Part shown: one piece after another, positions 1 to 51,225 of the stretch
How positions within the stretch are numbered: the first letter of the stretch is position 1
Layout of the letters: every line of letters starts with the position of its first letter
Origin: Bacteroidota bacterium
Lineage (GTDB): Bacteria > Bacteroidota > Bacteroidia > NS11-12g > UBA9320
NCBI GenBank assembly: GCA_016124755.1
Contig: WGNA01000025.1
Coordinates: 1-51,225 of the forward strand
Reading direction: 5' to 3'
Length of the DNA: 51,225 nucleotides
Notes under the pieces: generated by a model
What the model was told of the DNA's origin: nothing
The model's input: the letters and a program-made list of their open reading frames with translations, nothing else
The model's database searches: none
Position numbers and translations under genes: made by a program

Positions 1-520
1 CAACTCCTCCCCAATATTCAATTCAGTGTTCACCTTTCCTAAGTTCGTCAGTGGGATGACGCTCCGCAGTGAATATTGCGCAACCGATATTTGGTTCACA
101 CTGACAACTCCAACCCAATGTTCAGTTCAGCGTTAACCTTTCCTGAGTTCGTCAGTGGGATGACGCTCCGTAGTGAATATTGCGCAACCGATATTTTGTT
201 CACACTGACAACTCCAACCCAATATTCAGTTCAGCGTTAACCTTTCCTGAGTTCGTCAGTGGGATGACGCTCCGGAGTGAATATCTCTCAACAGATATAT
301 AGTTCACACTGACAACTCCAACCCAATATTCAATTCAGTGTTAACCTTTCCTGAGTTCGTCAGTGGGATGACGCTCCGTAGTGAATATTACGCAACCGAT
401 ATTTGGTTCACACTGACAACTCCAACCCAATATTCAATTCAGCATAAATTTTTCGCGAGTTCGTCAGTGGGATGACGCTCCGTGGCGAACATTTCTAACA
501 TAAGGTTCCGCGGCTAAGAT
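1..520. repeat. Five tandem copies of a 104-bp repeat
   Basis: The unit starts at 1, 105, 209, 313 and 417 (CAACTCC...), a period of exactly 104 bp, with the last copy degrading near 520. Each unit contains GAGTTCGTCAGTGGGATGAC followed by GCTCCG(T/C)AGTGAA. The segment CGTCA-GTGGGA-TGACG can fold as a 5-bp hairpin. The same module occurs in reverse orientation at 39810-39905 and 40130-40152, so it belongs to a dispersed family. No spacers of unique sequence separate the copies, so it is not a CRISPR array. No coding frame is evident. The stretch 521-577 holds nothing recognisable. Confidence 0.9.
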
Positions 521-577
521 TCAACCTGAATAATATAACTCAATCAAGAAACTCGCTCAAGAAAACAGAGCTTACCT

Positions 578-1003
578 CTAAAAAAACAAACTGATACGTC
601 CGCGTTTATAATCGATCCTGGCTTTGTATTCCGACAAAACATCGCCGCCGAGAATCATGTCGAAATTGGGAATACCCAACGAGTCGTAAAGCGCATCGAC
701 ATGGGAAATATCCATTATTCCCACCAGAATATTCCGGATGCGGAGATGTCCGAGTTTTAGGCGCCGGAGATTGGCAAACTGAGCTTCGAGTTTTTCGGGT
801 CCGATGCCGGCGGTAATTTCATCCGGAACTTCCACGAAGTCGGTTATGGCGAGTTGCTCACTCAGTTTTTTCCCAATTACGGTTTTACTCGCACCGGTAT
901 CCACCAGCATGTTCACCACCAATCCATTCACTTTGCCCCTGCAGAAGATGTGAACACCTTCGTCACCAAGAGCTACAATCTGCAACCGAAGCGATGTTTT
1001 CAA
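578..1003 (-). CDS. Retropepsin-like aspartic protease family protein
   Basis: This is a small single-domain protein of 141 residues resembling clan AA retropepsin-like proteases. The catalytic-type motif VDTGAS lies at residues 34-39 (Asp35), after the typical lead-in strand VNGLVVNML. A second conserved turn, ILGGDVLSEY, lies near residue 117. There is no signal peptide or membrane segment, so a cytoplasmic location is expected. The start codon is TTG at 1003-1001, four bases after the gpmI stop codon. The next in-frame ATG (residue 32) would remove the strand before the active site, so TTG is preferred. The tight spacing suggests co-transcription and perhaps translational coupling with gpmI. 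Single-domain retropepsins probably work as dimers; the substrate is unknown. Confidence 0.75.
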   Translation of the reverse strand: MKTSLRLQIVALGDEGVHIFCRGKVNGLVVNMLVDTGASKTVIGKKLSEQLAITDFVEVPDEITAGIGPEKLEAQFANLRRLKLGHLRIRNILVGIMDISHVDALYDSLGIPNFDMILGGDVLSEYKARIDYKRGRISLFF

Positions 1004-1007
1004 ATTA

Positions 1008-2528
1008 TTAATAAAGAGGTTTTCCTGTCATTTCCGACGGCTGCGGTAATTCCATCATTTTTAAAAGTGTGGGAGCCACGTCGGCTAAAACTCCTGGATG
1101 CAAATCCACATCTTGTCCCGGTAAAATACACGGAACCAGATTTACCGAATGTGCGGTGTTGGGTGTTCCGTCCGGATTTACCGCCAGATCCGCATTTCCG
1201 TGATCGGCGATTATCATCATTTTATATCCGTGTTTGTCGCAGGCTTCTTTCAATTCTCCAACCGCCGAATCAACCGTTTCCACTGCTTTTTTAATGGCTT
1301 CAAAAACGCCTGTATGTCCGACCATATCCGGATTTGCAAAATTCACGCAGAGGAAGTCGTATGTTTCCTGTCGAATCGCGGCGAGCACAGCTTCTTTTAA
1401 AAGTGGGGCACTCATCTCCGGTTGAAGATCGTACGTCGCAACTTTGGGAGAAGGAATTAAAATGCGTTCTTCTCCATCAAATTCACTTTCTCTTCCTCCG
1501 CTGAAAAAGAAGGTTACGTGCGGATATTTTTCCGTTTCTGCTGCCCGAAGCTGTTTGAGTCCGAGTGATGAAACATATTCACCCATCGTCATTTTCAAAT
1601 CGTCGTTGTGAAAAATGATCCCGACGTTTTTATATTTTTTATCGTACTCCGTCATCGTGAAGTAGTGCAACTTCAACGGATGCATATTTTGTTCGTGGAA
1701 TGCTTGTTGGGTGAGCGCCGTAGTAATTTCTCTGCCTCGGTCGGTACGGAAATTAAAACACAAAACCACATCGTTTTCGGAAATAGCCGCAATCGGTTGT
1801 CCAGCTGAATCGGTAACAATCATCGGTTTTACAAATTCATCTGTGATTCCTTCATCATACGATTCCTGCATTCCGGCAATGGGGTCTGCAATAGGTTTCC
1901 CGGTAGAATTTACCAATGCATCATACGCCAGTTTTACCCGTTCCCATCGTTTGTCGCGATCCATGGCATAATACCGACCGGTGATGCTCGCCACTTTGCA
2001 GGAGCCCAATCGTTGGTCGCTGAGAAGTTTTTCCAGAAACCCTTTTCCACTGTGCGGATCACAATCTCTTCCATCCATAAAAGCATGAATAAAAGTGCGG
2101 TTGTCGTAACCTATTTCTTTGAGAATTGAACACAACTCCAAAAGGTGTTCTTCGCTGCTGTGTACGCCGCCGTTGCTCACAAGTCCGATCAGATGAATTT
2201 TTCGGTTCGCATGCGCGCAGGCATCGAGAAATGTTTTAAATCCTTCAAGTTCTAAAACACTTCTGTTTCGAAATGCCAGATTGATTTTCACCAACATCTG
2301 ATAAACAATTCTGCCGGCACCAATATTCAGGTGACCGACTTCCGAATTTCCCATCTGACCTTCGGGCAAACCCACATTTTCCCCGAATGTTTTTAATGTG
2401 GTGTGAGGCTCCTCTTTCATGAGTTTGTCCATCACCGGCGTATTGGCACTGGCAATAGCATCGGTATTATCGCCTTTCCCGATTCCCCATCCGTCCAAAA
2501 TAAAGAGTGCAGCTTTTTTGTGAACCAT
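1008..2528 (-). CDS. gpmI: 2,3-bisphosphoglycerate-independent phosphoglycerate mutase
   Basis: This cytoplasmic glycolytic and gluconeogenic enzyme interconverts 3- and 2-phosphoglycerate through a phosphoserine intermediate and two metal ions (normally Mn2+). The 506-residue length matches the family. Visible motifs are LDGWGIG with metal-binding Asp12, GNSEVGHLNIG with the phospho-accepting Ser62, the MDGRDCDP stretch in the transferase domain, and DHGNAD and TAHS near the C-terminus that complete the metal sites. It belongs to the alkaline phosphatase superfamily. The ATG at 2528 gives the canonical MVHKKAALFILDGWG N-terminus. A TTTG-N20-CATCTTTG promoter candidate lies directly upstream, and the retropepsin-like gene follows four bases after its stop. 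Confidence 0.97.
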   Translation of the reverse strand: MVHKKAALFILDGWGIGKGDNTDAIASANTPVMDKLMKEEPHTTLKTFGENVGLPEGQMGNSEVGHLNIGAGRIVYQMLVKINLAFRNRSVLELEGFKTFLDACAHANRKIHLIGLVSNGGVHSSEEHLLELCSILKEIGYDNRTFIHAFMDGRDCDPHSGKGFLEKLLSDQRLGSCKVASITGRYYAMDRDKRWERVKLAYDALVNSTGKPIADPIAGMQESYDEGITDEFVKPMIVTDSAGQPIAAISENDVVLCFNFRTDRGREITTALTQQAFHEQNMHPLKLHYFTMTEYDKKYKNVGIIFHNDDLKMTMGEYVSSLGLKQLRAAETEKYPHVTFFFSGGRESEFDGEERILIPSPKVATYDLQPEMSAPLLKEAVLAAIRQETYDFLCVNFANPDMVGHTGVFEAIKKAVETVDSAVGELKEACDKHGYKMMIIADHGNADLAVNPDGTPNTAHSVNLVPCILPGQDVDLHPGVLADVAPTLLKMMELPQPSEMTGKPLY

Positions 2529-2532
2529 GGTG

Positions 2533-2564
2533 CAAAGATGCTCCGTTGCGTTTCACGGAACAAA
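2533..2564 (-). promoter_or_regulatory. Candidate Bacteroidota sigma-ABfr promoter of gpmI
   Basis: On the minus strand, TTTG (2564-2561), a 20-base spacer and CATCTTTG (2540-2533) resemble the -33 TTTG / -7 TAnnTTTG consensus with one mismatch (CA for TA). The -7 box ends five bases before the ATG, implying a very short leader. This is assigned by pattern only. Confidence 0.4.
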
Positions 2565-2606
2565 TCTCTGAGAATGATTGTTTTCCGGATCAGGATGATA
2601 AATCAT

Positions 2607-3497
2607 TTATAAACTAAAAGATTTGGAGGCGATGCATGTCCCGTAATCGGTAAAAATGCGGATGTGATATTTTCCTTTTGGCCAGTGATCCACCGATAAA
2701 TTGAGCATTTCGGTATAGTCGCCCCGGTTAAATATTTTAGCTTCCCGAATATGATCAACCACTCTTCCGTGCGCATCTGCCACCACAATAGAAACGACCG
2801 CATTATTTTTTAAACTAAAGGGGATTTCTCCGGTGATTTTTACAGGACGATCAGAAAAAGCACGGGCAGTATCCGGCGCATATTTGGTGAAATACCAGGG
2901 CATTTCCTGACCCGAAAGATCCGAAACAATATTTAGCAATTGTTTTTCGGATTCGGATCCGTTGTATCGCAGTCCGCTGATCGAATGGTTGTTTGATAAA
3001 ATCCATACCGCCGTTTGAATACCTGTGTTCACGTCTCGATGCTGGTCGATATACTTTGCGAGGCGTATCCATTTTTCCGGTGCCATAAAACCGATTTTAA
3101 ATCCGGAACCGGAATGAGGTGAGTGATTCGAACTCTGACAACAAAAGCCAAATCCGGAAACTACTTTTTTCTCATGCGGTTTTAGTTCGAAACGGTTTTC
3201 ATGCACTAAAAAAATGTCTTGTTCCAACGAATCTTCCGAAAGCAATCTCCTTCCGGCTTCGATTTTTAACGGAAGAACAGATGAAGTGCGATTGGTAATT
3301 TCAAACGAAACGCAATTTTGCTGATAACCTCCGGTTCCCGTTATTTCAACATTGATTTTGCCTGCCTCCAACAGTTTTTCAACAGACAGAAATCGATCAT
3401 TTTCTTCGGTAAATGAAATTAACGAAATACCTAAAACTAAAAAAATAAAGAATAAAATGGGGGTAAAGTTGAACGCGGTTTTTTCTATTCGACGCAT
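2607..3497 (-). CDS. Exported or membrane-anchored protein of unknown function
   Basis: No family is recognised with confidence. Residues 10-28 form a hydrophobic N-terminal segment (FTPILFFIFLVLGISLISF) preceded by basic residues, a signal peptide or an N-terminal anchor. The next 80 residues look like a beta-sandwich (VEITGTGGYQQNCVSFEITN...). The middle (about 130-210) is more helical and contains a Trp-rich segment. The last 70 residues have strands ending in GDYTEMLNLSVDHWPKGKYHIRIF, reminiscent of an Ig-like or sorting-domain fold, but lacking the canonical NP-P motif of a T9SS type A tail. It stands alone on the minus strand about 80 bp upstream of gpmI. Confidence 0.7.
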   Translation of the reverse strand: MRRIEKTAFNFTPILFFIFLVLGISLISFTEENDRFLSVEKLLEAGKINVEITGTGGYQQNCVSFEITNRTSSVLPLKIEAGRRLLSEDSLEQDIFLVHENRFELKPHEKKVVSGFGFCCQSSNHSPHSGSGFKIGFMAPEKWIRLAKYIDQHRDVNTGIQTAVWILSNNHSISGLRYNGSESEKQLLNIVSDLSGQEMPWYFTKYAPDTARAFSDRPVKITGEIPFSLKNNAVVSIVVADAHGRVVDHIREAKIFNRGDYTEMLNLSVDHWPKGKYHIRIFTDYGTCIASKSFSL

Positions 3498-4000
3498 ATT
3501 TTCAACTTTAGATAATGAACACGACGAGAGCCGGTTTTAGTATTTAGAAAATCGAAGATTGGTTTGTCTGCACTCAATTGCTACAGCAGATGAGAAAAGT
3601 GCGATTTCTGAACGACGATTTACGAACGATTTCCAAAAGGATCTTGGAAATCAATTCGTGTTTACGGGAAAACTTTGCGCAACCTTCTTTTAAAATATTT
3701 CTTCCATCAGACCTCAATGATGTCGTAAATCAAACTTCTACAATCATCGATTTCAGATGTGTACGTTTTACGAATTTTTATTTTGGGACTTTTAACACGC
3801 TTTCCTCTCAAACCATCGTCCGCCGTGCTCCTAAATTGGCACAATACAGATCACCCCAAGACCTGTCGGTAGCGCGATGCAATCGACAGGTACCCGGGGT
3901 AAATCCAATTGTGTATGCGCATCGATTTTCATTTTTCGAATAATCGCTTTTCCCTATCTTGCCGCTTCATTAGCCACTTCATATTTCAGGATCTGTTTTT
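3498..4000. other. Intergenic region with degenerate repeat copies
   Basis: No convincing gene lies between the divergent genes at 3497 and 4001. The region holds a GTCCGCCGTGCTCC stretch (about 3818-3832) that matches the GGCGGAC repeat family seen at 15740, 44740 and 45170. It also holds a hairpin at 3861-3891 (ACCTGTCG ... CGACAGGT, 8-bp stem) related to the CCTGTCGGTAGCG hairpin at 15614. An open frame at 3578-3943 runs through this repeat material and has no protein-like features. Confidence 0.6.
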
Positions 4001-4678
4001 ATGAAAAAGGCTATTTTCTTTTCGTTCATTTTGCTGCTGTCTCAACTCGTTTTTGCCCAACACGACACCAGCGTTCGAATTGGAACCATCATGTGGTTTT
4101 CTCCTTTCGGATTGATGGATATCTATCAGGGACCCAACATTAGTATTGCGCACGAAATTGATCTAAACGCGCGAAACGCATGGTATTCGGAAATTCAGAT
4201 CAACCGCTACGGTACCTTCTTGCTCAACGATCGTTTTTGGGGAAATCTCCACGGTTTTACCATCAAACAGGAGCACCGGAAATTTATGTCGGTTCGTTCG
4301 GGTTACAATCCCGGATCCTGGCAACGAACCTACATTGGTCTTGAATTAAGTGCCGGCACACAAGAATATACCCGAACCGATACAGTGGTGATCGAACCTC
4401 ATCCGTATTATCTGAAAACGTATCGGAACCAGCGCAAATTCATCGGACTTGCCGCCAACATCGGTTACGAAATATTTAGTCCGAACGGTTGGATGTTTGG
4501 TTATGGCATCGGATTCGGACTCCGGTACAATCAGGTTAAAAACGATTTAACGGATCATGAAGCTTTCGGACGGCAGTTGGGATCGGATCTCGACGGAGCA
4601 AACTGGATTCAGAAAAAAGGTGATCACATTATTCCGAAATTCAACTTCTTCTTTAGAATAGGTTACCGTTGGGGATGA
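4001..4678 (+). CDS. Exported outer-membrane-type beta-barrel protein
   Basis: A 225-residue protein with a clear signal peptide (residues 1-19, MKKAIFFSFILLLSQLVFA, cleavage before QHD). The mature part alternates polar and hydrophobic or aromatic residues in short strands rich in Gly and Tyr (GYEIFSPNGWMFGYGIGFGLRYN, FNFFFRIGYRW). That pattern is typical of small outer-membrane beta-barrels, and the chain ends close to an aromatic residue as barrel C-termini do. No specific family is recognised. It stands 145 bp upstream of the lamin-tail-like secreted protein and could share its transcript, but nothing shows a functional link. Confidence 0.75.
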   Translation: MKKAIFFSFILLLSQLVFAQHDTSVRIGTIMWFSPFGLMDIYQGPNISIAHEIDLNARNAWYSEIQINRYGTFLLNDRFWGNLHGFTIKQEHRKFMSVRSGYNPGSWQRTYIGLELSAGTQEYTRTDTVVIEPHPYYLKTYRNQRKFIGLAANIGYEIFSPNGWMFGYGIGFGLRYNQVKNDLTDHEAFGRQLGSDLDGANWIQKKGDHIIPKFNFFFRIGYRWG

Positions 4679-4823
4679 GGATTGGTGACTGTTAATTTAA
4701 TGTTATGCTAATTAGAATAAATTGAAAATTAAATACTAAAAAACCGGTTAACATTTCATAATGTCTTAACATTCGTGACATAACGTGTATCTAACATTGC
4801 GCTTTAATTTTAATACTTACGCG

Positions 4824-7385
4824 ATGTCAGTTACGAATACAAATTTCCGCAAAAAATTCTCGGTTTTATTGATTCTGATTCTATCCGGAATTCAGGCTTT
4901 TTCTCAGGTGAATTTTAAAATCACCGAAATATTTTCCGGTCAGGCAGGAACCGATTTAACCGCCGATTGGTTTGAAATTGTAAACAACGGAAACCAGGAT
5001 TGGGTCGCCGGAATGGATTCAAGTCTATTTTATGATGATGATTCCAGATCTGCTTCCGAAGCCGATCCGATTTTAGGATTAACAGAGATCAAAGCCGGAG
5101 CAACTGCCATTATTCTGGTAACCGGCGACACTGCCGACATCACCAAATTTAAAAATACATGGGGGCCGGTTGTGGATCTTTCCAATGTTCAAATCGGATA
5201 TACAAATGGCTCCGGACTCGGAGACGGCGGTGATTTGGTAACACTGTGGATGGGAAGTCCGTTCGCACACAATCCGATTGACACGGCGTCGTATCCGGCA
5301 ACTTCGGCAAACGACGGACACACATACGATGTTTCGTTACATGCTTTTAGTGTGGAAGGAAATTCGAATAATGCAGTAACTACAACCGCAAAAAGTGGAA
5401 GCAGCGGAAATACCCCGAATGTGGGTTCTCCCGGAATCGTATTCTTTATGCCGGAATTTCAGGGCATAAAAATCACCGAAATATTTTCTGGTCAGGCCGG
5501 AGCAGATCTTACTGCCGATTGGTTTGAAATTCACAATACCGGGTCAACAACCTGGATGTCGGATGTACACGGAGCACTTTATTACGACGACGAATCTGCT
5601 GCGGCTGATGAAGCGGTTCCGGTTTACGGAGTTGATAGTTTACAGGCCGGTGAGCGTGCAATTGTGGTAGTGGGAAAAGCTACTGACGCAAGCACATTTG
5701 TTTCTGTGTGGGGTGATGTAACTGAAATTAATACAATTCAGGTCGGCTATACTGATGGCGCCGGTTTGGGCGGAAGCGGAGATGCAGTTGCAATTTGGGT
5801 TGGTTTGCCAATGATTCATTTTCTTGAAGATACGGCTTCGTATCCCGATCCGACCAATTTCGATGGTAAAACGTACGATGTTGAATTGGGTGATTTCAGT
5901 GTGGTTGGTAACGCGAGCAAGGCTATTAAAACGAAGGCATTGGGCGGTAATGCATCTGATGTTCCCAATATCGGTTCTCCCGGAAATCTCGGACCTAAAA
6001 TCGAAAAGCCGGGATATCAAAGTCTTAAAATTTCGGAAATATTTTCGGGTCAGGCCGGAACCGATTTGACCGCAGACTGGTTCGAAATTCACAATACCGG
6101 ATCCAATAGCTGGGTGGCGAATGTGCACGGTGCGCTGTATTACGACGACGAATCTGCTGATTCTGCAGATGCGGTTTTAATTATGGGATTCGACAGTATT
6201 CAGGCCGGTGAACGGGTAATTGTTGTGGTTGGAAAAGAATCCGACACCGCAACTTTTAATACTATCTGGAAAGAAGTTACTGAAATTAATAAAATTCAAA
6301 TCGGTTTCACAGACGGAGCCGGATTAGGCGACGGTGGCGATGCCGTTACCTTGTGGGTTGGCTCACCTGAAACACATCTTCCGGCGGACACAGCGTCGTA
6401 TCCGTCAACCTCAGGCAACGACGGAAAATCGTACGATGTGGAGTTGGGAACTTTTAGTGAAGTGGCCAATGCAAGTGATGCGGTTCAAACCAAAGCATTG
6501 GGTGGAACAAATTCCGATGTGCCGAATATCGCTTCTCCGGGGAACCTCGGGCCGAAATCGGAAAATCCCGAATTCAAAGATTTCAAAATCACCGAAATTT
6601 TTATGGGACAAGACGGAACCGATCTTACTGTTGACTGGTTTGAAATAATGAACAACGGATCCGAAACCTGGTCGCTTAATGTTCATGGTGCATTGTATTA
6701 CGACGACGAATCAGCCGATGCATCGGAAGCAGTTATTATAGACGGTTTTGAAAGTATTAAACCGGGAGAACGAGCCATTGTCGTAATAGGCAATGAAGCC
6801 GACACGGCAACTTTTGCGGCAGTTTGGAGAGATGTTACACACATAGATTCGGTTCAGATCGGATTTGCAATTGGTGGTGCCGGATTAAGTGGAACCGGTG
6901 ACGCAGTTACGCTGTGGGTTGGTGAGCCATCAACACATAATCCGGTGGCAAATGCATCGTATCCAGATGCTTCTAATGCCGATGGAAAAACCTATGATTT
7001 GGAATTAGCGACCTTCAGTGAAGTAGGCAACGCAAGCAAAGCGGTTAAAACCCTTGCCATGGGTGGTTCACTTTCAAATGTTCCGAATATCGGATCTCCG
7101 GGAAATCTCGGGCCTAGATCGGATGTCGGTGTTTTTGCCATTAAAATGAACGATTATTTCAGCCTGTATCCGAACCCTTCGAATGGTTTCATCACGATAA
7201 AATTGAAAGATGTAATTAGCTCCGGTTCGCTTACCATTTGTGATATCAACGGCAAAACGGTGTTCTCACAAGTGCTTAATTCAACCGAAACAAATTTGGA
7301 TCTTTCATCACTTTCTCCATCGGTTTATACCTTTACGATTACGGGCGAAAACGGAACTTCTGTTTCGCGATTGGTAATTAAATAA
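4824..7385 (+). CDS. Secreted protein with four lamin-tail-like repeats and a T9SS type A sorting domain
   Basis: An 853-residue secreted protein. The ATG at 4824 gives a good signal peptide (MSVTNTNFRKKFSVLLILILSG..., cleaved near AFSQ); an in-frame ATG at 4785 would only add 13 residues in front. Four tandem domains of about 185 residues begin at about 4914, 5467, 6025 and 6583, each opening with (F/I/L)KI(T/S)EIF.GQ.G.DLT.DWFEI. This fits the lamin-tail / LTD beta-sandwich pattern (xxExx...DWxEI.N). Each continues with YDDES, an ERAIVVVG-like strand, VQIG(F/Y)..GAGLG.GGDAVTLWVG and PNIGSPGN. The repeats remain very similar at DNA level. The last 80 residues (YPNPSNGFITI...SGSLTICDINGK...LDLSSLSPSVYTF...RLVIK) form a type A sorting domain, predicting export by T9SS and attachment to or release from the cell surface. 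LTD domains often occur in secreted nucleases or adhesins, but no enzymatic domain is present here. Confidence 0.9.
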   Translation: MSVTNTNFRKKFSVLLILILSGIQAFSQVNFKITEIFSGQAGTDLTADWFEIVNNGNQDWVAGMDSSLFYDDDSRSASEADPILGLTEIKAGATAIILVTGDTADITKFKNTWGPVVDLSNVQIGYTNGSGLGDGGDLVTLWMGSPFAHNPIDTASYPATSANDGHTYDVSLHAFSVEGNSNNAVTTTAKSGSSGNTPNVGSPGIVFFMPEFQGIKITEIFSGQAGADLTADWFEIHNTGSTTWMSDVHGALYYDDESAAADEAVPVYGVDSLQAGERAIVVVGKATDASTFVSVWGDVTEINTIQVGYTDGAGLGGSGDAVAIWVGLPMIHFLEDTASYPDPTNFDGKTYDVELGDFSVVGNASKAIKTKALGGNASDVPNIGSPGNLGPKIEKPGYQSLKISEIFSGQAGTDLTADWFEIHNTGSNSWVANVHGALYYDDESADSADAVLIMGFDSIQAGERVIVVVGKESDTATFNTIWKEVTEINKIQIGFTDGAGLGDGGDAVTLWVGSPETHLPADTASYPSTSGNDGKSYDVELGTFSEVANASDAVQTKALGGTNSDVPNIASPGNLGPKSENPEFKDFKITEIFMGQDGTDLTVDWFEIMNNGSETWSLNVHGALYYDDESADASEAVIIDGFESIKPGERAIVVIGNEADTATFAAVWRDVTHIDSVQIGFAIGGAGLSGTGDAVTLWVGEPSTHNPVANASYPDASNADGKTYDLELATFSEVGNASKAVKTLAMGGSLSNVPNIGSPGNLGPRSDVGVFAIKMNDYFSLYPNPSNGFITIKLKDVISSGSLTICDINGKTVFSQVLNSTETNLDLSSLSPSVYTFTITGENGTSVSRLVIK

Positions 7386-7517
7386 ATCGATCTAAAAATA
7401 TAAATCTGAGATTGCCGATTGAAAAATGTTCACCGAAGGCCTACAGCGAAGGCGGATTATTTTTTTATCGCAAAGTGTTAAGTTGTTCCGCCAAAAATAT
7501 CCGTAGGGTTTTGTAGG

Positions 7518-7571
7518 GATTGTAGGGATTGTAGGGGTAAGGCATGCCTTACCCCTACAATCCCTACAATC
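7518..7571. repeat. 54-bp perfect palindrome (copy A of the GTAGGGGTAAGGCA family)
   Basis: The 28-bp core at 7531-7558 is GTAGGGGTAAGGCA joined to its own reverse complement. The arms (GATTGTAGGGATT and its complement) extend perfect symmetry to 54 bp. The left arm sits in a short tract of TGTAGGGAT repeats. The same core occurs at 15685-15712 and 40287-40314 with different but also symmetric arms. The rest of the gap 7386-7750 holds a short CCGAAGGC/GCGAAGGCGGA piece of another repeat family (7432-7456) and nothing recognisable as a gene. Confidence 0.92.
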
Positions 7572-7750
7572 TTTGCTTAACCTTCATCATTAAACCAAAC
7601 CTGTTCGTAGTGTCCCCAATACGGACTTTATTTTTTTCATTTATTAATTTAAATCAAAGTGCAATTTTGACCCATAAGCATTGCTGCGCGGCATTTTCTG
7701 AATGAATTAAATTGTTTTCGGGAGGATGGTGTGGAGTTGGATTTTTTAGT

Positions 7751-8599
7751 CTAAATCAGCCAGATCGTAACCACGAAAAGAATAAACCGGTAGGCTAAAA
7801 CCACGAACATCATCCACAAAGTGAGGAAGAGAGATTTCAGGAAAGTGACGGCGTTTTTTTGTTCGTAGAATTTTCGGAGTCCGAAAAAGAGGTAGATGAA
7901 AATCAGAAAGAGCAGAGAAATAAGAAAACCAATACTATTGATGTCAGGATTGAAATTTATTCTGAAAACTGTGTGCATTAATAACTGAATAATAAAAAAC
8001 AGCATGGGCAGAATTAAAAAGATCACATAAAGAATAAAAGTGATAAAGCCCAGCGAATAAATCAGATGATTGAAGTAAAATAGTTTTTGTCTGAAAAACA
8101 AAACGGGTAATGGGAGAGAAAAAAGAAAGACCAACAGTATCAACAGAAGTTTGGAGTGATCTACTACTTTTTTGTTGAATCGCGTTTTGAGTTGTTCGTA
8201 CGATTTTCCGGTTCGCTCCATTTTTCGGTTTACCATGTTCGCGGCAATGTTCCGGTACGCTTGTCCCTGCGTTTGAGTATCGAGTCCGGTAGTGAACGAG
8301 TCGACCGGAAGAATGAGAAAGTACAACAGGTTGCCGATGAAAAACAGAGAAAGGGGAGAGGTGTAAAGATTTCTTCTACCGGTCACATATTCTTTGGAGA
8401 GGAATCCGGGTCGGAAAATGAGAAGCCGGAGCGTTCGGATGAATTTAGTGTCGGTGAAGGTGAGGGCATTCAGTAATTGTCCGAGAAAATGACGGATGCT
8501 TCTTTCTTTTGCTTCCACCACCTTTTCTCCGCACTGATTGCAATATTTTCCGGTAAATGTGTTTCCGCAACTTGCACACACTTGCTTCGAATCCGACAT
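7751..8599 (-). CDS. DUF3667 family membrane protein
   Basis: A 282-residue protein with an N-terminal zinc-ribbon-like pair of CxxC motifs (CASCG at 8-12, CNQCG at 20-24). A conserved cytoplasmic stretch follows (ERSIRHFLGQLLNALTFTDTKFIRTLRLLIFRPGFLSKEYVTGRRNLYTSPLSLFF), then about five hydrophobic helices (around 85-100, 150-170, 175-200, 210-240, 260-282). This matches the Bacteroidota DUF3667 pattern; the biochemical role is unknown. It is a single gene; a TATTTTTG box lies just upstream of the ATG. Confidence 0.85.
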   Translation of the reverse strand: MSDSKQVCASCGNTFTGKYCNQCGEKVVEAKERSIRHFLGQLLNALTFTDTKFIRTLRLLIFRPGFLSKEYVTGRRNLYTSPLSLFFIGNLLYFLILPVDSFTTGLDTQTQGQAYRNIAANMVNRKMERTGKSYEQLKTRFNKKVVDHSKLLLILLVFLFSLPLPVLFFRQKLFYFNHLIYSLGFITFILYVIFLILPMLFFIIQLLMHTVFRINFNPDINSIGFLISLLFLIFIYLFFGLRKFYEQKNAVTFLKSLFLTLWMMFVVLAYRFILFVVTIWLI

Positions 8600-8603
8600 G
8601 GGT

Positions 8604-8611
8604 CAAAAATA
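8604..8611 (-). promoter_or_regulatory. Candidate -7 box upstream of the DUF3667 gene
   Basis: The minus-strand sequence TATTTTTG fits TAnnTTTG exactly, five bases before the ATG. No matching -33 TTG was found at 19-20 bp, so this is weak. Confidence 0.3.
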
Positions 8612-8670
8612 GGATATTACCGGATTTGTAGGGAAATGAAAAAAATGAAAGGAATTAAAGAATAATGAAA

Positions 8671-9376
8671 TTAAATGCGGTAGCCTAATCCGGCGGTGAA
8701 GGAAGCGGTGGTTAATTGTTGCCGGAAAGATGTATATTTTTTTTGTCCGCCGGATAGAGTTTCCACATTATAAAAATCTGCGTAAGCCGGACAGATCTTA
8801 GAAGTGAAACTCAGAAAGAAGTGTTGGCGGATCCGTTTTATTATTCTCAGATGTAATTCTACACCGATTATACTTCCATATTTAGATTTAATGATAAATG
8901 TTTTTTTGATCATTAACACCATTTGCAATTCCACTTACGGTTGGGAGTTTGCTATTACTCAATATGGCTGCTATCATAAATCCGGGTTGCATGATCCAGG
9001 TTGTATCGCTGAATCGGATGTTGTAGTTAAGCCCTAATTTACTTCCCTGATTATTCCAGAAAGTTCCACGTGTTTCGTACGTATAGCCTGAGTCAATTTG
9101 TTCAGATGTACGGTCGAATGTAAAATGATCAAAACCCAATTTTTGTTCGAAATAATTGTACTCAACCATAACTTTTCTATATTTCAACAGGACTTGCAAA
9201 CAGAGCTCATTGCCTCTTTTTGCGAAACCGGATTCTTCATTTCCGATAACGCGACTTCCGTAATTTCCGATTGGCAAAACCAAACCCTTTGAAAATCCGA
9301 TCTGAACCGATTGTGATTTAATAAAAAAAGAAAATACAGCGAACTGGAGGAGGACTAAAAATAATCGGATGTACAT
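8671..9376 (-). pseudogene. Outer-membrane beta-barrel protein gene interrupted by a frameshift in an A7 run
   Basis: Two overlapping minus-strand frames make one protein. The first (9376 to 8888) starts with a signal peptide (MYIRLFLVLLQFAVFSFFIKSQS) and barrel strands (VQIGFSKGLVLPIGNYGS...SKLGLNYNIRFSDTTWIMQPGFMIAAIL) and ends abruptly after NGVNDQKNIYH. The second (to 8671) continues with KKTFIIKSKYGSIIGVELHLR and closes with the typical barrel end SFTAGLGYRI. The switch lies in the seven-A run at about 8905-8911 (ATCAAAAAAACAT on the coding strand). Removing one A gives a single 234-residue protein. This may be a true frameshift, a slippery site or a sequencing error in a homopolymer. 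The family is an opacity-type or porin-like barrel of unknown role. Confidence 0.8.
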
Positions 9377-9460
9377 TGTTTCGGGTTTGCTGAACGAACG
9401 AATAGGGAACGGGTTTCATTTTATCCGATTGAATGATTTTTAATCTCAGAAATACTGACG

Positions 9461-9512
9461 AAAGAGAATTAAGAAGAATTAAGAAGAATGAAAAGAATGA
9501 AAGGAATGAAAG
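9461..9512. repeat. Purine-rich GAATTAAGAA / GAAAAGAATG short tandem tract
   Basis: The sequence shows AAGAAGAATT units followed by GAAAAGAATG and GAAAGGAATG units of 9-10 bp. Similar GAAAAGAATG arrays occur at 39668-39705, 39998-40025 and 40184-40203, always near the hairpin repeats. No coding function is apparent. The surrounding gap 9377-9615 contains nothing else recognised. Confidence 0.6.
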
Positions 9513-9615
9513 GTTTCTCCACCTGATTAAACATAGAGTGCAGCTTTCTATCCGACTTGATTTTTTGCTTACTTTTTTATCAAGTAAAAAGTGATAAACG
9601 AGATTGTACATAGAT

Positions 9616-9768
9616 ATCCAACCGATTCATAAGCTTGGTTTATCGGTCCGGGGTTTGCGATGGCGGAGAGTTTTAGCACTAAGCTTCATTCGGAGAACTG
9701 AACTTCCAGCATGCACAAATGTGTCTGCGAAGCACGGAACCCCCGCTAATGCAAACCCCTTGTTAGCA
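9616..9768 (-). repeat. attC-like imperfect inverted repeat downstream of the 9773-10609 gene
   Basis: On the minus strand the order is TGCTAAC-AAGGGGTTTGC ... GCAAACCCC ... GGTTGGAT. The inner arms GGGGTTTGC (9650-9658) and GCAAACCCC (9751-9759) are perfectly complementary. The outer end GTTGGAT (9622-9616) fits the integron core consensus GTTRRRY, and its partner is the GCTAAC at 9762-9767. The gene at 9773 stops four bases before the element. Comparable elements occur at 30981, 32926 and 35291. The attC reading is an inference from shape and core sequence; no integrase is in the window. Confidence 0.45.
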
Positions 9769-9772
9769 GCCG

Positions 9773-10609
9773 TTATTTTTCCCGTTTTAGAAATAAAGTC
9801 CGTTTACCTTTTGTCCACATGCCAACTGTAATAAAGCCGTTCTTTCTTTTACTTAATTCTTCGTTTGATTTGTTATAAGTGTGAATTACCAAACTGTCAT
9901 TTGCAAATATGTTTACCTCGTTAACACCAATAGGAACTTCTAAATCCACTACTTTTCTTGTGCTACTAAATCCGTAAAGCGAAAGTTTTTTGTTTTTTAG
10001 TTCAGTCATAGGGATTTTGATAAAACTAGTCTGCCAGTCCGCATGATAAGATTTATTCGATGTCGTGTCTGTAAACCGAACGGTGAACCACTCCTGACGG
10101 TTGCCCCACCAGTCAAACCAACGGATATATAGAGTGTCCCTGTGATTTTCATTCTTTTTTGTTTCAATTCTTGGATTACATTCAGTCGTGTCAAAAGTCA
10201 AATAGATTTTCTGCTTATTTTCTTCAAATGTCCCTTGTCCATACCAATATTGTCCGTCATCAGTTCTAGTCCTTTGATTGAAAGTACCAGAGTTGTCTGA
10301 TTTGTTTTGTTTAATGAAAGTGTAATTATTCGAAAACATGGAAGCGTTAGCCTGTCTATAGGTAGTAGTGTCTTGTCCAAATAATTGTCCGACAGTCAAG
10401 AATAAAATTGTCAATATATACCCATCACGAACAGGTTTTTGCCAAAAACCTGTTCGTGATGGGTATAACATTATGATTCTAAGCATAAATATATTCTTAT
10501 TAATTTCAATAATAACAGAATATATAAACATTGTAACTCGACAACCAAAAACTTCGCAATATTTATCCCTTATGTTCAACATGTATTTACGGAAATTAAT
10601 CATTCGCAT
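9773..10609 (-). CDS. Exported protein of unknown function with a palindrome inserted before its signal sequence
   Basis: The C-terminal 200 residues look like an ordinary secreted globular domain rich in Trp, Tyr and Thr (QYWYGQGTF...IYLTFDTTECNPR...YIRWFDWWGNRQEWF...GFITVGMWTKGKRTLFLKR). No family is recognised. The hydrophobic core of the signal peptide is ILTILFLTVGQLFGQ (cleavage before DTT). Just before it, residues encoded by the 51-bp palindrome at 10417-10467 (YPSRTGFWQKPVRDGY) are read in frame. The annotated ATG at 10609 gives a long unusual N-terminus. ATGs at about 10486 (MLRIIML) and 10471 (MLYPSR) are more credible, and the pre-insertion start may have been lost. The gene is AT-rich and is followed by an attC-like element, so it resembles a mobile accessory gene. 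Confidence 0.6.
   Translation of the reverse strand: MRMINFRKYMLNIRDKYCEVFGCRVTMFIYSVIIEINKNIFMLRIIMLYPSRTGFWQKPVRDGYILTILFLTVGQLFGQDTTTYRQANASMFSNNYTFIKQNKSDNSGTFNQRTRTDDGQYWYGQGTFEENKQKIYLTFDTTECNPRIETKKNENHRDTLYIRWFDWWGNRQEWFTVRFTDTTSNKSYHADWQTSFIKIPMTELKNKKLSLYGFSSTRKVVDLEVPIGVNEVNIFANDSLVIHTYNKSNEELSKRKNGFITVGMWTKGKRTLFLKREK
10417..10467. repeat. 51-bp palindrome inside a coding sequence
   Basis: Two perfect 25-bp arms (TATACCCATCACGAACAGG... and its complement) flank a single central base at 10442. The element is translated in frame as YPSRTGFWQKPVRDGY just upstream of a signal peptide. An ACCTGTTCGT fragment like part of its arm recurs at about 7597-7608. Its core differs from the GTAGGGGTAAGGCA family but its architecture (perfect, about 50 bp) is the same. 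Confidence 0.9.
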
Positions 10610-10948
10610 GTGTCATACTACTTTTAATCGGAGTCACAACATGTGCAGTAAATGCCGTAGTACCTAAAATTAAGTAATTTAAAGAATTGTGTTTGTGGGA
10701 GTGTTTAAATATGCCTCAATAAAATTAATTCCTTGTGTCTGGGCTATAGCCACCCCTCCCCGGACGAAAGATACAAATGCATTTCATATCTTACACTACC
10801 GGATAATCATTTAAACACTTAACCCAGAGACCAACCAGTTTTGTAGTATTGATTCTTTTTGCTCGCCAAAGGATCGAAGCCCGAGTGGATTTCATTATAC
10901 GTTATTGCCTTTAACCGTTAAAACGGTATGCACTCAATTCTCGGTAAC
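10610..10948. other. Intergenic region without recognised genes
   Basis: AT-rich sequence between two minus-strand genes. The GTCACAACATGTGC stretch at 10633-10646 has some similarity to the GTACAAC ends of the attC-like elements, which would fit a boundary upstream of the 9773-10609 gene, but it is too weak to call. A patch at 10741-10770 is GC-richer (CCACCCCTCCCCGGACG). Nothing else is seen. Confidence 0.4.
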
Positions 10949-10982
10949 AAAAAAAATCCCACCTCAATTATTTTGAGTTGGG
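10949..10982 (-). terminator. Rho-independent terminator for the beta-barrel gene at 11047
   Basis: On the minus strand CCCAACTCAA-AATAA-TTGAGGTGGG forms a 10-bp stem with one mismatch and is followed by A and eight T residues. It lies about 65 bp after the stop codon of the gene at 11047-11694. Confidence 0.75.
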
Positions 10983-11046
10983 AAATATTTGGAAGAAGTG
11001 TAATGCTGAACTTAAATGATTTTTCCGGATTAAACCGATTTAATTA

Positions 11047-11694
11047 CTATAAATAGAAATTAAGCGTGAATCGAGTGTATGTAGGACGGAGATTAACCTT
11101 GTACGTTTCTGTTATGGTTGTGGTAACCGTTTGATTCGTGTTGGGATTGTAAAAATCCATGTCGTACATATCAGTAACATTGACGTGGGCGAATTGCAAA
11201 CCGAACTCACCACCGATGCTGAAATGCTCATCGAAAAAATATTCGCATCCATATCCGATCTGTAAACCCATTGCTTTGATATTTTTTAATGCGTCTTTGT
11301 ACTCATTATCGGCTTCTCCATTGGTTTCGCCTTTTCCGGTTACAATTGGCTTGGAAATAGAAAGGATGCCATACGAACTGATTTTTTCTTTTTTCATTAA
11401 AAAATATTTGGCTCCAAGTGTGGGCATCAAAAAGTTTAAAGAGTATTTGCTTTCATCGTTGTAATCTACAACCTGCCCACGGTCGGTATCATATCGTTCA
11501 CCGGACTCGGAATAACTCGCATTGCCTCCAATCATTTGTAAACCGATAAACGGAATTAACTTGTCATTTACCCGATAACCAAAAGCCGCACTGTTCAGTC
11601 CGATGCCGGGTGATACAAAAAAGGTCATTTGCGCATTAGAAGTTCCAACAATTGCAAACAAAAATGCGATGGTAATAGCTGTTTTTAATTTCAT
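11047..11694 (-). CDS. Outer-membrane beta-barrel protein
   Basis: A 215-residue protein with a standard signal peptide (MKLKTAITIAFLFAIVGTSNA, cleaved before QMTF). The mature chain is a run of amphipathic strands (FFVSPGIGLNSAAFGYRVNDKLIPFIGLQMIGG, LNFLMPTLGAKYFL, GLQIGYGCEYFFDEHFSIGGEFGLQF) and ends in RFTLNFYL, an aromatic-rich barrel terminus. It belongs to the broad outer-membrane beta-barrel group common in Bacteroidota; function not predictable. A terminator follows at 10949-10982. The upstream gap to hflX (11695-11884) holds no gene. Confidence 0.85.
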   Translation of the reverse strand: MKLKTAITIAFLFAIVGTSNAQMTFFVSPGIGLNSAAFGYRVNDKLIPFIGLQMIGGNASYSESGERYDTDRGQVVDYNDESKYSLNFLMPTLGAKYFLMKKEKISSYGILSISKPIVTGKGETNGEADNEYKDALKNIKAMGLQIGYGCEYFFDEHFSIGGEFGLQFAHVNVTDMYDMDFYNPNTNQTVTTTITETYKVNLRPTYTRFTLNFYL

Positions 11695-11884
11695 GATTTG
11701 AATTTTGATACGTGCAAATTATTAAATATTTCATAAATCGAATGATTTGCATTCACCGATGAGGAATTATTGGATTAAATTACTAGTGTTCGGGATGAAG
11801 GTATTCGCAAATCCTGAACTCATCCAAAGTGAGGAAGAGCTCCGCATCGGACAAGCTGCTGATAGCTTGTTATGAGGTCTAAGC

Positions 11885-13069
11885 TTAAACCTTCGCAGCC
11901 AGATCGTACAATTCTTTTCGGAGCATGCCGACGTCATCTTTATTATATGCCGAAATAAAAAAGCCGGGTGCATTTTCTTTTCCCATCCACATTTTCTGGA
12001 AATCGTCGAGATTGTATAGAGCCTGATCTTCGAAAATATCATCCGAAGTAGGCTCCGGATTGTATTGATCAATTTTATTAAAAATAACCATTGTTGGTTT
12101 GTCGCCCACACCAATTTCGGATAGTGTTTGCTTTACCACTTCCATTTGTTCTTCAAAATTGTAATGGGAAATATCCACAACATGCAGCAATAAATCCGCT
12201 TCTTTTATTTCGTCTAATGTCGATTTAAAACTTTCTACCAATTGATGCGGCAGCTTTCTGATAAAACCAACGGTATCAGAAATTAAGGTGATAATCGGCG
12301 GGAAATATCCTTCACCCTCTTTGGTGAGAACTAATTTTCGAACGGTGGAATCCAGCGTTGCAAATAATTTATTTTCAGCAAGAATATCTGCATTCGTGAG
12401 CGCATTCATGATGGTGGATTTGCCCACGTTGGTATATCCCACCAAAGCAATGCGTATTTCACCCTGACGACTTTTTCGCTGCGTAACACTTTGCTTATCG
12501 ATTTCTTCGAGCTTCTTTTTAAGCAAAGCGATTTTATCCCGGATTACCCGGCGGTCGGTTTCAATTTCTTTTTCACCCGGACCTTTCATCCCGATGCCAC
12601 CTCGTTGCTTTTCGAGGTGCGTCCACATTCGGGTGAGTCGCGGCAGAAGATATTCGCTTTGAGCCAGATCGACCTGAGTTCGGGCGCGTGCCGTTCGGGC
12701 ATTTCGGGCGAAGATGTCGAGAATGAGCGTGCTTCGGTCAACGATGCGCACGTTCAGGTATTTCTCAAGATTTCGAATTTGCGACGGAGAAAGTTCATCA
12801 TCGAAAATGGCCACATCAATTTCGTTGTCGGCGATGTAGTCGTGAATTTCCTGAAGCTTACCGGTTCCCACGTATGTAGTTGAATCCGGACTTTGTCTTC
12901 GCTGAATAAAAGTCTGTTTCACTTCCGCTCCGGCTGTTCGGGTAAGAAAAGCCAGTTCACCGATGTATTCGCGGGTTTGCCACTCGCTTTGTTCTCTTCG
13001 CTCAACGGCGACCAGAATGGCTTTTTCCGAAATTTTATCTGTTGTTACCTGAAAAGATGTTGGTTTCAA
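11885..13069 (-). CDS. hflX: Ribosome-associated GTPase HflX
   Basis: HflX binds GTP and the 50S subunit and splits stalled or hibernating 70S ribosomes. The N-terminal domain (VERREQ...GELAFLTRTAGAEVKQTFIQRR...YVGTGKLQEI) and the linker with ARTARARTQVDLAQSEYLLPRL and RGGIGMKGPGEKEIETDRR are characteristic. The G domain shows G1 GYTNVGKST, G3 DTVGFIRKLPHQL and G4 NKID. The frame is open to an ATG at 13165, but residues before LKPTSFQVTTDK do not resemble HflX and would overlap the divergent gene. TTG at 13069 giving about 394 residues is the likelier start. It is divergent from the exported protein at 13113 with only about 40 bp between the starts. Confidence 0.95.
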   Translation of the reverse strand: MKPTSFQVTTDKISEKAILVAVERREQSEWQTREYIGELAFLTRTAGAEVKQTFIQRRQSPDSTTYVGTGKLQEIHDYIADNEIDVAIFDDELSPSQIRNLEKYLNVRIVDRSTLILDIFARNARTARARTQVDLAQSEYLLPRLTRMWTHLEKQRGGIGMKGPGEKEIETDRRVIRDKIALLKKKLEEIDKQSVTQRKSRQGEIRIALVGYTNVGKSTIMNALTNADILAENKLFATLDSTVRKLVLTKEGEGYFPPIITLISDTVGFIRKLPHQLVESFKSTLDEIKEADLLLHVVDISHYNFEEQMEVVKQTLSEIGVGDKPTMVIFNKIDQYNPEPTSDDIFEDQALYNLDDFQKMWMGKENAPGFFISAYNKDDVGMLRKELYDLAAKV

Positions 13070-13112
13070 TATGTTTATATAATTTTTGCGAGAAGTGAAG
13101 GTTCTGTATCCG

Positions 13113-14600
13113 GTGGCAAAATTCAATAAAATCGCGGTTTTCTTTTTCGTCGTTCTGCTTTGCAATCTGTTTCAATTTGCTTCCGGGCAGAAAATGGAGT
13201 GGAGCAACACCCGAAAACTAAAGGGAAATGCGGTTTTTACCAGTGTGATCGGTGAGAATTCTCACGGCATATTTCTTCTTCGATACCGGAATAAATTTCT
13301 ATCCAAAAACATCATCATCGAGCGGTATCGCCATCAGATGGGACTGGCTTTAACGCGCAACATTGTATTGAAGAAAGCCAGACTTCTGCACATCGAATTA
13401 CAGGATGATCGTCTGCTTGTAATCAGTTCGAGGTTCAACCGCAAGGAAACACGCAATGAAGTAATGTATCAATGGTACACGATGGAAATCGAGCCGATCG
13501 GCGATCCCGAACTTTTGTTTCCGGCAGCACTTTCCGACTATTATGATAAAGGCGATTTCCGGGTGCGGATTTCGAACAACCGGAAGCGAATCTCCATTAC
13601 ACACACCGAAAAATCTGATGCAGGGAAGCGCATTCTGCAATCGTATATTTACGATGATTCATTAAAACTCATCCGACACAAATCGTGGGAAATAGAAATG
13701 CCGTACGACGTGTTTTATATGAGTGACATGATGATCGACAACGGCGGCAATCTGTATTATCTCGTGAATAACCGCGAGCAGACCCTTCGCCGGAATAACG
13801 AAATTCCTATTCAGTGGCAATTGTTCACTTATTCATTTAATAAGGATGCGTTGAACGATTTTGCCATGGCCGACAGCGGTGTTTCTCTGCTCGGACCTTC
13901 ATTTTCGTGGGACAGGTTTAAGAACAAGGTGAATATCACTGCTTTTTATACAGATAAAGATGTGCGGGACGTAACCGGTTTGTACAACTTCGTGATTTAT
14001 CCGGATTCGATAAATGGTGTTCAGGCGACTTACAATCAGTTTACCCCGGAGTTTAAAAATTATTTAACCGGAAACAACAACAGTTTTACGCTGGAAGAGG
14101 TGCGGAATTTTAAAATCATCGACGTGATTCCGAATAGCGACGGAGGTATTTCGATTGTAGCTGAGCGATCTTCCTTTACATACGAATCGGATGTTACGTA
14201 TGTGAACGGCGTTCCTCAAACCATGTCGAGGAACATTTACAATTACGAAGACGTGTTGGTAATGGCGATGGATCCGCAACTGAGAATACGATGGTTTCAT
14301 TTGGTAAATAAAAGTCAGAGTTCACTCAACGACGGCGGTTATTATTCATCCATAATTGTGGCAAATACGCGGTCGAAGATTTACATAATTTACAACGACC
14401 GGTTGCGTACGAATGGCGATGTGATTCAGTACACATTTACAACAGAAGGCGAGGTAACCCATAAAATTCTCATTCGATCTGATGAAGAATTTGTGTCGGT
14501 GATTCCGAGAGAGGCCTCACAGATCGCCTACAATAAATTATTATTGCCGGTGTCGAAAAACAAGAAGTTTGCGCTTCTGAAGCTTGAGTATCCGAATTGA
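13113..14600 (+). CDS. Exported protein of unknown function
   Basis: The GTG at 13113 gives a model signal peptide (VAKFNKIAVFFFVVLLCNLFQFASG, cleaved before QKM); a TTG at 13086 adds nine residues and is less likely. The mature protein of about 470 residues is beta-rich, with repeated strand-turn units (FLLRYRNKFLSKNIIIERYR, LYYLVNNREQTLRRNNEIP, IYIIYNDRLRTNGDVIQYTF). That would fit a propeller-like fold, but no family is recognised. It overlaps the downstream membrane-protein gene by four bases, so the two are probably one operon and may work together at the envelope. Confidence 0.75.
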   Translation: MAKFNKIAVFFFVVLLCNLFQFASGQKMEWSNTRKLKGNAVFTSVIGENSHGIFLLRYRNKFLSKNIIIERYRHQMGLALTRNIVLKKARLLHIELQDDRLLVISSRFNRKETRNEVMYQWYTMEIEPIGDPELLFPAALSDYYDKGDFRVRISNNRKRISITHTEKSDAGKRILQSYIYDDSLKLIRHKSWEIEMPYDVFYMSDMMIDNGGNLYYLVNNREQTLRRNNEIPIQWQLFTYSFNKDALNDFAMADSGVSLLGPSFSWDRFKNKVNITAFYTDKDVRDVTGLYNFVIYPDSINGVQATYNQFTPEFKNYLTGNNNSFTLEEVRNFKIIDVIPNSDGGISIVAERSSFTYESDVTYVNGVPQTMSRNIYNYEDVLVMAMDPQLRIRWFHLVNKSQSSLNDGGYYSSIIVANTRSKIYIIYNDRLRTNGDVIQYTFTTEGEVTHKILIRSDEEFVSVIPREASQIAYNKLLLPVSKNKKFALLKLEYPN

Positions 14601-15583
14601 TCCGCATAATTAACCGGGGAGGAATTTCCGCAATATTTCTGGCCATCTTGCTCGCGTGTGCAATGCAGGTGATGATGCAGTTTTACGTGATTCGCAATAC
14701 ACCGGATGGCTTTATTACCTGGGATTTGTTTATTACTAAAATTCATATTCCGCTGGTCGTTCATATCATCGGGGTTTTGTTGCTGCTGATCATTCAGGCG
14801 TTGTTTTTCGGAGGAATTCTCAACCGCAATCAGTTTTTTGAAGAGAGCACGATCTGGCCGGCAGTCTGTTTTATTATGTTCGGTGTAATTAATCCGGAAT
14901 TACTTTTTCGTCCGCACATTCTGTTTTTCAATTTCGGAATGCTGATGATTTACAGCCGGCTATTCCGGTTGAACGAAGAGGACATGACGAATTTTCAACT
15001 GTACCTCGACACGGCAACGATCTTTTCGTTTGCGGTGATTTGTTATCCGAACGGTGTATTTTTTCTTCCGTTGGTATTGCTCGTTCTGAACCAGTTTGCC
15101 TTTTTTGATGTGAACCGGTTGATGGCGTTCGTGCTGTCGTTAATAATGGTTTTGCTTCCGGCCTGGGTGATCACTTATTTGTTTATTTCCCCGGATTGGG
15201 CGCTCGACCGTTTTCGCCACATGACCGGATTTCACTGGTCGTTCAGCGGATTGTTTGATCCTGCCTTGTTGTATACGCTGTTAATTTTCGGCATCGCGCT
15301 CGTGCTGGTATTTCCTGCGGTTACACGTCAGCTTACGTTTATGCAGAACCAGAACCGGAAGATGATTTCCACGATGTATCTGCATCTGATTCTGGGTTTT
15401 CTGTTTGTGATTGTGCAACCGGATAAAGGTGCCGCGATCAATGTTCTGGCGATTCCGTTTTGTTTCCTTCTTTCCTTTGGTTTTGCATTTCTGCAAAGAA
15501 GATGGCTCGTGAATATTCTGTTGTTGATGATGATTTGTGCGTTGCTTACGGTGCAATGGGCTTATGTTCTGAAAATGATTTAG
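14597..15583 (+). CDS. Polytopic membrane protein, DUF6427-like
   Basis: A 328-residue integral membrane protein with about nine hydrophobic helices. The first, GISAIFLAILLACAMQVMM, is followed by a conserved-looking stretch INPELLFRPHILFFNFGMLMIYSRLFRLN. The last two are LHLILGFLFVIV and NILLLMMICALLTVQW. The overall pattern resembles the Bacteroidota DUF6427 family; role unknown. The start is a TTG that overlaps the upstream stop codon (TTGA at 14597-14600), implying translational coupling with the exported protein before it. Confidence 0.75.
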   Translation: MIRIINRGGISAIFLAILLACAMQVMMQFYVIRNTPDGFITWDLFITKIHIPLVVHIIGVLLLLIIQALFFGGILNRNQFFEESTIWPAVCFIMFGVINPELLFRPHILFFNFGMLMIYSRLFRLNEEDMTNFQLYLDTATIFSFAVICYPNGVFFLPLVLLVLNQFAFFDVNRLMAFVLSLIMVLLPAWVITYLFISPDWALDRFRHMTGFHWSFSGLFDPALLYTLLIFGIALVLVFPAVTRQLTFMQNQNRKMISTMYLHLILGFLFVIVQPDKGAAINVLAIPFCFLLSFGFAFLQRRWLVNILLLMMICALLTVQWAYVLKMI

Positions 15584-15613
15584 AGGATTTTAACCTGAAT
15601 CTGATCCCCCGAA

Positions 15614-15657
15614 CCTGTCGGTAGCGTCGCGCTACCGACAGGGACGCTACCGACAGG
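15614..15657. repeat. Perfect 13-bp-stem hairpin CCTGTCGGTAGCG plus a half copy
   Basis: CCTGTCGGTAGCG (15614-15626), loop TCG, and CGCTACCGACAGG (15630-15642) form a perfect stem. The right arm is repeated once more at 15645-15657. Related hairpins with the inner GTAGCG/CGCTAC core are at 3861-3891, 39710-39733, 40026-40049 and 40207-40230. It follows a gene, but no T-tract is present, so a simple terminator role is unlikely. Confidence 0.85.
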
Positions 15658-15676
15658 GACGTGATGTTATGTATTG

Positions 15677-15720
15677 GGTTATATGTAGGGGTAAGGCATG
15701 CCTTACCCCTACATATAACC
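15677..15720. repeat. 44-bp perfect palindrome (copy B of the GTAGGGGTAAGGCA family)
   Basis: The 28-bp core lies at 15685-15712 and the arms GGTTATAT / ATATAACC make a 44-bp perfect palindrome. With a one-base offset the symmetry continues a few bases further. The arm sequence is unrelated to those of copies A and C. Confidence 0.92.
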
Positions 15721-15739
15721 AATGCAAATCCGGGCGGAA

Positions 15740-15880
15740 ATTTTTCGGCGGACGGTCCGCCTACGCCAGTGGGCTTACGCTTGCGCTGAAACTTTCTCTT
15801 ACGCCGAAGCTTCAGCGAAGGCGCACAGCGTAGGAGCACGGCGGACGGTCCGCCTACGCTAAAGCTTCGGCGGACGAGGG
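15740..15880. repeat. GGCGGAC inverted-repeat family with GCTTCAGCGAAGG modules
   Basis: Two copies of the palindrome GGCGGAC-G-GTCCGCC (15747-15761 and 15842-15856) bracket GCTTACGCTTGCGC, TTTCTCTTACGCC and GCTTCAGCGAAGG modules. A third half, CGGCGGACG, ends near 15877. The same modules recur at 44742-44836 and 45118-45193, with shorter pieces at 3818, 7432, 16365 and 44955. Confidence 0.8.
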
Positions 15881-16415
15881 CTTAACGATTGAAGCGGTTA
15901 CGGAAGTCGTGCAAACGGTTGGCGGTAGCCAAACAAAAAAGCGACTGGGAGAAGCTCTTTTTGTTGGCAACACCGCCCCGTGCGCACGACTGGAGTTTGA
16001 GCGGAAAGCGTGTTAAAAGCCAAAAAGGAAAAACGAAAAATGAAAAGCGAAAAGTGAAAAGTGAAAAGCGAAAGGCGAAGATCCAATATCGATCCGCCGT
16101 CGCCTGTTGGCTTTGGAGGATGAAAACGAAAAACGAAAAAAGGAAAAACGATTCGAAGATGTCAGATTTACGATTTTAGATCGGTGGCGGAGTATTCTCC
16201 ATTATTGCCAATCGGCTCTGTTGGAGGATTAAACTGCAAGACTCTGCAGAGAACTTTGCGCGACTTTGCGGTTAAATATAAGCGTGATTGCAGAAGTACG
16301 ATTTCAGAAGTACGATTTACGATCTTGAAAACGAAAAGGGGAAGAACGAAGAACAATTCACCTACGCAATTGCTGTCGCAATCGCTTCGGCGGATGAATT
16401 ATTTTTCAAAAAGTT
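15881..16415. other. Gene-free region of repeat remnants upstream of frr
   Basis: It contains an imperfect inverted repeat (GGAAGTCGTGCAAACGG near 15902 against CCGTGCGCACGACTGGAG near 15975). Next come runs of AAAAACGAAAAATGAAAAG-type purine repeats (16018-16150). A copy of the GACTTTGCGGTTAAA repeat follows at 16225-16275 with GAAGTACGATTTAC, seen also at 44840-45070 and 50870-51225. Last is a CGCAATTGCTGTCGCAATCGCTTCGGCGGA piece at 16365-16395. Open frames here follow repeat sequence and show no protein signature. Confidence 0.65.
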
Positions 16416-16423
16416 TAGGTTTG
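16416..16423 (+). promoter_or_regulatory. Candidate -7 box for frr
   Basis: TAGGTTTG matches TAnnTTTG and lies 16 bases before the frr ATG. No convincing -33 TTG is found in the repeat-derived DNA upstream. Confidence 0.35.
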
Positions 16424-16439
16424 CAGGAAAGATTTTCAG

Positions 16440-17003
16440 ATGGATGAATCGTTGAAGCCGGTATTCACTGAGTTGAATGACGGAATGAAAAAGGCCATTG
16501 ATCACCTTAATTCGGAATTGGCCAAGGTGAGAGCAGGGAAAGCACACCCTTCGATGCTCGACGGAATAATGGTGGAGTATTACGGTTCTATGGTACCGTT
16601 GAATCAGGTGGGAAGTGTGAACACGCCTGACGCACGAACGATTGTAATTCAGCCGTGGGAGAAGAATATTCTTCGCGAAATCGAACGATCAATTATCAAT
16701 GGAAATCTGGGTTTTAATCCGCAGAACGACGGAGATATTATTATCATCAACATTCCGCCGTTGACTGAGGAACGTCGTAAATCGTTGGTGAAAACGATCA
16801 AAGGCGAAGCGGAAAATGCCAAAATCGTTTTGCGCAATATGCGTCGCGACAGCAATACTGAAATTAAAAGGCTTCAGAAAGACGGTTTGTCGGAAGACAT
16901 GGCGAAAGACGCCGAGGCTGATGTTCAGAAAATCATTGACGACTATTCCAAAAAGGTGGATGATCTGATTGCCGCCAAGGAAAAAGAAATCATGACGGTT
17001 TAA
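16440..17003 (+). CDS. frr: Ribosome recycling factor
   Basis: RRF acts with EF-G to split post-termination ribosomes for another round of initiation. The 187-residue length is normal. The family signature is present throughout: a long helix with LNSELAKVRAGKAHPSMLDGI, VEYYGSMVPLNQVGSV, the domain II strands ARTIVIQPWEK, the PPLTEERRKSLVK segment and the C-terminal helix ending in DDLIAAKEKEIMTV. It is usually adjacent to pyrH; here the upstream 850 bp is repeat DNA, so the pair has been separated. Its stop codon overlaps that of the convergent phosphatase gene by TTAA at 17000-17003. Confidence 0.97.
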   Translation: MDESLKPVFTELNDGMKKAIDHLNSELAKVRAGKAHPSMLDGIMVEYYGSMVPLNQVGSVNTPDARTIVIQPWEKNILREIERSIINGNLGFNPQNDGDIIIINIPPLTEERRKSLVKTIKGEAENAKIVLRNMRRDSNTEIKRLQKDGLSEDMAKDAEADVQKIIDDYSKKVDDLIAAKEKEIMTV

Positions 17004-17626
17004 CCCGCTTCGAATGCGTGAGCGGTCTGATTGTTAATCCGCATTTTCGCTTTCATCCCCACCATATCGATCACGTACAAACTCATGTTATAATGGTCGT
17101 AATCGTCCATGTCGCGCAACGGCGTATCCATTAAGATGGAAATGAGACTTCGCATGGCTCTTCCGTGTGTGCAGATGAGAATGAGGTCTTCGTCGGTTCG
17201 CTCCATGATTTTTCGTATGCCTTCACGTTGACGGAGATACAGGTCCATCGGGCTTTCACCACCTTCGATGGGTTCGTCGAGAAATCCATCGCGCCATCGG
17301 TTAATGGTATATTCAAAAGCCTTTTTGAGTTCAGGCGTTTGTTCTTTTCCTTCAAAAACTCCCCAACTGATTTCGTTGAGTTCGGGCATTACTTCAATCG
17401 GAAATCCACGCTCGATGTACGGCAATACACTTTGCCGGGTTCGTTTGAGTTCGGAAATATAAATGCGTTTGAATTTGTGGTATTCGTACCAACGATGAAA
17501 CGAGGCCGCCTGCATTTCTCCGAATTCATTGATATCGGAATCGATGCCGCTGCCCTGAATAATGCCTTGTCGGTTGTAATCGGTTTGGGCATGCCGCACG
17601 ATATAAATCGTTTTCTTTGTGTCCAA
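17000..17626 (-). CDS. Histidine phosphatase family protein
   Basis: This is a member of the phosphoglycerate-mutase-like histidine phosphatase superfamily. The phosphorylated His lies in IYIVRHAQTDYNRQG and the second catalytic His in LILICTHGRAMR. Glu in ELNEISWGVFEG supplies the usual acid. The substrate is unknown; relatives act on small phosphorylated metabolites such as alpha-ribazole phosphate. The frame is open to 17722, but the extra N-terminus would overlap the divergent thioesterase gene. TTG at 17626 (LDTKKTIYIVRHAQ) gives a 208-residue protein of normal length. Divergent starts are then only about 10 bp apart, so promoters must lie inside the neighbouring coding regions. It is convergent with and overlaps frr at the stop codons. 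Confidence 0.88.
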   Translation of the reverse strand: MDTKKTIYIVRHAQTDYNRQGIIQGSGIDSDINEFGEMQAASFHRWYEYHKFKRIYISELKRTRQSVLPYIERGFPIEVMPELNEISWGVFEGKEQTPELKKAFEYTINRWRDGFLDEPIEGGESPMDLYLRQREGIRKIMERTDEDLILICTHGRAMRSLISILMDTPLRDMDDYDHYNMSLYVIDMVGMKAKMRINNQTAHAFEAG

Positions 17627-17636
17627 TTGCTGTCTG

Positions 17637-18056
17637 ATGTTCAGAGACAAAAATATTGATATCCCGACTTTAAATTCCATGATGCGCGGAACTATGTCGG
17701 AAACACTTGGAATGGAAGTCACAGAAATTGGTGATTACTATCTGAAAATGCGGATGCCGGTTGATCGTCGCACGGTGCAACCACACCAGATTTTACACGG
17801 AGGAGCGAGTGTTGCGTTGGCCGAATCGGTGGCGAGTCTTGCCGGTAATATTCTGGTTCAGCCCGAACAATACTGTGTAGGATTGGAAATAAATGCAAAT
17901 CATTTGCGTCCGGTGAAGCACGGCTGGATCGAGGCGAAAGCGAGTCCGGCCCACTTAGGAAAGACTACTCAGGTTTGGAATATCGACATACGGGACGAAC
18001 ACGATAAGCCGGTTTGTATTTCGAGAATGACGCTGGCAGTTCTCAATAAATCGTAA
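17637..18056 (+). CDS. menI: Hotdog-fold thioesterase, probable 1,4-dihydroxy-2-naphthoyl-CoA hydrolase
   Basis: A 139-residue PaaI/MenI-type hotdog thioesterase. The family core is plain: MSETLGMEVTEIGDYYLKMRMPVD, then QILHGGASVALAESVASLAGN carrying the catalytic Glu after the HGGA turn, CVGLEINANHLRPVK and TTQVWNIDIRD. In menaquinone synthesis this enzyme releases CoA from DHNA-CoA. Its overlap with an isochorismate synthase gene (TAATG at 18054-18058) supports that pathway. ATG at 17637 is chosen over an upstream GTG at 17619. Other acyl-CoA substrates cannot be excluded from sequence alone. Confidence 0.85.
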   Translation: MFRDKNIDIPTLNSMMRGTMSETLGMEVTEIGDYYLKMRMPVDRRTVQPHQILHGGASVALAESVASLAGNILVQPEQYCVGLEINANHLRPVKHGWIEAKASPAHLGKTTQVWNIDIRDEHDKPVCISRMTLAVLNKS

Positions 18057-19075
18057 TGCGACCGACGGAAATCTGGGCGGAAATTCATCGGAAAAACGGG
18101 AGTTACATTCTTTACCGAAAACCCGGTGAACGTGAATTTGTATTTTCTGAATTAGAAGAAATTACTTCGTTTTCTTCAGCGGAATTTGTGGTGTGCAGTT
18201 TCGACAGCCAAATTAAAAAGGCGTATTCAGCCAAACAGTCTTTTGTAATTACTAATGAAGATCTGAAATCGGACGATTCGCCAATTTATTCGGAATTTGG
18301 TTTACAGGAAATCCCTCAAAATACGAGTCGGGAAACGTATGTTAAACAGGTTCAGGAGGCGGTTGCGGAAATTAAAAAAGGCGCATTTGAAAAAGTGGTT
18401 TTATCGCGGCGGTTTTATTCGAACGGAATTTCACCGGAATTAAAAACCCTGTTGTTGAATTTGCCACAGAGCGATTCATTGAGTTATGTGTTTTGCGATT
18501 CACAATACGGATTATGGGCAGGTGTAACACCCGAAGTTTTAATGCGCTGGAAGAACGGCGTGGTGAGCGGAATGGCGCTGGCCGGAACACGGGTAGAAGG
18601 GGAGTGGAACGAAAAAGAATATCAGGAACAAAAAACGGTTTCGGATTATTTAAAAAATGAATTCGAAAAATATTCGGTTCGCAATATTGAGGTATCCGAA
18701 GTACAAACTAAAAGAGCAGGTATTCTTGAGCATTTGTGTTCTGAGGTTCGGGGAGAAATTGATTCAGATACGGTTTTGAATCTGCTCGACCAATTGCATC
18801 CGACGCCGGCGCTTGGCGGATTTCCTAAAATGGAAACCATGCGTTTTATTGAAAATACAGAACATTTCAACCGGGAGTTGTACGGCGGTTATCTGGCGTT
18901 TAAGGAAACGGATTTATTGGAAGCGTTTGTGAATATCCGTTGCATGCGCATTTACCGGGAAGGGATAGTTCAGTTTGCCGGGGCTGGTATTAATTCAGGC
19001 TCTGATGCGGAAAAGGAATGGCTCGAAACGGAAAATAAATTGCGAGTATTGGGACAGGTTGTGGTGGGGTGTTGA
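18056..19075 (+). CDS. menF: Isochorismate synthase (chorismate-binding family)
   Basis: This enzyme converts chorismate to isochorismate, the first step of menaquinone synthesis. The C-terminal chorismate-binding domain is complete: FEKVVLSRRF, GVTPEVLMRWKNGVVSGMALAGTR, LEHLCSEVRGEI, LHPTPALGGFPK and the Mg2+/chorismate site EHFNRELYGGYLAF. At 339 residues it is at the short end of the family because the N-terminal part is reduced, as in other Bacteroidota. The ATG overlaps the stop of the upstream MenI-like gene, so the two form an operon. An entC-type siderophore role is less likely without siderophore genes nearby. menD is not adjacent. Confidence 0.9.
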   Translation: MRPTEIWAEIHRKNGSYILYRKPGEREFVFSELEEITSFSSAEFVVCSFDSQIKKAYSAKQSFVITNEDLKSDDSPIYSEFGLQEIPQNTSRETYVKQVQEAVAEIKKGAFEKVVLSRRFYSNGISPELKTLLLNLPQSDSLSYVFCDSQYGLWAGVTPEVLMRWKNGVVSGMALAGTRVEGEWNEKEYQEQKTVSDYLKNEFEKYSVRNIEVSEVQTKRAGILEHLCSEVRGEIDSDTVLNLLDQLHPTPALGGFPKMETMRFIENTEHFNRELYGGYLAFKETDLLEAFVNIRCMRIYREGIVQFAGAGINSGSDAEKEWLETENKLRVLGQVVVGC

Positions 19076-19207
19076 TTTTAGTCTTAATAATAAAATCAGG
19101 TATGGAAAGCGCGAAATATCGCGCGGCTGCGGTATTCTCCAATTCACGTATTCCCCAATTCCTCAATTATTAATTCCTTTAATTCTTTTAATTTTTTAAT
19201 TATTCCC

Positions 19208-19603
19208 CTACCCTTTGCTTGCGCTGATCAGGTATTGCAACATGGCGTTCTGATCGGATTCGGAAATCACTGTACTTTCTTTATTGACTTTGGCGACCAT
19301 TTTCGGAACGATGTTGTTCAGTTGTTCGGCGGTATAATTCTTCGGATCTTTAAGGGTGTGGCATTTTGTGCATTTGGATTCGTACAGGTTTTTTCCGGTT
19401 GCCATTACAGCGGCATCTGCGGTTGGGGCATTGGGATTGGTTCCGGTAGGACTAGTTGAGCCTGTGGTTGTGGTGGATGTGGTTTTTTCTTCGGTGGCAG
19501 TCTGTGTTGTTGTATTCTTCCGGGACTTGCAGGAGGTAAATCCGATGGCGGTTGTAACGAGAACGATGGTTGCAAATCCGGTAAATCTGATGTTTGTCTT
19601 CAT
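19208..19603 (-). CDS. Lipoprotein c-type cytochrome
   Basis: A 131-residue monoheme cytochrome c. ATG at 19603 gives a lipoprotein signal (MKTNIRFTGFATIVLVTTAIGFTSC) with the lipobox Cys at residue 25. A Thr/Ser/Pro-rich linker (about 30-60) follows and then the heme motif CTKCH at 78-82. The distal ligand candidate is Met in NNIVPKMVAKV. The chain ends in a helix DQNAMLQYLISA typical of small class I cytochromes. It should be anchored in a membrane and transfer electrons in the periplasm, partner unknown. It is a single gene in a 130-bp flank of AT-rich DNA. Confidence 0.88.
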   Translation of the reverse strand: MKTNIRFTGFATIVLVTTAIGFTSCKSRKNTTTQTATEEKTTSTTTTGSTSPTGTNPNAPTADAAVMATGKNLYESKCTKCHTLKDPKNYTAEQLNNIVPKMVAKVNKESTVISESDQNAMLQYLISASKG

Positions 19604-19745
19604 TTGTATTGTTGGCGATTTTGGCGGCAATATAGGGACAATTTTATCGAAGCTGAAAATGTTTCTGATTGTGATAATCCATCACAACTTTCTATTCTCA
19701 GCAATCCAATTGATTTGGGTTTATCTTGCACTCAGTAATTATATC

Positions 19746-20417
19746 ATGAAAGTAATCATCACGGGAGCAACCGGAATGGTTGGCAAAGGAGTTTTGTTGG
19801 TTTGTTTGGAAGACGAATCGGTAGAAAAGGTGCTTTGTATTGTGCGTTCATCAACGGGTATCACACATCCGAAACTTAAGGAAGTGCTACACTCCGATTT
19901 TTTTAATTTGTCGCCTGTGGAAGCAGAATTAAAAGGGTATGATGCGTGTTTTTTCTGTCTTGGAGTTACTTCATTAGGACTAAAAGAAGATCAATACCGT
20001 CACCTCACGTACGATCTTACGCTCAATTTTGCAGCGGTGGTATTAGCCCAAAACCCGGGAATTCAATTCAATTATGTTTCGGGAGCCGGAACCGATTCTA
20101 CCGAAAAGGGTCGCTCGATGTGGGCGCGGGTTAAAGGAAAAACGGAAAACGATTTATTAAAATCAGGATTTAAAAAAGCGGTGATGTTTCGTCCGGGTTT
20201 CATACAGCCGATGCGCGACATCCGTTCGAAAACCGGTTGGTATCAGGCGATGTATAATGTATTAAAAGTGTTTTATCCGTTGCTAAAGAAAATGCCGAAA
20301 TATGTAACCGACACAGACACATTGGGAAGGGCAATGATTCGCTCGGTTTTAAAAAAGGATGTGAAACCGGTTTTGGAAAGTGTAGATATTAATGAGTTGG
20401 GGGTAGTGTCTTCTTGA
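19746..20417 (+). CDS. NAD(P)-binding atypical short-chain dehydrogenase / epimerase-like protein
   Basis: A 223-residue Rossmann-fold protein starting MKVIITGATGMVGKGV, with the TGxxGxxG dinucleotide-binding loop at residues 6-13. FFCLGVTS and FNYVSGAGTDS correspond to the strands around the cofactor. In the usual YxxxK position the sequence has WARVK, so the catalytic Tyr is replaced by Trp. That is characteristic of some atypical SDRs and means the reaction cannot be assigned. The C-terminal part (FRPGFIQPMR) matches NAD-dependent epimerase/dehydratase-like proteins. ATG at 19746 is chosen because upstream codons overlap the divergent cytochrome gene. The ADP-ribosyltransferase fragment begins three bases after its stop. 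Confidence 0.85.
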   Translation: MKVIITGATGMVGKGVLLVCLEDESVEKVLCIVRSSTGITHPKLKEVLHSDFFNLSPVEAELKGYDACFFCLGVTSLGLKEDQYRHLTYDLTLNFAAVVLAQNPGIQFNYVSGAGTDSTEKGRSMWARVKGKTENDLLKSGFKKAVMFRPGFIQPMRDIRSKTGWYQAMYNVLKVFYPLLKKMPKYVTDTDTLGRAMIRSVLKKDVKPVLESVDINELGVVSS

Positions 20418-20420
20418 AGT

Positions 20421-20657
20421 ATGGATAAAGAACTGCAAGAATATGTCGAGAAGAGTTTAATCTCCGAATTGCGTATCATCAGAAACTCGGAGAGAGCAAA
20501 CAAATGTGTCGAGTTAACAGAATTTGACAAAGCAATAATTTATCACTATTCAGATCATTCATACAAACAAATTAATAAATCATTAAGAGAAGGGACCGAA
20601 ATTTCAGGATTGGATGGAAGAATACAACCATCGTCACCCACATCAATCCTTAAATAA
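20421..20657 (+). pseudogene. N-terminal fragment of an ADP-ribosyltransferase-like domain
   Basis: A 78-residue frame. Residues 31-60 (LTEFDKAIIYHYSDHSYKQINKSLREG) match the opening helices of ADP-ribosyltransferase exotoxin-type domains, where F..AI..Y....Y..IN..LR precedes the catalytic strands. The conserved Arg strand, STS motif and ExE loop that should follow are missing. The frame ends in unrelated residues (DGRIQPSSPTSILK), and no continuation was found in the other frames up to 20900. It therefore looks like a truncated gene, although a stand-alone small protein is possible. It follows the SDR gene by three bases. Confidence 0.6.
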
Positions 20658-20943
20658 TTTAAGTCCAATTAAATATCTTGAACTAAAATCTAATATTTGA
20701 AAAGTCTAATTCAACACGGTTCGAAAAATGGGGTACTTACACTGGGTAAAAAGTTTATGTCCTCAATCAAGGAATAACGCAACCTTGGGCTTATTCGGTT
20801 AAATATTTCTACTTATAATATTGATGATCATAGCTCCATTCTGCCAATAATTCCTCCGATAACTCACCCCACTTTGCCGTTTACGAATTTGCCATTGCAG
20901 GTTTGATCCGATCGATGGATATTTGATCAACAATATTTTTTCC

Positions 20944-22176
20944 ATGAAAAGGCGAATTCTCATTATTTTGGTTTTAACTATCGGATTTACCACCGCCGCC
21001 GTTTTGTATTTCCGAAATCAGAAACCGGTAACGCACCATGAAACTGTTCCTCAACCAGAAACGCTTATTGATTCTGTTAATGTTGTTGGTGCCGATGTGG
21101 ATTCTATTGTGGATGTACCTCAGTTTACCAACGAAATGCTGGTTTCCGTGAATGCCCGGGTGGAAGAACCGGTGCGGTATAAAAACCTCCAGATTTTTCC
21201 GATTACCGGCAATTTTTCGGCGAATGAAAAATATCTGGTTTCGTTGGAAAGTGCATTGGAAAAGCAAATGGTTCGTGTGGTGGAAACCGCAATGGTGAAC
21301 GAGTTGCAGTTTAATAATCCTTCTTCACAATTCGTGTTTTTAAATGCCGGTGATATTGTAAAAGGCGGACAACAAGACCGAACCCTGCACTACGATATTG
21401 TGGTTGCTCCCAAAACGTACAATATGCCGATAGCCAGTTTTTGTGTGGAACACGGCCGCTGGAATAATCGCGGAAATGAATCGGTTTCGTCGTTTGCCAA
21501 CAGTAATTACAGTTTGTCTTCCCGTGGATTAAAATTAGCTGCGCGAAAGAATTCTGATCAACATGCGGTGTGGGATAATGTTTCACGACAACAAAAGGCC
21601 CTCACCAACAACATTGCACAATTCAGCAGCAATGAGGATTTTAATTTCGTTAATGCTTCTCCGTCGAGTCTGCAATTAACATTGGAGGATTCTACATTAA
21701 AAGCACTTCGCTCCAAATTTAAAAGAGCGATGATGGAGTTGCGGGTTAAGAAGAATCTCATCGGATTGGCGTATGCTATTAACGGAGAAATTTATGGTGT
21801 AGAATTGTATAATAATGTGATTTTTGATCAATTAAAATACAAACTGGTTGACGCGTTTATTACCGAAGCCATAGCCGAATTTCAGGAACCGAAAAAGAAA
21901 AAAGCAACCATTGCAGACGTGGTAAAGATAATTGAAAATCAGACCACACAGAAAATTTACAGAACCGAGGAGAAAATTAATAAATACACATTATTGAAAA
22001 CGGAAACGGTAGGATATCACAATCGGTTTGTAACCTATGACCGCCAAACCGGGAAATGGCTGCACCTCAGTATTATTATAGAATCGGAAGTAGAGGATGC
22101 AGTGGAATCCGATAATTCGGGCCGTACGGGTAATAACAACATAATCATCGATCACTATATCCGGAATTCGGGGTGA
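20944..22176 (+). CDS. ARPP-1 / DUF6569-like domain protein with N-terminal membrane anchor
   Basis: A 410-residue protein starting MKRRILIILVLTIGFTTAAVLYF, a signal anchor or uncleaved signal. Residues about 60-360 resemble the ARPP-1 (DUF6569) pattern: NLQIFPITGNFSANEKYLVSLESALEKQMVRVVETAMVNELQFNNPSSQFVFLNAGDIVKGGQQDRTLHYDIVVAP. The GGxQDR element (near residue 143) is characteristic. A region rich in Asn and Ser follows, then a second alpha/beta part (LIGLAYAINGEIYGVELYNN). The role of the family is unknown. ATG at 20944 is chosen because it begins the anchor; an upstream ATG at 20923 adds seven residues. The gap 20658-20943 contains nothing recognised. Confidence 0.75.
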   Translation: MKRRILIILVLTIGFTTAAVLYFRNQKPVTHHETVPQPETLIDSVNVVGADVDSIVDVPQFTNEMLVSVNARVEEPVRYKNLQIFPITGNFSANEKYLVSLESALEKQMVRVVETAMVNELQFNNPSSQFVFLNAGDIVKGGQQDRTLHYDIVVAPKTYNMPIASFCVEHGRWNNRGNESVSSFANSNYSLSSRGLKLAARKNSDQHAVWDNVSRQQKALTNNIAQFSSNEDFNFVNASPSSLQLTLEDSTLKALRSKFKRAMMELRVKKNLIGLAYAINGEIYGVELYNNVIFDQLKYKLVDAFITEAIAEFQEPKKKKATIADVVKIIENQTTQKIYRTEEKINKYTLLKTETVGYHNRFVTYDRQTGKWLHLSIIIESEVEDAVESDNSGRTGNNNIIIDHYIRNSG

Positions 22177-22700
22177 GAATATTTTGTTTCACACAACGAC
22201 ACAATAAATTTGGTTCCAAAAATAATTTGTGAAATGTGGTTTTTATTTCTTCCTAAAACAAAACCCTTAAGCCTCTAATTCTAATAGCTTTAATGAAAAG
22301 TGCCTATAAATTAAAAGGCTACCATTTTAACTTGTGTGTTCTCCAGCAGAAAAACCTTTGTGCCGTTGTGTGAAATTGCGTTTTTTCACGCAGAGACGCA
22401 GGTGATTTGACTTCTAAAATTATTAGCTGCACAGTGATAATTGTGTACTTCAACAACACTTGATTTGAGGCGCAGTATGTAAAGGGAGAATAGGGCTTCT
22501 TTGCAAATGAACTTTGTGTCGTTATGTGAAACCATATTTTTTCACGCAGAGACGCGGATGATTTGACTTCTAAAATTATTAGCTGCACAATGATAATAAT
22601 GCACTTCAAAAACATTTAACTTGAGGCGCAGTTGGAAATAGACAATAAGGTTTCCTAGAAACTGAATTTGTGTCTTTATGAGAAATATTGTTCTGATTTT
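22177..22700. repeat. Dispersed repeat field, two copies of the TTTCACGCAGAGACGC element
   Basis: Copies begin at 22384 and 22540, embedded in about 155-bp units with CTTTGTG(C/T)CGTT, GACTTCTAAAATTATTAGCTGCAC and TTGAGGCGCAG modules, so this is a two-unit direct repeat. GTGTGAAA ... TTTCACGC can pair as a stem-loop. Longer relatives occur at 24060-24590, 25440-25830 and 26245-26540. There is no gene here. Confidence 0.8.
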
Positions 22701-23663
22701 TTATTCGGTTTTCTTTCTTGTAAAGAATAGAACGCCAATTCCGATTGCCAACACCGCGATCAGTAAAATCCATTTCCACATAGTTTTGTCGGGTGCAGAA
22801 ATGCCTGAAGTCACCACAGATCCGGGTATAGCCCGAAACCGGTAAGCCGTAAACAAATTCGGATCGGCAAATAGTTTTTCCATCGCATCATTGTCGCCTT
22901 TCATTATATAACTGGTTGTGAAAGAACCTTCACGAAATGTATCGAGCTGAGCGAATTTATCGTATTCCGGTTTGTGTGCGTTGAAATACGACATCGACTG
23001 AACCGCGGAAACTTTTACGTCCCAGAGGTCATCATGCGGATTCAGGCGAACAATCGTGTACCGGAATTTTCCTTTTTCTTCTTCATCTTCTTCGGCGAGA
23101 TTCATATAAATAATTCCGTCTTTCGCTATCACTTTGCAATTCGGGAAATTCTCATCCGAATTTTTGTATTCGTTATTTTTTACATTAAAACTTAATGTGG
23201 TTTCGTATTGCAGATAAACCTGATCGTTTTGTGGATTCGTAGCATTTGAGTCGGATGTATTCTGATTGCCGGATTCGAGTTGCAGCAGGGATTTATCGCA
23301 ACGCACAAACCACGGAGTTTGCAGTGAATCGTAATGATTGTGGAGTGATCTGAGTGTATCGGTATCGATGAGTTTTGACAGCGGAAAATCAACATAAGGA
23401 ATTGAATCGGGCGGAATACTATCGCGCAGAATGCTAAACGAATTGTAATAAAGAACACCGTCTTCACCGGCTTTTACCGAGACGTATTCGTTGTTAATTT
23501 CTTCGTAATAAACACCCGAAGAAAGTTTGGAAAAATCGTGAATTTCATGTCCGCCGGTTGGCAAAACCTGATCGAAATACACCATCGAACAGGCGGGAAT
23601 AAAAGCGAGGAGAAGGTAGCCGTAATTTCGGGTTGCGCTTCTCATTAGGGTCTTGTACTTCAT
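22701..23663 (-). CDS. Lipoprotein with C-terminal transmembrane segment, unknown function
   Basis: A 320-residue protein from ATG at 23663 (MKYKTLMRSATRNYGYLLLAFIPACSM). The sequence LLLAFIPAC fits a lipobox, with Cys near residue 24. The periplasmic body contains a low-complexity polar stretch (NQNTSDSNATNPQND) and an acidic run (EEDEEEKGK). A strong hydrophobic helix, WKWILLIAVLAIGIGVLFF, sits at the C-terminus followed by RKKTE, so the C-terminus is probably cytoplasmic. Lipid plus TM helix is unusual and may mean the N-terminus is an ordinary signal peptide. The frame is open to 23747, but that would overlap the preceding gene. It lies 16 bp after the small gene at 23680, probably in one operon. 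Confidence 0.7.
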   Translation of the reverse strand: MKYKTLMRSATRNYGYLLLAFIPACSMVYFDQVLPTGGHEIHDFSKLSSGVYYEEINNEYVSVKAGEDGVLYYNSFSILRDSIPPDSIPYVDFPLSKLIDTDTLRSLHNHYDSLQTPWFVRCDKSLLQLESGNQNTSDSNATNPQNDQVYLQYETTLSFNVKNNEYKNSDENFPNCKVIAKDGIIYMNLAEEDEEEKGKFRYTIVRLNPHDDLWDVKVSAVQSMSYFNAHKPEYDKFAQLDTFREGSFTTSYIMKGDNDAMEKLFADPNLFTAYRFRAIPGSVVTSGISAPDKTMWKWILLIAVLAIGIGVLFFTRKKTE

Positions 23664-23679
23664 ATTTCGGCAACGGGAA

Positions 23680-23985
23680 TTATTTCCGGATGCGTATTTT
23701 TTTAATGAGTTCGGACGTGTCGTTATCTGCCGACGCACCGTATCCATCGACCAGAATTCCTTTTAATCCGAATTGGGCTTCAATGGCATAAACAATGGCT
23801 TCGTCGGAAGGATCGGTATTTCCTTCGTAGCGGTAAACGTCTACGATTTCGAGTTCCTCCGCATTAAACTTTTGTCCGTTGCAAATCACACAATTTTTTC
23901 CGGGATTGAAATCGAGGTCGAAACCTCTTTCGCGCAATTTGTTAATGGCTTCTGTGACGGTAGCGTAGTGTGATTCGTGATGCAT
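23680..23985 (-). CDS. Small conserved Bacteroidota protein (often mislabelled PRPP synthetase)
   Basis: A 101-residue soluble acidic protein (TVTEAINKLRERGFDLDFN...CVICNGQKFNAEELEIVDVYRYEGNTDPSDEAIVYAIEAQFGLKGILVDGYG). This pattern is familiar from Bacteroidota proteins that databases frequently name phosphoribosylpyrophosphate synthetase. The chain is far too short and has none of the PRPP-synthetase motifs. A CxxC pair (CVIC) is present. True function unknown. It is the first gene of a likely pair with the lipoprotein gene at 22701. A TAAGTTTG box lies eight bases upstream (24000-23993). Confidence 0.75.
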   Translation of the reverse strand: MHHESHYATVTEAINKLRERGFDLDFNPGKNCVICNGQKFNAEELEIVDVYRYEGNTDPSDEAIVYAIEAQFGLKGILVDGYGASADNDTSELIKKIRIRK

Positions 23986-24590
23986 AACAGGGCAAACTTA
24001 CAATTCAATCGGGGACTTGAAAACTGAGGAGACATACTGATGCTGATTTGTGGTAGTAGGAGGGGAACTTTGTGTCGTTGTATGAAATGGGTTTGTTTCA
24101 CGCAGAGACGCAGATAATTTTGGCCCGGAATTTAAATGGAAGGGATTCAAAATTTTCCGCTTTTAGAACATTTGCTATGAGGCGCCGAGCGGAAATGGAG
24201 AACTGATCTTTTATAAAAATGGGCTTTGTGTCTTTGTGCGAACTGGGTTTGTTTCTCACAACGGTACTAAGAATTTGGGTTTTGGAAATGCATTAGATCC
24301 GTTTCAAAACAGTGCACTTGAGCGGCATTTGACTTAAGAAGAAATCTGGAATTTAGGAATAATCTGTTCTGGAAAATGGCTTTGCGCCGTTGGGTGAAAT
24401 TGCGATTTTTCACGCAGAGACGAAGTTAATGTTGGCTCTGAATTCTAATGGAACGCATTCACGATTCTTCACTTTTGGAACATTTGCTTTGAGGCGCAGA
24501 GTGGAAATGAAGAACTGATCTTTTATGAAAACGGCTTGGTGTCGTTGTGTGAAATTGCGATGTTTCGCACAACGACACCAAGAATTTGGG
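23986..24590. repeat. Dispersed repeat field upstream of the Fic gene
   Basis: TTTCACGCAGAGACG copies begin at 24096 and 24408, with a third diverged copy at 24545-24585 (GTTTCGCACAACGACACCAAG). Between them are shared modules: TTTAGAACATTTGCTATGAGGCGC, CTGATCTTTTATAAAA, TCTCACAACGG and GAAATGCATTAGATCCG. The full unit is about 320-330 bp. The Fic start codon follows the last copy directly. No gene is seen. Confidence 0.8.
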
Positions 24591-25436
24591 ATGGAAAAAT
24601 CAGTCGGAATAGAATCTATCTCCAAGTCAAAGATTAGTCCGTTACTTTTGTCTGAATACTTGGAAAATAAATTTAAGATATTGACTTCCCGACTTCTGGA
24701 GGCTTACACAAATGAGCAGAAGGAATCTCCAATGAAGAAGATCGGTGACCGTAACCAGCCGGAATTATCAGTTGATTATTTCCAATTTTATAAATCGGTT
24801 TCTACGGTTTATTCATCCAAGATCGAAGGTGAGGAAATTGATTTCGACAGTTATTTCAAACACAAGTTTCTGCAGGTTAAGTTTAGACCGGATTACACAC
24901 GAAAGGCGGATGACTTATATGCCGCCTATGATTTTATTGATGAGAACCGGTTGTCGTTCGAAAATGTTAAAAGAGCTCATGCTATACTGAGCAAACACCT
25001 TTTGCCTCAAAGTCAGCAGGGTTTTGTCCGGACGAATCCGATGTTTGTGATTAATAGTGATGATCAGATTGAATATGTCGCCGCGGATCCGGGACTTGTT
25101 TTGACCGAAACTGAAAAGTTATTTGAGGATGTTGAAGTTCTGTTGAGTGCAGAATTAAATCCGTTTGAAATATTCTATTATGCCGCGCTCATTCATTTGG
25201 TTTTTGTGAAGATTCATCCGTTTCAAGATGGCAATGGCCGAACAGCCCGGTTAATTGAAAAATGGTTTTTAATGGAACACTTGGGGGAGAAGGCGGTATC
25301 GGTTCAACTGGAGAAAAATTATTATTTAAACCGGGAGCAGTATTACACCAATCTCAGAAAATTGGGACTGGAATATTCGGAATTGGATTATGCTAATAGT
25401 CTGGAATTTCTGTTGATGACGATTCGAAGTCTGTAG
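24591..25436 (+). CDS. Fic family protein (predicted AMPylase) with N-terminal inhibitory motif
   Basis: Fic enzymes transfer AMP or another nucleotide part to hydroxyl groups of target proteins. The catalytic motif HPFQDGNGRTAR is canonical (HPFx(D/E)GNGRxxR, near residues 209-220). The class II inhibitory motif (S/T)xxxE(G/N) is present as SSKIEG at residues 75-80, so the enzyme should be autoinhibited by Glu79 until activated. Length is 281 residues from ATG at 24591. Upstream in-frame codons are read from repeat DNA and are rejected. The Fic domain spans about 130-260. There is no separate antitoxin gene beside it. The gene is bracketed by copies of a dispersed direct repeat, suggesting movement or recombination as a unit. 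Confidence 0.92.
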   Translation: MEKSVGIESISKSKISPLLLSEYLENKFKILTSRLLEAYTNEQKESPMKKIGDRNQPELSVDYFQFYKSVSTVYSSKIEGEEIDFDSYFKHKFLQVKFRPDYTRKADDLYAAYDFIDENRLSFENVKRAHAILSKHLLPQSQQGFVRTNPMFVINSDDQIEYVAADPGLVLTETEKLFEDVEVLLSAELNPFEIFYYAALIHLVFVKIHPFQDGNGRTARLIEKWFLMEHLGEKAVSVQLEKNYYLNREQYYTNLRKLGLEYSELDYANSLEFLLMTIRSL

Positions 25437-25942
25437 GTATTAGATAATCTTGTTCTGGAAAATGGCTTTGTGTTGTTGTGTGAAATTGCGATGTTTCACG
25501 CAGAGACGCAGGTAATTCGGGTTTGGAATTCTAATGAAACGGATTCACTATTCTTCACTTTTAGAGCATTTGCTATGAGGCGCCGAGCGGAAATGGAGAA
25601 CTGATCTTTTATAAAAGTGGGCTTTGTGTCTTTGTGTGAACTGGGTTTGTTTCTCACAACGGCACTACGTATTTGGGTTTTGGAAATGCATTAGATCCGA
25701 TTCAAAATTGTGCGTTTGAGCGGCAGTTAACTTAAGACGAAATCTGGAATGCTCGGAAAAATTTGTTTTAGAAAAGGGCTTTGTGTCGTTGTGTGAAATT
25801 GCGATGTTTCACGCAGAGACGCAGTTAATTTAAAAATAGAAATGAGAAGGATCGGATTCAAGCGTGTGTTTATTAAAACTGTTGATGTAAGATGACCTCA
25901 ACACATGGCTTTTATCGGGCTTGGGAAATTCTATAAATTTGT
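25437..25942. repeat. Dispersed repeat field between the Fic and MNT genes
   Basis: TTTCACGCAGAGACGC copies start at 25494 and 25807. The segment 25655-25830 is nearly identical to 26245-26420 on the other side of the MNT gene, so that gene lies between direct repeats of about 170 bp. The last 110 bp (25831-25942) are unique. Confidence 0.85.
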
Positions 25943-26236
25943 ATGGTGACTACCCGCGATCACATACTAGATTCTCTGAGGACCTTGAAACCGGAATTGG
26001 TCTCCCGCTTTGGAGTTCAAACAATCGGTTTATTTGGCTCCGTTGCCCGGGATGATTCTAATAGCCTGAGTGATGTTGATATTCTGGTTGAGTTTGCCAA
26101 ACCTGTTGGGATTGAGTTTATTGATTTAGGTGATTACCTGGAATCGTATCTGAAAAGAAAGGTTGACCTGGTTTCAAGAAACGGAATTAAACTGGATTAT
26201 TTCAAGGAGATTCAGAACGATATCTTATATGTCTAA
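25943..26236 (+). CDS. MNT-type minimal nucleotidyltransferase, orphan MntA-like antitoxin
   Basis: A 97-residue minimal nucleotidyltransferase. It has the DNA polymerase beta-type signature GLFGSVARDDSNSLSDVDILVEF (GSxxR...SDxD), with the two metal-binding Asp residues in SDVD, then the third acidic strand KVDLV. Proteins of this size normally pair with a HEPN-domain RNase toxin, which they AMPylate and silence. No HEPN or other gene follows here; the next 300 bp are repeat DNA. The gene sits between near-identical direct repeats, so its partner may have been lost by recombination, or it acts alone or on a distant toxin. Confidence 0.88.
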   Translation: MVTTRDHILDSLRTLKPELVSRFGVQTIGLFGSVARDDSNSLSDVDILVEFAKPVGIEFIDLGDYLESYLKRKVDLVSRNGIKLDYFKEIQNDILYV

Positions 26237-26563
26237 CCGCTATTTCTCACTACGGCACAGAGAATTTAGTTTTTGGAAATGCATTAGATCCGATTCAAAA
26301 TAGTGCGTTTGAGCGGCAGTTAACTTAAGACGAAATCTGGAATGCTCAGAAAAATTTGTTTTAGAAAAGGGCTTTGTGTCGTTGTGTGAAATTGCAATGT
26401 TTCACGCAGAGACGCGGTTAATTCGGGTTCGGAATTTTAATAGAACGCATTCACGATTCTCCGCTTTTAGAACATTTGATTTTAGGCGCGGAGTGGAAAT
26501 GAAGAACTAATCTTTGATGAAAAAGGGCTTCGTGTCTTTGTGCGAACCAATCCCCAAATCTCC
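26237..26563. repeat. Dispersed repeat copy downstream of the MNT gene
   Basis: 26245-26420 repeats 25655-25830 almost exactly (GAAATGCATTAGATCCGATT, GCGGCAGTTAACTTAAGACG and the TTTCACGCAGAGACGC element at 26400). It continues with the ATTTTAATAGAACGCATTCACG module known from 24440. The repeat begins within ten bases of the MNT stop codon. Confidence 0.85.
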
Positions 26564-26593
26564 CAAAAGAAAAAGTCCCGACCTGGCCGGGAC
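26564..26593 (-). terminator. Probable rho-independent terminator downstream of the propeller-cyclase gene
   Basis: On the minus strand GTCCCG-GCCAGGT-CGGGAC is followed by TTTTTCTTTT. It is about 285 bp after the cyclase stop codon. The intervening 26594-26877 holds no recognisable feature. Confidence 0.5.
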
Positions 26594-26877
26594 ATTTTCA
26601 AAACAAATTATGTGATGTATTACAATGAGTGTCTTCGTGATCAGCGAGTTTGGACATTCATACTCTTAACACGCTCGGGGTAAACTTTGGTTATCCTACA
26701 AGTGAAATTTGATTGTCAGATTTTGGAATCGAAACGCACGTTATGGGCAATCAAGCTGGGACTTAAGCATAGCAAATTGAAACCAGGTTGCTCTGTTTAA
26801 AACCAACAATCGGGTCAATTGGAATAAGAAGTCTTCAATAATTTAGTATGCCGGGCAGCACATCAACTCCGTAAGAT

Positions 26878-29800
26878 TCATTTAGCAAGATTCACAAAAT
26901 ACATTTCAATGGCACCTTTGCCTTTCGCCTCAATTTTTCCACGATCTTCAAATTGAAATTCCGGATAGTTGTGTATTAATAAATACGTGTTGCGGCTAAT
27001 ATTTACTTTACCGGCTTCTCCGGAGCTCTCCATGCGACTTGCCGTATTTACCGTGTCTCCCCAGATATCGTACTGGAATTTTTTAAAACCTACAATACCC
27101 GCGACAACAGCGCCGGAATGAATGCCCGCCCGCATTTTAAACCCGGAATTTCCTTGTTGCCGGTTGCGGTTGGAAATAAATTCCTGCATATCAATTGCCG
27201 CTAAAACCAAATTTTTGGCAGACTCCGAAGATGTTATGCTGTTGTTTAAACTGAGATTGGTTAGTCCGCTGGCGGCCATGTAACTGTCTCCTATAGTTTT
27301 AATTTTTTCTATTCCATATTTTTCGCAGATCCGGTCAAAAGCTTTAAAACAAATATTGATTTCATGTACCAATTCTTTTGCACTCAGTTTTTCGGCGATT
27401 TGAGTGAATTCTTTAAAATCTGTGAAGAGAATAGAAACGGATTCAAAATAGCGAGCTTCCGATTCTCCGGTTTCTTTGAGTTCTTCCGCTACCTCCGACG
27501 GGAGAATATTTAACAGTAAAGAGTCGGATCGTTCTTTTTCTTTTTCAACTTCTTCCTTTTGTTTTTTAACTTCATCCCGTTGCTCCCGGATCTCTTTCGT
27601 GGCATTGTTTACCTCGGTTTCCAATTCTTTTTGCCGTTTTCTGAGGGATGTAGTTCGCCATCGCACCGTACCTGCCACAAACAACAAGGCTGCAAGTCCA
27701 TATCCGGTTCTGGCCCACCAGGTATGCCACCATGGTGGATTTATCGTGAAACGGTATTCGAACATTTCGCTCCAATTTCCCCCTTCACCAATTGCTTTTA
27801 TTTTAAAAATATAATGGCCAAAAGGCAGATTGCGAAAATCTGCTTTGGGATCAGCGTCGGGCTTACTCCATACGCTGTTTAGACCATCAAGAACGTAACT
27901 GTATTTTATTTTGTGTGGAGCTGACCAGTCGATCGCCGCAAAATGAAAGGTAAGGTGATTTTGATCGTACGGTAAAACCAATCCCACCGGATAATTCTCA
28001 AAATCTTTAACCGAATTAAAAACAATTTTTTCGTTCTCCGCTTTTTCGAGGTTTCGGAAATCAATAAATTTTTCATTAATATCTAATTGTTGTAAATGCA
28101 CTACAGGCGGCTTTGATTTTCTTTTGAATTTGTTAAGATCAAGCATTGCGAGGCTTTTACCGCTTCCCCACCAAATACGGTTTTCGCTATCGAGGCAAAC
28201 ACTGTTGGTATTAAAATCCAGACTTTTCAAACCATCGTTTTTTTCAAACCGAAATGTTTCAAATGCAATTGGAATTTTTGAGCTGATTAACGAAGCATTT
28301 TTTACTTTATCCGATACGGTAAATAGAGTAATTCCTCCTTTGGTGCTCACCCAGACATTGTAGTTGTGATCTTCAAAAACAGATGCGATGGTATTATTAC
28401 TCAGACCTTCTTTTTCGGTAAAATGGGTAAAATATTCACCATCGTATATAATCAAACCGCTACCCTCAGTTCCAAACCAAAGATTTCCAACGTGATCTTC
28501 AAAAATGGTCCGCACGAAATTATTGCTCATGCCTTCTTTCTCTGTAAAATGAGTAAAGCTGGCCTGATTCTGAGGCGAGGATGCAGGGCTGTATTTGGTT
28601 ACCCCACCGCCATCAGTGCCGAACCATATATTGCCGTTTCGATCTTCTAAAATGGTTAAAACGATGTTGTTGCTCAGACCTTCTTTTTCGGTAAAATGGG
28701 TGAAGAATTTACCGTTATACATACTTATCCCGCCTCCCTGAGTCCCGAACCACAGGTTTCCGTTTTTATCTTCTAAAATACACGAGACCGAATTATAACT
28801 TAATCCTTCGTATTCTGAAAACTGCGTAATTACGCCTCTTCCGTCAGGTTGATTTTCTCTGTTATACCTGTTTACACCGCGCCGGGTTCCAAACCACAAA
28901 TTGCTGTTGTGATCCTCGGTCATCGCTCTAACGGAATTATTGCTCAATCCATCTTTATCTGTTATTTGTATAAAAGATTCACCGTCGTACATATTTACGC
29001 CACCACCTTCTGTCCCGAACCAAAGATTTCCGTTTTTATCTTCCAGAATAGATCGCACAGAATGATTGCTTAGACCGTCCATCTCCGAAAAATGCCTGAT
29101 GGATTTGCGATTGTAAATATTTACACCACCCCCATAGGTCCCGAACCAGAGATGATCGCTTTGATCCTCCAGAATACATGAAACTGAATTTATACTTAAG
29201 CCTTCATTTTCGGTAAAGTGTGTAAAGCCCGACTTTCCTTCGTTGTACAAATTTACTCCTCCCTTCTTGGTGCAGAACCAAAGATTGCCTGCATGATCTT
29301 CGTGTATCGACGAGACCGAATTATCACTCAATCCTTCTTTTTTAGAATAATGAATACAGGAAGAACCGTCGTATTTCGTCACTCCGCCGTTTTCAGTTCC
29401 GAACCACATATTTCCCTGTTGATCTTCAATAATGGATAATATCGTGTTGTCGCTTAAACCATCTTTTTGAGACAGATGAGTAAAGGTTGCGCCATCGTAT
29501 TTAATTACTCCCTGATCATAGGTGCCAAACCAAATATTTCTGCTCCGGTCTTCATACATCGACATAATAAAATCTGAGCTTAAACCTTCTTTTACCGTAT
29601 AAAATGTAAAGCCGGTTTTGCCGGATGCTGTGTTTTTATGGTATTTACAAACTCCGCCACCTTCTGTACTGAACCACAGATTGCCATTTTTATCTTCGAG
29701 AATGGAGGTAATGAAATTATTATTTAATCCTTCCTTTTCGGTGTAATGAATTAGATGTGAGCCGTCATATCCGGTAATTCCACCGCCATAGGTGCCAAAC

Positions 29801-30600
29801 CAGATATTCCCTGATTTATCTTCTAATACCGACAAAACTTTATTACCGCTCAACCCTTCTTTTTCTGTGAAATGCGTAAAGGATTTTCCATCGTACCGGT
29901 CAACGCCGTTCCCCCAGGTTCCGAACCAGAGATTTCCTCTTTTATCTTCCAGCATGGATAAAATGATCGACGATGAAATGCCCTGATCAACATCGAGATA
30001 TTGTATGTCGCAGGTTGCAGCATCTTTGTATCGGGGAGCAGATGCAGGTACCGCCTGAGGTTGGTGGAAAGGAACGGTTTTACCTTTTGTTGGAAGCCAT
30101 ACGCCGGTTCTTATTTTATTTCCGGTGCTGTTGATGAGGAAATGATTGGTGTCGTTTATAGCTACCGGTTTTATCCGAATTGCTTTTAATGAATCGGGGT
30201 AAACAGGAATTTTGGAAAGGGCATCGGGAATAATGTGAATGTTCGGGTGTGCGTCTGTTCGGTTGAGCTGTTCGCGGCGAGGTACGGAGTACGTTTTTGG
30301 TTTGGCCACAAGCGCCGGCGAAATCACTTTACCGGCAACCGGAAATGGTACTCCGGTTTTTAGGGTATCTCCCAATGAATTGATCATGGGGTGAATCGAA
30401 TCTCCTGTAAACGGGTTCACTGTATAACCGCCAGTCGGATTCGCCTTAATTACCTGAGATCTCAGAAATAGCGATGGGGGAGTCTGGCTAACTTCCTGTT
30501 TATCCTGACAGCCCAACAGAAGCAGGAACAGGATGAGATATGTAAAATGTGTTTTCAGATTTAACCGGCCAGACTTGCCTCTCGTTTGACAAATTAACAC
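26878..30600 (-). CDS. Sensor protein: two-component-type beta-propeller, Y_Y_Y domain, TM helix and class III adenylate cyclase
   Basis: A 1240-residue sensor. The N-terminus carries a lipoprotein-like signal (FTYLILFLLLLGC). Residues about 195-810 hold 13 tandem regulator-propeller units (EGLSxNxVxSILEDxxGNLWFGTxGGGVxxYDGxxFTHFTEK) plus one divergent unit. A Y_Y_Y-like domain (YSYVLDGLNSVWSKP) follows. A TM helix lies near 955-975, then a Lys/Glu-rich coiled coil, then a class III nucleotide cyclase from about 1056. Metal-binding Asp residues are in FTDFKEFT and IGDSYMA; the transition-state Asn and Arg are in DTVNTASRM. Lys in IKTIGD and Asp in YDIWG are the pair that selects adenine, so cAMP is the predicted product. 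The start is GTG at 30600, two bases after the stop of the small frame upstream; a later start is possible. A propeller of this type usually sits on a histidine kinase. Confidence 0.92.
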   Translation of the reverse strand: MLICQTRGKSGRLNLKTHFTYLILFLLLLGCQDKQEVSQTPPSLFLRSQVIKANPTGGYTVNPFTGDSIHPMINSLGDTLKTGVPFPVAGKVISPALVAKPKTYSVPRREQLNRTDAHPNIHIIPDALSKIPVYPDSLKAIRIKPVAINDTNHFLINSTGNKIRTGVWLPTKGKTVPFHQPQAVPASAPRYKDAATCDIQYLDVDQGISSSIILSMLEDKRGNLWFGTWGNGVDRYDGKSFTHFTEKEGLSGNKVLSVLEDKSGNIWFGTYGGGITGYDGSHLIHYTEKEGLNNNFITSILEDKNGNLWFSTEGGGVCKYHKNTASGKTGFTFYTVKEGLSSDFIMSMYEDRSRNIWFGTYDQGVIKYDGATFTHLSQKDGLSDNTILSIIEDQQGNMWFGTENGGVTKYDGSSCIHYSKKEGLSDNSVSSIHEDHAGNLWFCTKKGGVNLYNEGKSGFTHFTENEGLSINSVSCILEDQSDHLWFGTYGGGVNIYNRKSIRHFSEMDGLSNHSVRSILEDKNGNLWFGTEGGGVNMYDGESFIQITDKDGLSNNSVRAMTEDHNSNLWFGTRRGVNRYNRENQPDGRGVITQFSEYEGLSYNSVSCILEDKNGNLWFGTQGGGISMYNGKFFTHFTEKEGLSNNIVLTILEDRNGNIWFGTDGGGVTKYSPASSPQNQASFTHFTEKEGMSNNFVRTIFEDHVGNLWFGTEGSGLIIYDGEYFTHFTEKEGLSNNTIASVFEDHNYNVWVSTKGGITLFTVSDKVKNASLISSKIPIAFETFRFEKNDGLKSLDFNTNSVCLDSENRIWWGSGKSLAMLDLNKFKRKSKPPVVHLQQLDINEKFIDFRNLEKAENEKIVFNSVKDFENYPVGLVLPYDQNHLTFHFAAIDWSAPHKIKYSYVLDGLNSVWSKPDADPKADFRNLPFGHYIFKIKAIGEGGNWSEMFEYRFTINPPWWHTWWARTGYGLAALLFVAGTVRWRTTSLRKRQKELETEVNNATKEIREQRDEVKKQKEEVEKEKERSDSLLLNILPSEVAEELKETGESEARYFESVSILFTDFKEFTQIAEKLSAKELVHEINICFKAFDRICEKYGIEKIKTIGDSYMAASGLTNLSLNNSITSSESAKNLVLAAIDMQEFISNRNRQQGNSGFKMRAGIHSGAVVAGIVGFKKFQYDIWGDTVNTASRMESSGEAGKVNISRNTYLLIHNYPEFQFEDRGKIEAKGKGAIEMYFVNLAK

Positions 30601-30602
30601 CG

Positions 30603-30959
30603 CTAAAGAGTATTTTCAATATGCAAAGAATTTCCGATCTGTTTTAAAGGAGTGTTTGTGTAGGTGTGCCACGTTAAAACCGATAATGTATCGATCTTGT
30701 TTAGCCAGTTCCAATTGCCAATTACCGTATCCACTTCCTGAATAAATCTGCTTTTGCTATAACCGGTTAAATCGAAATAGAAGTCGTACTGATTATAAAA
30801 TACATTTACCTCAGATGGAACACTATCGAGACAAATAATTTCTCTGTAAATACTGGAGTCACACTTTACGGTTGACCAAATATTTTGTTGTGCGGAGGTG
30901 GGGTTGAAGATGGTTAAGAAGGTGATAAAAGATGTGATTTGGACATTGTTGGTTTTTAT
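30603..30959 (-). CDS. Small exported protein without a standard start codon, directly upstream of the cyclase gene
   Basis: A minus-strand frame is open from 31013 to the TAG at 30605-30603, but has no ATG, GTG or TTG. The protein looks real: a signal-peptide-like start (KTNNVQITSFITFLTIFNPTSAQQ) followed by about 90 residues (NIWSTVKCDSSIYREIICLDSVPSEVNVFYNQYDFYFDLTGYSKS...). It ends two bases before the cyclase GTG, as an operon partner would. Possible explanations are a non-standard start such as ATA at 30959, a frameshift from the ATG near 30945, or loss of the true 5' end when the attC-like element at 30981 arrived. No family is recognised. If functional it could be a periplasmic partner of the sensor. 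Confidence 0.5.
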   Translation of the reverse strand: MKTNNVQITSFITFLTIFNPTSAQQNIWSTVKCDSSIYREIICLDSVPSEVNVFYNQYDFYFDLTGYSKSRFIQEVDTVIGNWNWLNKIDTLSVLTWHTYTNTPLKQIGNSLHIENTL

Positions 30960-30980
30960 TGTATTTTTTGAATAGGGGGT

Positions 30981-31110
30981 GTTAACAGTCTCGGCTATGA
31001 GTAGTAGCGTGGTTTAGAACTTAACTTTGCAAGTACATATCAAACTGAAAATCCGCGAGGATTTTCAGAAGTAGGCGAGAACAAGCAATTACTTATAGCC
31101 ATTGTTGGGT
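30981..31110 (-). repeat. attC-like element downstream of the DUF262 gene
   Basis: On the minus strand it opens ACCCAAC (31110-31104, fits RYYYAAC) and closes GTTAAC (30986-30981). Inner arms GGCTATGAG (30994-31002) and CTTATAGCC (31092-31100) match at 8 of 9 positions. A perfect 10-bp hairpin, CTGAAAATCC-GCGA-GGATTTTCAG, stands in the middle (31045-31068). The 130-bp length is within the attC range. The opening core is the exact complement of the GTTGGGT found upstream of the FRG gene, as expected for the two ends of one cassette. Confidence 0.5.
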
Positions 31111-31118
31111 ACAGTTTT

Positions 31119-32168
31119 TTAAAGTCCGAATTCCTGTTCCAAAATTCTAACCCTTTCTCTTATAGAACTTGCATCATTTGTACCCTGTTGCGACATTCTT
31201 TCAAATTCTAAATAATCAAAATTAGCATCCGTAATATCTTTTTCAGCAAGCTTTCTGTTTTCAGCTAGTTTGTCATAAAAGTCGAAAAATTTCTTTCTTG
31301 TAATAAGAGATAATTTATTATTGCTCATAGCATTTTTAAATAATAAATAATAAATAGCGATGGAAGATTGAGAACGTAACAAGCTATCTGAATCTATAAA
31401 TAGATTAGACATTTCTTTCAACACGGTCTTTACCTCGTTTTCATACTTATTTGGAGACAATCCTTTATCATTTTTATATTTAATAGTCATTGAATCCAGA
31501 TAAGGTTTTTTGGTATCAAGTATCTTTCCATTTGTTTCTAAACTGTAATTAAGAAAAAGAAGTCTTGCAGCAACTTCTCTATGTTGATAACGACTGTTAC
31601 TAAATTTTACTTTGTTTTTGAAAAAATTTGTGTCTGCTACCGCGCGTATTGTTTGAGCCATACTACCTCCAATTGCGTTTCTTTTTTCTGCAGCATTTAA
31701 TGGTACAGCTTCATTTAGTCTAGAAAACATATCTTCTATTAGGTCAATATCACTTGTTTCGACAATTACAATTGGTAAAATATACGAATCAAAGTTAATT
31801 TTAATTTTTGGGTATTCTTTAGCTAAATCAGTATATGAGAGACCTTTGAGCTTTGCAGATTTATCCTCAAAAAACTCAAAATCTTCTGCAATCGTGTATT
31901 CATCATTTATGAATTCCCAGATAGCTTCTAGTCTTTGTCTTCCATCTATAATTGAATATTCAAAATTGTCTCCAGGCTCAAGTAAATGAAAATACAATTT
32001 TGGAATATCATAATCATTAATTATTGAATCAATGAGTAATTGTTTTTTTTGAATTGTCCATACTCCTCCTGCTCTTTGGTATTCTGGTGAAGTATTAATA
32101 GCACTTTTTTCAGAGTTTACTCTCAATATTGTACTATTTCTATATGGTGTGGTTCTAATAGTTGCCAT
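31119..32168 (-). CDS. DUF262 (GmrSD N-terminal-like) protein
   Basis: A 349-residue protein whose first 150 residues match DUF262: VWTIQKKQLLIDSIINDYDIPKLYF, then the ParB-like catalytic or nucleotide-binding motif SIIDGRQRLEAIWEFINDEY, and IVIVETSDIDLIEDMFSRLNEAVPLNAAEKRNA. DUF262 proteins such as GmrS, SspE and BrxU relatives act in defence against modified phage DNA, usually with a DUF1524 HNH nuclease. Here that domain is absent and the rest is an alpha-helical tail of about 190 residues. The ATG overlaps the FRG gene stop (TAATG), so the pair is one operon. Sequence is AT-rich compared with the core genes. The role is inferred from domain only. Confidence 0.85.
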   Translation of the reverse strand: MATIRTTPYRNSTILRVNSEKSAINTSPEYQRAGGVWTIQKKQLLIDSIINDYDIPKLYFHLLEPGDNFEYSIIDGRQRLEAIWEFINDEYTIAEDFEFFEDKSAKLKGLSYTDLAKEYPKIKINFDSYILPIVIVETSDIDLIEDMFSRLNEAVPLNAAEKRNAIGGSMAQTIRAVADTNFFKNKVKFSNSRYQHREVAARLLFLNYSLETNGKILDTKKPYLDSMTIKYKNDKGLSPNKYENEVKTVLKEMSNLFIDSDSLLRSQSSIAIYYLLFKNAMSNNKLSLITRKKFFDFYDKLAENRKLAEKDITDANFDYLEFERMSQQGTNDASSIRERVRILEQEFGL

Positions 32169-32907
32169 TATTTTATATTTTGTGCTATACTTCCAAGTTC
32201 TGGAAATAGTTGAAATTTAGTTATTCCTATAATTTCTAATTCTTTAAGTAAATCATTTTTTTTAGCCGAGGGAATTATATATTTCCCAATGTGATTTTTT
32301 GGGTCTTCTCCTGCTTCATCAACAAAAATATTTTCCCTGTGTGAAATTGTAAAAACTCCTTGCTGTGCTTGAATTCTTGAGCTATTTCTTGCGGCAATTG
32401 CTGCCATTGGAAACAAACTTGTTTTTCTCTCCGCTGCTATTACACTGGGGAGATAATTGTTCAAATCATCGTCTTCAAATGATGGTATCTCAAAATCAAA
32501 ATCAGGTCTATATCGATTTCTTTTATTTAATTCTGTGGGGCTTAAAACCCAGAGCGCACCATCTTCATCCTTTTGAGTATCGTCAGAAATTGCAAAGTAT
32601 AGACCGACTAATGGGCTTTCACTCCAATCTAATAATCTTGTGGCAACACCATAGTGTTGCATTAAAAACATCCATTCAAATTCTGTTGAAGGTTTATTTT
32701 GTAGAATAAATGTTGCGTTTTGTTTGAATTTATTCAAATAATGAGATTCTGATGGCAAAGGGTCAATCCGCATTAGTTTAGGTTCCAATTTCCAATTAGA
32801 ATTACCTTGCCCTCGATACCAAATAGGTGCATCCGAGAATCCTTTTGGGATTTTAGTGAATCTATCAATTGACCGATAGATTCTATTTCGATTGTTTTAA
32901 ATTTCAT
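32168..32907 (-). pseudogene. FRG-domain protein gene with an apparent one-base frameshift
   Basis: The FRG domain is split between two frames. From ATG at 32907 the reading is MKFKTIEIESIGQLIDSLK, the usual N-terminal strand-helix. Then the frame must shift at the A4 run (32854-32851) to continue IPKGFSDAPIWYRGQGNSNWKLEPKLMR and the core FLMQHYGVATRLLDWSESPLVGLYFAISDD. Adding one A restores a 246-residue protein. Without it, translation could start only at 32788, giving 206 residues that lack the conserved YRG motif. FRG domains are named for F/Y-R-G and occur in defence-island and prophage proteins of unknown activity. The ATG is 18 bases from the cassette core GTTGGGT. It is coupled to the DUF262 gene by TAATG. 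A sequencing error is possible. Confidence 0.8.
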
Positions 32908-32925
32908 TTCTTGGTTTTAAATTGT

Positions 32926-33180
32926 ACCCAACGGTTTGCGCCCAGAAGACGTGAGGCATCGGGCTAAAAAGTTCGTTCATTACGAGGAAGTTAATTGGAA
33001 GAAAGTAGTTTTCCAATTGACAAAGTAACATGCTCTTTTGGCTGCTGTTATCGGTAGCTCTTCTTTTCATCCGAATTTCTGCCGTGCAAGTTTTCACTCA
33101 CGTTGCTCGACGCAATTTAATTTCATTTCCCTGTTGTAGAGAATATGCATTAATGTCTGTAATGCTTCTGTGCGTTGGCT
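32926..33180 (-). repeat. attC-like imperfect inverted repeat between cassettes
   Basis: The plus-strand left end ACCCAACGGTTTGCGCCCAGAAG (32926-32948) pairs imperfectly with CTTCTGTGCGTTGGCT (33165-33180). The minus-strand end GTTGGGT fits GTTRRRY exactly. An internal hairpin AATTGGAA ... TTCCAATT lies at 32993-33019. At 255 bp it is long for attC, so it could be a composite of two elements or an unrelated structured spacer. No gene is seen between 32933 and 33246. Confidence 0.4.
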
Positions 33181-33246
33181 GTGTCCACTCATTTAACTCT
33201 TTTGCTTTTTTTGAGTAATAATTTTGAATGTACCATGATTATTTAT

Positions 33247-34548
33247 TTAAAGATGAGCCGTAATTTTTACAACTTTTATATCACCCTCATAGACAAATTT
33301 ATAGGTAAGTTCATTTTCATGTTCACCATAAAAAAGTTTGTTATTACCAAAATGTATAACTTCTTTTCTCGTTGGGTTTTTCTGTCCAATATTTTTTAAC
33401 CACTCACAAAATGCATTTGCTTTTTCCTGAGAAGAAAAAATCAACTCTTCAATATTTTCTGTGCTTCCTCCTTCTATTGCTGGAGTGCTACTTATTTTGA
33501 TAGGAGTTGAATTACATGTAACCAGAAATCTAATTGGCTTAATTTCAGCAGAGTTCAACAAAACAATATTAGGAGTTTTGCCTTTGCCCTCATAATATTT
33601 TACCTTATCGTCACTTTCAATAAATGTTTTTGCTCCTCGTTTGTTTTTAACATTTCTGTAAATGTAGTTGTAATTGAGAGTTGCAGATAAATTTTGCCCT
33701 TCTTTAATTTGAGGCATAATAAATTTTCGAAAATATAGCTTAACACTATCTGCTGCCTGGCATTCGCCACTTTTATTTCTTAAATCAATAAATTCGGCAA
33801 AAGATTGTTCAACCCTTTTAAATTGTATAGTAACATCAAGAATTATATTTCCATTTAGGTCTATCTCACGAGTTCCTTCTTCCTCAACCTCAAGACTGTC
33901 AGGAGAAATTCTTCCGTTAAGAACTGCATAGCGGTATTTTATCTTTTGCTCTTCCGTTTTAGTAAGCCCGCCTTTGATTTCTCCCTTTGCAATTGTTTCA
34001 TCTGTTCCTGCACCAAGTGTAGCTTCCAAATTTTTTTCAAAGGTTACATCTGCAATATCAATATCAGCAAACTCAGTTTCAAACTTATTCCATTTTATAA
34101 ATTTCGCACTCGTATCCTCCAACACTAAAGAGAATTTCAAAAATTCAATTCTGTCAGCAAGAGAGAAATTATTTAGGTGTTTTAGTTTGCTGTAATCTCT
34201 AAATTTATTTACCGATAAAATAATTTTTATCCGTTTAGTTGTGTAGTCCAAGGTTGATTTCTCCGACACCTCCAAATAAGCGTTATTTAATTCTTCCTTA
34301 AAATCATCGTTGTCTTTGTATCGTTCACCAAGTTTATCTATCAAGGCCTGTTGCCCCTCGCCTTGCAGGTCCCAAAGAGTTTTCGATTCATCTTTTTTTT
34401 CACCTTCAGTTTCCACCGCACTAAAAAAACTCATTGTAACCAATGATTGTGAAGTTGTGCCGAATGATACAATCCTTTTGTATCGTTTTATTGTTGAGCA
34501 TCCTGCGACAATAGCAAGGAAACAAAATAGAAATACTTTTTTAGTCAT
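33247..34548 (-). CDS. Lipoprotein of unknown function
   Basis: A 433-residue protein with a lipoprotein signal (MTKKVFLFCFLAIVAGCST, lipobox AIVAGC, Cys17). The mature part is acidic and mixed alpha/beta. It includes a helical segment GEGQQALIDKLGERYKDNDDFKEELNNAYLEV, several strands with TKRIKIILSVN and LNGNIILDVTIQFKRVEQSF, and a C-terminal domain ENIEELIFSSQEKANAFCEWLKNIG. No family is recognised. It is the last of three AT-rich minus-strand genes lying between two attC-like elements, so it is probably part of one multi-gene cassette. Confidence 0.8.
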   Translation of the reverse strand: MTKKVFLFCFLAIVAGCSTIKRYKRIVSFGTTSQSLVTMSFFSAVETEGEKKDESKTLWDLQGEGQQALIDKLGERYKDNDDFKEELNNAYLEVSEKSTLDYTTKRIKIILSVNKFRDYSKLKHLNNFSLADRIEFLKFSLVLEDTSAKFIKWNKFETEFADIDIADVTFEKNLEATLGAGTDETIAKGEIKGGLTKTEEQKIKYRYAVLNGRISPDSLEVEEEGTREIDLNGNIILDVTIQFKRVEQSFAEFIDLRNKSGECQAADSVKLYFRKFIMPQIKEGQNLSATLNYNYIYRNVKNKRGAKTFIESDDKVKYYEGKGKTPNIVLLNSAEIKPIRFLVTCNSTPIKISSTPAIEGGSTENIEELIFSSQEKANAFCEWLKNIGQKNPTRKEVIHFGNNKLFYGEHENELTYKFVYEGDIKVVKITAHL

Positions 34549-34609
34549 GGGGTGTATTGATTATGTGTTTCTGTTTTTGACTTACTTTTTTTAGCAAGGA
34601 TATTTGTGG

Positions 34610-34831
34610 TCAAAGAAGAGGCAGTGCATCCACCCATATTTCTGCGGGGATGTCGTCAGAACCTGCTTCTAAACAAGATACGGTTTCCGTTTGTCCTGTA
34701 TTCTGTTTCCCGTTTTTTAAATATTTTCTACCACCACAACTTATCTGATTTGGAAAATTTCCTGTACTACTTCTGGCAAGTACATGAATGTAATTTGCTG
34801 TTTCGCGATTTGGGTCAGCAAGATAAAACAT
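34610..34831 (-). CDS. Small hypothetical protein
   Basis: A 73-residue frame (FYLADPNRETANYIHVLARSSTGNFPNQISCGGRKYL...VSCLEAGSDDIPAEIWVDALPLL). The composition is protein-like, with two Cys and a patterned N-terminus, but no family is recognised. The supporting evidence is position: 20 bp after the stop of the 34852 gene and 61 bp before the lipoprotein gene, same strand. It could be a spurious frame. Confidence 0.45.
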   Translation of the reverse strand: MFYLADPNRETANYIHVLARSSTGNFPNQISCGGRKYLKNGKQNTGQTETVSCLEAGSDDIPAEIWVDALPLL

Positions 34832-34851
34832 TGTATAAGGAGTTTTGATTT

Positions 34852-35172
34852 TTAATAATGTAAATATGATTTAGGTAATGGAGCCAACAGTCCTACTAAT
34901 GCACCAACAGCACCCGAAACAAATGCAGTAAATAAAGTTGTTACATATGTGTCAATTGTTTTACCGGCAAAAGTCAAAACAATTATTCCAATAATTACCA
35001 ACAGAACTGATGTACTAAGAGAGCCCAAAACCATTCTGTAAATCCAATTGTTAGTAACATAGGTCTGGAATTGTTGAATCGCTTTAACAGGGTCTTCTTT
35101 ATATTTCTTCTGTAAATCTGGGTTAGTTGGGAGTTCTTTCTGAAACTCTACAAAGCTTTTGATGTTTTGCAT
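34852..35172 (-). CDS. Small membrane protein with two TM helices and a Nif11-leader-like N-terminus
   Basis: A 106-residue protein. Residues 1-35 (MQNIKSFVEFQKELPTNPDLQ, then KKYKEDPVKAIQQF) resemble the FxxxLxxxPxLxxxxxxDPxxAI pattern of Nif11-type leader domains. Two hydrophobic helices follow: MVLGSLSTSVLLVIIGIIVLTF and VTTLFTAFVSGAVGALVGLLAPL, with a short loop GKTIDTY between them. The protein ends PKSYLHY. It may be a small effector or anchor for the downstream lipoprotein. The leader resemblance is inference; no maturation enzymes are near. It is first in a three-gene minus-strand unit. Confidence 0.75.
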   Translation of the reverse strand: MQNIKSFVEFQKELPTNPDLQKKYKEDPVKAIQQFQTYVTNNWIYRMVLGSLSTSVLLVIIGIIVLTFAGKTIDTYVTTLFTAFVSGAVGALVGLLAPLPKSYLHY

Positions 35173-35290
35173 GGTATTACTTTTTTGAAGAGAGGTTCAA
35201 TTATAATATCTTTTTGCCTTTGCCTAATTCATTCTGTTGTTAATTTCTTGATAGTTAGTTTAATGTTAGCATAGTCGCGATTGAGTTACC

Positions 35291-35419
35291 TATAACGGTT
35301 GGCATATGGCTTATGGCTGTTTAGAAGCACTTTCCTGTCCCCCGAAACTAAAGCTTGCTACAAGACGAAAACCTTGCTGGCAGACGTTCACCCGCCATAA
35401 GCTATATGCCTTGTTGTAC
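35291..35419 (-). repeat. attC-like element between the 35429 gene and the 34852 module
   Basis: On the minus strand it opens GTACAAC-AAGGC and closes GTTATAG. Arms GCATATGGCTTATGGC (35303-35318) and GCCATAAGCTATATGC (35394-35409) match at 15 of 16 positions. The 129-bp length is typical for attC. It begins ten bases after the stop of the 35429 gene. The gap 35173-35290 holds nothing else. Confidence 0.55.
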
Positions 35420-35428
35420 ATGTTTTTT

Positions 35429-35983
35429 TTAAGTTATCGCTCCATCTAACATTGAGTTATACTCTTCTAAATCATCTAATTTAGACCAAATTACGGTTTT
35501 CTCATTGTAAATCATATTATGCTTGTACCATTTGGATTTGTATGTTTTTCCTAGTGAGCTTTGAACTTTAATTCTGAACAAATCAAAGCTTTTTATGTCC
35601 TTGATTTTTTCTTCACTTAAATTGCTGTGATCGTCAGTTAGTTTTCCATATTCTCTCAACGTTTGACCTGGACTTAGTTTATTTGAGAAGTCAACATTTA
35701 CCATGTGAGAGGCATGAGTTAAAAGTCCCTTATCATTTCTGGTTTTGAGTTCAAATTCTGTTTTACTGAGATAAAGTTCTTCTTTACTTCTGTTGACAAT
35801 CGTAATGTCAAATAGATTAAGAACTTCCATCTCTTTTCCTTTTTTTAAATCGTATGTATAATAACTCCGACATATAAACCGCAAAGGCTTCAGATAATTT
35901 CTTATCATATCTAAGATTGCAGGTACAGCCAAGACTGTCGATAAAACAGCTGCATAGATTGTTAAATAGTCAAGTGGTTTCAT
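35429..35983 (-). CDS. Membrane-anchored protein of unknown function in an attC-like cassette
   Basis: A 184-residue protein with one N-terminal TM helix (LTIYAAVLSTVLAVPAILDMI) and a soluble part of about 150 residues. That part looks like a beta-sandwich (MEVLNLFDITIVNRSKEELYLSKTEFELKTRNDKG, GQTLREYGKL, FDLFRIKVQSSLGKTYKSKWYKHN). No family is recognised. The ATG is nine bases from a GTTGTAC end (35999-35993), and the stop is ten bases from the attC-like element carrying the complementary GTACAAC. So gene plus one element form a compact cassette of about 700 bp. It is AT-rich. Confidence 0.75.
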   Translation of the reverse strand: MKPLDYLTIYAAVLSTVLAVPAILDMIRNYLKPLRFICRSYYTYDLKKGKEMEVLNLFDITIVNRSKEELYLSKTEFELKTRNDKGLLTHASHMVNVDFSNKLSPGQTLREYGKLTDDHSNLSEEKIKDIKSFDLFRIKVQSSLGKTYKSKWYKHNMIYNEKTVIWSKLDDLEEYNSMLDGAIT

Positions 35984-35992
35984 TTAAATTAT

Positions 35993-35999
35993 GTACAAC
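35993..35999 (-). repeat. Cassette-boundary core GTTGTAC
   Basis: The heptamer on the minus strand (GTTGTAC) is identical to the outer core of the element at 35413-35419. It marks the 5' limit of the single-gene cassette. No second arm or integrase attachment site is recognisable in 36000-36133, which otherwise holds only AT-rich and CCACC-rich DNA. Confidence 0.35.
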
Positions 36000-36133
36000 A
36001 GTCCTATATCCTCTCAATTATTAGGTCTATCCCAAATATATTATTTCAACAAAACCAAATAATCACTCAACCAAAAATAACAACCACCACTTCATTCTCA
36101 ACCCCACCTCAATAAATTGTTTATAAATCTCTC

Positions 36134-39100
36134 TCACCCAATCACCACCACCAAATCGTCGGTTGCGACCATGGAGCCTTCGGGGAGAACGAGTTTTTGA
36201 ATTTTACCGGCAACGGGAGCGGAGGCGGTGGTTTCCATCTTCATCGCTTCGATCACAAACAGCGGTTCGCCCTTTTTAATTTCCTGATCTTTTTCAACCA
36301 GAATTTTAGATAGTCTTCCCTGTAATGGCGCGCCGATTTCATTTTCGTTAGTCGTATCGGCAACGGCATTTTTTATCTTTTCTACTTTTAAAGTGCGATC
36401 CGGAACTTCCACATTTCGCGTTTGTCCGTTCACCTTAAAAAATAAAATGCGAATGCCGTCTTCGTTTGGCGGTCCTACCGATAGCAGTTTTACGATAATG
36501 GTTTTTCCGGGAGAAATTTCATACACGATTTCTTCCTGCTCTTTCATTCCGAAAAAGAAAGCCTTGGTGGGAATGGTGCGCACGTCGTCGTACAATCCGA
36601 ATTTTTCGTACGCGTCTTCCCATACTTTCGGATACAAACTCCACGACAGAAAATCGGTGAAATCCAGATCGCGCGGATAGCCTTTCTGAAACCGGTCTAA
36701 AAACGCGGGAAATTCGAGATCAAAATTGATGGGTTCCAAATGGTGATTCGGTCGCTTCTTCATCGGCTTCTGATCTTTTAGAATAATCTTCTGAAGCTTT
36801 TTCGGAAAACCACCAACCGGCTGACCCAAATCACCCCGGAAAAACGACTGCACTGATTCGGGGAAAGAAAGCGTATCGCCTTTTTCCATTACGTCTTTTG
36901 TGGTGAGTCCGTTGCTCACGAGAAATTGCGCCATGTCGCCAACCACCTTGCTGCTCGGTGTCACCTTTACAATGTCGCCGAACAATTCGTTCACGGCTTC
37001 GTACATCGTCGTGATCTCGTCGAACTTTTCGGCCAATCCCAGCGACTGCGCCTGTGCTTTGAGATTGCTGTATTGTCCGCCCGGAATTTCGTGCTGAAAA
37101 ACTTCGGCGGTTCCGGCTTTTAATCCGCTTTCAAACGGGTAATAATATTCGCGAACCAATTCCCAGTACCGACCGAGCGCATTCAGGTTTTCGATGTCGT
37201 ACGGATTTTCCCGCTTGTGAAAACGCATCATTTCCACCACCGAATTAAAATTGGGTTGAGATGTGAGTCCGCTCAAACCGCTGAGGGCAACATCCACCAC
37301 ATCTACTCCCGCTTCGATCGCTTTTAAATACGTGGCAGGCTGAAGCGAAGACGTATCGTGCGTGTGCAGGTGAATCGGCAATTTAATTTCTTCCCGAAGT
37401 GCCGTAATTAATTCCTGAGCTGCATACGGTTTCAGCAGTCCGGCCATGTCTTTTATCGCCAGAATATGCGCACCGGCATTTTCGATGTCTTTGGCTAATT
37501 GAATATAATATTTGAGGTCGTATTTGGTCTTTTTCGGATCGAGAATATCGCCCGTATAACACAGCGAAACTTCGGCTAATCCTTTGGTTCGTTTGCGCAC
37601 AAAACCAATGGAAGGTTCCATCGACTTCATCCAGTTGAGCGAGTCGAAAATGCGGAAGATGTCGTTCCCGTTTTCGAACGCAACTTCAATAAATTTCTCG
37701 ATCAGATTGTCGGGATACGCTTTATAACCGACACCGTTTGAACCGCGCAGAAGCATTTGCAATAAAATGTTCGGAACGGCTTTCCGGATTTCCTGCAACC
37801 GGTGCCACGGATCTTCCTGAAGAAAACGCAGACACACATCGAAGGTCGCTCCGCCCCAAACTTCCATGCTAAACGTTTGCGGATGATGAAGTGCAAAAGC
37901 TTTCGCAGCGGGCAGCATATCCACGGTTCGCATGCGCGTGGCGAGCAGACTCTGGTGCGCGTCGCGGAGTGTTGTGTCGGTGTAGTGAATCTTCTTTTCT
38001 TTTCGCAGCCATTCGGCAAATTTTTCAGGCCCCATTTTGTCTAACCGCTGTTTCGTTCCTTTTAAAGGCGTTGCGGATTCGTCGTATTCGGGAAGGGAAA
38101 TGTGCGGGAATTTTTTATTCGGATCGATGAATTTCACATCGGGATTTCCGTTCACCACAATTTCTCCGAGAAAGCGAACGGCCTTGGTGGCGCGATCCAT
38201 TCCACGGCGGATGTTGAACAATTCGGGATGTTGTTCGATAAAGGCAACTGTGGCTTTTCCGGCTTTAAAATGTTCGTGATGAATGATGTTCGACAAAAAC
38301 GGAAGATTGGTTTTTACACCGCGTATCCGGAATTCCCGAAGGGCGCGATCCATCTTGCGGCAGGCTCCGTCTAACGTTCTTCCGTGCGCGGTAACTTTCA
38401 CGAGCATGCTGTCGAAAAACGGACTCACTGTTACGCCCTGATACAGACTTCCGGTGTCGAGGCGAATTCCGAAACCGGCGGCGCTGCGGTAGGTAGTGAT
38501 GGTTCCGTAATCCGGTTTAAAATCGTTTTCGGGATCTTCGGTTGTGATGCGGCATTGCAGCGCGATTCCGTTGATGTGAATGGATTCCTGATTCGGAATT
38601 TTAATTTGCTCGTCTTGTAATTTATAACCGCCGGCAATAAAAATCTGGGCTTTCACTATGTCGATTCCGGTCACAACTTCGGTAACCGTATGCTCTACCT
38701 GAATACGCGGATTTACTTCGATAAAATAAATGTTGTTCGCTTTATCGACCAGAAATTCCACCGTTCCGGCATTGTTGTATCCCACGTGTTTGGCGATGCT
38801 GAGTGCGTATTCAAAAAGCTGATTGCGCACTTCATCGGGCAGGGAAGGAGAGGGCGCAATTTCCACCACTTTCTGATACCGGCGCTGAACGGAGCAGTCG
38901 CGTTCGTGGAGGTGAACGATGTTGCCATGGCGATCACCGAGAATCTGCACTTCGATGTGTTTGGGTTCTTCCACAAATTTTTCGAGGAAGACGGTGTCGT
39001 TTCCGAATGCATTCGCGGCCTCGCGACGGGCTTCAAAAAAGGAATTCGAAAGTTGCTCTTCGTCGCGGATCACACGCATTCCCCGACCGCCACCGCCGGC

Positions 39101-39586
39101 AGTTGCTTTGAGCATAACGGGAAATCCAATTCGTTTGGCTTCCGATAAAGCAACATCGACATCGCTGAGTTTTTTCGCCGAGCTTTCGATTATCGGGACG
39201 TGGCATTTTTTAGCGACTTTTTTGGCGGAAATTTTATCGCCGAGTTGTTCCATTATTTCCGGATCGGGCCCGATAAAAATGATGTTGTTCTCGCGGCACT
39301 TACGGGCGAATTCGGCGTTTTCGGAGAGAAATCCGTACCCGGGATGAATGGCATCCACCGATTGTTTTTTGGCTAACTGAATAATGCGATCGATGTCGAG
39401 ATATGGTTTCAGCGGATCGTTTTCTTCACCGATCTGGTAGCTTTCATCGGCTTTGTAGCGGTGCAGACTGTATCGGTCTTCGAATGTGTAAATTCCGACG
39501 GTTCTCAGATTTAATTCCACACATGCGCGAAAAATCCGGATGGCAATTTCTCCCCGGTTGGCTACGAGGACTTTTTTGATTTCCAT
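36134..39586 (-). CDS. pyc: Pyruvate carboxylase
   Basis: This biotin enzyme carboxylates pyruvate to oxaloacetate with ATP and bicarbonate, replenishing the TCA cycle. The 1150-residue chain has the standard single-polypeptide order. The biotin carboxylase domain occupies about 1-455 (VLVANRGEIAIRIFRA, ATP-grasp loop GGGGRGMR, FIEVNPRIQVEHTVTE). The carboxyltransferase domain covers about 530-810 (YTDTTLRDAHQSLLATRMR, the carbamylated Lys in ILAIKDMAGLLKP, HLHTHDTS). Then come the tetramerisation region and the C-terminal biotinyl domain with EAMKMET (biotinylated Lys). No frame breaks. It is a single gene, with repeats on its upstream side and the cassette array downstream. Confidence 0.98.
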   Translation of the reverse strand: MEIKKVLVANRGEIAIRIFRACVELNLRTVGIYTFEDRYSLHRYKADESYQIGEENDPLKPYLDIDRIIQLAKKQSVDAIHPGYGFLSENAEFARKCRENNIIFIGPDPEIMEQLGDKISAKKVAKKCHVPIIESSAKKLSDVDVALSEAKRIGFPVMLKATAGGGGRGMRVIRDEEQLSNSFFEARREAANAFGNDTVFLEKFVEEPKHIEVQILGDRHGNIVHLHERDCSVQRRYQKVVEIAPSPSLPDEVRNQLFEYALSIAKHVGYNNAGTVEFLVDKANNIYFIEVNPRIQVEHTVTEVVTGIDIVKAQIFIAGGYKLQDEQIKIPNQESIHINGIALQCRITTEDPENDFKPDYGTITTYRSAAGFGIRLDTGSLYQGVTVSPFFDSMLVKVTAHGRTLDGACRKMDRALREFRIRGVKTNLPFLSNIIHHEHFKAGKATVAFIEQHPELFNIRRGMDRATKAVRFLGEIVVNGNPDVKFIDPNKKFPHISLPEYDESATPLKGTKQRLDKMGPEKFAEWLRKEKKIHYTDTTLRDAHQSLLATRMRTVDMLPAAKAFALHHPQTFSMEVWGGATFDVCLRFLQEDPWHRLQEIRKAVPNILLQMLLRGSNGVGYKAYPDNLIEKFIEVAFENGNDIFRIFDSLNWMKSMEPSIGFVRKRTKGLAEVSLCYTGDILDPKKTKYDLKYYIQLAKDIENAGAHILAIKDMAGLLKPYAAQELITALREEIKLPIHLHTHDTSSLQPATYLKAIEAGVDVVDVALSGLSGLTSQPNFNSVVEMMRFHKRENPYDIENLNALGRYWELVREYYYPFESGLKAGTAEVFQHEIPGGQYSNLKAQAQSLGLAEKFDEITTMYEAVNELFGDIVKVTPSSKVVGDMAQFLVSNGLTTKDVMEKGDTLSFPESVQSFFRGDLGQPVGGFPKKLQKIILKDQKPMKKRPNHHLEPINFDLEFPAFLDRFQKGYPRDLDFTDFLSWSLYPKVWEDAYEKFGLYDDVRTIPTKAFFFGMKEQEEIVYEISPGKTIIVKLLSVGPPNEDGIRILFFKVNGQTRNVEVPDRTLKVEKIKNAVADTTNENEIGAPLQGRLSKILVEKDQEIKKGEPLFVIEAMKMETTASAPVAGKIQKLVLPEGSMVATDDLVVVIG

Positions 39587-39659
39587 GTTTTTTTAATTGG
39601 CTTTTTAAACGACAAACAGTGTTAATCAACATTGAAATAACACCGGAGCCCGAAACTAC

Positions 39660-40250
39660 CGTAAAACAATGAAAAGAAATGAAAGGAATGAAAGGAATGA
39701 AAAAAATAAGTCCGTAGCGGGGGCGCTACGGACAGGTAGAGTTTAATACCAAATTTTTGAATCGACGATATAAGATCGATGATTTTTGATCGGAGTTTTT
39801 GGAATCGGAAAAGTTCACCACGGAGCGTCATCCCACTAACGAACTCAGGAAGGATTTATTCTGAATTAGAAAAGTTCACTACGGAGCGTCATCCCACTGA
39901 CGAACTCTAAAATATTTCGAACAGAATTGAACATTTGAGAAGAGTTGTCAGTATGAACCACCACACACCGTTCCGGGATCTCTCGGGATGTTTAAAATGA
40001 AAAGAATGAAAAGAATGAAAAAAAAGTCCGTAGCGGGGGCGCTACGGACAGGTCGGGTTGAAGTGCCAAATTTTTGAATCGACGATATCAGATCGTTGAT
40101 TTTTGATCGGAGTTTTTTGAATCGTAAATGTTCACCACGGAGCGTCATCCCGGACACCGTTCCGGGATCTCGCGGAGATTTAGAATGAAAAGAAATGAAA
40201 AAATAAGTCCGTAGCGGGGGCGCTACGGACAGGTAGGATTGAATGATTAA
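39660..40250. repeat. Composite repeat array: GAAAAGAATG tract, GTCCGTAGCG hairpin and reverse copies of the 104-bp family
   Basis: Three copies of one order are seen. Purine tract GAAAAGAATG / GAAAGGAATG is followed by the hairpin GTCCGTAGCG-GGGG-CGCTACGGAC at 39710-39733, 40026-40049 and 40207-40230. Copies one and two continue with AAATTTTTGAATCGACGATAT and GATTTTTGATCGGAGTTTTT, then TTCACCACGGAGCGTCATCC. The last is the reverse complement of the module repeated at 1-520. Copy three is cut off after the hairpin. An ACACCGTTCCGGGATCTC piece appears twice (39964, 40150). No gene is present; open frames across it are repeat-derived. Confidence 0.85.
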
Positions 40251-40270
40251 GGTTTCGGGTTTTGTGGGTA

Positions 40271-40330
40271 TTCGTATAGGATATACGTAGGGGTAAGGCA
40301 TGCCTTACCCCTACGTATATCCTATACGAA
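40271..40330. repeat. 60-bp perfect palindrome (copy C of the GTAGGGGTAAGGCA family)
   Basis: The core is at 40287-40314. The arms TTCGTATAGGATATAC and GTATATCCTATACGAA extend perfect two-fold symmetry over 60 bp. The arms are unrelated to those of copies A and B. It lies 24 bp after the stop codon of the DUF4139 gene, but lacks a T-tract. Confidence 0.95.
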
Positions 40331-40353
40331 CATCCCCCACCACATTTCTACTT

Positions 40354-42030
40354 TTACAATCCGTAAATCGTTTGCTCTTTCGGGTACGTTACCTCGAACC
40401 GGAAAACAAGTTTTTTCGATTCGCCTGGTTTTAATTTGATTTTCCAGGTGAGCATTCCGTTGGTTTCGTTGTGTTCCGCGCCGCTGGATTCCTCCAATTT
40501 TACAATTACTTTTTCATTCGTCGACATCGGAATCTGATCTTCAACATTTACCACAATTTCACTTTTTCCTTTATTCCGGATTTCAATTTCATACGTCGCG
40601 GTGTACACTTTATTTCCGCCAATAATTTTCGATTTGGTTTCCGATTTTAATCTCGTGCGTTTGGTGGAAACCGTAAAGTCGCGCCCCATCGCAAATTTCA
40701 TGGTGTCGGTTACCACGGTCGGATCAATCACTGTTCTTCCCACATACGTATTTCCGAAATAGATATTCGCATTTCCGATCAAAAGATCAAGACTTTCCCA
40801 ATCGGTAACATTTGCAATTACGAAGGCATCGTTGTCGAGTTTCGGAACAACATAATGTTCGAACGTGGCTTTTAGTTCGTGATTCGCTATCGACACAAAA
40901 TGCGATTTTCCATCGGATGGAATCTGGTATGGCAAACTGATTTCAAATTCTACCGAAGTGAAATTCTGAATACGCTGAGTGTAAGCCGCTGCAACATTTG
41001 CATCTTTCTCTACTGATGCAGGTGCTGCAAGTTCTTCCATATCATCTGATTGAGCACTGTAAAATGCGGGCTTTTTGAGTTCTAAATTTTTATGCTCAAT
41101 CTGTGCCTGATAATACGTGAGAAACCAGGTGGGCAAAACGGGCTTGGTGGAACTGCGCAACGGACTCGCATTCGACAAGGTGAGTTTTACATCTTTCCAA
41201 TCTTCTCCGGTGTATTGATAAATGGCACCTTTATAGGTTAGCTGAATCGGTTTGCCCGCCTCGGTAGCTTTTAAATCGTACCACGGACTCCACCCTGCAT
41301 TGGTTACGGCGTAATTTACCGAGAGCGTTCCGGTGGTTGGTTTTTCGGCATAAACCGTAACCACAATTTGATGTTTGGGAAGATTTATCTGCGGGTTTCG
41401 GGGAGTCGGACTGTAATTCTGAAGGTTGATGAGTCGTGCCCGCAGATCCGCTTCGAGTTTGGAAAGTTTGTACGATTTGGCCTGTAGTTCTACTTCTCTT
41501 CTGGCGATGTCGACCAACTGACTTTGCATGTACGCAACGCTTCCTTTTAATAATTCGAGCGAATCCACTTTGCCCTGACCTTTCATTAACGGGTGATTCA
41601 AAATCAGATTTCTTTCGGAGGTAAAAGCGTTTTGTTCCTGGTTGTATTGATACCGGATTCGCGAACACAACTGAAGCGAATCCTGAATTTCTTCTATCCT
41701 TTTGGTGATATGCGCCGGAATCTGATCAACTGAATTGGAAGATTCCTGTTGCGGATATTTGTACCGGTACTGCACATCCATTATGGTATAATCGCCGGTG
41801 CCCGAAGCCTGTATGCTTGCCTGATTGATAAATTGGGAAACCTCATCAAAAACGATCAGCCAGGTTCCTTTCTGAATGGAGATGTTTCCTTTTCTGTTTA
41901 CCTGTGCGCCCTGCGTAAACACTGTTACTTTGTCGATTTTGGAAGTGATGATTTTTTCGTCTTCCTGCGCCCGGACGATTAGGGAAAAGAAAATTCCGAA
42001 CAGCAGCATTGGTATATATTTCATATTCAT
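40354..42030 (-). CDS. DUF4139 / mucoidy-inhibitor-A-like exported protein
   Basis: A 558-residue protein starting at ATG 42030 (MNMKYIPMLLFGIFFSLIVRAQ, signal peptide cleaved before EDE). The N-terminal part (DKVTVFTQGAQVNRKGNISIQKGTWLIVFDEVSQFINQASIQASG) matches the DUF4140 N-terminal strand domain. A helical region (about 95-190) with coiled-coil character follows. Then comes DUF4139 (VNYAVTNAGWSPWYDLKA...YKGAIYQYTGEDWKDVKLTLSNASP...EIRNKGKSEIVVNVEDQIPMSTNEKVIV...WKIKLKPGESKKLVFRFEVTYPKE). Related proteins are named after MuiA, but a biochemical role is not established. The gene is divergent from the caspase-like gene with 128 bp between the starts. An earlier in-frame ATG at 42075 is less likely. 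Confidence 0.9.
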   Translation of the reverse strand: MNMKYIPMLLFGIFFSLIVRAQEDEKIITSKIDKVTVFTQGAQVNRKGNISIQKGTWLIVFDEVSQFINQASIQASGTGDYTIMDVQYRYKYPQQESSNSVDQIPAHITKRIEEIQDSLQLCSRIRYQYNQEQNAFTSERNLILNHPLMKGQGKVDSLELLKGSVAYMQSQLVDIARREVELQAKSYKLSKLEADLRARLINLQNYSPTPRNPQINLPKHQIVVTVYAEKPTTGTLSVNYAVTNAGWSPWYDLKATEAGKPIQLTYKGAIYQYTGEDWKDVKLTLSNASPLRSSTKPVLPTWFLTYYQAQIEHKNLELKKPAFYSAQSDDMEELAAPASVEKDANVAAAYTQRIQNFTSVEFEISLPYQIPSDGKSHFVSIANHELKATFEHYVVPKLDNDAFVIANVTDWESLDLLIGNANIYFGNTYVGRTVIDPTVVTDTMKFAMGRDFTVSTKRTRLKSETKSKIIGGNKVYTATYEIEIRNKGKSEIVVNVEDQIPMSTNEKVIVKLEESSGAEHNETNGMLTWKIKLKPGESKKLVFRFEVTYPKEQTIYGL

Positions 42031-42138
42031 TGTTTTGCTATCCGATACATCACAAGGAAAAGTGGTAAACAGCATTTACCGGAAAATTAACCAGCGGTAT
42101 GTTTTGTCTAACAAGCGAGAATTTTACTTCGGCAACTG

Positions 42139-42146
42139 TACTTTTG
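42139..42146 (+). promoter_or_regulatory. Candidate -7 box for the caspase-like gene
   Basis: TACTTTTG matches TAnnTTTG, 12 bases before ATG 42159. There is no good -33 element at 19-20 bp. This supports 42159 rather than the upstream ATG at 42099 as the start. Confidence 0.35.
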
Positions 42147-42158
42147 ATTACCACTATT

Positions 42159-44705
42159 ATGAGACTGAAAACACGATTCCTGTTCTTCTTTTTTCTCGTT
42201 TCTCTTTGTACTAACGGGCTTATTGCGCATGAAACCGGCATTACATTATCGTATAAAAAGGCATTGTTAATTGGTGTTTCGCATTATCAGGATTCGATGT
42301 GGAATGTGATCGGTTCTACGCGCGATCTGGATTCCATTCAATATGCTCTTCTTAAAAACGGATTTAAAAATTCGGATGTCGAGAAACTCACCGATTCGAT
42401 GGCGACCTACGCCGGAGTAAAAAATGCCTTTCTGCGGTTGTTGCAAAATGCGAAAGAAGGAGATGTGATTTACATTCATTTTTCGGGGCACGGACGGCAA
42501 TTAGAAGATGATATTCATTACGCCGATGCCGATCGTCAGCTTGCAATTACCAACGGTGATGAAACGGATGGTTTTGATGAAGCGCTTGTATTGTATGATG
42601 CGAAATTGCGAATAAAAGATGCTTCCGATCCGGGGTATTTAACCGACGATGAATTCGGTTGGTGGCTGCAGCTTTTACTCGATAAAGTTGGGATTACCGG
42701 ACAGGTTGTGGTGAGTTTAGACGCATCTCATTCGGGTCCAGATGAATTAATTTTAAACGCGAATCATACAGCTCCGGTTTCGGCAAGAGGCGGATTTGTG
42801 GAGGAGATAAACAATCAGAAAACGTATGCGACTAATCTCGTTTTGTATTCGGCGTGTCTCAGCAACGAGATTTCGTATGAATACGATAGCTTGGGCACAT
42901 GGACGTATGCCTTTATTCACGCATTGGGCAAAACCCGGGAACAAACCACCGGAGATTTGCAGACGGAAATAGAGCATATTTATCGGGCTAAGAAATTTAA
43001 TTCAACTCCCACAGCAACCGGGGAAATGATGAGTCCGTTGTTCGAAAGATCCGGAATTGCCGTACCGCATCAGCAGTTTAATACAAAAAATTCGAAGGCG
43101 GATTTTTATGTAATCAGTATTGGAATTGGTAATTATAAAATTAAAGGATATGGCAATTTGCTTTTTAATAATTGCGTGTCGGATGCCGTGGGATTTACGG
43201 ATGTAATTCACAAACAATATGTGCGGTATCATCAAAACGACAGCAATCATTATTATTCGCAGGTTTTATTGAATGAGAATGCAACGCTTTCCGGTATTAA
43301 AAAAGCAATCAACGAGGTAATTAATAAAGCGAAGAAAGAAGATTATTTCTTCTTTAATTTTTCCGGATTTACGTATGCGATCACCGATTCTGTGCGAAAA
43401 GGAGAGATCATTTTTGTTCCTTTTATTGATGGTGATTTTTATCCCGGAAAGTCGAATAGCGATACACTCGGAATGAGTTTAAAGCAATTAAAGGATTTGA
43501 TGACTTTTATTCCGTGTAAAAATCAATTGCTCGTTTCGGAAGCCGGTTTGTCGGGAGATTTTACCCGGCAATTTACCAAGGCGATGATTGAAACCAGTGC
43601 TTCCATTCAGGAATTGGAAAAGCGAAACCGCGTGATTATGGTGCCGAGGGATTACGGAAAAGACAATTTTATGTGCAACGATCAGCTCGTGGCTTCCGGT
43701 CCGATAAACTATTATTTACGCTATTACGGAAACCGGAATTATTTGTTAAATATTTTTTCGGATGATGCGAAAGTGCGTCAGAAAGCAGCGTATGATATTC
43801 TGAGAATTGAAAATACCTGTGGTTTTACTGAACCGTATTCCGAAATATATTTTGAACGCGACCTGATTGAAAATCTGCAGTTTTATATTCAGTCGGATGA
43901 ATTGAATCGCGGCGGTAAATCCAAATCTACCGGAATGAATAATGAGACACTTCATGTCGGTAGGAAATACGCAGTGGTAATTGCAACCGGGAATTTTGAA
44001 GCCGAAGGAAATGAGTGGAAGAATCTCAACAATCCGATTGATGACGGGAAGGAAGTTGCACGTTTGTTACAAGCTAATTTCGGCTACGAGGTTGAATTAT
44101 TAATTGATCCGACTGCCGATACTATTTTTCAGGTGCTGGATTCGCTATCGAAAACGCTGAAGGAAAATGATCAGTTTGTTTGTTTTATTGCCGGTCATGG
44201 TGATTATGATCCCAAATTTTTTGATGATGGTTTTTTAGTTTTACGCAATTCACTTTCGTTAAAAAAGGATCCGTATCGCAGAACTTATTTGCCTTTTACA
44301 TTATTGGGAAACATCATCGATAATTTGCCGTGTAACCAGGTGATGTTGATGGTGGATATTTGTTTTGGCGGGGCTTTCGATCAGAAATTGGTTAAAGGCG
44401 AACGATCCAAAACGCCATCGTATAATGATGTGGAAACGGCGATGATGATTTCGGAAAAGATGAATAAACGAACGCGGATTGTTCTGGCGTCCGGAAGTTT
44501 AAATACAGTTCCGGATGGTTACCGCGGAAAACATTCTCCGTTTGCCGCCAAACTGATTTCTGCTTTAGAATCGAAAGGCGGCGATCGCGGTGTAATTCTA
44601 TCAACTCAATTGTATGAAAGTGTTCAATGGCTGCCGTCTAAACCATTTTTGGGTGAACTTTTCGGGAACGAAAGCGGCGCGGAGTTTTTGTTGATCGCGG
44701 AATGA
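42159..44705 (+). CDS. Exported protein with three caspase-like (C14) domains, only the third with an intact dyad
   Basis: An 848-residue protein with a signal peptide (MRLKTRFLFFFFLVSLCTNGLIA). Three caspase/metacaspase-like p20 domains follow. Domain 1 starts KALLIGVSHYQDS and keeps HFSGHG (His111), but its Cys motif reads LDASHSG, a Ser at 190 instead of Cys (codon TCT). Domain 2 starts DFYVISIGIGNYK, has SGFT in place of SGHG (Phe404), and EAGLSGD in place of DACHSGD, so both catalytic residues are lost. Domain 3 starts KYAVVIATGNFEAEG and has AGHGDYD (His680) and VDICFGGAFD (Cys735), the complete dyad. The predicted activity is a periplasmic or surface cysteine protease, probably Arg/Lys- or Asp-directed but not determinable here. 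There is no T9SS tail. The gene is divergent from the DUF4139 gene. Confidence 0.88.
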   Translation: MRLKTRFLFFFFLVSLCTNGLIAHETGITLSYKKALLIGVSHYQDSMWNVIGSTRDLDSIQYALLKNGFKNSDVEKLTDSMATYAGVKNAFLRLLQNAKEGDVIYIHFSGHGRQLEDDIHYADADRQLAITNGDETDGFDEALVLYDAKLRIKDASDPGYLTDDEFGWWLQLLLDKVGITGQVVVSLDASHSGPDELILNANHTAPVSARGGFVEEINNQKTYATNLVLYSACLSNEISYEYDSLGTWTYAFIHALGKTREQTTGDLQTEIEHIYRAKKFNSTPTATGEMMSPLFERSGIAVPHQQFNTKNSKADFYVISIGIGNYKIKGYGNLLFNNCVSDAVGFTDVIHKQYVRYHQNDSNHYYSQVLLNENATLSGIKKAINEVINKAKKEDYFFFNFSGFTYAITDSVRKGEIIFVPFIDGDFYPGKSNSDTLGMSLKQLKDLMTFIPCKNQLLVSEAGLSGDFTRQFTKAMIETSASIQELEKRNRVIMVPRDYGKDNFMCNDQLVASGPINYYLRYYGNRNYLLNIFSDDAKVRQKAAYDILRIENTCGFTEPYSEIYFERDLIENLQFYIQSDELNRGGKSKSTGMNNETLHVGRKYAVVIATGNFEAEGNEWKNLNNPIDDGKEVARLLQANFGYEVELLIDPTADTIFQVLDSLSKTLKENDQFVCFIAGHGDYDPKFFDDGFLVLRNSLSLKKDPYRRTYLPFTLLGNIIDNLPCNQVMLMVDICFGGAFDQKLVKGERSKTPSYNDVETAMMISEKMNKRTRIVLASGSLNTVPDGYRGKHSPFAAKLISALESKGGDRGVILSTQLYESVQWLPSKPFLGELFGNESGAEFLLIAE

Positions 44706-45224
44706 AAACGAAAAGACAAAAACGAAAAACGAAAATCGAAGATCGATCCGCCTACGCCTATCGGCTTTCGCTTGCGCCGTAGCTTTCTCTTACGCCGTAG
44801 CTTCAGCGAAGGAACACAGCGAAGGAGCATGGCGGACGTGACTCTGCGAAAAACTTTGCGTGACTTTGCGGCTAAATAAAAGTACGATTTAAGGGGTACG
44901 ATTTACGAACGGGGCAACCAAAGTAGAAAAGCGAAAATTGAAAAATGAAAATCGATCCGCCTTCGCAATTGCTGGCGCAATAGCTTCGGCGGATAAAGAA
45001 CTGCGTGACTCTGCGAACAACTTTGCGTGACTTTGCGGTTAAACACAAGTACGATTTTAGAGATACGATTGACGAATGGGGCAACCAAAGTAGAAAAGCG
45101 AATATTGAAAAATGAAAATCGATCCGCCTTCGCAAATGCTGGCGCAATGGCTTTCTCTTACTCCGTAGCTTCAGCGAAGGAGCACGGCGGATAATAACCC
45201 AAAGTGAATAATTAAATTCATTTA
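44706..45224. repeat. Repeat field: GGCGGAC/GCTTCAGCGAAGG and CTTTGCGTGACTTTGCGG families
   Basis: A GAAAACGAAAAGACAAAAACG purine tract opens the region. A GATCCGCCTACGCC ... GGCGGACG element follows at 44742-44836, with GCTTCGCTTGCGC-, TTTCTCTTACGCC- and GCTTCAGCGAAGG-type modules. CTTTGCGTGACTTTGCGG copies are at 44853-44870 and 45021-45038, each in a direct repeat of about 165-170 bp containing AAGTACGATTT, GGGGCAACCAAAGTAGAAAAGCG and ATCGATCCGCCTTCGCAA. A final GCTTCAGCGAAGGAGCACGGCGG piece ends at 45192. No gene is seen. Confidence 0.8.
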
Positions 45225-45764
45225 TTAATCATTGTTCATTTTTTTTCGGATTTCATCCATTCGTTTTGCTGTTTCAATACCGTGAATGGGCAGTCCGGGC
45301 AAATTTACCGGATCGAGAAGACCGACCTGAACCAGCACACTAGCCTGATCCCAATAAATATGTTCGTGGGTGACTTTGCCATTTTCGAAACCGACAATTA
45401 CCACCAACGGAATTTCGACGCGTTTGCCGGTAGGCGGAATGTTGGGGAGCATCCAGCCAACTTCAGTGGTGTGTGTGAATTTGAAAATAATTTCATCCAC
45501 CAACTGGTTCTGATCGATGGTTTGTGAAACGGGCACCATCTCGAGATCCGGCGGAAAGAATTTATTAAATGGAATTAAATTTCCATAAAATGCTTTTACT
45601 CCTTCTTTGCCAATTCCACCGATCATTGTCGGAATATTATTGAGATGAGGGTTGTCGGTCATGGTAGCCAGCGTTGTTTCAAGATCACCCCGGATTTCAG
45701 CGTCGATGTGCTTCTGAAATTGTTCGGTTATAGCAGTCTGTTCTGGTGTTAAAATTTTCTTCAT
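45225..45764 (-). CDS. NTF2-like / SnoaL-type polyketide-cyclase-fold protein
   Basis: A 179-residue soluble protein with the NTF2-like cone fold pattern. A helical start (EQTAITEQFQKHIDAEIRGDLETTLATMTDNPHLNNIPTMIGG) is followed by helix GKEGVKAFYGNLIPFNKFFPPDLEMVPVSQTI. Long strands come next (QLVDEIIFKFTHTTEVGWMLPNIPPTGKRVEIPLVVIVGFENGKVTHEHIYWDQASVLVQVGLL). That matches SnoaL-type ester-cyclase-like proteins, in which an Asp/His pair lines the pocket (EHIYWDQAS). No substrate can be inferred. It is a single gene between repeat DNA and the giant exported protein; the gap 45765-45971 holds nothing beyond a small TTAAAAG...CTTTTAA hairpin at about 45929. Confidence 0.8.
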   Translation of the reverse strand: MKKILTPEQTAITEQFQKHIDAEIRGDLETTLATMTDNPHLNNIPTMIGGIGKEGVKAFYGNLIPFNKFFPPDLEMVPVSQTIDQNQLVDEIIFKFTHTTEVGWMLPNIPPTGKRVEIPLVVIVGFENGKVTHEHIYWDQASVLVQVGLLDPVNLPGLPIHGIETAKRMDEIRKKMNND

Positions 45765-45971
45765 TTATTATTTTTTGGTTGGTCAAGTTATAGAAAAGAT
45801 TACGAAACCAAGAATTGACTTTTGAAATTTCGGTGTCGGATGACATGCAGACAGATAAAAAAAATTGTCATTCGAACAACACGAGATCGCCATATTGTTG
45901 AGTATCCGGAATGTGAATGGTGAAAATTAAAAGGCATCTTTTAATTTAGACCTCAAACCCGAAACCATTGA

Positions 45972-48900
45972 ATGAGGACAACCTGTAAACTCGCTTTAGT
46001 TGGTTTGATGTTGCCGCTTTTTCCAAAGGCGCAAGCTCCGTCGAATGATGATTGCAGTTCAGCTTTTATTTTTAATATCGGCAACAACGGATTTGATACC
46101 GGAGTGTTTGTGTCTCCGTACTTTGATGTAACTGAAGCGAGTCGCGAAACCGGAGAAATTTGTTCCCCGGAACTTTCTGATTATGGCAATTGTGAGAAAA
46201 CGATCTGGTTCAAATTTTATATCGGTACAACCCGTAATGTCAATGTTTCATTAATTCAAAAAGATAGTTCAATTCCGGAAATATTCGCTGGTTTTAACAT
46301 CTACAAAGTTGGTGATTGTTCTTATAATGGTAGCAATTTGTATGATAAGCTAATTCCGATAAACAAGTTTGGCTTGTCGGGAAATTTGTGTACCGAAGGT
46401 GGTTGGTTTCTGGTTCAGGCGGGATTCAAGAATAAAGCAAAAGGCAGTGTTCAATTGAAATTATCCATTAATCAATCGGAGGGAGACACTTATGATCGAA
46501 TTAATTCTCCCTTTTTAATTAAGTCAGGTTACGGTTCTGATTTTTTATCCCTTAATGCTTGCAATAGTATGGAAACAGAGGAATTAAGTTCATCGCTACC
46601 GGTCGGATTTGACTTTTCTGTTTGGGTGCAGTTTGTCGCTAAATCCGGGGAAACATATCATTATCTGAAGTCTCCGGATATCAAAACATTTTATTATAAA
46701 ATCTTTAAAGGAAAGCCTGATAAAACAGAAATCGGTAGTTCAAATTACAGTAAACACAGCACGGGAGATACTTTATATTTTGATAATAATGCGTGTAAAC
46801 CTTTGGCATCGAATGATACATTTTACCTTTTGGTGGTGTATGAACAATTGCAAAACCAGTTAACGCTGAAATATCAGTCATCTACTGCACAGAACCTGCC
46901 GTATCAGATGTATAACAGCTCGGTGTCGCCTAAGGTGATTGATTTGCCAACATACACGTATCAGCAGTCTGACTTGCAATTTGGTTGTGATTCAAAACTG
47001 AGTTTAAACCATTGTTCCGGTAATTTGCCGGATTATTATCTGGATCCGGATTCAAAGGATACCTTTCAATATACGTCTTATCTGGTTTTAAATATTGGGG
47101 TGAATTGCGTATTGGAATTGAACAGTGTTAATGTTTTATTAAATGCTTTGTACAGCGGTGATCTACGCAATACCTGCAATTTAATTCCGGTTGATTTGGT
47201 GAGATCAAGACAATATAATCCGGCAAGATTTTGTGTCGGCAAGGGAACTTATACATTAATTATTACTTCATCGAACGCGAATGTTAAAGAGTTGAATTAC
47301 GGTGTTAATGTGAAGAGCTCGCTTTTTACAGCCCCACGCCACGCAACTATTATAGATCCGGAAGTTCTTCCCGATTTTAATCCGAATTCCAATAAACAAA
47401 TCAAAAGTGACACACTTCCTTTTTCATCAAAACAGATAGTTTATATTGATGGAGTTAAAATAGAAGGACGTTTATCTTTTAAAGAAATTAAATATACGAA
47501 AGCCGGAAGTTCAACCATTTATCCGAAGGGAGCCAATTTTTATTTATTCAAAGGGCGTGCTTCACAGAATACGGCAAAAAAGATTGCGGAACTGGATTAC
47601 TCCCGAACTTATTCCTCTTTTGGTTTGTCATCTTCATGGTTTGGAGGTTCTTTGCAATGCTTTATTCTGGAACAGGGATATTATACGTTTGTATTTGTTG
47701 GAAAGGAAGATACCATTCCGTGCAATCAGGATTTGTACTTTTTAGGAATTCAGGGTCATCCTATTTGTACGGTAAACAATGTTGAGCCTCAATTAGCAAT
47801 GGCTGTTAACAACAACAAAAATATTCTGGAAATAGCAACGGAAACGGCTCCATCCGAATTTGAGGTTCAACTGGATGTTTGCAGGGATTGCATGACTCAA
47901 AACCTTACCTCACCTGCCATAGGATGCAACCTTCCTCATTCTATGGAATCTGTTGTGTACAGGTATTACACTTTTTCACTTGGGAGGAATATAACTTTTT
48001 CGCCCGAAAAAGGGATAGTTCTGTACAATGGCGACTGTTCAAAAAATCCGGGTCTGGTTTACGACACATCGAATATTATAGCACTATGTGAAAATGGTGA
48101 TTTTTTTAATTTAGAAGGAGGAAGGGTTTATACGCTTTTATATCCGGATAAAATTTCAATGAACCAATCGAAACCGGTATTATATTTTTACGATTTACAT
48201 AAAACCAACAACGATTTTATTTCTCAGTCATACGATCTCGGAACCATTAAGCATAATACCACAACAATATCGGATTCGTCGTGGAAAACCGTTCACAGTA
48301 ACGGGTTGCCTGGTGAACTTCCTTTTGTGAATAAGGATGTTTATATGGAAGCGGATACTACTTTAATCAGATATCCGGAAAAGGCAAATACAAAATTCGG
48401 CTTATATGGACCTAAAACCTGTTGGTTTACTTTCAGGACAGAAGGAATTAACCAATTAGTTATATCTAATATCGGGCTGCAAAGTAACAGTTCTTCCAAC
48501 GTAATTCTTTATAAATACCATGGCAGGGAAGAAACTGATTTTGCCGGATTGCTCGCAAACGGTTTTGACACTTCATCTGCATTGTTTGAAAGGGTTTTGG
48601 CTACATCTACCTCCCGCAATTTGAAACTGAATATCGAAAATGGAATTTGTTCAGATAGCCGTTATTTTATCTGCCTTGTTAATTATGCCCGACCGTTGGA
48701 ATGCTATCAACTAAAAATAGAAGGTGTAAATTCGAAATACAGTAATGAAGGAGATTGGTGTCGTAACGCAGAACATTTAAAAATTGATTCTTTCGGGACG
48801 TATAAACTGTCCACTAGCAATAGGTGTCACACATACGGCAACTCACCGTTTGAAGAAAATGATCCACCAAGCCGGTTCAATATTACTTCCTGGTTTTCTT

Positions 48901-50798
48901 TTACAATCGACAGCATTGAGTCGTTTGATCTCACAATTAAGGAAAAGTCGGGAGCAAATCATTTTAATTTGTTTGCCGGAAATTGTTCCGCACTCACACC
49001 GGTTACAGGCAACGGAGAAAGTAAGGCTTATTTTACGCTTACATGCATGGGAAGGGGAACCTATTATATTCAATCTTTTAATGAGACTTCTTCATTTGAA
49101 AAAGTAATTTCCTATGAGATTGCTGTAAAACCCAGTCAATCGTTATCGTGTAAACCCTTTGATTTTATAAATCCCTTAGCGAATTATTCTTTTACGGGAG
49201 GATGCCATACGGAAGATACGATCTGGCTGAATAATCGCTCTACGAATGGAGACGATATCATATACCAGTGGTTTGTGAACGACAGCCTGATTTCAACGAA
49301 ACGAAATACATACTTTACCCGGAATGATGGATTTGTACAAGATCATAATTCCATTAAATTAATAGTAAAGAATGGCATTACGATGTTAGCTGACACGCTC
49401 CTTAAATCGTATATCCGTGATACCCGTATTTATAAATTTAAGCTCAGCGGAACCGATTCGGCTTTTTGTTTTGAGACATCTAAGTTTTATGCAATCACGG
49501 ATTTTCCGAATAAGCTGAATTACGAGTGGTCTGAATTCCGTTTCGACGAACCTGTGAGATCAGAATATCTTAAATATACAGATACGCTAATTAAGTATCC
49601 GTCGACTCCTTTTATGAATTATCTTCATGCATACAGCGAAAACTGTAATTTTTACGATTCAATACAACCCGGTTATATTAAAACATTGCATCGTTACCAA
49701 GACACAATTCTGTGCGAAGAAGAAGTCTTAACTTTGGCTCAGTCAGACGATGTGTATTCGGCCGACAATCATTATTTTTCATCAGGTGAAGTCTATGAAT
49801 TAAACCAGGCAGGAAATCACATTATCCAGTTTAAAGTTGGTGATTATTGTTATTATCAGGACACAATTGATGTGAGTTATGATTACGGAAAACGATTGAT
49901 ATGGGAATTTCAGGAAGTTTATGCCTGCAATCAGGATACGGTGCATTTGAAGTACTCGGGAATTGAACAACCCAAATCATACACTTGGAATTCCGGAGAT
50001 ACAACTGCTGAAATTGTGGTTAATGCAATTGGTAATTATAATTTAAAGGGAGATTTCAGCCGATGCAGAAAGTTGGATTATACGTTTGTTGTTAAATTAG
50101 AAAGTATTGATACAAATCGATTGGAGGATCAGGTTGTGTGTCGGTTTGATTCAGTTAAACTGGTGAATCCATATTCTTCTTTTAAGGTGATTAATAGAAC
50201 ACCGGAGATTAATTCCTTCATAGTGGAAGATAGCTTTTTATACGAATTGGAATTAAAAAGAGATCGTTGTCATTTTGCGGATTCTGCATTTTATCATTTA
50301 TATCCGATTCTGGGTAAAACCATCGATTCTATCTATTGTGATAGTCTGGAGTTTTTTGATATTAAACTAGACGGAAGGCCTGCCGAAAGTTGGTTTTGGT
50401 GGAATGCAAATATTGAATCGAGATACCTGAATGTCGGAGATTACGGAACGTATTCCGTTGCCAGAATTAATGAATTTAATTGCAGAGACACGATGGTTTA
50501 TAATGTAAAGAATGGTTGTCCGTATCTGGTGTATGTACCCGAGGCATTCTCTCCAGGAATAAGCAATGGTTTGAATGATGGATTTGCTCCGGTAATTATT
50601 AGTGAATATGAAAAATTTGAAATGCAGATTTTCAATCGATGGGGAGAGAAAATATTTTATACGAATAGAAGTGAAAGCTGGAACGGATATTACTCTGGTT
50701 ATTTGTGTCCGGCCGGATTTTATGCCTACACGATCACGGTTTATCAATCTGATGGTTCGAAGAAATATTATCGGGGTACAGTTTTGCTGATGAGGTAG
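45972..50798 (+). CDS. Giant T9SS-exported protein with type B (gliding-associated) C-terminal domain
   Basis: A 1608-residue protein. The signal peptide is MRTTCKLALVGLMLPLFPKAQA, followed by APSNDDCSSAFIF, the NDDC...A opening seen in many Bacteroidota surface proteins. The body is a series of beta-rich domains with paired Cys residues (for example CARPLECYQLKIEG-like and DWCRNAEHLKIDSFGTYKLS), partly resembling pre-peptidase C-terminal domains. It contains PKD/Ig-like segments near 1080-1160 (YQWFVNDSLISTKRNTYF). The last 90 residues (YVPEAFSPGISNGLNDGFAPVIISEYEKFEMQIFNRWGEKIFYTNRSESWNGYYSGYLCPAGFYAYTITV) form a type B sorting domain, so export by T9SS and surface display is expected. An adhesin or surface-layer role is likely, but no ligand can be named. 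Confidence 0.9.
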   Translation: MRTTCKLALVGLMLPLFPKAQAPSNDDCSSAFIFNIGNNGFDTGVFVSPYFDVTEASRETGEICSPELSDYGNCEKTIWFKFYIGTTRNVNVSLIQKDSSIPEIFAGFNIYKVGDCSYNGSNLYDKLIPINKFGLSGNLCTEGGWFLVQAGFKNKAKGSVQLKLSINQSEGDTYDRINSPFLIKSGYGSDFLSLNACNSMETEELSSSLPVGFDFSVWVQFVAKSGETYHYLKSPDIKTFYYKIFKGKPDKTEIGSSNYSKHSTGDTLYFDNNACKPLASNDTFYLLVVYEQLQNQLTLKYQSSTAQNLPYQMYNSSVSPKVIDLPTYTYQQSDLQFGCDSKLSLNHCSGNLPDYYLDPDSKDTFQYTSYLVLNIGVNCVLELNSVNVLLNALYSGDLRNTCNLIPVDLVRSRQYNPARFCVGKGTYTLIITSSNANVKELNYGVNVKSSLFTAPRHATIIDPEVLPDFNPNSNKQIKSDTLPFSSKQIVYIDGVKIEGRLSFKEIKYTKAGSSTIYPKGANFYLFKGRASQNTAKKIAELDYSRTYSSFGLSSSWFGGSLQCFILEQGYYTFVFVGKEDTIPCNQDLYFLGIQGHPICTVNNVEPQLAMAVNNNKNILEIATETAPSEFEVQLDVCRDCMTQNLTSPAIGCNLPHSMESVVYRYYTFSLGRNITFSPEKGIVLYNGDCSKNPGLVYDTSNIIALCENGDFFNLEGGRVYTLLYPDKISMNQSKPVLYFYDLHKTNNDFISQSYDLGTIKHNTTTISDSSWKTVHSNGLPGELPFVNKDVYMEADTTLIRYPEKANTKFGLYGPKTCWFTFRTEGINQLVISNIGLQSNSSSNVILYKYHGREETDFAGLLANGFDTSSALFERVLATSTSRNLKLNIENGICSDSRYFICLVNYARPLECYQLKIEGVNSKYSNEGDWCRNAEHLKIDSFGTYKLSTSNRCHTYGNSPFEENDPPSRFNITSWFSFTIDSIESFDLTIKEKSGANHFNLFAGNCSALTPVTGNGESKAYFTLTCMGRGTYYIQSFNETSSFEKVISYEIAVKPSQSLSCKPFDFINPLANYSFTGGCHTEDTIWLNNRSTNGDDIIYQWFVNDSLISTKRNTYFTRNDGFVQDHNSIKLIVKNGITMLADTLLKSYIRDTRIYKFKLSGTDSAFCFETSKFYAITDFPNKLNYEWSEFRFDEPVRSEYLKYTDTLIKYPSTPFMNYLHAYSENCNFYDSIQPGYIKTLHRYQDTILCEEEVLTLAQSDDVYSADNHYFSSGEVYELNQAGNHIIQFKVGDYCYYQDTIDVSYDYGKRLIWEFQEVYACNQDTVHLKYSGIEQPKSYTWNSGDTTAEIVVNAIGNYNLKGDFSRCRKLDYTFVVKLESIDTNRLEDQVVCRFDSVKLVNPYSSFKVINRTPEINSFIVEDSFLYELELKRDRCHFADSAFYHLYPILGKTIDSIYCDSLEFFDIKLDGRPAESWFWWNANIESRYLNVGDYGTYSVARINEFNCRDTMVYNVKNGCPYLVYVPEAFSPGISNGLNDGFAPVIISEYEKFEMQIFNRWGEKIFYTNRSESWNGYYSGYLCPAGFYAYTITVYQSDGSKKYYRGTVLLMR

Positions 50799-51225
50799 AT
50801 CGAAAATCCAAAAGCGAAAATCCAGAAATTGAAAATCGAATAACCGTTACAACTAAAACATAAGATTCAAGAACTGCGTGACTCTGCGGTTAAACCCAAG
50901 TACGATTTCAGAAGTACGATTTACGAACGGGTCGACCAAAATGGAAAAGTGAAAAGCCAAAAGACGAAAATCGAAGAAAGAACTAAACTGAAATGGAGAA
51001 TAAACAACTGCGTTACTCTGCGAAAAACTTTGCGTGACTTTGCGGTTAAACTCGAGTACGAATTCAGAGGTATGATGTACGAACGGGTCGACAAAATGGA
51101 AAAGGGAAAATCTAAAAGACGAAAATCGAAGAAAGAACTAAACTGAAATGGAGAATAAACAACTGCGTTACTCTGCGAAAAACTTTGCGCGACTTTGCGG
51201 TTAAATAAAAGTACGATTTAAGAGG
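50799..51225. repeat. Direct repeats of the CTTTGCGTGACTTTGCGG family at the window end
   Basis: A 156-bp unit begins with GGGTCGAC (50929 and 51085) and contains GGAAAA(G)TGAAAAG-type purines, AAAGAACTAAACTGAAATGG, ACTGCGTTACTCTGCG and CTTTGCG(T/C)GACTTTGCGG. It runs to the window edge, where the second copy is cut. A partial unit precedes it at 50870. Relatives are at 16225-16330 and 44845-45070. The open frame at 50949-51146 is repeat-derived and is not a gene. Confidence 0.85.

What the first reader, a model, noticed from the sequence alone, without database searches (positions are those of the whole stretch)
31119..32907. FRG-domain + DUF262 two-gene unit as a candidate uncharacterised defence module
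An FRG-domain protein and a DUF262 protein are translationally coupled (TAATG) and sit together inside one cassette-like unit. DUF262 is the N-terminal module of GmrSD-type modified-DNA restriction proteins, but here the DUF1524 nuclease is missing, and FRG proteins have no defined activity. The pairing suggests that FRG supplies the effector or sensor. The context (AT-rich cassette next to other unknown genes) fits defence or toxin-antitoxin cargo.
Basis: partly seen in the sequence, partly recalled or inferred. Interest (0 to 1): 0.65.

Follow-up and report, generated by a model that had tools for sequence, protein, structure and literature searches.

The report
Mobile FRG–DUF262 two-gene defence cassette
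Two overlapping bacterial genes, one shaped like an NAD-using toxin enzyme and one like an energy-driven DNA-sensing switch, travel together across many phyla inside gene cassettes, prophages and restriction systems, which points to an undescribed anti-virus defence pair; the copy in this genome looks broken.

Summary
At 31119-32907 (minus strand) an FRG gene overlaps a DUF262 gene by one base (TAATG), there is no DUF1524, and the unit is AT-rich. The FRG gene is frameshifted near its start, so this copy is probably inactive or misassembled.

The pairing is real. In a scan with the DUF262 profile, FRG lies directly upstream on the same strand in 76 of 80 genome loci and 8 of 11 viral contigs. 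The two proteins diverge in step (r = 0.85, 0 of 1000 permutations). The pair spans 12 phylum-level groups, mixed in the tree. It sits in integron-type cassettes (window and at least five other loci), near prophage repressor genes, and beside Eco29kI-type restriction-modification genes.

FRG's predicted fold resembles ADP-ribosyltransferases. The DUF262 protein resembles BrxU/SspE/DndI without their nuclease. Most likely it is an anti-phage module in which a DUF262 NTPase switch controls an NAD-using FRG effector. Defence is inferred from context; no activity was tested.

No paper in the library searched holds both FRG and DUF262. FRG alone is known as a predicted ADP-ribosyltransferase and matches PADLOC candidate PDC-S15. 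I rate the pair a new variant of DUF262-gated defence.

The parts
32168..32907 (-). FRG gene; start ATG at 32907, stop overlapping the next gene; frame broken around 32840-32875
   Evidence: Pfam FRG 5.2e-26, PADLOC PDC-S15 8.6e-52; frame break by comparison with N-termini of relatives
31119..32168 (-). DUF262 (GmrSD_N) gene, 349 aa, no DUF1524
   Evidence: Pfam 5.2e-17, PADLOC NsnA 9.8e-31 and PD-T4-2_A 4.3e-19, model m27d8154bf45a like BrxU/SspE/DndI
32919..32932 (-). 5' end of the cassette, GTTGGGTACAATTT (R' half site)
   Evidence: inverted repeat I11; arms and cassette length 1829; GTT-headed terminal repeats in 9 of 86 loci, window included, against 0.28 expected
31104..31117 (-). 3' end of the cassette, AAACTGTACCCAAC (R'' half site)
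30981..31110 (-). attC-like recombination site after the cassette, with a terminator-like hairpin at 31045-31068
   Evidence: fold z -2.2, 5 of 200 shuffles fold as well; similar sequence in 47 of 395 Bacteroidota genomes, own included, best copies of 124 nt or more 94% identical; hairpin
32922..33190 (-). long, degenerate attC-like site before the cassette
   Evidence: inverted halves visible in sequence; fold z -1.7, 9 of 200 shuffles fold as well: weak
35412..36000 (-). another cassette of the same array (184-aa ORF, TGTTGTACA / TGTACAACA ends), followed by an attC-like site at 35286-35426
   Evidence: repeats I17 and I7; fold z -2.1, 7 of 200 shuffles fold as well

Best explanation
FRG–DUF262 is a mobile two-gene anti-phage module. 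The DUF262 protein is an NTP-driven sensor/switch of the GmrS/SspE/BrxU/DndI kind that has no nuclease of its own. The FRG protein is an effector with an ADP-ribosyltransferase-like fold that uses NAD+, either depleting it or transferring ADP-ribose to a cellular or phage target. When DUF262 senses a feature of invading DNA (a modification, its absence, or a restriction event), it releases or activates FRG and infection is aborted. Shown here: the pairing, its coupling, its co-divergence, its spread and its carriers. Predicted: both folds. Inferred: the trigger, the NAD chemistry and the abortive outcome. The window copy is one integron-type cassette carrying this module, with a frameshifted FRG gene.
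For: FRG directly upstream of DUF262 on the same strand in 76 of 80 genome loci and 8 of 11 viral contigs found with the DUF262 profile. Of 82 single-ORF pairs, in 38 the nearest in-frame ATG overlaps the FRG stop (ATGA or T[A/G]ATG) and in 77 it lies within 15 nt. Co-divergence r = 0.848, 0 of 1000 permutations. Tree over 12 phylum-level groups needing 24 label changes, least possible 11. FRG model pLDDT 94.8; the 15 rows shown with Z 5 or more, and Foldseek ranks 1-15, are ADP-ribosyltransferase-superfamily entries by my reading of titles, for some by recall (TreTu Z 6.2, Tpt1 5.9, cholera A1 5.9). DUF262 model: BrxU Z 8.7, range 6-349 against 1-423 of 580; SspE 8.0; ParB CTPases about 7; DndI 5.8. 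DG[KR]QR and RLN invariant in 83 of 83; FRG-motif R and G in 82 of 83; H74, D83, W84, R167 and Q171 in 83 of 83. Protein clusters with C5-methylase, Eco29kI and Vsr members within three genes of the pair in 11, 9 and 6 of 84 loci (Pfam checked on 3, 3 and 1 of them). Phage repressor genes upstream in 3 viral contigs, two of them with an integrase or integrase fragment downstream. Integron-type ends.
Against: No activity was measured. The FRG fold evidence is modest: Z 6.2 is below the 7 to 8 that models without a clear match often reach (note), Foldseek gave no hit at E 0.001 or better, and I could not identify a canonical ADP-ribosyltransferase glutamate. The search started from DUF262 proteins that are FRG-paired, so 76 of 80 describes that clade, not all DUF262. 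From the FRG side only 3 of 30 loci have this DUF262. Four genome loci and three viral ones lack FRG, and four more have a split FRG. Apart from the restriction link, nearest neighbours show few defence families: of 68 PADLOC families matched, the 25 shown are mostly single members. The control genes also match some defence models, including Mokosh, and they are Bacteroidota only while the neighbours come from many phyla.
Confidence: 0.6

Rival explanations
1. Toxin-antitoxin pair: FRG is a toxin held inactive by DUF262, kept mainly for maintenance of cassettes and plasmids rather than phage defence.
For: Two small, often overlapping genes carried in cassettes, on a plasmid and in viral contigs. 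FRG is broken in the window and split in 4 of 84 loci that keep DUF262, as if the toxin is lost first (biased, since loci were picked by DUF262).
Against: DUF262 keeps its NTPase motif in 83 of 83 sequences and aligns along its length with a restriction protein, more than a plain antitoxin needs. Recurrent link to restriction-modification genes.
Confidence: 0.2
2. Type IV-like restriction accessory: the pair acts on modified DNA directly, with FRG modifying DNA (ADP-ribosylation) instead of cutting it, without abortive NAD depletion.
For: DUF262 relatives read modified DNA (PMC10952713, passages). C5-methylase-cluster genes near the pair in 11 of 84 loci, at separate places in the DUF262 tree. 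DNA- and RNA-acting ADP-ribosyltransferases exist (Tpt1 and Pierisin among fold matches).
Against: No DNA-binding evidence for FRG; the fold match does not separate protein, nucleic-acid and small-molecule targets.
Confidence: 0.15
3. Chance neighbours in a cassette array with no joint function.
For: Cassette arrays put unrelated genes side by side; both families mostly occur without each other.
Against: 76 of 80 loci, overlapping stops and starts, co-divergence, and one cassette holding both genes.
Confidence: 0.02

Closest known systems
GmrSD / BrxU type IV restriction, and SspE and DndI of phosphorothioate systems
   Same: DUF262 ParB/Srx-type NTPase domain plus helical part; aligned ranges reach BrxU 1-423 of 580 and DndI 6-430 of 594
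   Different: No DUF1524 nuclease; the motif is DG[KR]QR in 83 of 83, not DGQQR; the partner is an FRG protein
Menshen (PADLOC NsnA; that NsnA is Menshen's gene is recalled)
   Same: DUF262 protein without DUF1524; NsnA model E 9.8e-31 over residues 4-345 of 349
   Different: Menshen has a predicted OLD nuclease partner (PMC10952713, passages); here FRG
PD-T4-2
   Same: DUF262 component, model E 4.3e-19
   Different: PMC10952713 lists HEPN for it (passages), not FRG
Frg domain as ADP-ribosyltransferase and PADLOC PDC-S15
   Same: FRG family; best PDC-S15 model E 8.6e-52; potential anti-viral NAD-using domain (PMC9503650, passages)
   Different: PDC-S15 appears to denote a single-gene candidate (reading of the name is recalled); DUF262 has 0 occurrences in PMC9503650
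DUF262 + SIR2 pair on a Hymenobacter plasmid (L036)
   Same: Short DUF262 next to an NAD-related domain, beside DUF4007 and PAPS-reductase genes
   Different: SIR2 instead of FRG, and downstream of DUF262; DUF262 more distant (32.5%)

Membership tests
GmrSD type IV restriction | DUF262 / GmrSD_N domain | tested here: met
   Pfam PF03235 E 5.2e-17, 63.1 bits against cut-off 33.2
GmrSD type IV restriction | DUF1524 HNH nuclease, fused or adjacent | tested here: not met
   No PF07510 match in the window's genome; 19 of 30 genomes searched have none; in the other 11 the distance to the pair was not worked out, but DHIYP-like motifs occur in ORFs of only 3 of 96 loci
ADP-ribosyltransferase superfamily (FRG) | ADP-ribosyltransferase fold | tested here: met
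   Model pLDDT 94.8; Foldseek ranks 1-15 and the 15 rows with Z 5 or more are of that superfamily, but Z is at most 6.2 and Foldseek E at best 6.3e-3, so modest; agrees with PMC9503650
ADP-ribosyltransferase superfamily (FRG) | Catalytic residues, including an acidic residue in the usual place | tested here: inconclusive
   FRG Arg conserved in 82 of 83 and, if ungapped, at the place of residue 7 of cholera A1 (range ends); no canonical Glu identified
Menshen | OLD-type nuclease partner beside the DUF262 gene | tested here: not met
   Neighbours are FRG on one side and a Reg_prop/cyclase protein on the other; three further ORFs have no PADLOC match
PD-T4-2 | HEPN-type second gene | tested here: not met
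   Partner matches Pfam FRG only
PADLOC PDC-S15 defence candidate | Match to a PDC-S15 model | tested here: met
   E 8.6e-52 over FRG residues 2-235
Integron gene cassette | GTT...AAC cassette ends and attC-like folding site | tested here: met
   Terminal repeat, downstream site, and relatives L037, L048, L077, L083, L097; a stricter home-made attC scan found none in the window
Integron gene cassette | Integron integrase in the same genome | tested here: not met
   Best integrase_gron stretches 109.8 and 89 bits, cut-off 265; over the cut-off in 1 of 12 further genomes or records, that of L050, 485 bits
Toxin-antitoxin pair | Toxicity of one gene cancelled by the other | not testable with these tools
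   Needs expression

The most novel reading that the evidence does not exclude
A widespread branch of the GmrSD/SspE restriction lineage has swapped its DUF1524 nuclease for a separately encoded FRG ADP-ribosyltransferase. It forms a DNA-sensing, NTP-gated, NAD-consuming immune system that backs up restriction-modification and travels as integron cassettes and prophage cargo.
Probability: 0.4. Interest if true: 0.8.

Novelty: new variant of a known kind. Interest (0 to 1): 0.62.

Why it matters
If true, DUF262 is a general sensor module that can drive very different effectors (HNH nuclease, OLD nuclease, SIR2, and now an ADP-ribosyltransferase-fold FRG protein), and the FRG family gains a defined two-gene system with an obvious experiment. 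The repeated link to C5-methylase/Eco29kI genes suggests a second line that may fire when restriction fails. The same module appears in integron-type cassettes, viral contigs and restriction loci, so it is highly mobile.

Tried and rejected
Chance adjacency: rejected. Separate DUF1524 gene nearby: rejected for the window and, by motif, for 93 of 96 loci. General DUF262-FRG rule: rejected. Of the 27 more distant DUF262 loci fetched (L007-L033, about 1.5 kb of flank), only L016 has an FRG-like ORF beside it, a divergent one, and only 3 of 30 FRG loci have this DUF262 clade (one more, L166, had a weak DUF262-like hit at 7e-6). Programmed frameshift in the window FRG: considered; I saw no classical slippery site at the break by eye, but did not test it. 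PDB by sequence: FRG profile gave two weak hits (E 0.18 and 0.49), DUF262 none. Rfam: nothing at 30000-36300. NCBIfam: no useful hit. Two guessed integron-style patterns were not informative: one matched 2+2 times against 34+29 for its backward control, the other once, in the window. My attC scan was too strict and found nothing in the window or in any locus whose site is visible by eye; it reported 2 in L039. L053's repeat is low-complexity, L047's site is unclear and L050 shows one half-site, so I do not count these three. Own-family relatives: none of 38 other genomes carries the gene beyond one weak match, so no empty site was compared.

Literature searched: FRG with DUF262, 0 papers; with anti-phage as well, 0; FRG domain with phage, 5; FRG domain with ADP-ribosyltransferase, 2; FRG-domain phrases from 2018 on, 5; other terms. 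The library is open-licence PMC only, so 'not in print' is not claimed. Papers seen as passages only: PMC10952713, PMC9503650, PMC9519451, PMC13092281, PMC12839542; all others as listings.

Full report
What is there. On the minus strand, an FRG gene (ATG at 32907) runs into a DUF262 gene (31119-32168) with a one-base TAATG overlap. Pfam gives FRG E 5.2e-26 and GmrSD_N E 5.2e-17. The start codon and the WYRGQ motif of FRG are in different frames; comparison with L006, L037-L039 and others places the break around 32840-32875. Either the gene is mutated or the assembly is wrong there; I cannot tell. The FRG residues invariant among the 83 aligned sequences, all after the break, are present in the window copy, and the DUF262 ORF is complete.

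The cassette. The pair sits alone between GTTGGGTACAATTT and AAACTGTACCCAAC, 1829 nt in all, followed by a site beginning AACAATGGCTATAAGTA and ending in a GTT core. Matched GTT-headed ends of 10 nt or more occur in 9 of 86 FRG–DUF262 loci, the window (where I first saw them) included, against 0.28 expected from mismatched loci. By eye, attC-like sites with paired halves follow in L037, L048, L077, L083 and L097; L050 shows a half-site; L047 is unclear and L053 is low-complexity. The downstream site of the window and that of a Flavobacteriaceae MAG (L048) are 92% identical over 121 nt, although the DUF262 proteins are 55% identical. Sequence similar to this site occurs in 47 of 395 Bacteroidota genomes, own included (36 of 171 genera); the best copies of 124 nt or more are 94% identical, and some of the 47 are short matches. 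A Persicobacter plasmid holds it at 16 places. Single-strand folding of the window's three sites is better than shuffles but only moderately (z -2.1, -2.2, -1.7; 7, 5 and 9 of 200 shuffles as good). My own strict attC scan missed them all. No integron integrase passes the curated cut-off in the window's genome; of 12 further genomes or records only the host of L050 has one.

The pair is conserved. A profile of four DUF262 proteins (all FRG-paired, an acknowledged bias) brought 80 genome loci and 11 viral contigs; 96 genome stretches matched and the best 80 are kept by the tool. FRG lies directly upstream on the same strand in 76 and 8 of them; in 4 of these 84 FRG is split. Of the seven without FRG, L099 starts at the contig end and L059's DUF262 lacks its N-terminal part; tblastn found no FRG remnant in any of the seven. 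Of 82 single-ORF pairs, in 38 the nearest in-frame ATG overlaps the FRG stop and in 77 it lies within 15 nt; two pairs have no ATG in the stretch scanned. Pairwise distances of the two proteins correlate at 0.848, reached by 0 of 1000 permutations; shared descent contributes to this. The DUF262 tree (82 rows) mixes 12 phylum-level groups and needs 24 label changes where 11 would be the least; some rows are metagenome bins, whose names can be wrong. In a quick tree without bootstrap and with several long branches, FRG proteins of the pair form nearly one clade against 26 FRG proteins not paired with this DUF262: 2 changes, shuffled mean 24.4.

Fold of FRG. The model of the intact L037 protein has pLDDT 94.8. 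Among solved structures, Foldseek ranks 1-15 (best E 6.3e-3) and the 15 rows with Z 5 or more in the second look are ADP-ribosyltransferase-superfamily entries by my reading of the titles, for some by recall: Rhs toxin TreTu 6.2 (105 aligned, 3.1 A), Tpt1 5.9 (84, 2.5 A), cholera A1 5.9 (119, 3.6 A). The scores are modest: the tool notes that models without a clear match often reach Z 7 to 8, so the weight rests on the uniform list. The range ends (26 to 1, 28 to 3) put the FRG arginine at residue 7 of cholera A1 if ungapped; that residue 7 is catalytic is recalled. A published analysis already places Frg in this superfamily, lists it among signal-generating enzymes and says it might be an NADase (PMC9503650, passages).

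Fold of DUF262. The model (pLDDT 93.9, pTM 0.66) aligns with BrxU, range 1-423 of 580 (Z 8.7, 280 aligned, 10.5 A, so domains are shifted), SspE 8.0, ParB CTPases about 7, and DndI 5.8. In effect it looks like BrxU without its C-terminal part; that the nuclease lies there is recalled. The motif is DG[KR]QR in 83 of 83, never DGQQR. Reported roles of relatives: NTPase activity that switches a nuclease on modified DNA (PMC10952713, passages).

Company it keeps. Within three genes of the pair, blastp clusters holding C5-methylases (11 of 84 loci), Eco29kI endonucleases (9) and Vsr (6) recur; Pfam was checked on three, three and one of their members. Eight of 141 nearest neighbours match Eco29kI in Pfam. 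These loci are 9 of the 11 rows of one clade, plus L058, L075 and L125 elsewhere in the tree. Among 130 genes from 14 Bacteroidota regions no model named as restriction enzyme or methyltransferase matched in PADLOC at 1e-10, though Mokosh, mads, DpdF and others did; this control is Bacteroidota only, while the neighbours come from many phyla. Three viral contigs carry a phage repressor gene upstream: next to FRG in L118 and L120, with one small ORF between in L119; an integrase lies downstream in L120 and an integrase fragment in L119. In L121 the next gene is a terminase small subunit, and in L117 the second gene downstream is a terminase large subunit. On plasmids, a Hymenobacter record has the annotated pair, and another Hymenobacter has DUF262 with SIR2 beside phosphorothioate-type genes.

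Limits from the other side. From the FRG family, 52 of 395 Bacteroidota genomes have a member, and only 3 of 30 FRG loci examined, own included, have this DUF262 next door. DUF262 relatives in 395 genomes (55 with a match) mostly lack FRG: of 27 more distant loci (L007-L033) only L016 has an FRG-like ORF beside it, a divergent one. So the unit is one specific clade, not a property of either family. In 38 other genomes of the window's family and order the gene is absent apart from one weak match.

Mechanism. I judge an infection-triggered, NTP-gated, NAD-using effector most likely (0.6), with toxin-antitoxin (0.2) and DNA-modifying restriction (0.15) as rivals. The pairing and mobility are shown, the folds are predicted, and the trigger and chemistry are inferred.

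Noticed in passing
window 30981-31110; L207; L208; L209; L211; L213: The attC-like site is part of a widespread Bacteroidota repeat (47 of 395 genomes, 16 places on a Persicobacter plasmid) lying between mostly same-direction genes. In G182 (L208) a 272-aa tyrosine recombinase gene (HxLRH motif) lies at the end of such a run in the opposite direction, as in an integron, but below the integron-integrase cut-off.
   Followed up: partly
window 31045-31068: The attC-like site carries a 10-pair hairpin followed by T's in terminator style, kept letter for letter in L048.
   Followed up: no
L036 (NZ_CP110137.1): Short DUF262 gene followed by a SIR2 gene beside DUF4007 and PAPS-reductase genes, another NAD-related partner for DUF262.
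   Followed up: no
L016 (G297:C20): A second, divergent FRG-like gene directly upstream of a divergent DUF262 gene, outside the clade studied.
   Followed up: no
L183 and L184: Longer FRG proteins (about 455 aa, FRG domain near 190-290) in P2-like phage P22H1, next to a reverse-transcriptase-like gene on the other strand, and in phage PhiR11_1, next to a 350-aa protein without Pfam match; no DUF262 seen beside either.
   Followed up: partly
window 33247-34548, 34852-35172, 35429-35983: Three further cassette-array ORFs of 433, 106 and 184 aa with no Pfam match above cut-off and no PADLOC match.
   Followed up: no
window 26878-30600: 1240-aa protein with 12 two-component-regulator propeller repeats, Y_Y_Y and a guanylate/adenylate cyclase domain.
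   Followed up: no

Follow-up and report, generated by a model that had tools for sequence, protein, structure and literature searches.

A rare family of apparently exported bacterial caspase-like proteins with two degenerate domains ahead of an intact one

Chains in which a pseudo-caspase domain is joined to an active caspase domain are already known. In the type III-E CRISPR system Craspase, the protein Csx29 (TPR-CHAT) combines a pseudo-caspase domain, CHAT1, with an active CHAT2 domain (PMC10028731). In coral caspase-X, deletion of the dead first domain raised killing activity in a cell assay (PMC4715348), and in mammalian caspase-16 the N-terminal caspase domain is without the dyad while the C-terminal dyad is kept (PMC12198278). 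Pseudo-orthocaspases of bacteria have been described mainly as separate proteins of Cyanobacteria and Alphaproteobacteria, with 10 of 1078 Bacteroidetes sequences, and regulation of true orthocaspases by them was considered unlikely (PMC6426788). We analyzed a gene from a 51,225-nt stretch of Bacteroidota DNA (the window) that encodes a protein with three caspase-like domains, two of them degenerate.

The reading frame is uninterrupted from the ATG at 42159 to the stop codon at 44703-44705, so that the coordinates given in the initial annotation were correct (Table 1). An alternative in-frame ATG at 42099 would give an N terminus 20 aa longer. The segment 42141-42148, TACTTTTG, matches the Bacteroidetes promoter element TAnnTTTG; as it lies just ~10 nt 5' of the ATG at 42159, the assignment of either the start codon or the promoter is uncertain. 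A signal-peptide-like N terminus, judged by hydropathy, is common to the window protein and all relatives inspected, and on this basis the protein is apparently exported; Pfam, searched up to an E of 1, detected neither a T9SS C-terminal domain nor a C25 domain. The gene is solitary, the upstream DUF4139/DUF4140 gene being divergent and the downstream gene on the opposite strand, and its neighbors were unmatched among the genes flanking the homologues. Immediately 3' of the gene, positions 44707-45190 contain intergenic repeats with two 150-nt copies that are 92% alike; this repeat has 69 matches in the genome, many of them clustered and several at 50875-51225 of the window. The host genome, a 4.05-Mb assembly, gives ten C14 matches.

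Table 1. Positions in the window of the gene, its domains and the residues at the catalytic positions.
Feature	Coordinates	Strand	Evidence
Gene for three-domain caspase-like protein, 848 aa plus stop	42159..44705	+	ORF, Pfam, homologues
Signal-peptide-like N terminus, residues 1-23, MRLKTRFLFFFFLVSLCTNGLIA, cleavage point approximate	42159..42227	+	Sequence, hydropathy
Domain 1, pseudo-caspase, residues 31-300, His111 kept, Ser190 replacing Cys	42249..43058	+	Pfam; model Z 22.5 to AtMC4; dyad tally
Domain 1 His111, codon CAC	42489..42491	+	Codon reading
Domain 1 Ser190, codon TCT, catalytic Cys position	42726..42728	+	Codon reading
Domain 2, pseudo-caspase, residues 313-596, Phe404/Gly463 at dyad positions, [ST]EAG motif	43095..43946	+	Model, fold match, 18/18 dead
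Domain 2 Phe404, catalytic His position	43368..43370	+	Alignment
Domain 2 Gly463, catalytic Cys position, Gly invariant in the domain 2 family	43545..43547	+	Alignment, domain 2 profile
Domain 3, intact caspase domain, residues 597-848	43947..44702	+	Pfam; model Z 20.7 to MALT1
Domain 3 catalytic His680	44196..44198	+	Conserved 12/12
Domain 3 catalytic Cys735 (DICFGG)	44361..44363	+	Conserved 12/12

Membership of the C14 family was indicated by Pfam PF00656 (Peptidase_C14), which the whole protein matches with 119 bits against a curated cut-off of 21.4, and by the His-Cys dyad of domain 3. Taken alone, domain 1 (2.6e-13, 50.6 bits) and domain 3 (5.3e-17, 62.7 bits) match the same profile. Domain 2 by itself gave no Pfam C14 match; a profile of its family reaches metacaspase chains (E 0.00045), and its AlphaFold model (pLDDT 83.4, pTM 0.84) matches 3bij with a Z of 18.4 (2.7 A, 199 residues), AtMC4 with 17.9 and MALT1 with 17.2. 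The best matches of the domain 1 model were metacaspases and those of the domain 3 model MALT1 and caspases. The models support a caspase fold for each domain, domain 2 included. The initial annotation had proposed three C14-type domains in tandem and had named the lack of a caspase fold in domain 2 as evidence against its reading; the tandem is borne out, and such a lack is contradicted by the 3bij match. Separase, gingipain and CHAT structures were absent among the fold matches listed, which excludes none of them, and Pfam up to an E of 1 gave no CHAT or TPR match. The full-length model (pLDDT 72.8, pTM 0.50) fixes neither the packing of the domains nor an interface between domains 2 and 3. 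The PADLOC model PDLC02987 'caspase' matches the protein (8.1e-23), as C14 domains generally may do; PADLOC and NCBIfam gave generic or sub-threshold caspase matches only. The motifs are as first described: SGHG and DASHSG in domain 1, where His is kept and Ser stands for Cys, FSGF and SEAGLSG in domain 2, where both residues are lost, and AGHG and DICFGG in domain 3, which from its sequence is the sole plausible protease of the chain.

Six distant three-domain homologues were identified by a scan of named genomes, all in Bacteroidota and ~30-34% identical to the window protein: three from Chitinophagaceae (L050, L052, L056), one from Flaviaesturariibacter aridisoli (L053) and two from Bacteroidetes MAGs (L051 and L054, with L040 and L054 being one and the same gene). 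One full-length three-domain homologue came from a class-wide draw of 395 genomes, such a protein was present in just 2 of 294 genomes sampled from the family to which L053 belongs, and in the source order only two-domain relatives (domains 2 and 3) and relatives of single domains were found. Viral contigs contained no relative, and the matches on plasmids were partial and confined to single domains. The three-domain version is a rare conserved family that extends beyond this one genome. Its members, except L054 and the window protein, carry ~200-330 additional N-terminal residues, with a sub-threshold MORN_2 match in L051. In L054 the gene belongs to a same-strand cluster (L054:137-12602) that includes a C14-TPR gene, and in L051 an active WD40-caspase gene is divergent from the three-domain gene. 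A close relative from a MAG (L060, identical to L098; about 42-43% in domain 3) has domains 2 and 3 in different, overlapping frames, probably through a sequence error or a deletion and possibly as a split gene; this copy was excluded from the counts.

The order dead-dead-live was found in all seven three-domain proteins; its recurrence in the six homologues takes the pattern beyond chance. The dyad of domain 1 is broken in 7/7, domain 2 is without both dyad residues in the 12 aligned proteins, with Gly always at the Cys position, and domain 3 has an intact dyad in the same 12. Extension with the domain 2 profile, on which the core of the family scores far above all else, brought the set to 18 proteins (the 12 aligned and L110, L111, L100, L099, L015 and L032), of which L099, L015 and L032 score within the range of ordinary active caspases (L117-L119) and were counted by their position before domain 3. 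Domain 2 is dead and its Gly invariant in 18/18, an intact domain 3 follows in every case, and no domain 2 without domain 3 behind it was seen in this set. Routinely catalytic copies of domain 1 or 2, which had been named as an observation that would weigh against the first reading, amount to 0/7 and 0/18, respectively. Separately, in large proteins of ~1250-1400 aa from many Bacteroidia including the source genome (L013, L016, L019, L021, L025, L031, L033, L034, L036, L046 and L049), a degenerate, caspase-like stretch lies ahead of an active caspase domain at the C terminus; in the ~1360-aa proteins, which have a large N-terminal part, the His is absent from this C14-like stretch in all that aligned.

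The dyad of domain 1 was lost in more than one way. The initial annotation had raised the conservation of Ser190: Ser is present in 4/7 (the window protein, L050, L052 and L056), whereas L054 has Thr and L053 and L051 have kept Cys and lost His instead. The codon at the Cys position is TCT in the window, one base away from Cys as was pointed out at the outset, AGC (Ser) in Chitinophagaceae and ACT (Thr) in L054; TCT and AGC are more than one change apart, and the shortest routes from one to the other lead through Cys or Thr. In the domain 1 tree, L053, which lost His, forms one clade (99/99) with L050, L052 and L056, which lost Cys, so that the simplest assumption is an ancestor of this clade with both residues in place. 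Combined, the differing codons and this clade make at least three separate inactivation events the simplest reading. Deeper placements in this tree are unsure owing to long branches, and with these branches an AU test of a single-clade origin of the seven domains gave a p of 0.465. A sequencing or assembly error in domain 1 could be suspected, as Ser190 is a single base from Cys, and is given a negligible probability: domain 1 is also broken in independent genomes with different codons, domain 2 differs at many positions and the reading frame is intact. Retention of His with a hydroxyl residue in place of Cys in 5/7 members, through three codons, might also mean that domain 1 is alive, His111 and Ser190 (Thr in L054) acting as an alternative hydroxyl-nucleophile hydrolase. 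This is very improbable, since two members lost the His instead and a caspase fold whose Cys is changed to Ser normally lacks activity. Ser is also the commonest substitution of Cys in inactive metacaspases (PMC3501461).

Between L050 and L056, the one pair close enough for the estimate (other pairs were saturated at synonymous sites), dN/dS was 0.135 for domain 1, 0.053 for domain 2 and 0.025 for domain 3; in this pair each domain is under purifying selection. A recent internal tandem duplication was rejected, as domains 1 and 3 lack significant BLAST similarity to each other. Domains 1 and 2 could be decaying remnants of a multi-domain protease, retained just for folding of the chain. Domain 1 is the fastest-evolving domain and its dyad is broken in several ways, as such decay would predict; we nevertheless consider it unlikely, because the dN/dS of both domains is well below 1, domain 2 has strictly conserved residues and the order is preserved across distant Bacteroidota lineages at ~30% identity. 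Conservation, low dN/dS, repeated inactivation of domain 1 and the invariable fusion of domains 2 and 3 argue that the degenerate units have been retained for a function, and these units look like maintained pseudo-caspases, working parts and not products of decay.

Asp95 and Asp211 of TbMCA2 are acids of the S1 pocket, where they accommodate basic residues of the substrate (PMC6426788). In the alignment, acids are kept at these positions in domain 1 (Asp56 and Asp188, 7/7), domain 2 (Asp342, 12/12; Glu461, 11/12) and domain 3 (Asp629 and Asp733, 12/12). Domains 1 and 2 therefore have the features of pseudo-orthocaspases, namely a caspase fold, a lost dyad and, by sequence position, an acidic pocket. 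The kept positions suggest an Arg/Lys specificity for domain 3, which probably cleaves after Arg or Lys; domains 1 and 2 might bind such peptides but leave them uncut, although the Asp positions could instead have been conserved for structural reasons. The same retention, described for cyanobacterial pseudo-orthocaspases (PMC6426788), would fit domains 1 and 2 being mainly substrate-binding or decoy modules (exosites) that bind Arg/Lys peptides or other caspases and leave domain 3 uncontrolled. The location of the L054 gene, separated by 24 nt from the active WD40-caspase gene ahead of it and adjoining an active C14-DUF4384 gene, is also in line with such modules. However, domain 2 occurs solely as a fusion to domain 3 (18/18), as would be expected of a role in cis, and many of its invariant residues lie outside the pocket positions, so that we regard the exosite proposal as rather doubtful.

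The explanation that we favor, and to which we give an even chance, is that domain 3 cleaves, domain 2 is its obligate inactive partner in cis, as scaffold or allosteric regulator, and domain 1 is an optional accessory pseudo-caspase. The gene product would be an exported clan CD (C14) cysteine peptidase in which cleavage is carried out by the C-terminal domain 3, and the permanently inactive domain 2 would keep domain 3 in the right conformation and/or restrain it. MALT1 and caspase members require a dimer partner through beta6 (PMC4357240). As domain 3 best matches these dimer-dependent proteins, domain 2 is proposed as a stand-in partner, which would most simply replace the second subunit in a caspase/paracaspase dimer. 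The ancestor of domain 1 would most simply have been active, metacaspase-like and inactivated several times, and the present domain probably holds basic peptides or other caspases without cutting them. By analogy the dead units are probably regulators, and control of domain 3 by domains 1 and 2, as c-FLIP controls caspase-8, is plausible in view of coral caspase-X and Csx29; the regulatory role suggested in the initial annotation, likewise plausible, is better supported than before. We infer export, P1 specificity, the pseudo-dimer of domains 2 and 3 and the direction of regulation. Points that count against this favored explanation include the pTM of 0.50 for the full-length model, the estimate of dN/dS from one close pair and the possibly structural role of the conserved acids. 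In addition, domain 1 may have little to do with domain 3, as it is absent from two-domain relatives and evolves fastest, and prokaryotic pseudo-orthocaspases were argued mostly not to regulate true ones (PMC6426788).

A more specific, tentative version is a built-in heterodimer in which domain 2 would sit permanently in the partner site of domain 3 within one secreted chain, while domain 1 would be a second pseudo-caspase, acting as receiver of a signal or of another caspase, whose inactivity was selected, as it was killed repeatedly and independently. The same logic might operate in trans, through an active C14-DUF4384 gene adjacent to a gene for a dead caspase of 355 aa. Six genomes of the same family contain a gene for an active, apparently exported C14 caspase (DACHSG) and, after it, one for a ~355-aa member of the caspase family in which [DE]AGFG replaces DACHSG (Cys to Gly). 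These loci are on contig C13 of the source genome (L108:2768-4732, with a DUF4384 match, and L108:4890-5933) and in L102-L106, and the dead proteins form one clade (100/99). An active/pseudo caspase pair acting in trans is possible.

A family in which dead and live caspase domains are always fused, and in which domain 1 was inactivated by several routes, offers a test in bacteria of whether pseudo-caspases regulate, which was thought unlikely (PMC6426788). If domain 2 is a dimer partner in cis, partnership between caspase and pseudo-caspase would have evolved not only in animals but also in bacteria, and there in a context other than the CRISPR one of Csx29. The literature search, which left subscription papers mostly outside, found no secreted C14 protein with two dead and one live domain and no bacterial tandem pseudo-caspases other than Csx29. 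Like the window protein, Csx29 is a bacterial chain with a pseudo-caspase domain ahead of an active caspase-like one; unlike it, Csx29 is of the CHAT type, has an RNA-guided partner and a TPR domain, and carries one dead domain instead of two. In coral caspase-X, too, an inactive C14 domain precedes an active one within a single chain, but this is an animal protein of caspase type with two domains and no reported export signal. Caspase-16 originated from an exon duplication within the gene, whereas domains 1 and 3 of the window protein show no significant BLAST similarity. c-FLIP and caspase-8 are two separate cytosolic chains with death-effector domains, in which they differ from the window protein. 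There too, a dead caspase homologue partners a live one (cited in PMC6426788). Gingipain R (C25) of Porphyromonas is likewise an exported Bacteroidota protease (PMC4357240) with an N-terminal subdomain that resembles the active one (PMC4626109); it differs in its peptidase family and in the smaller size of this subdomain (four strands). With bacterial pseudo-orthocaspases (PMC6426788), the window protein shares p20 domains in which the dyad is lost and the acidic pocket kept. In comparison with these systems, the protein described here is a variant whose new features are apparent secretion, the C14 type and two dead modules, the first of which appears to have been inactivated repeatedly.
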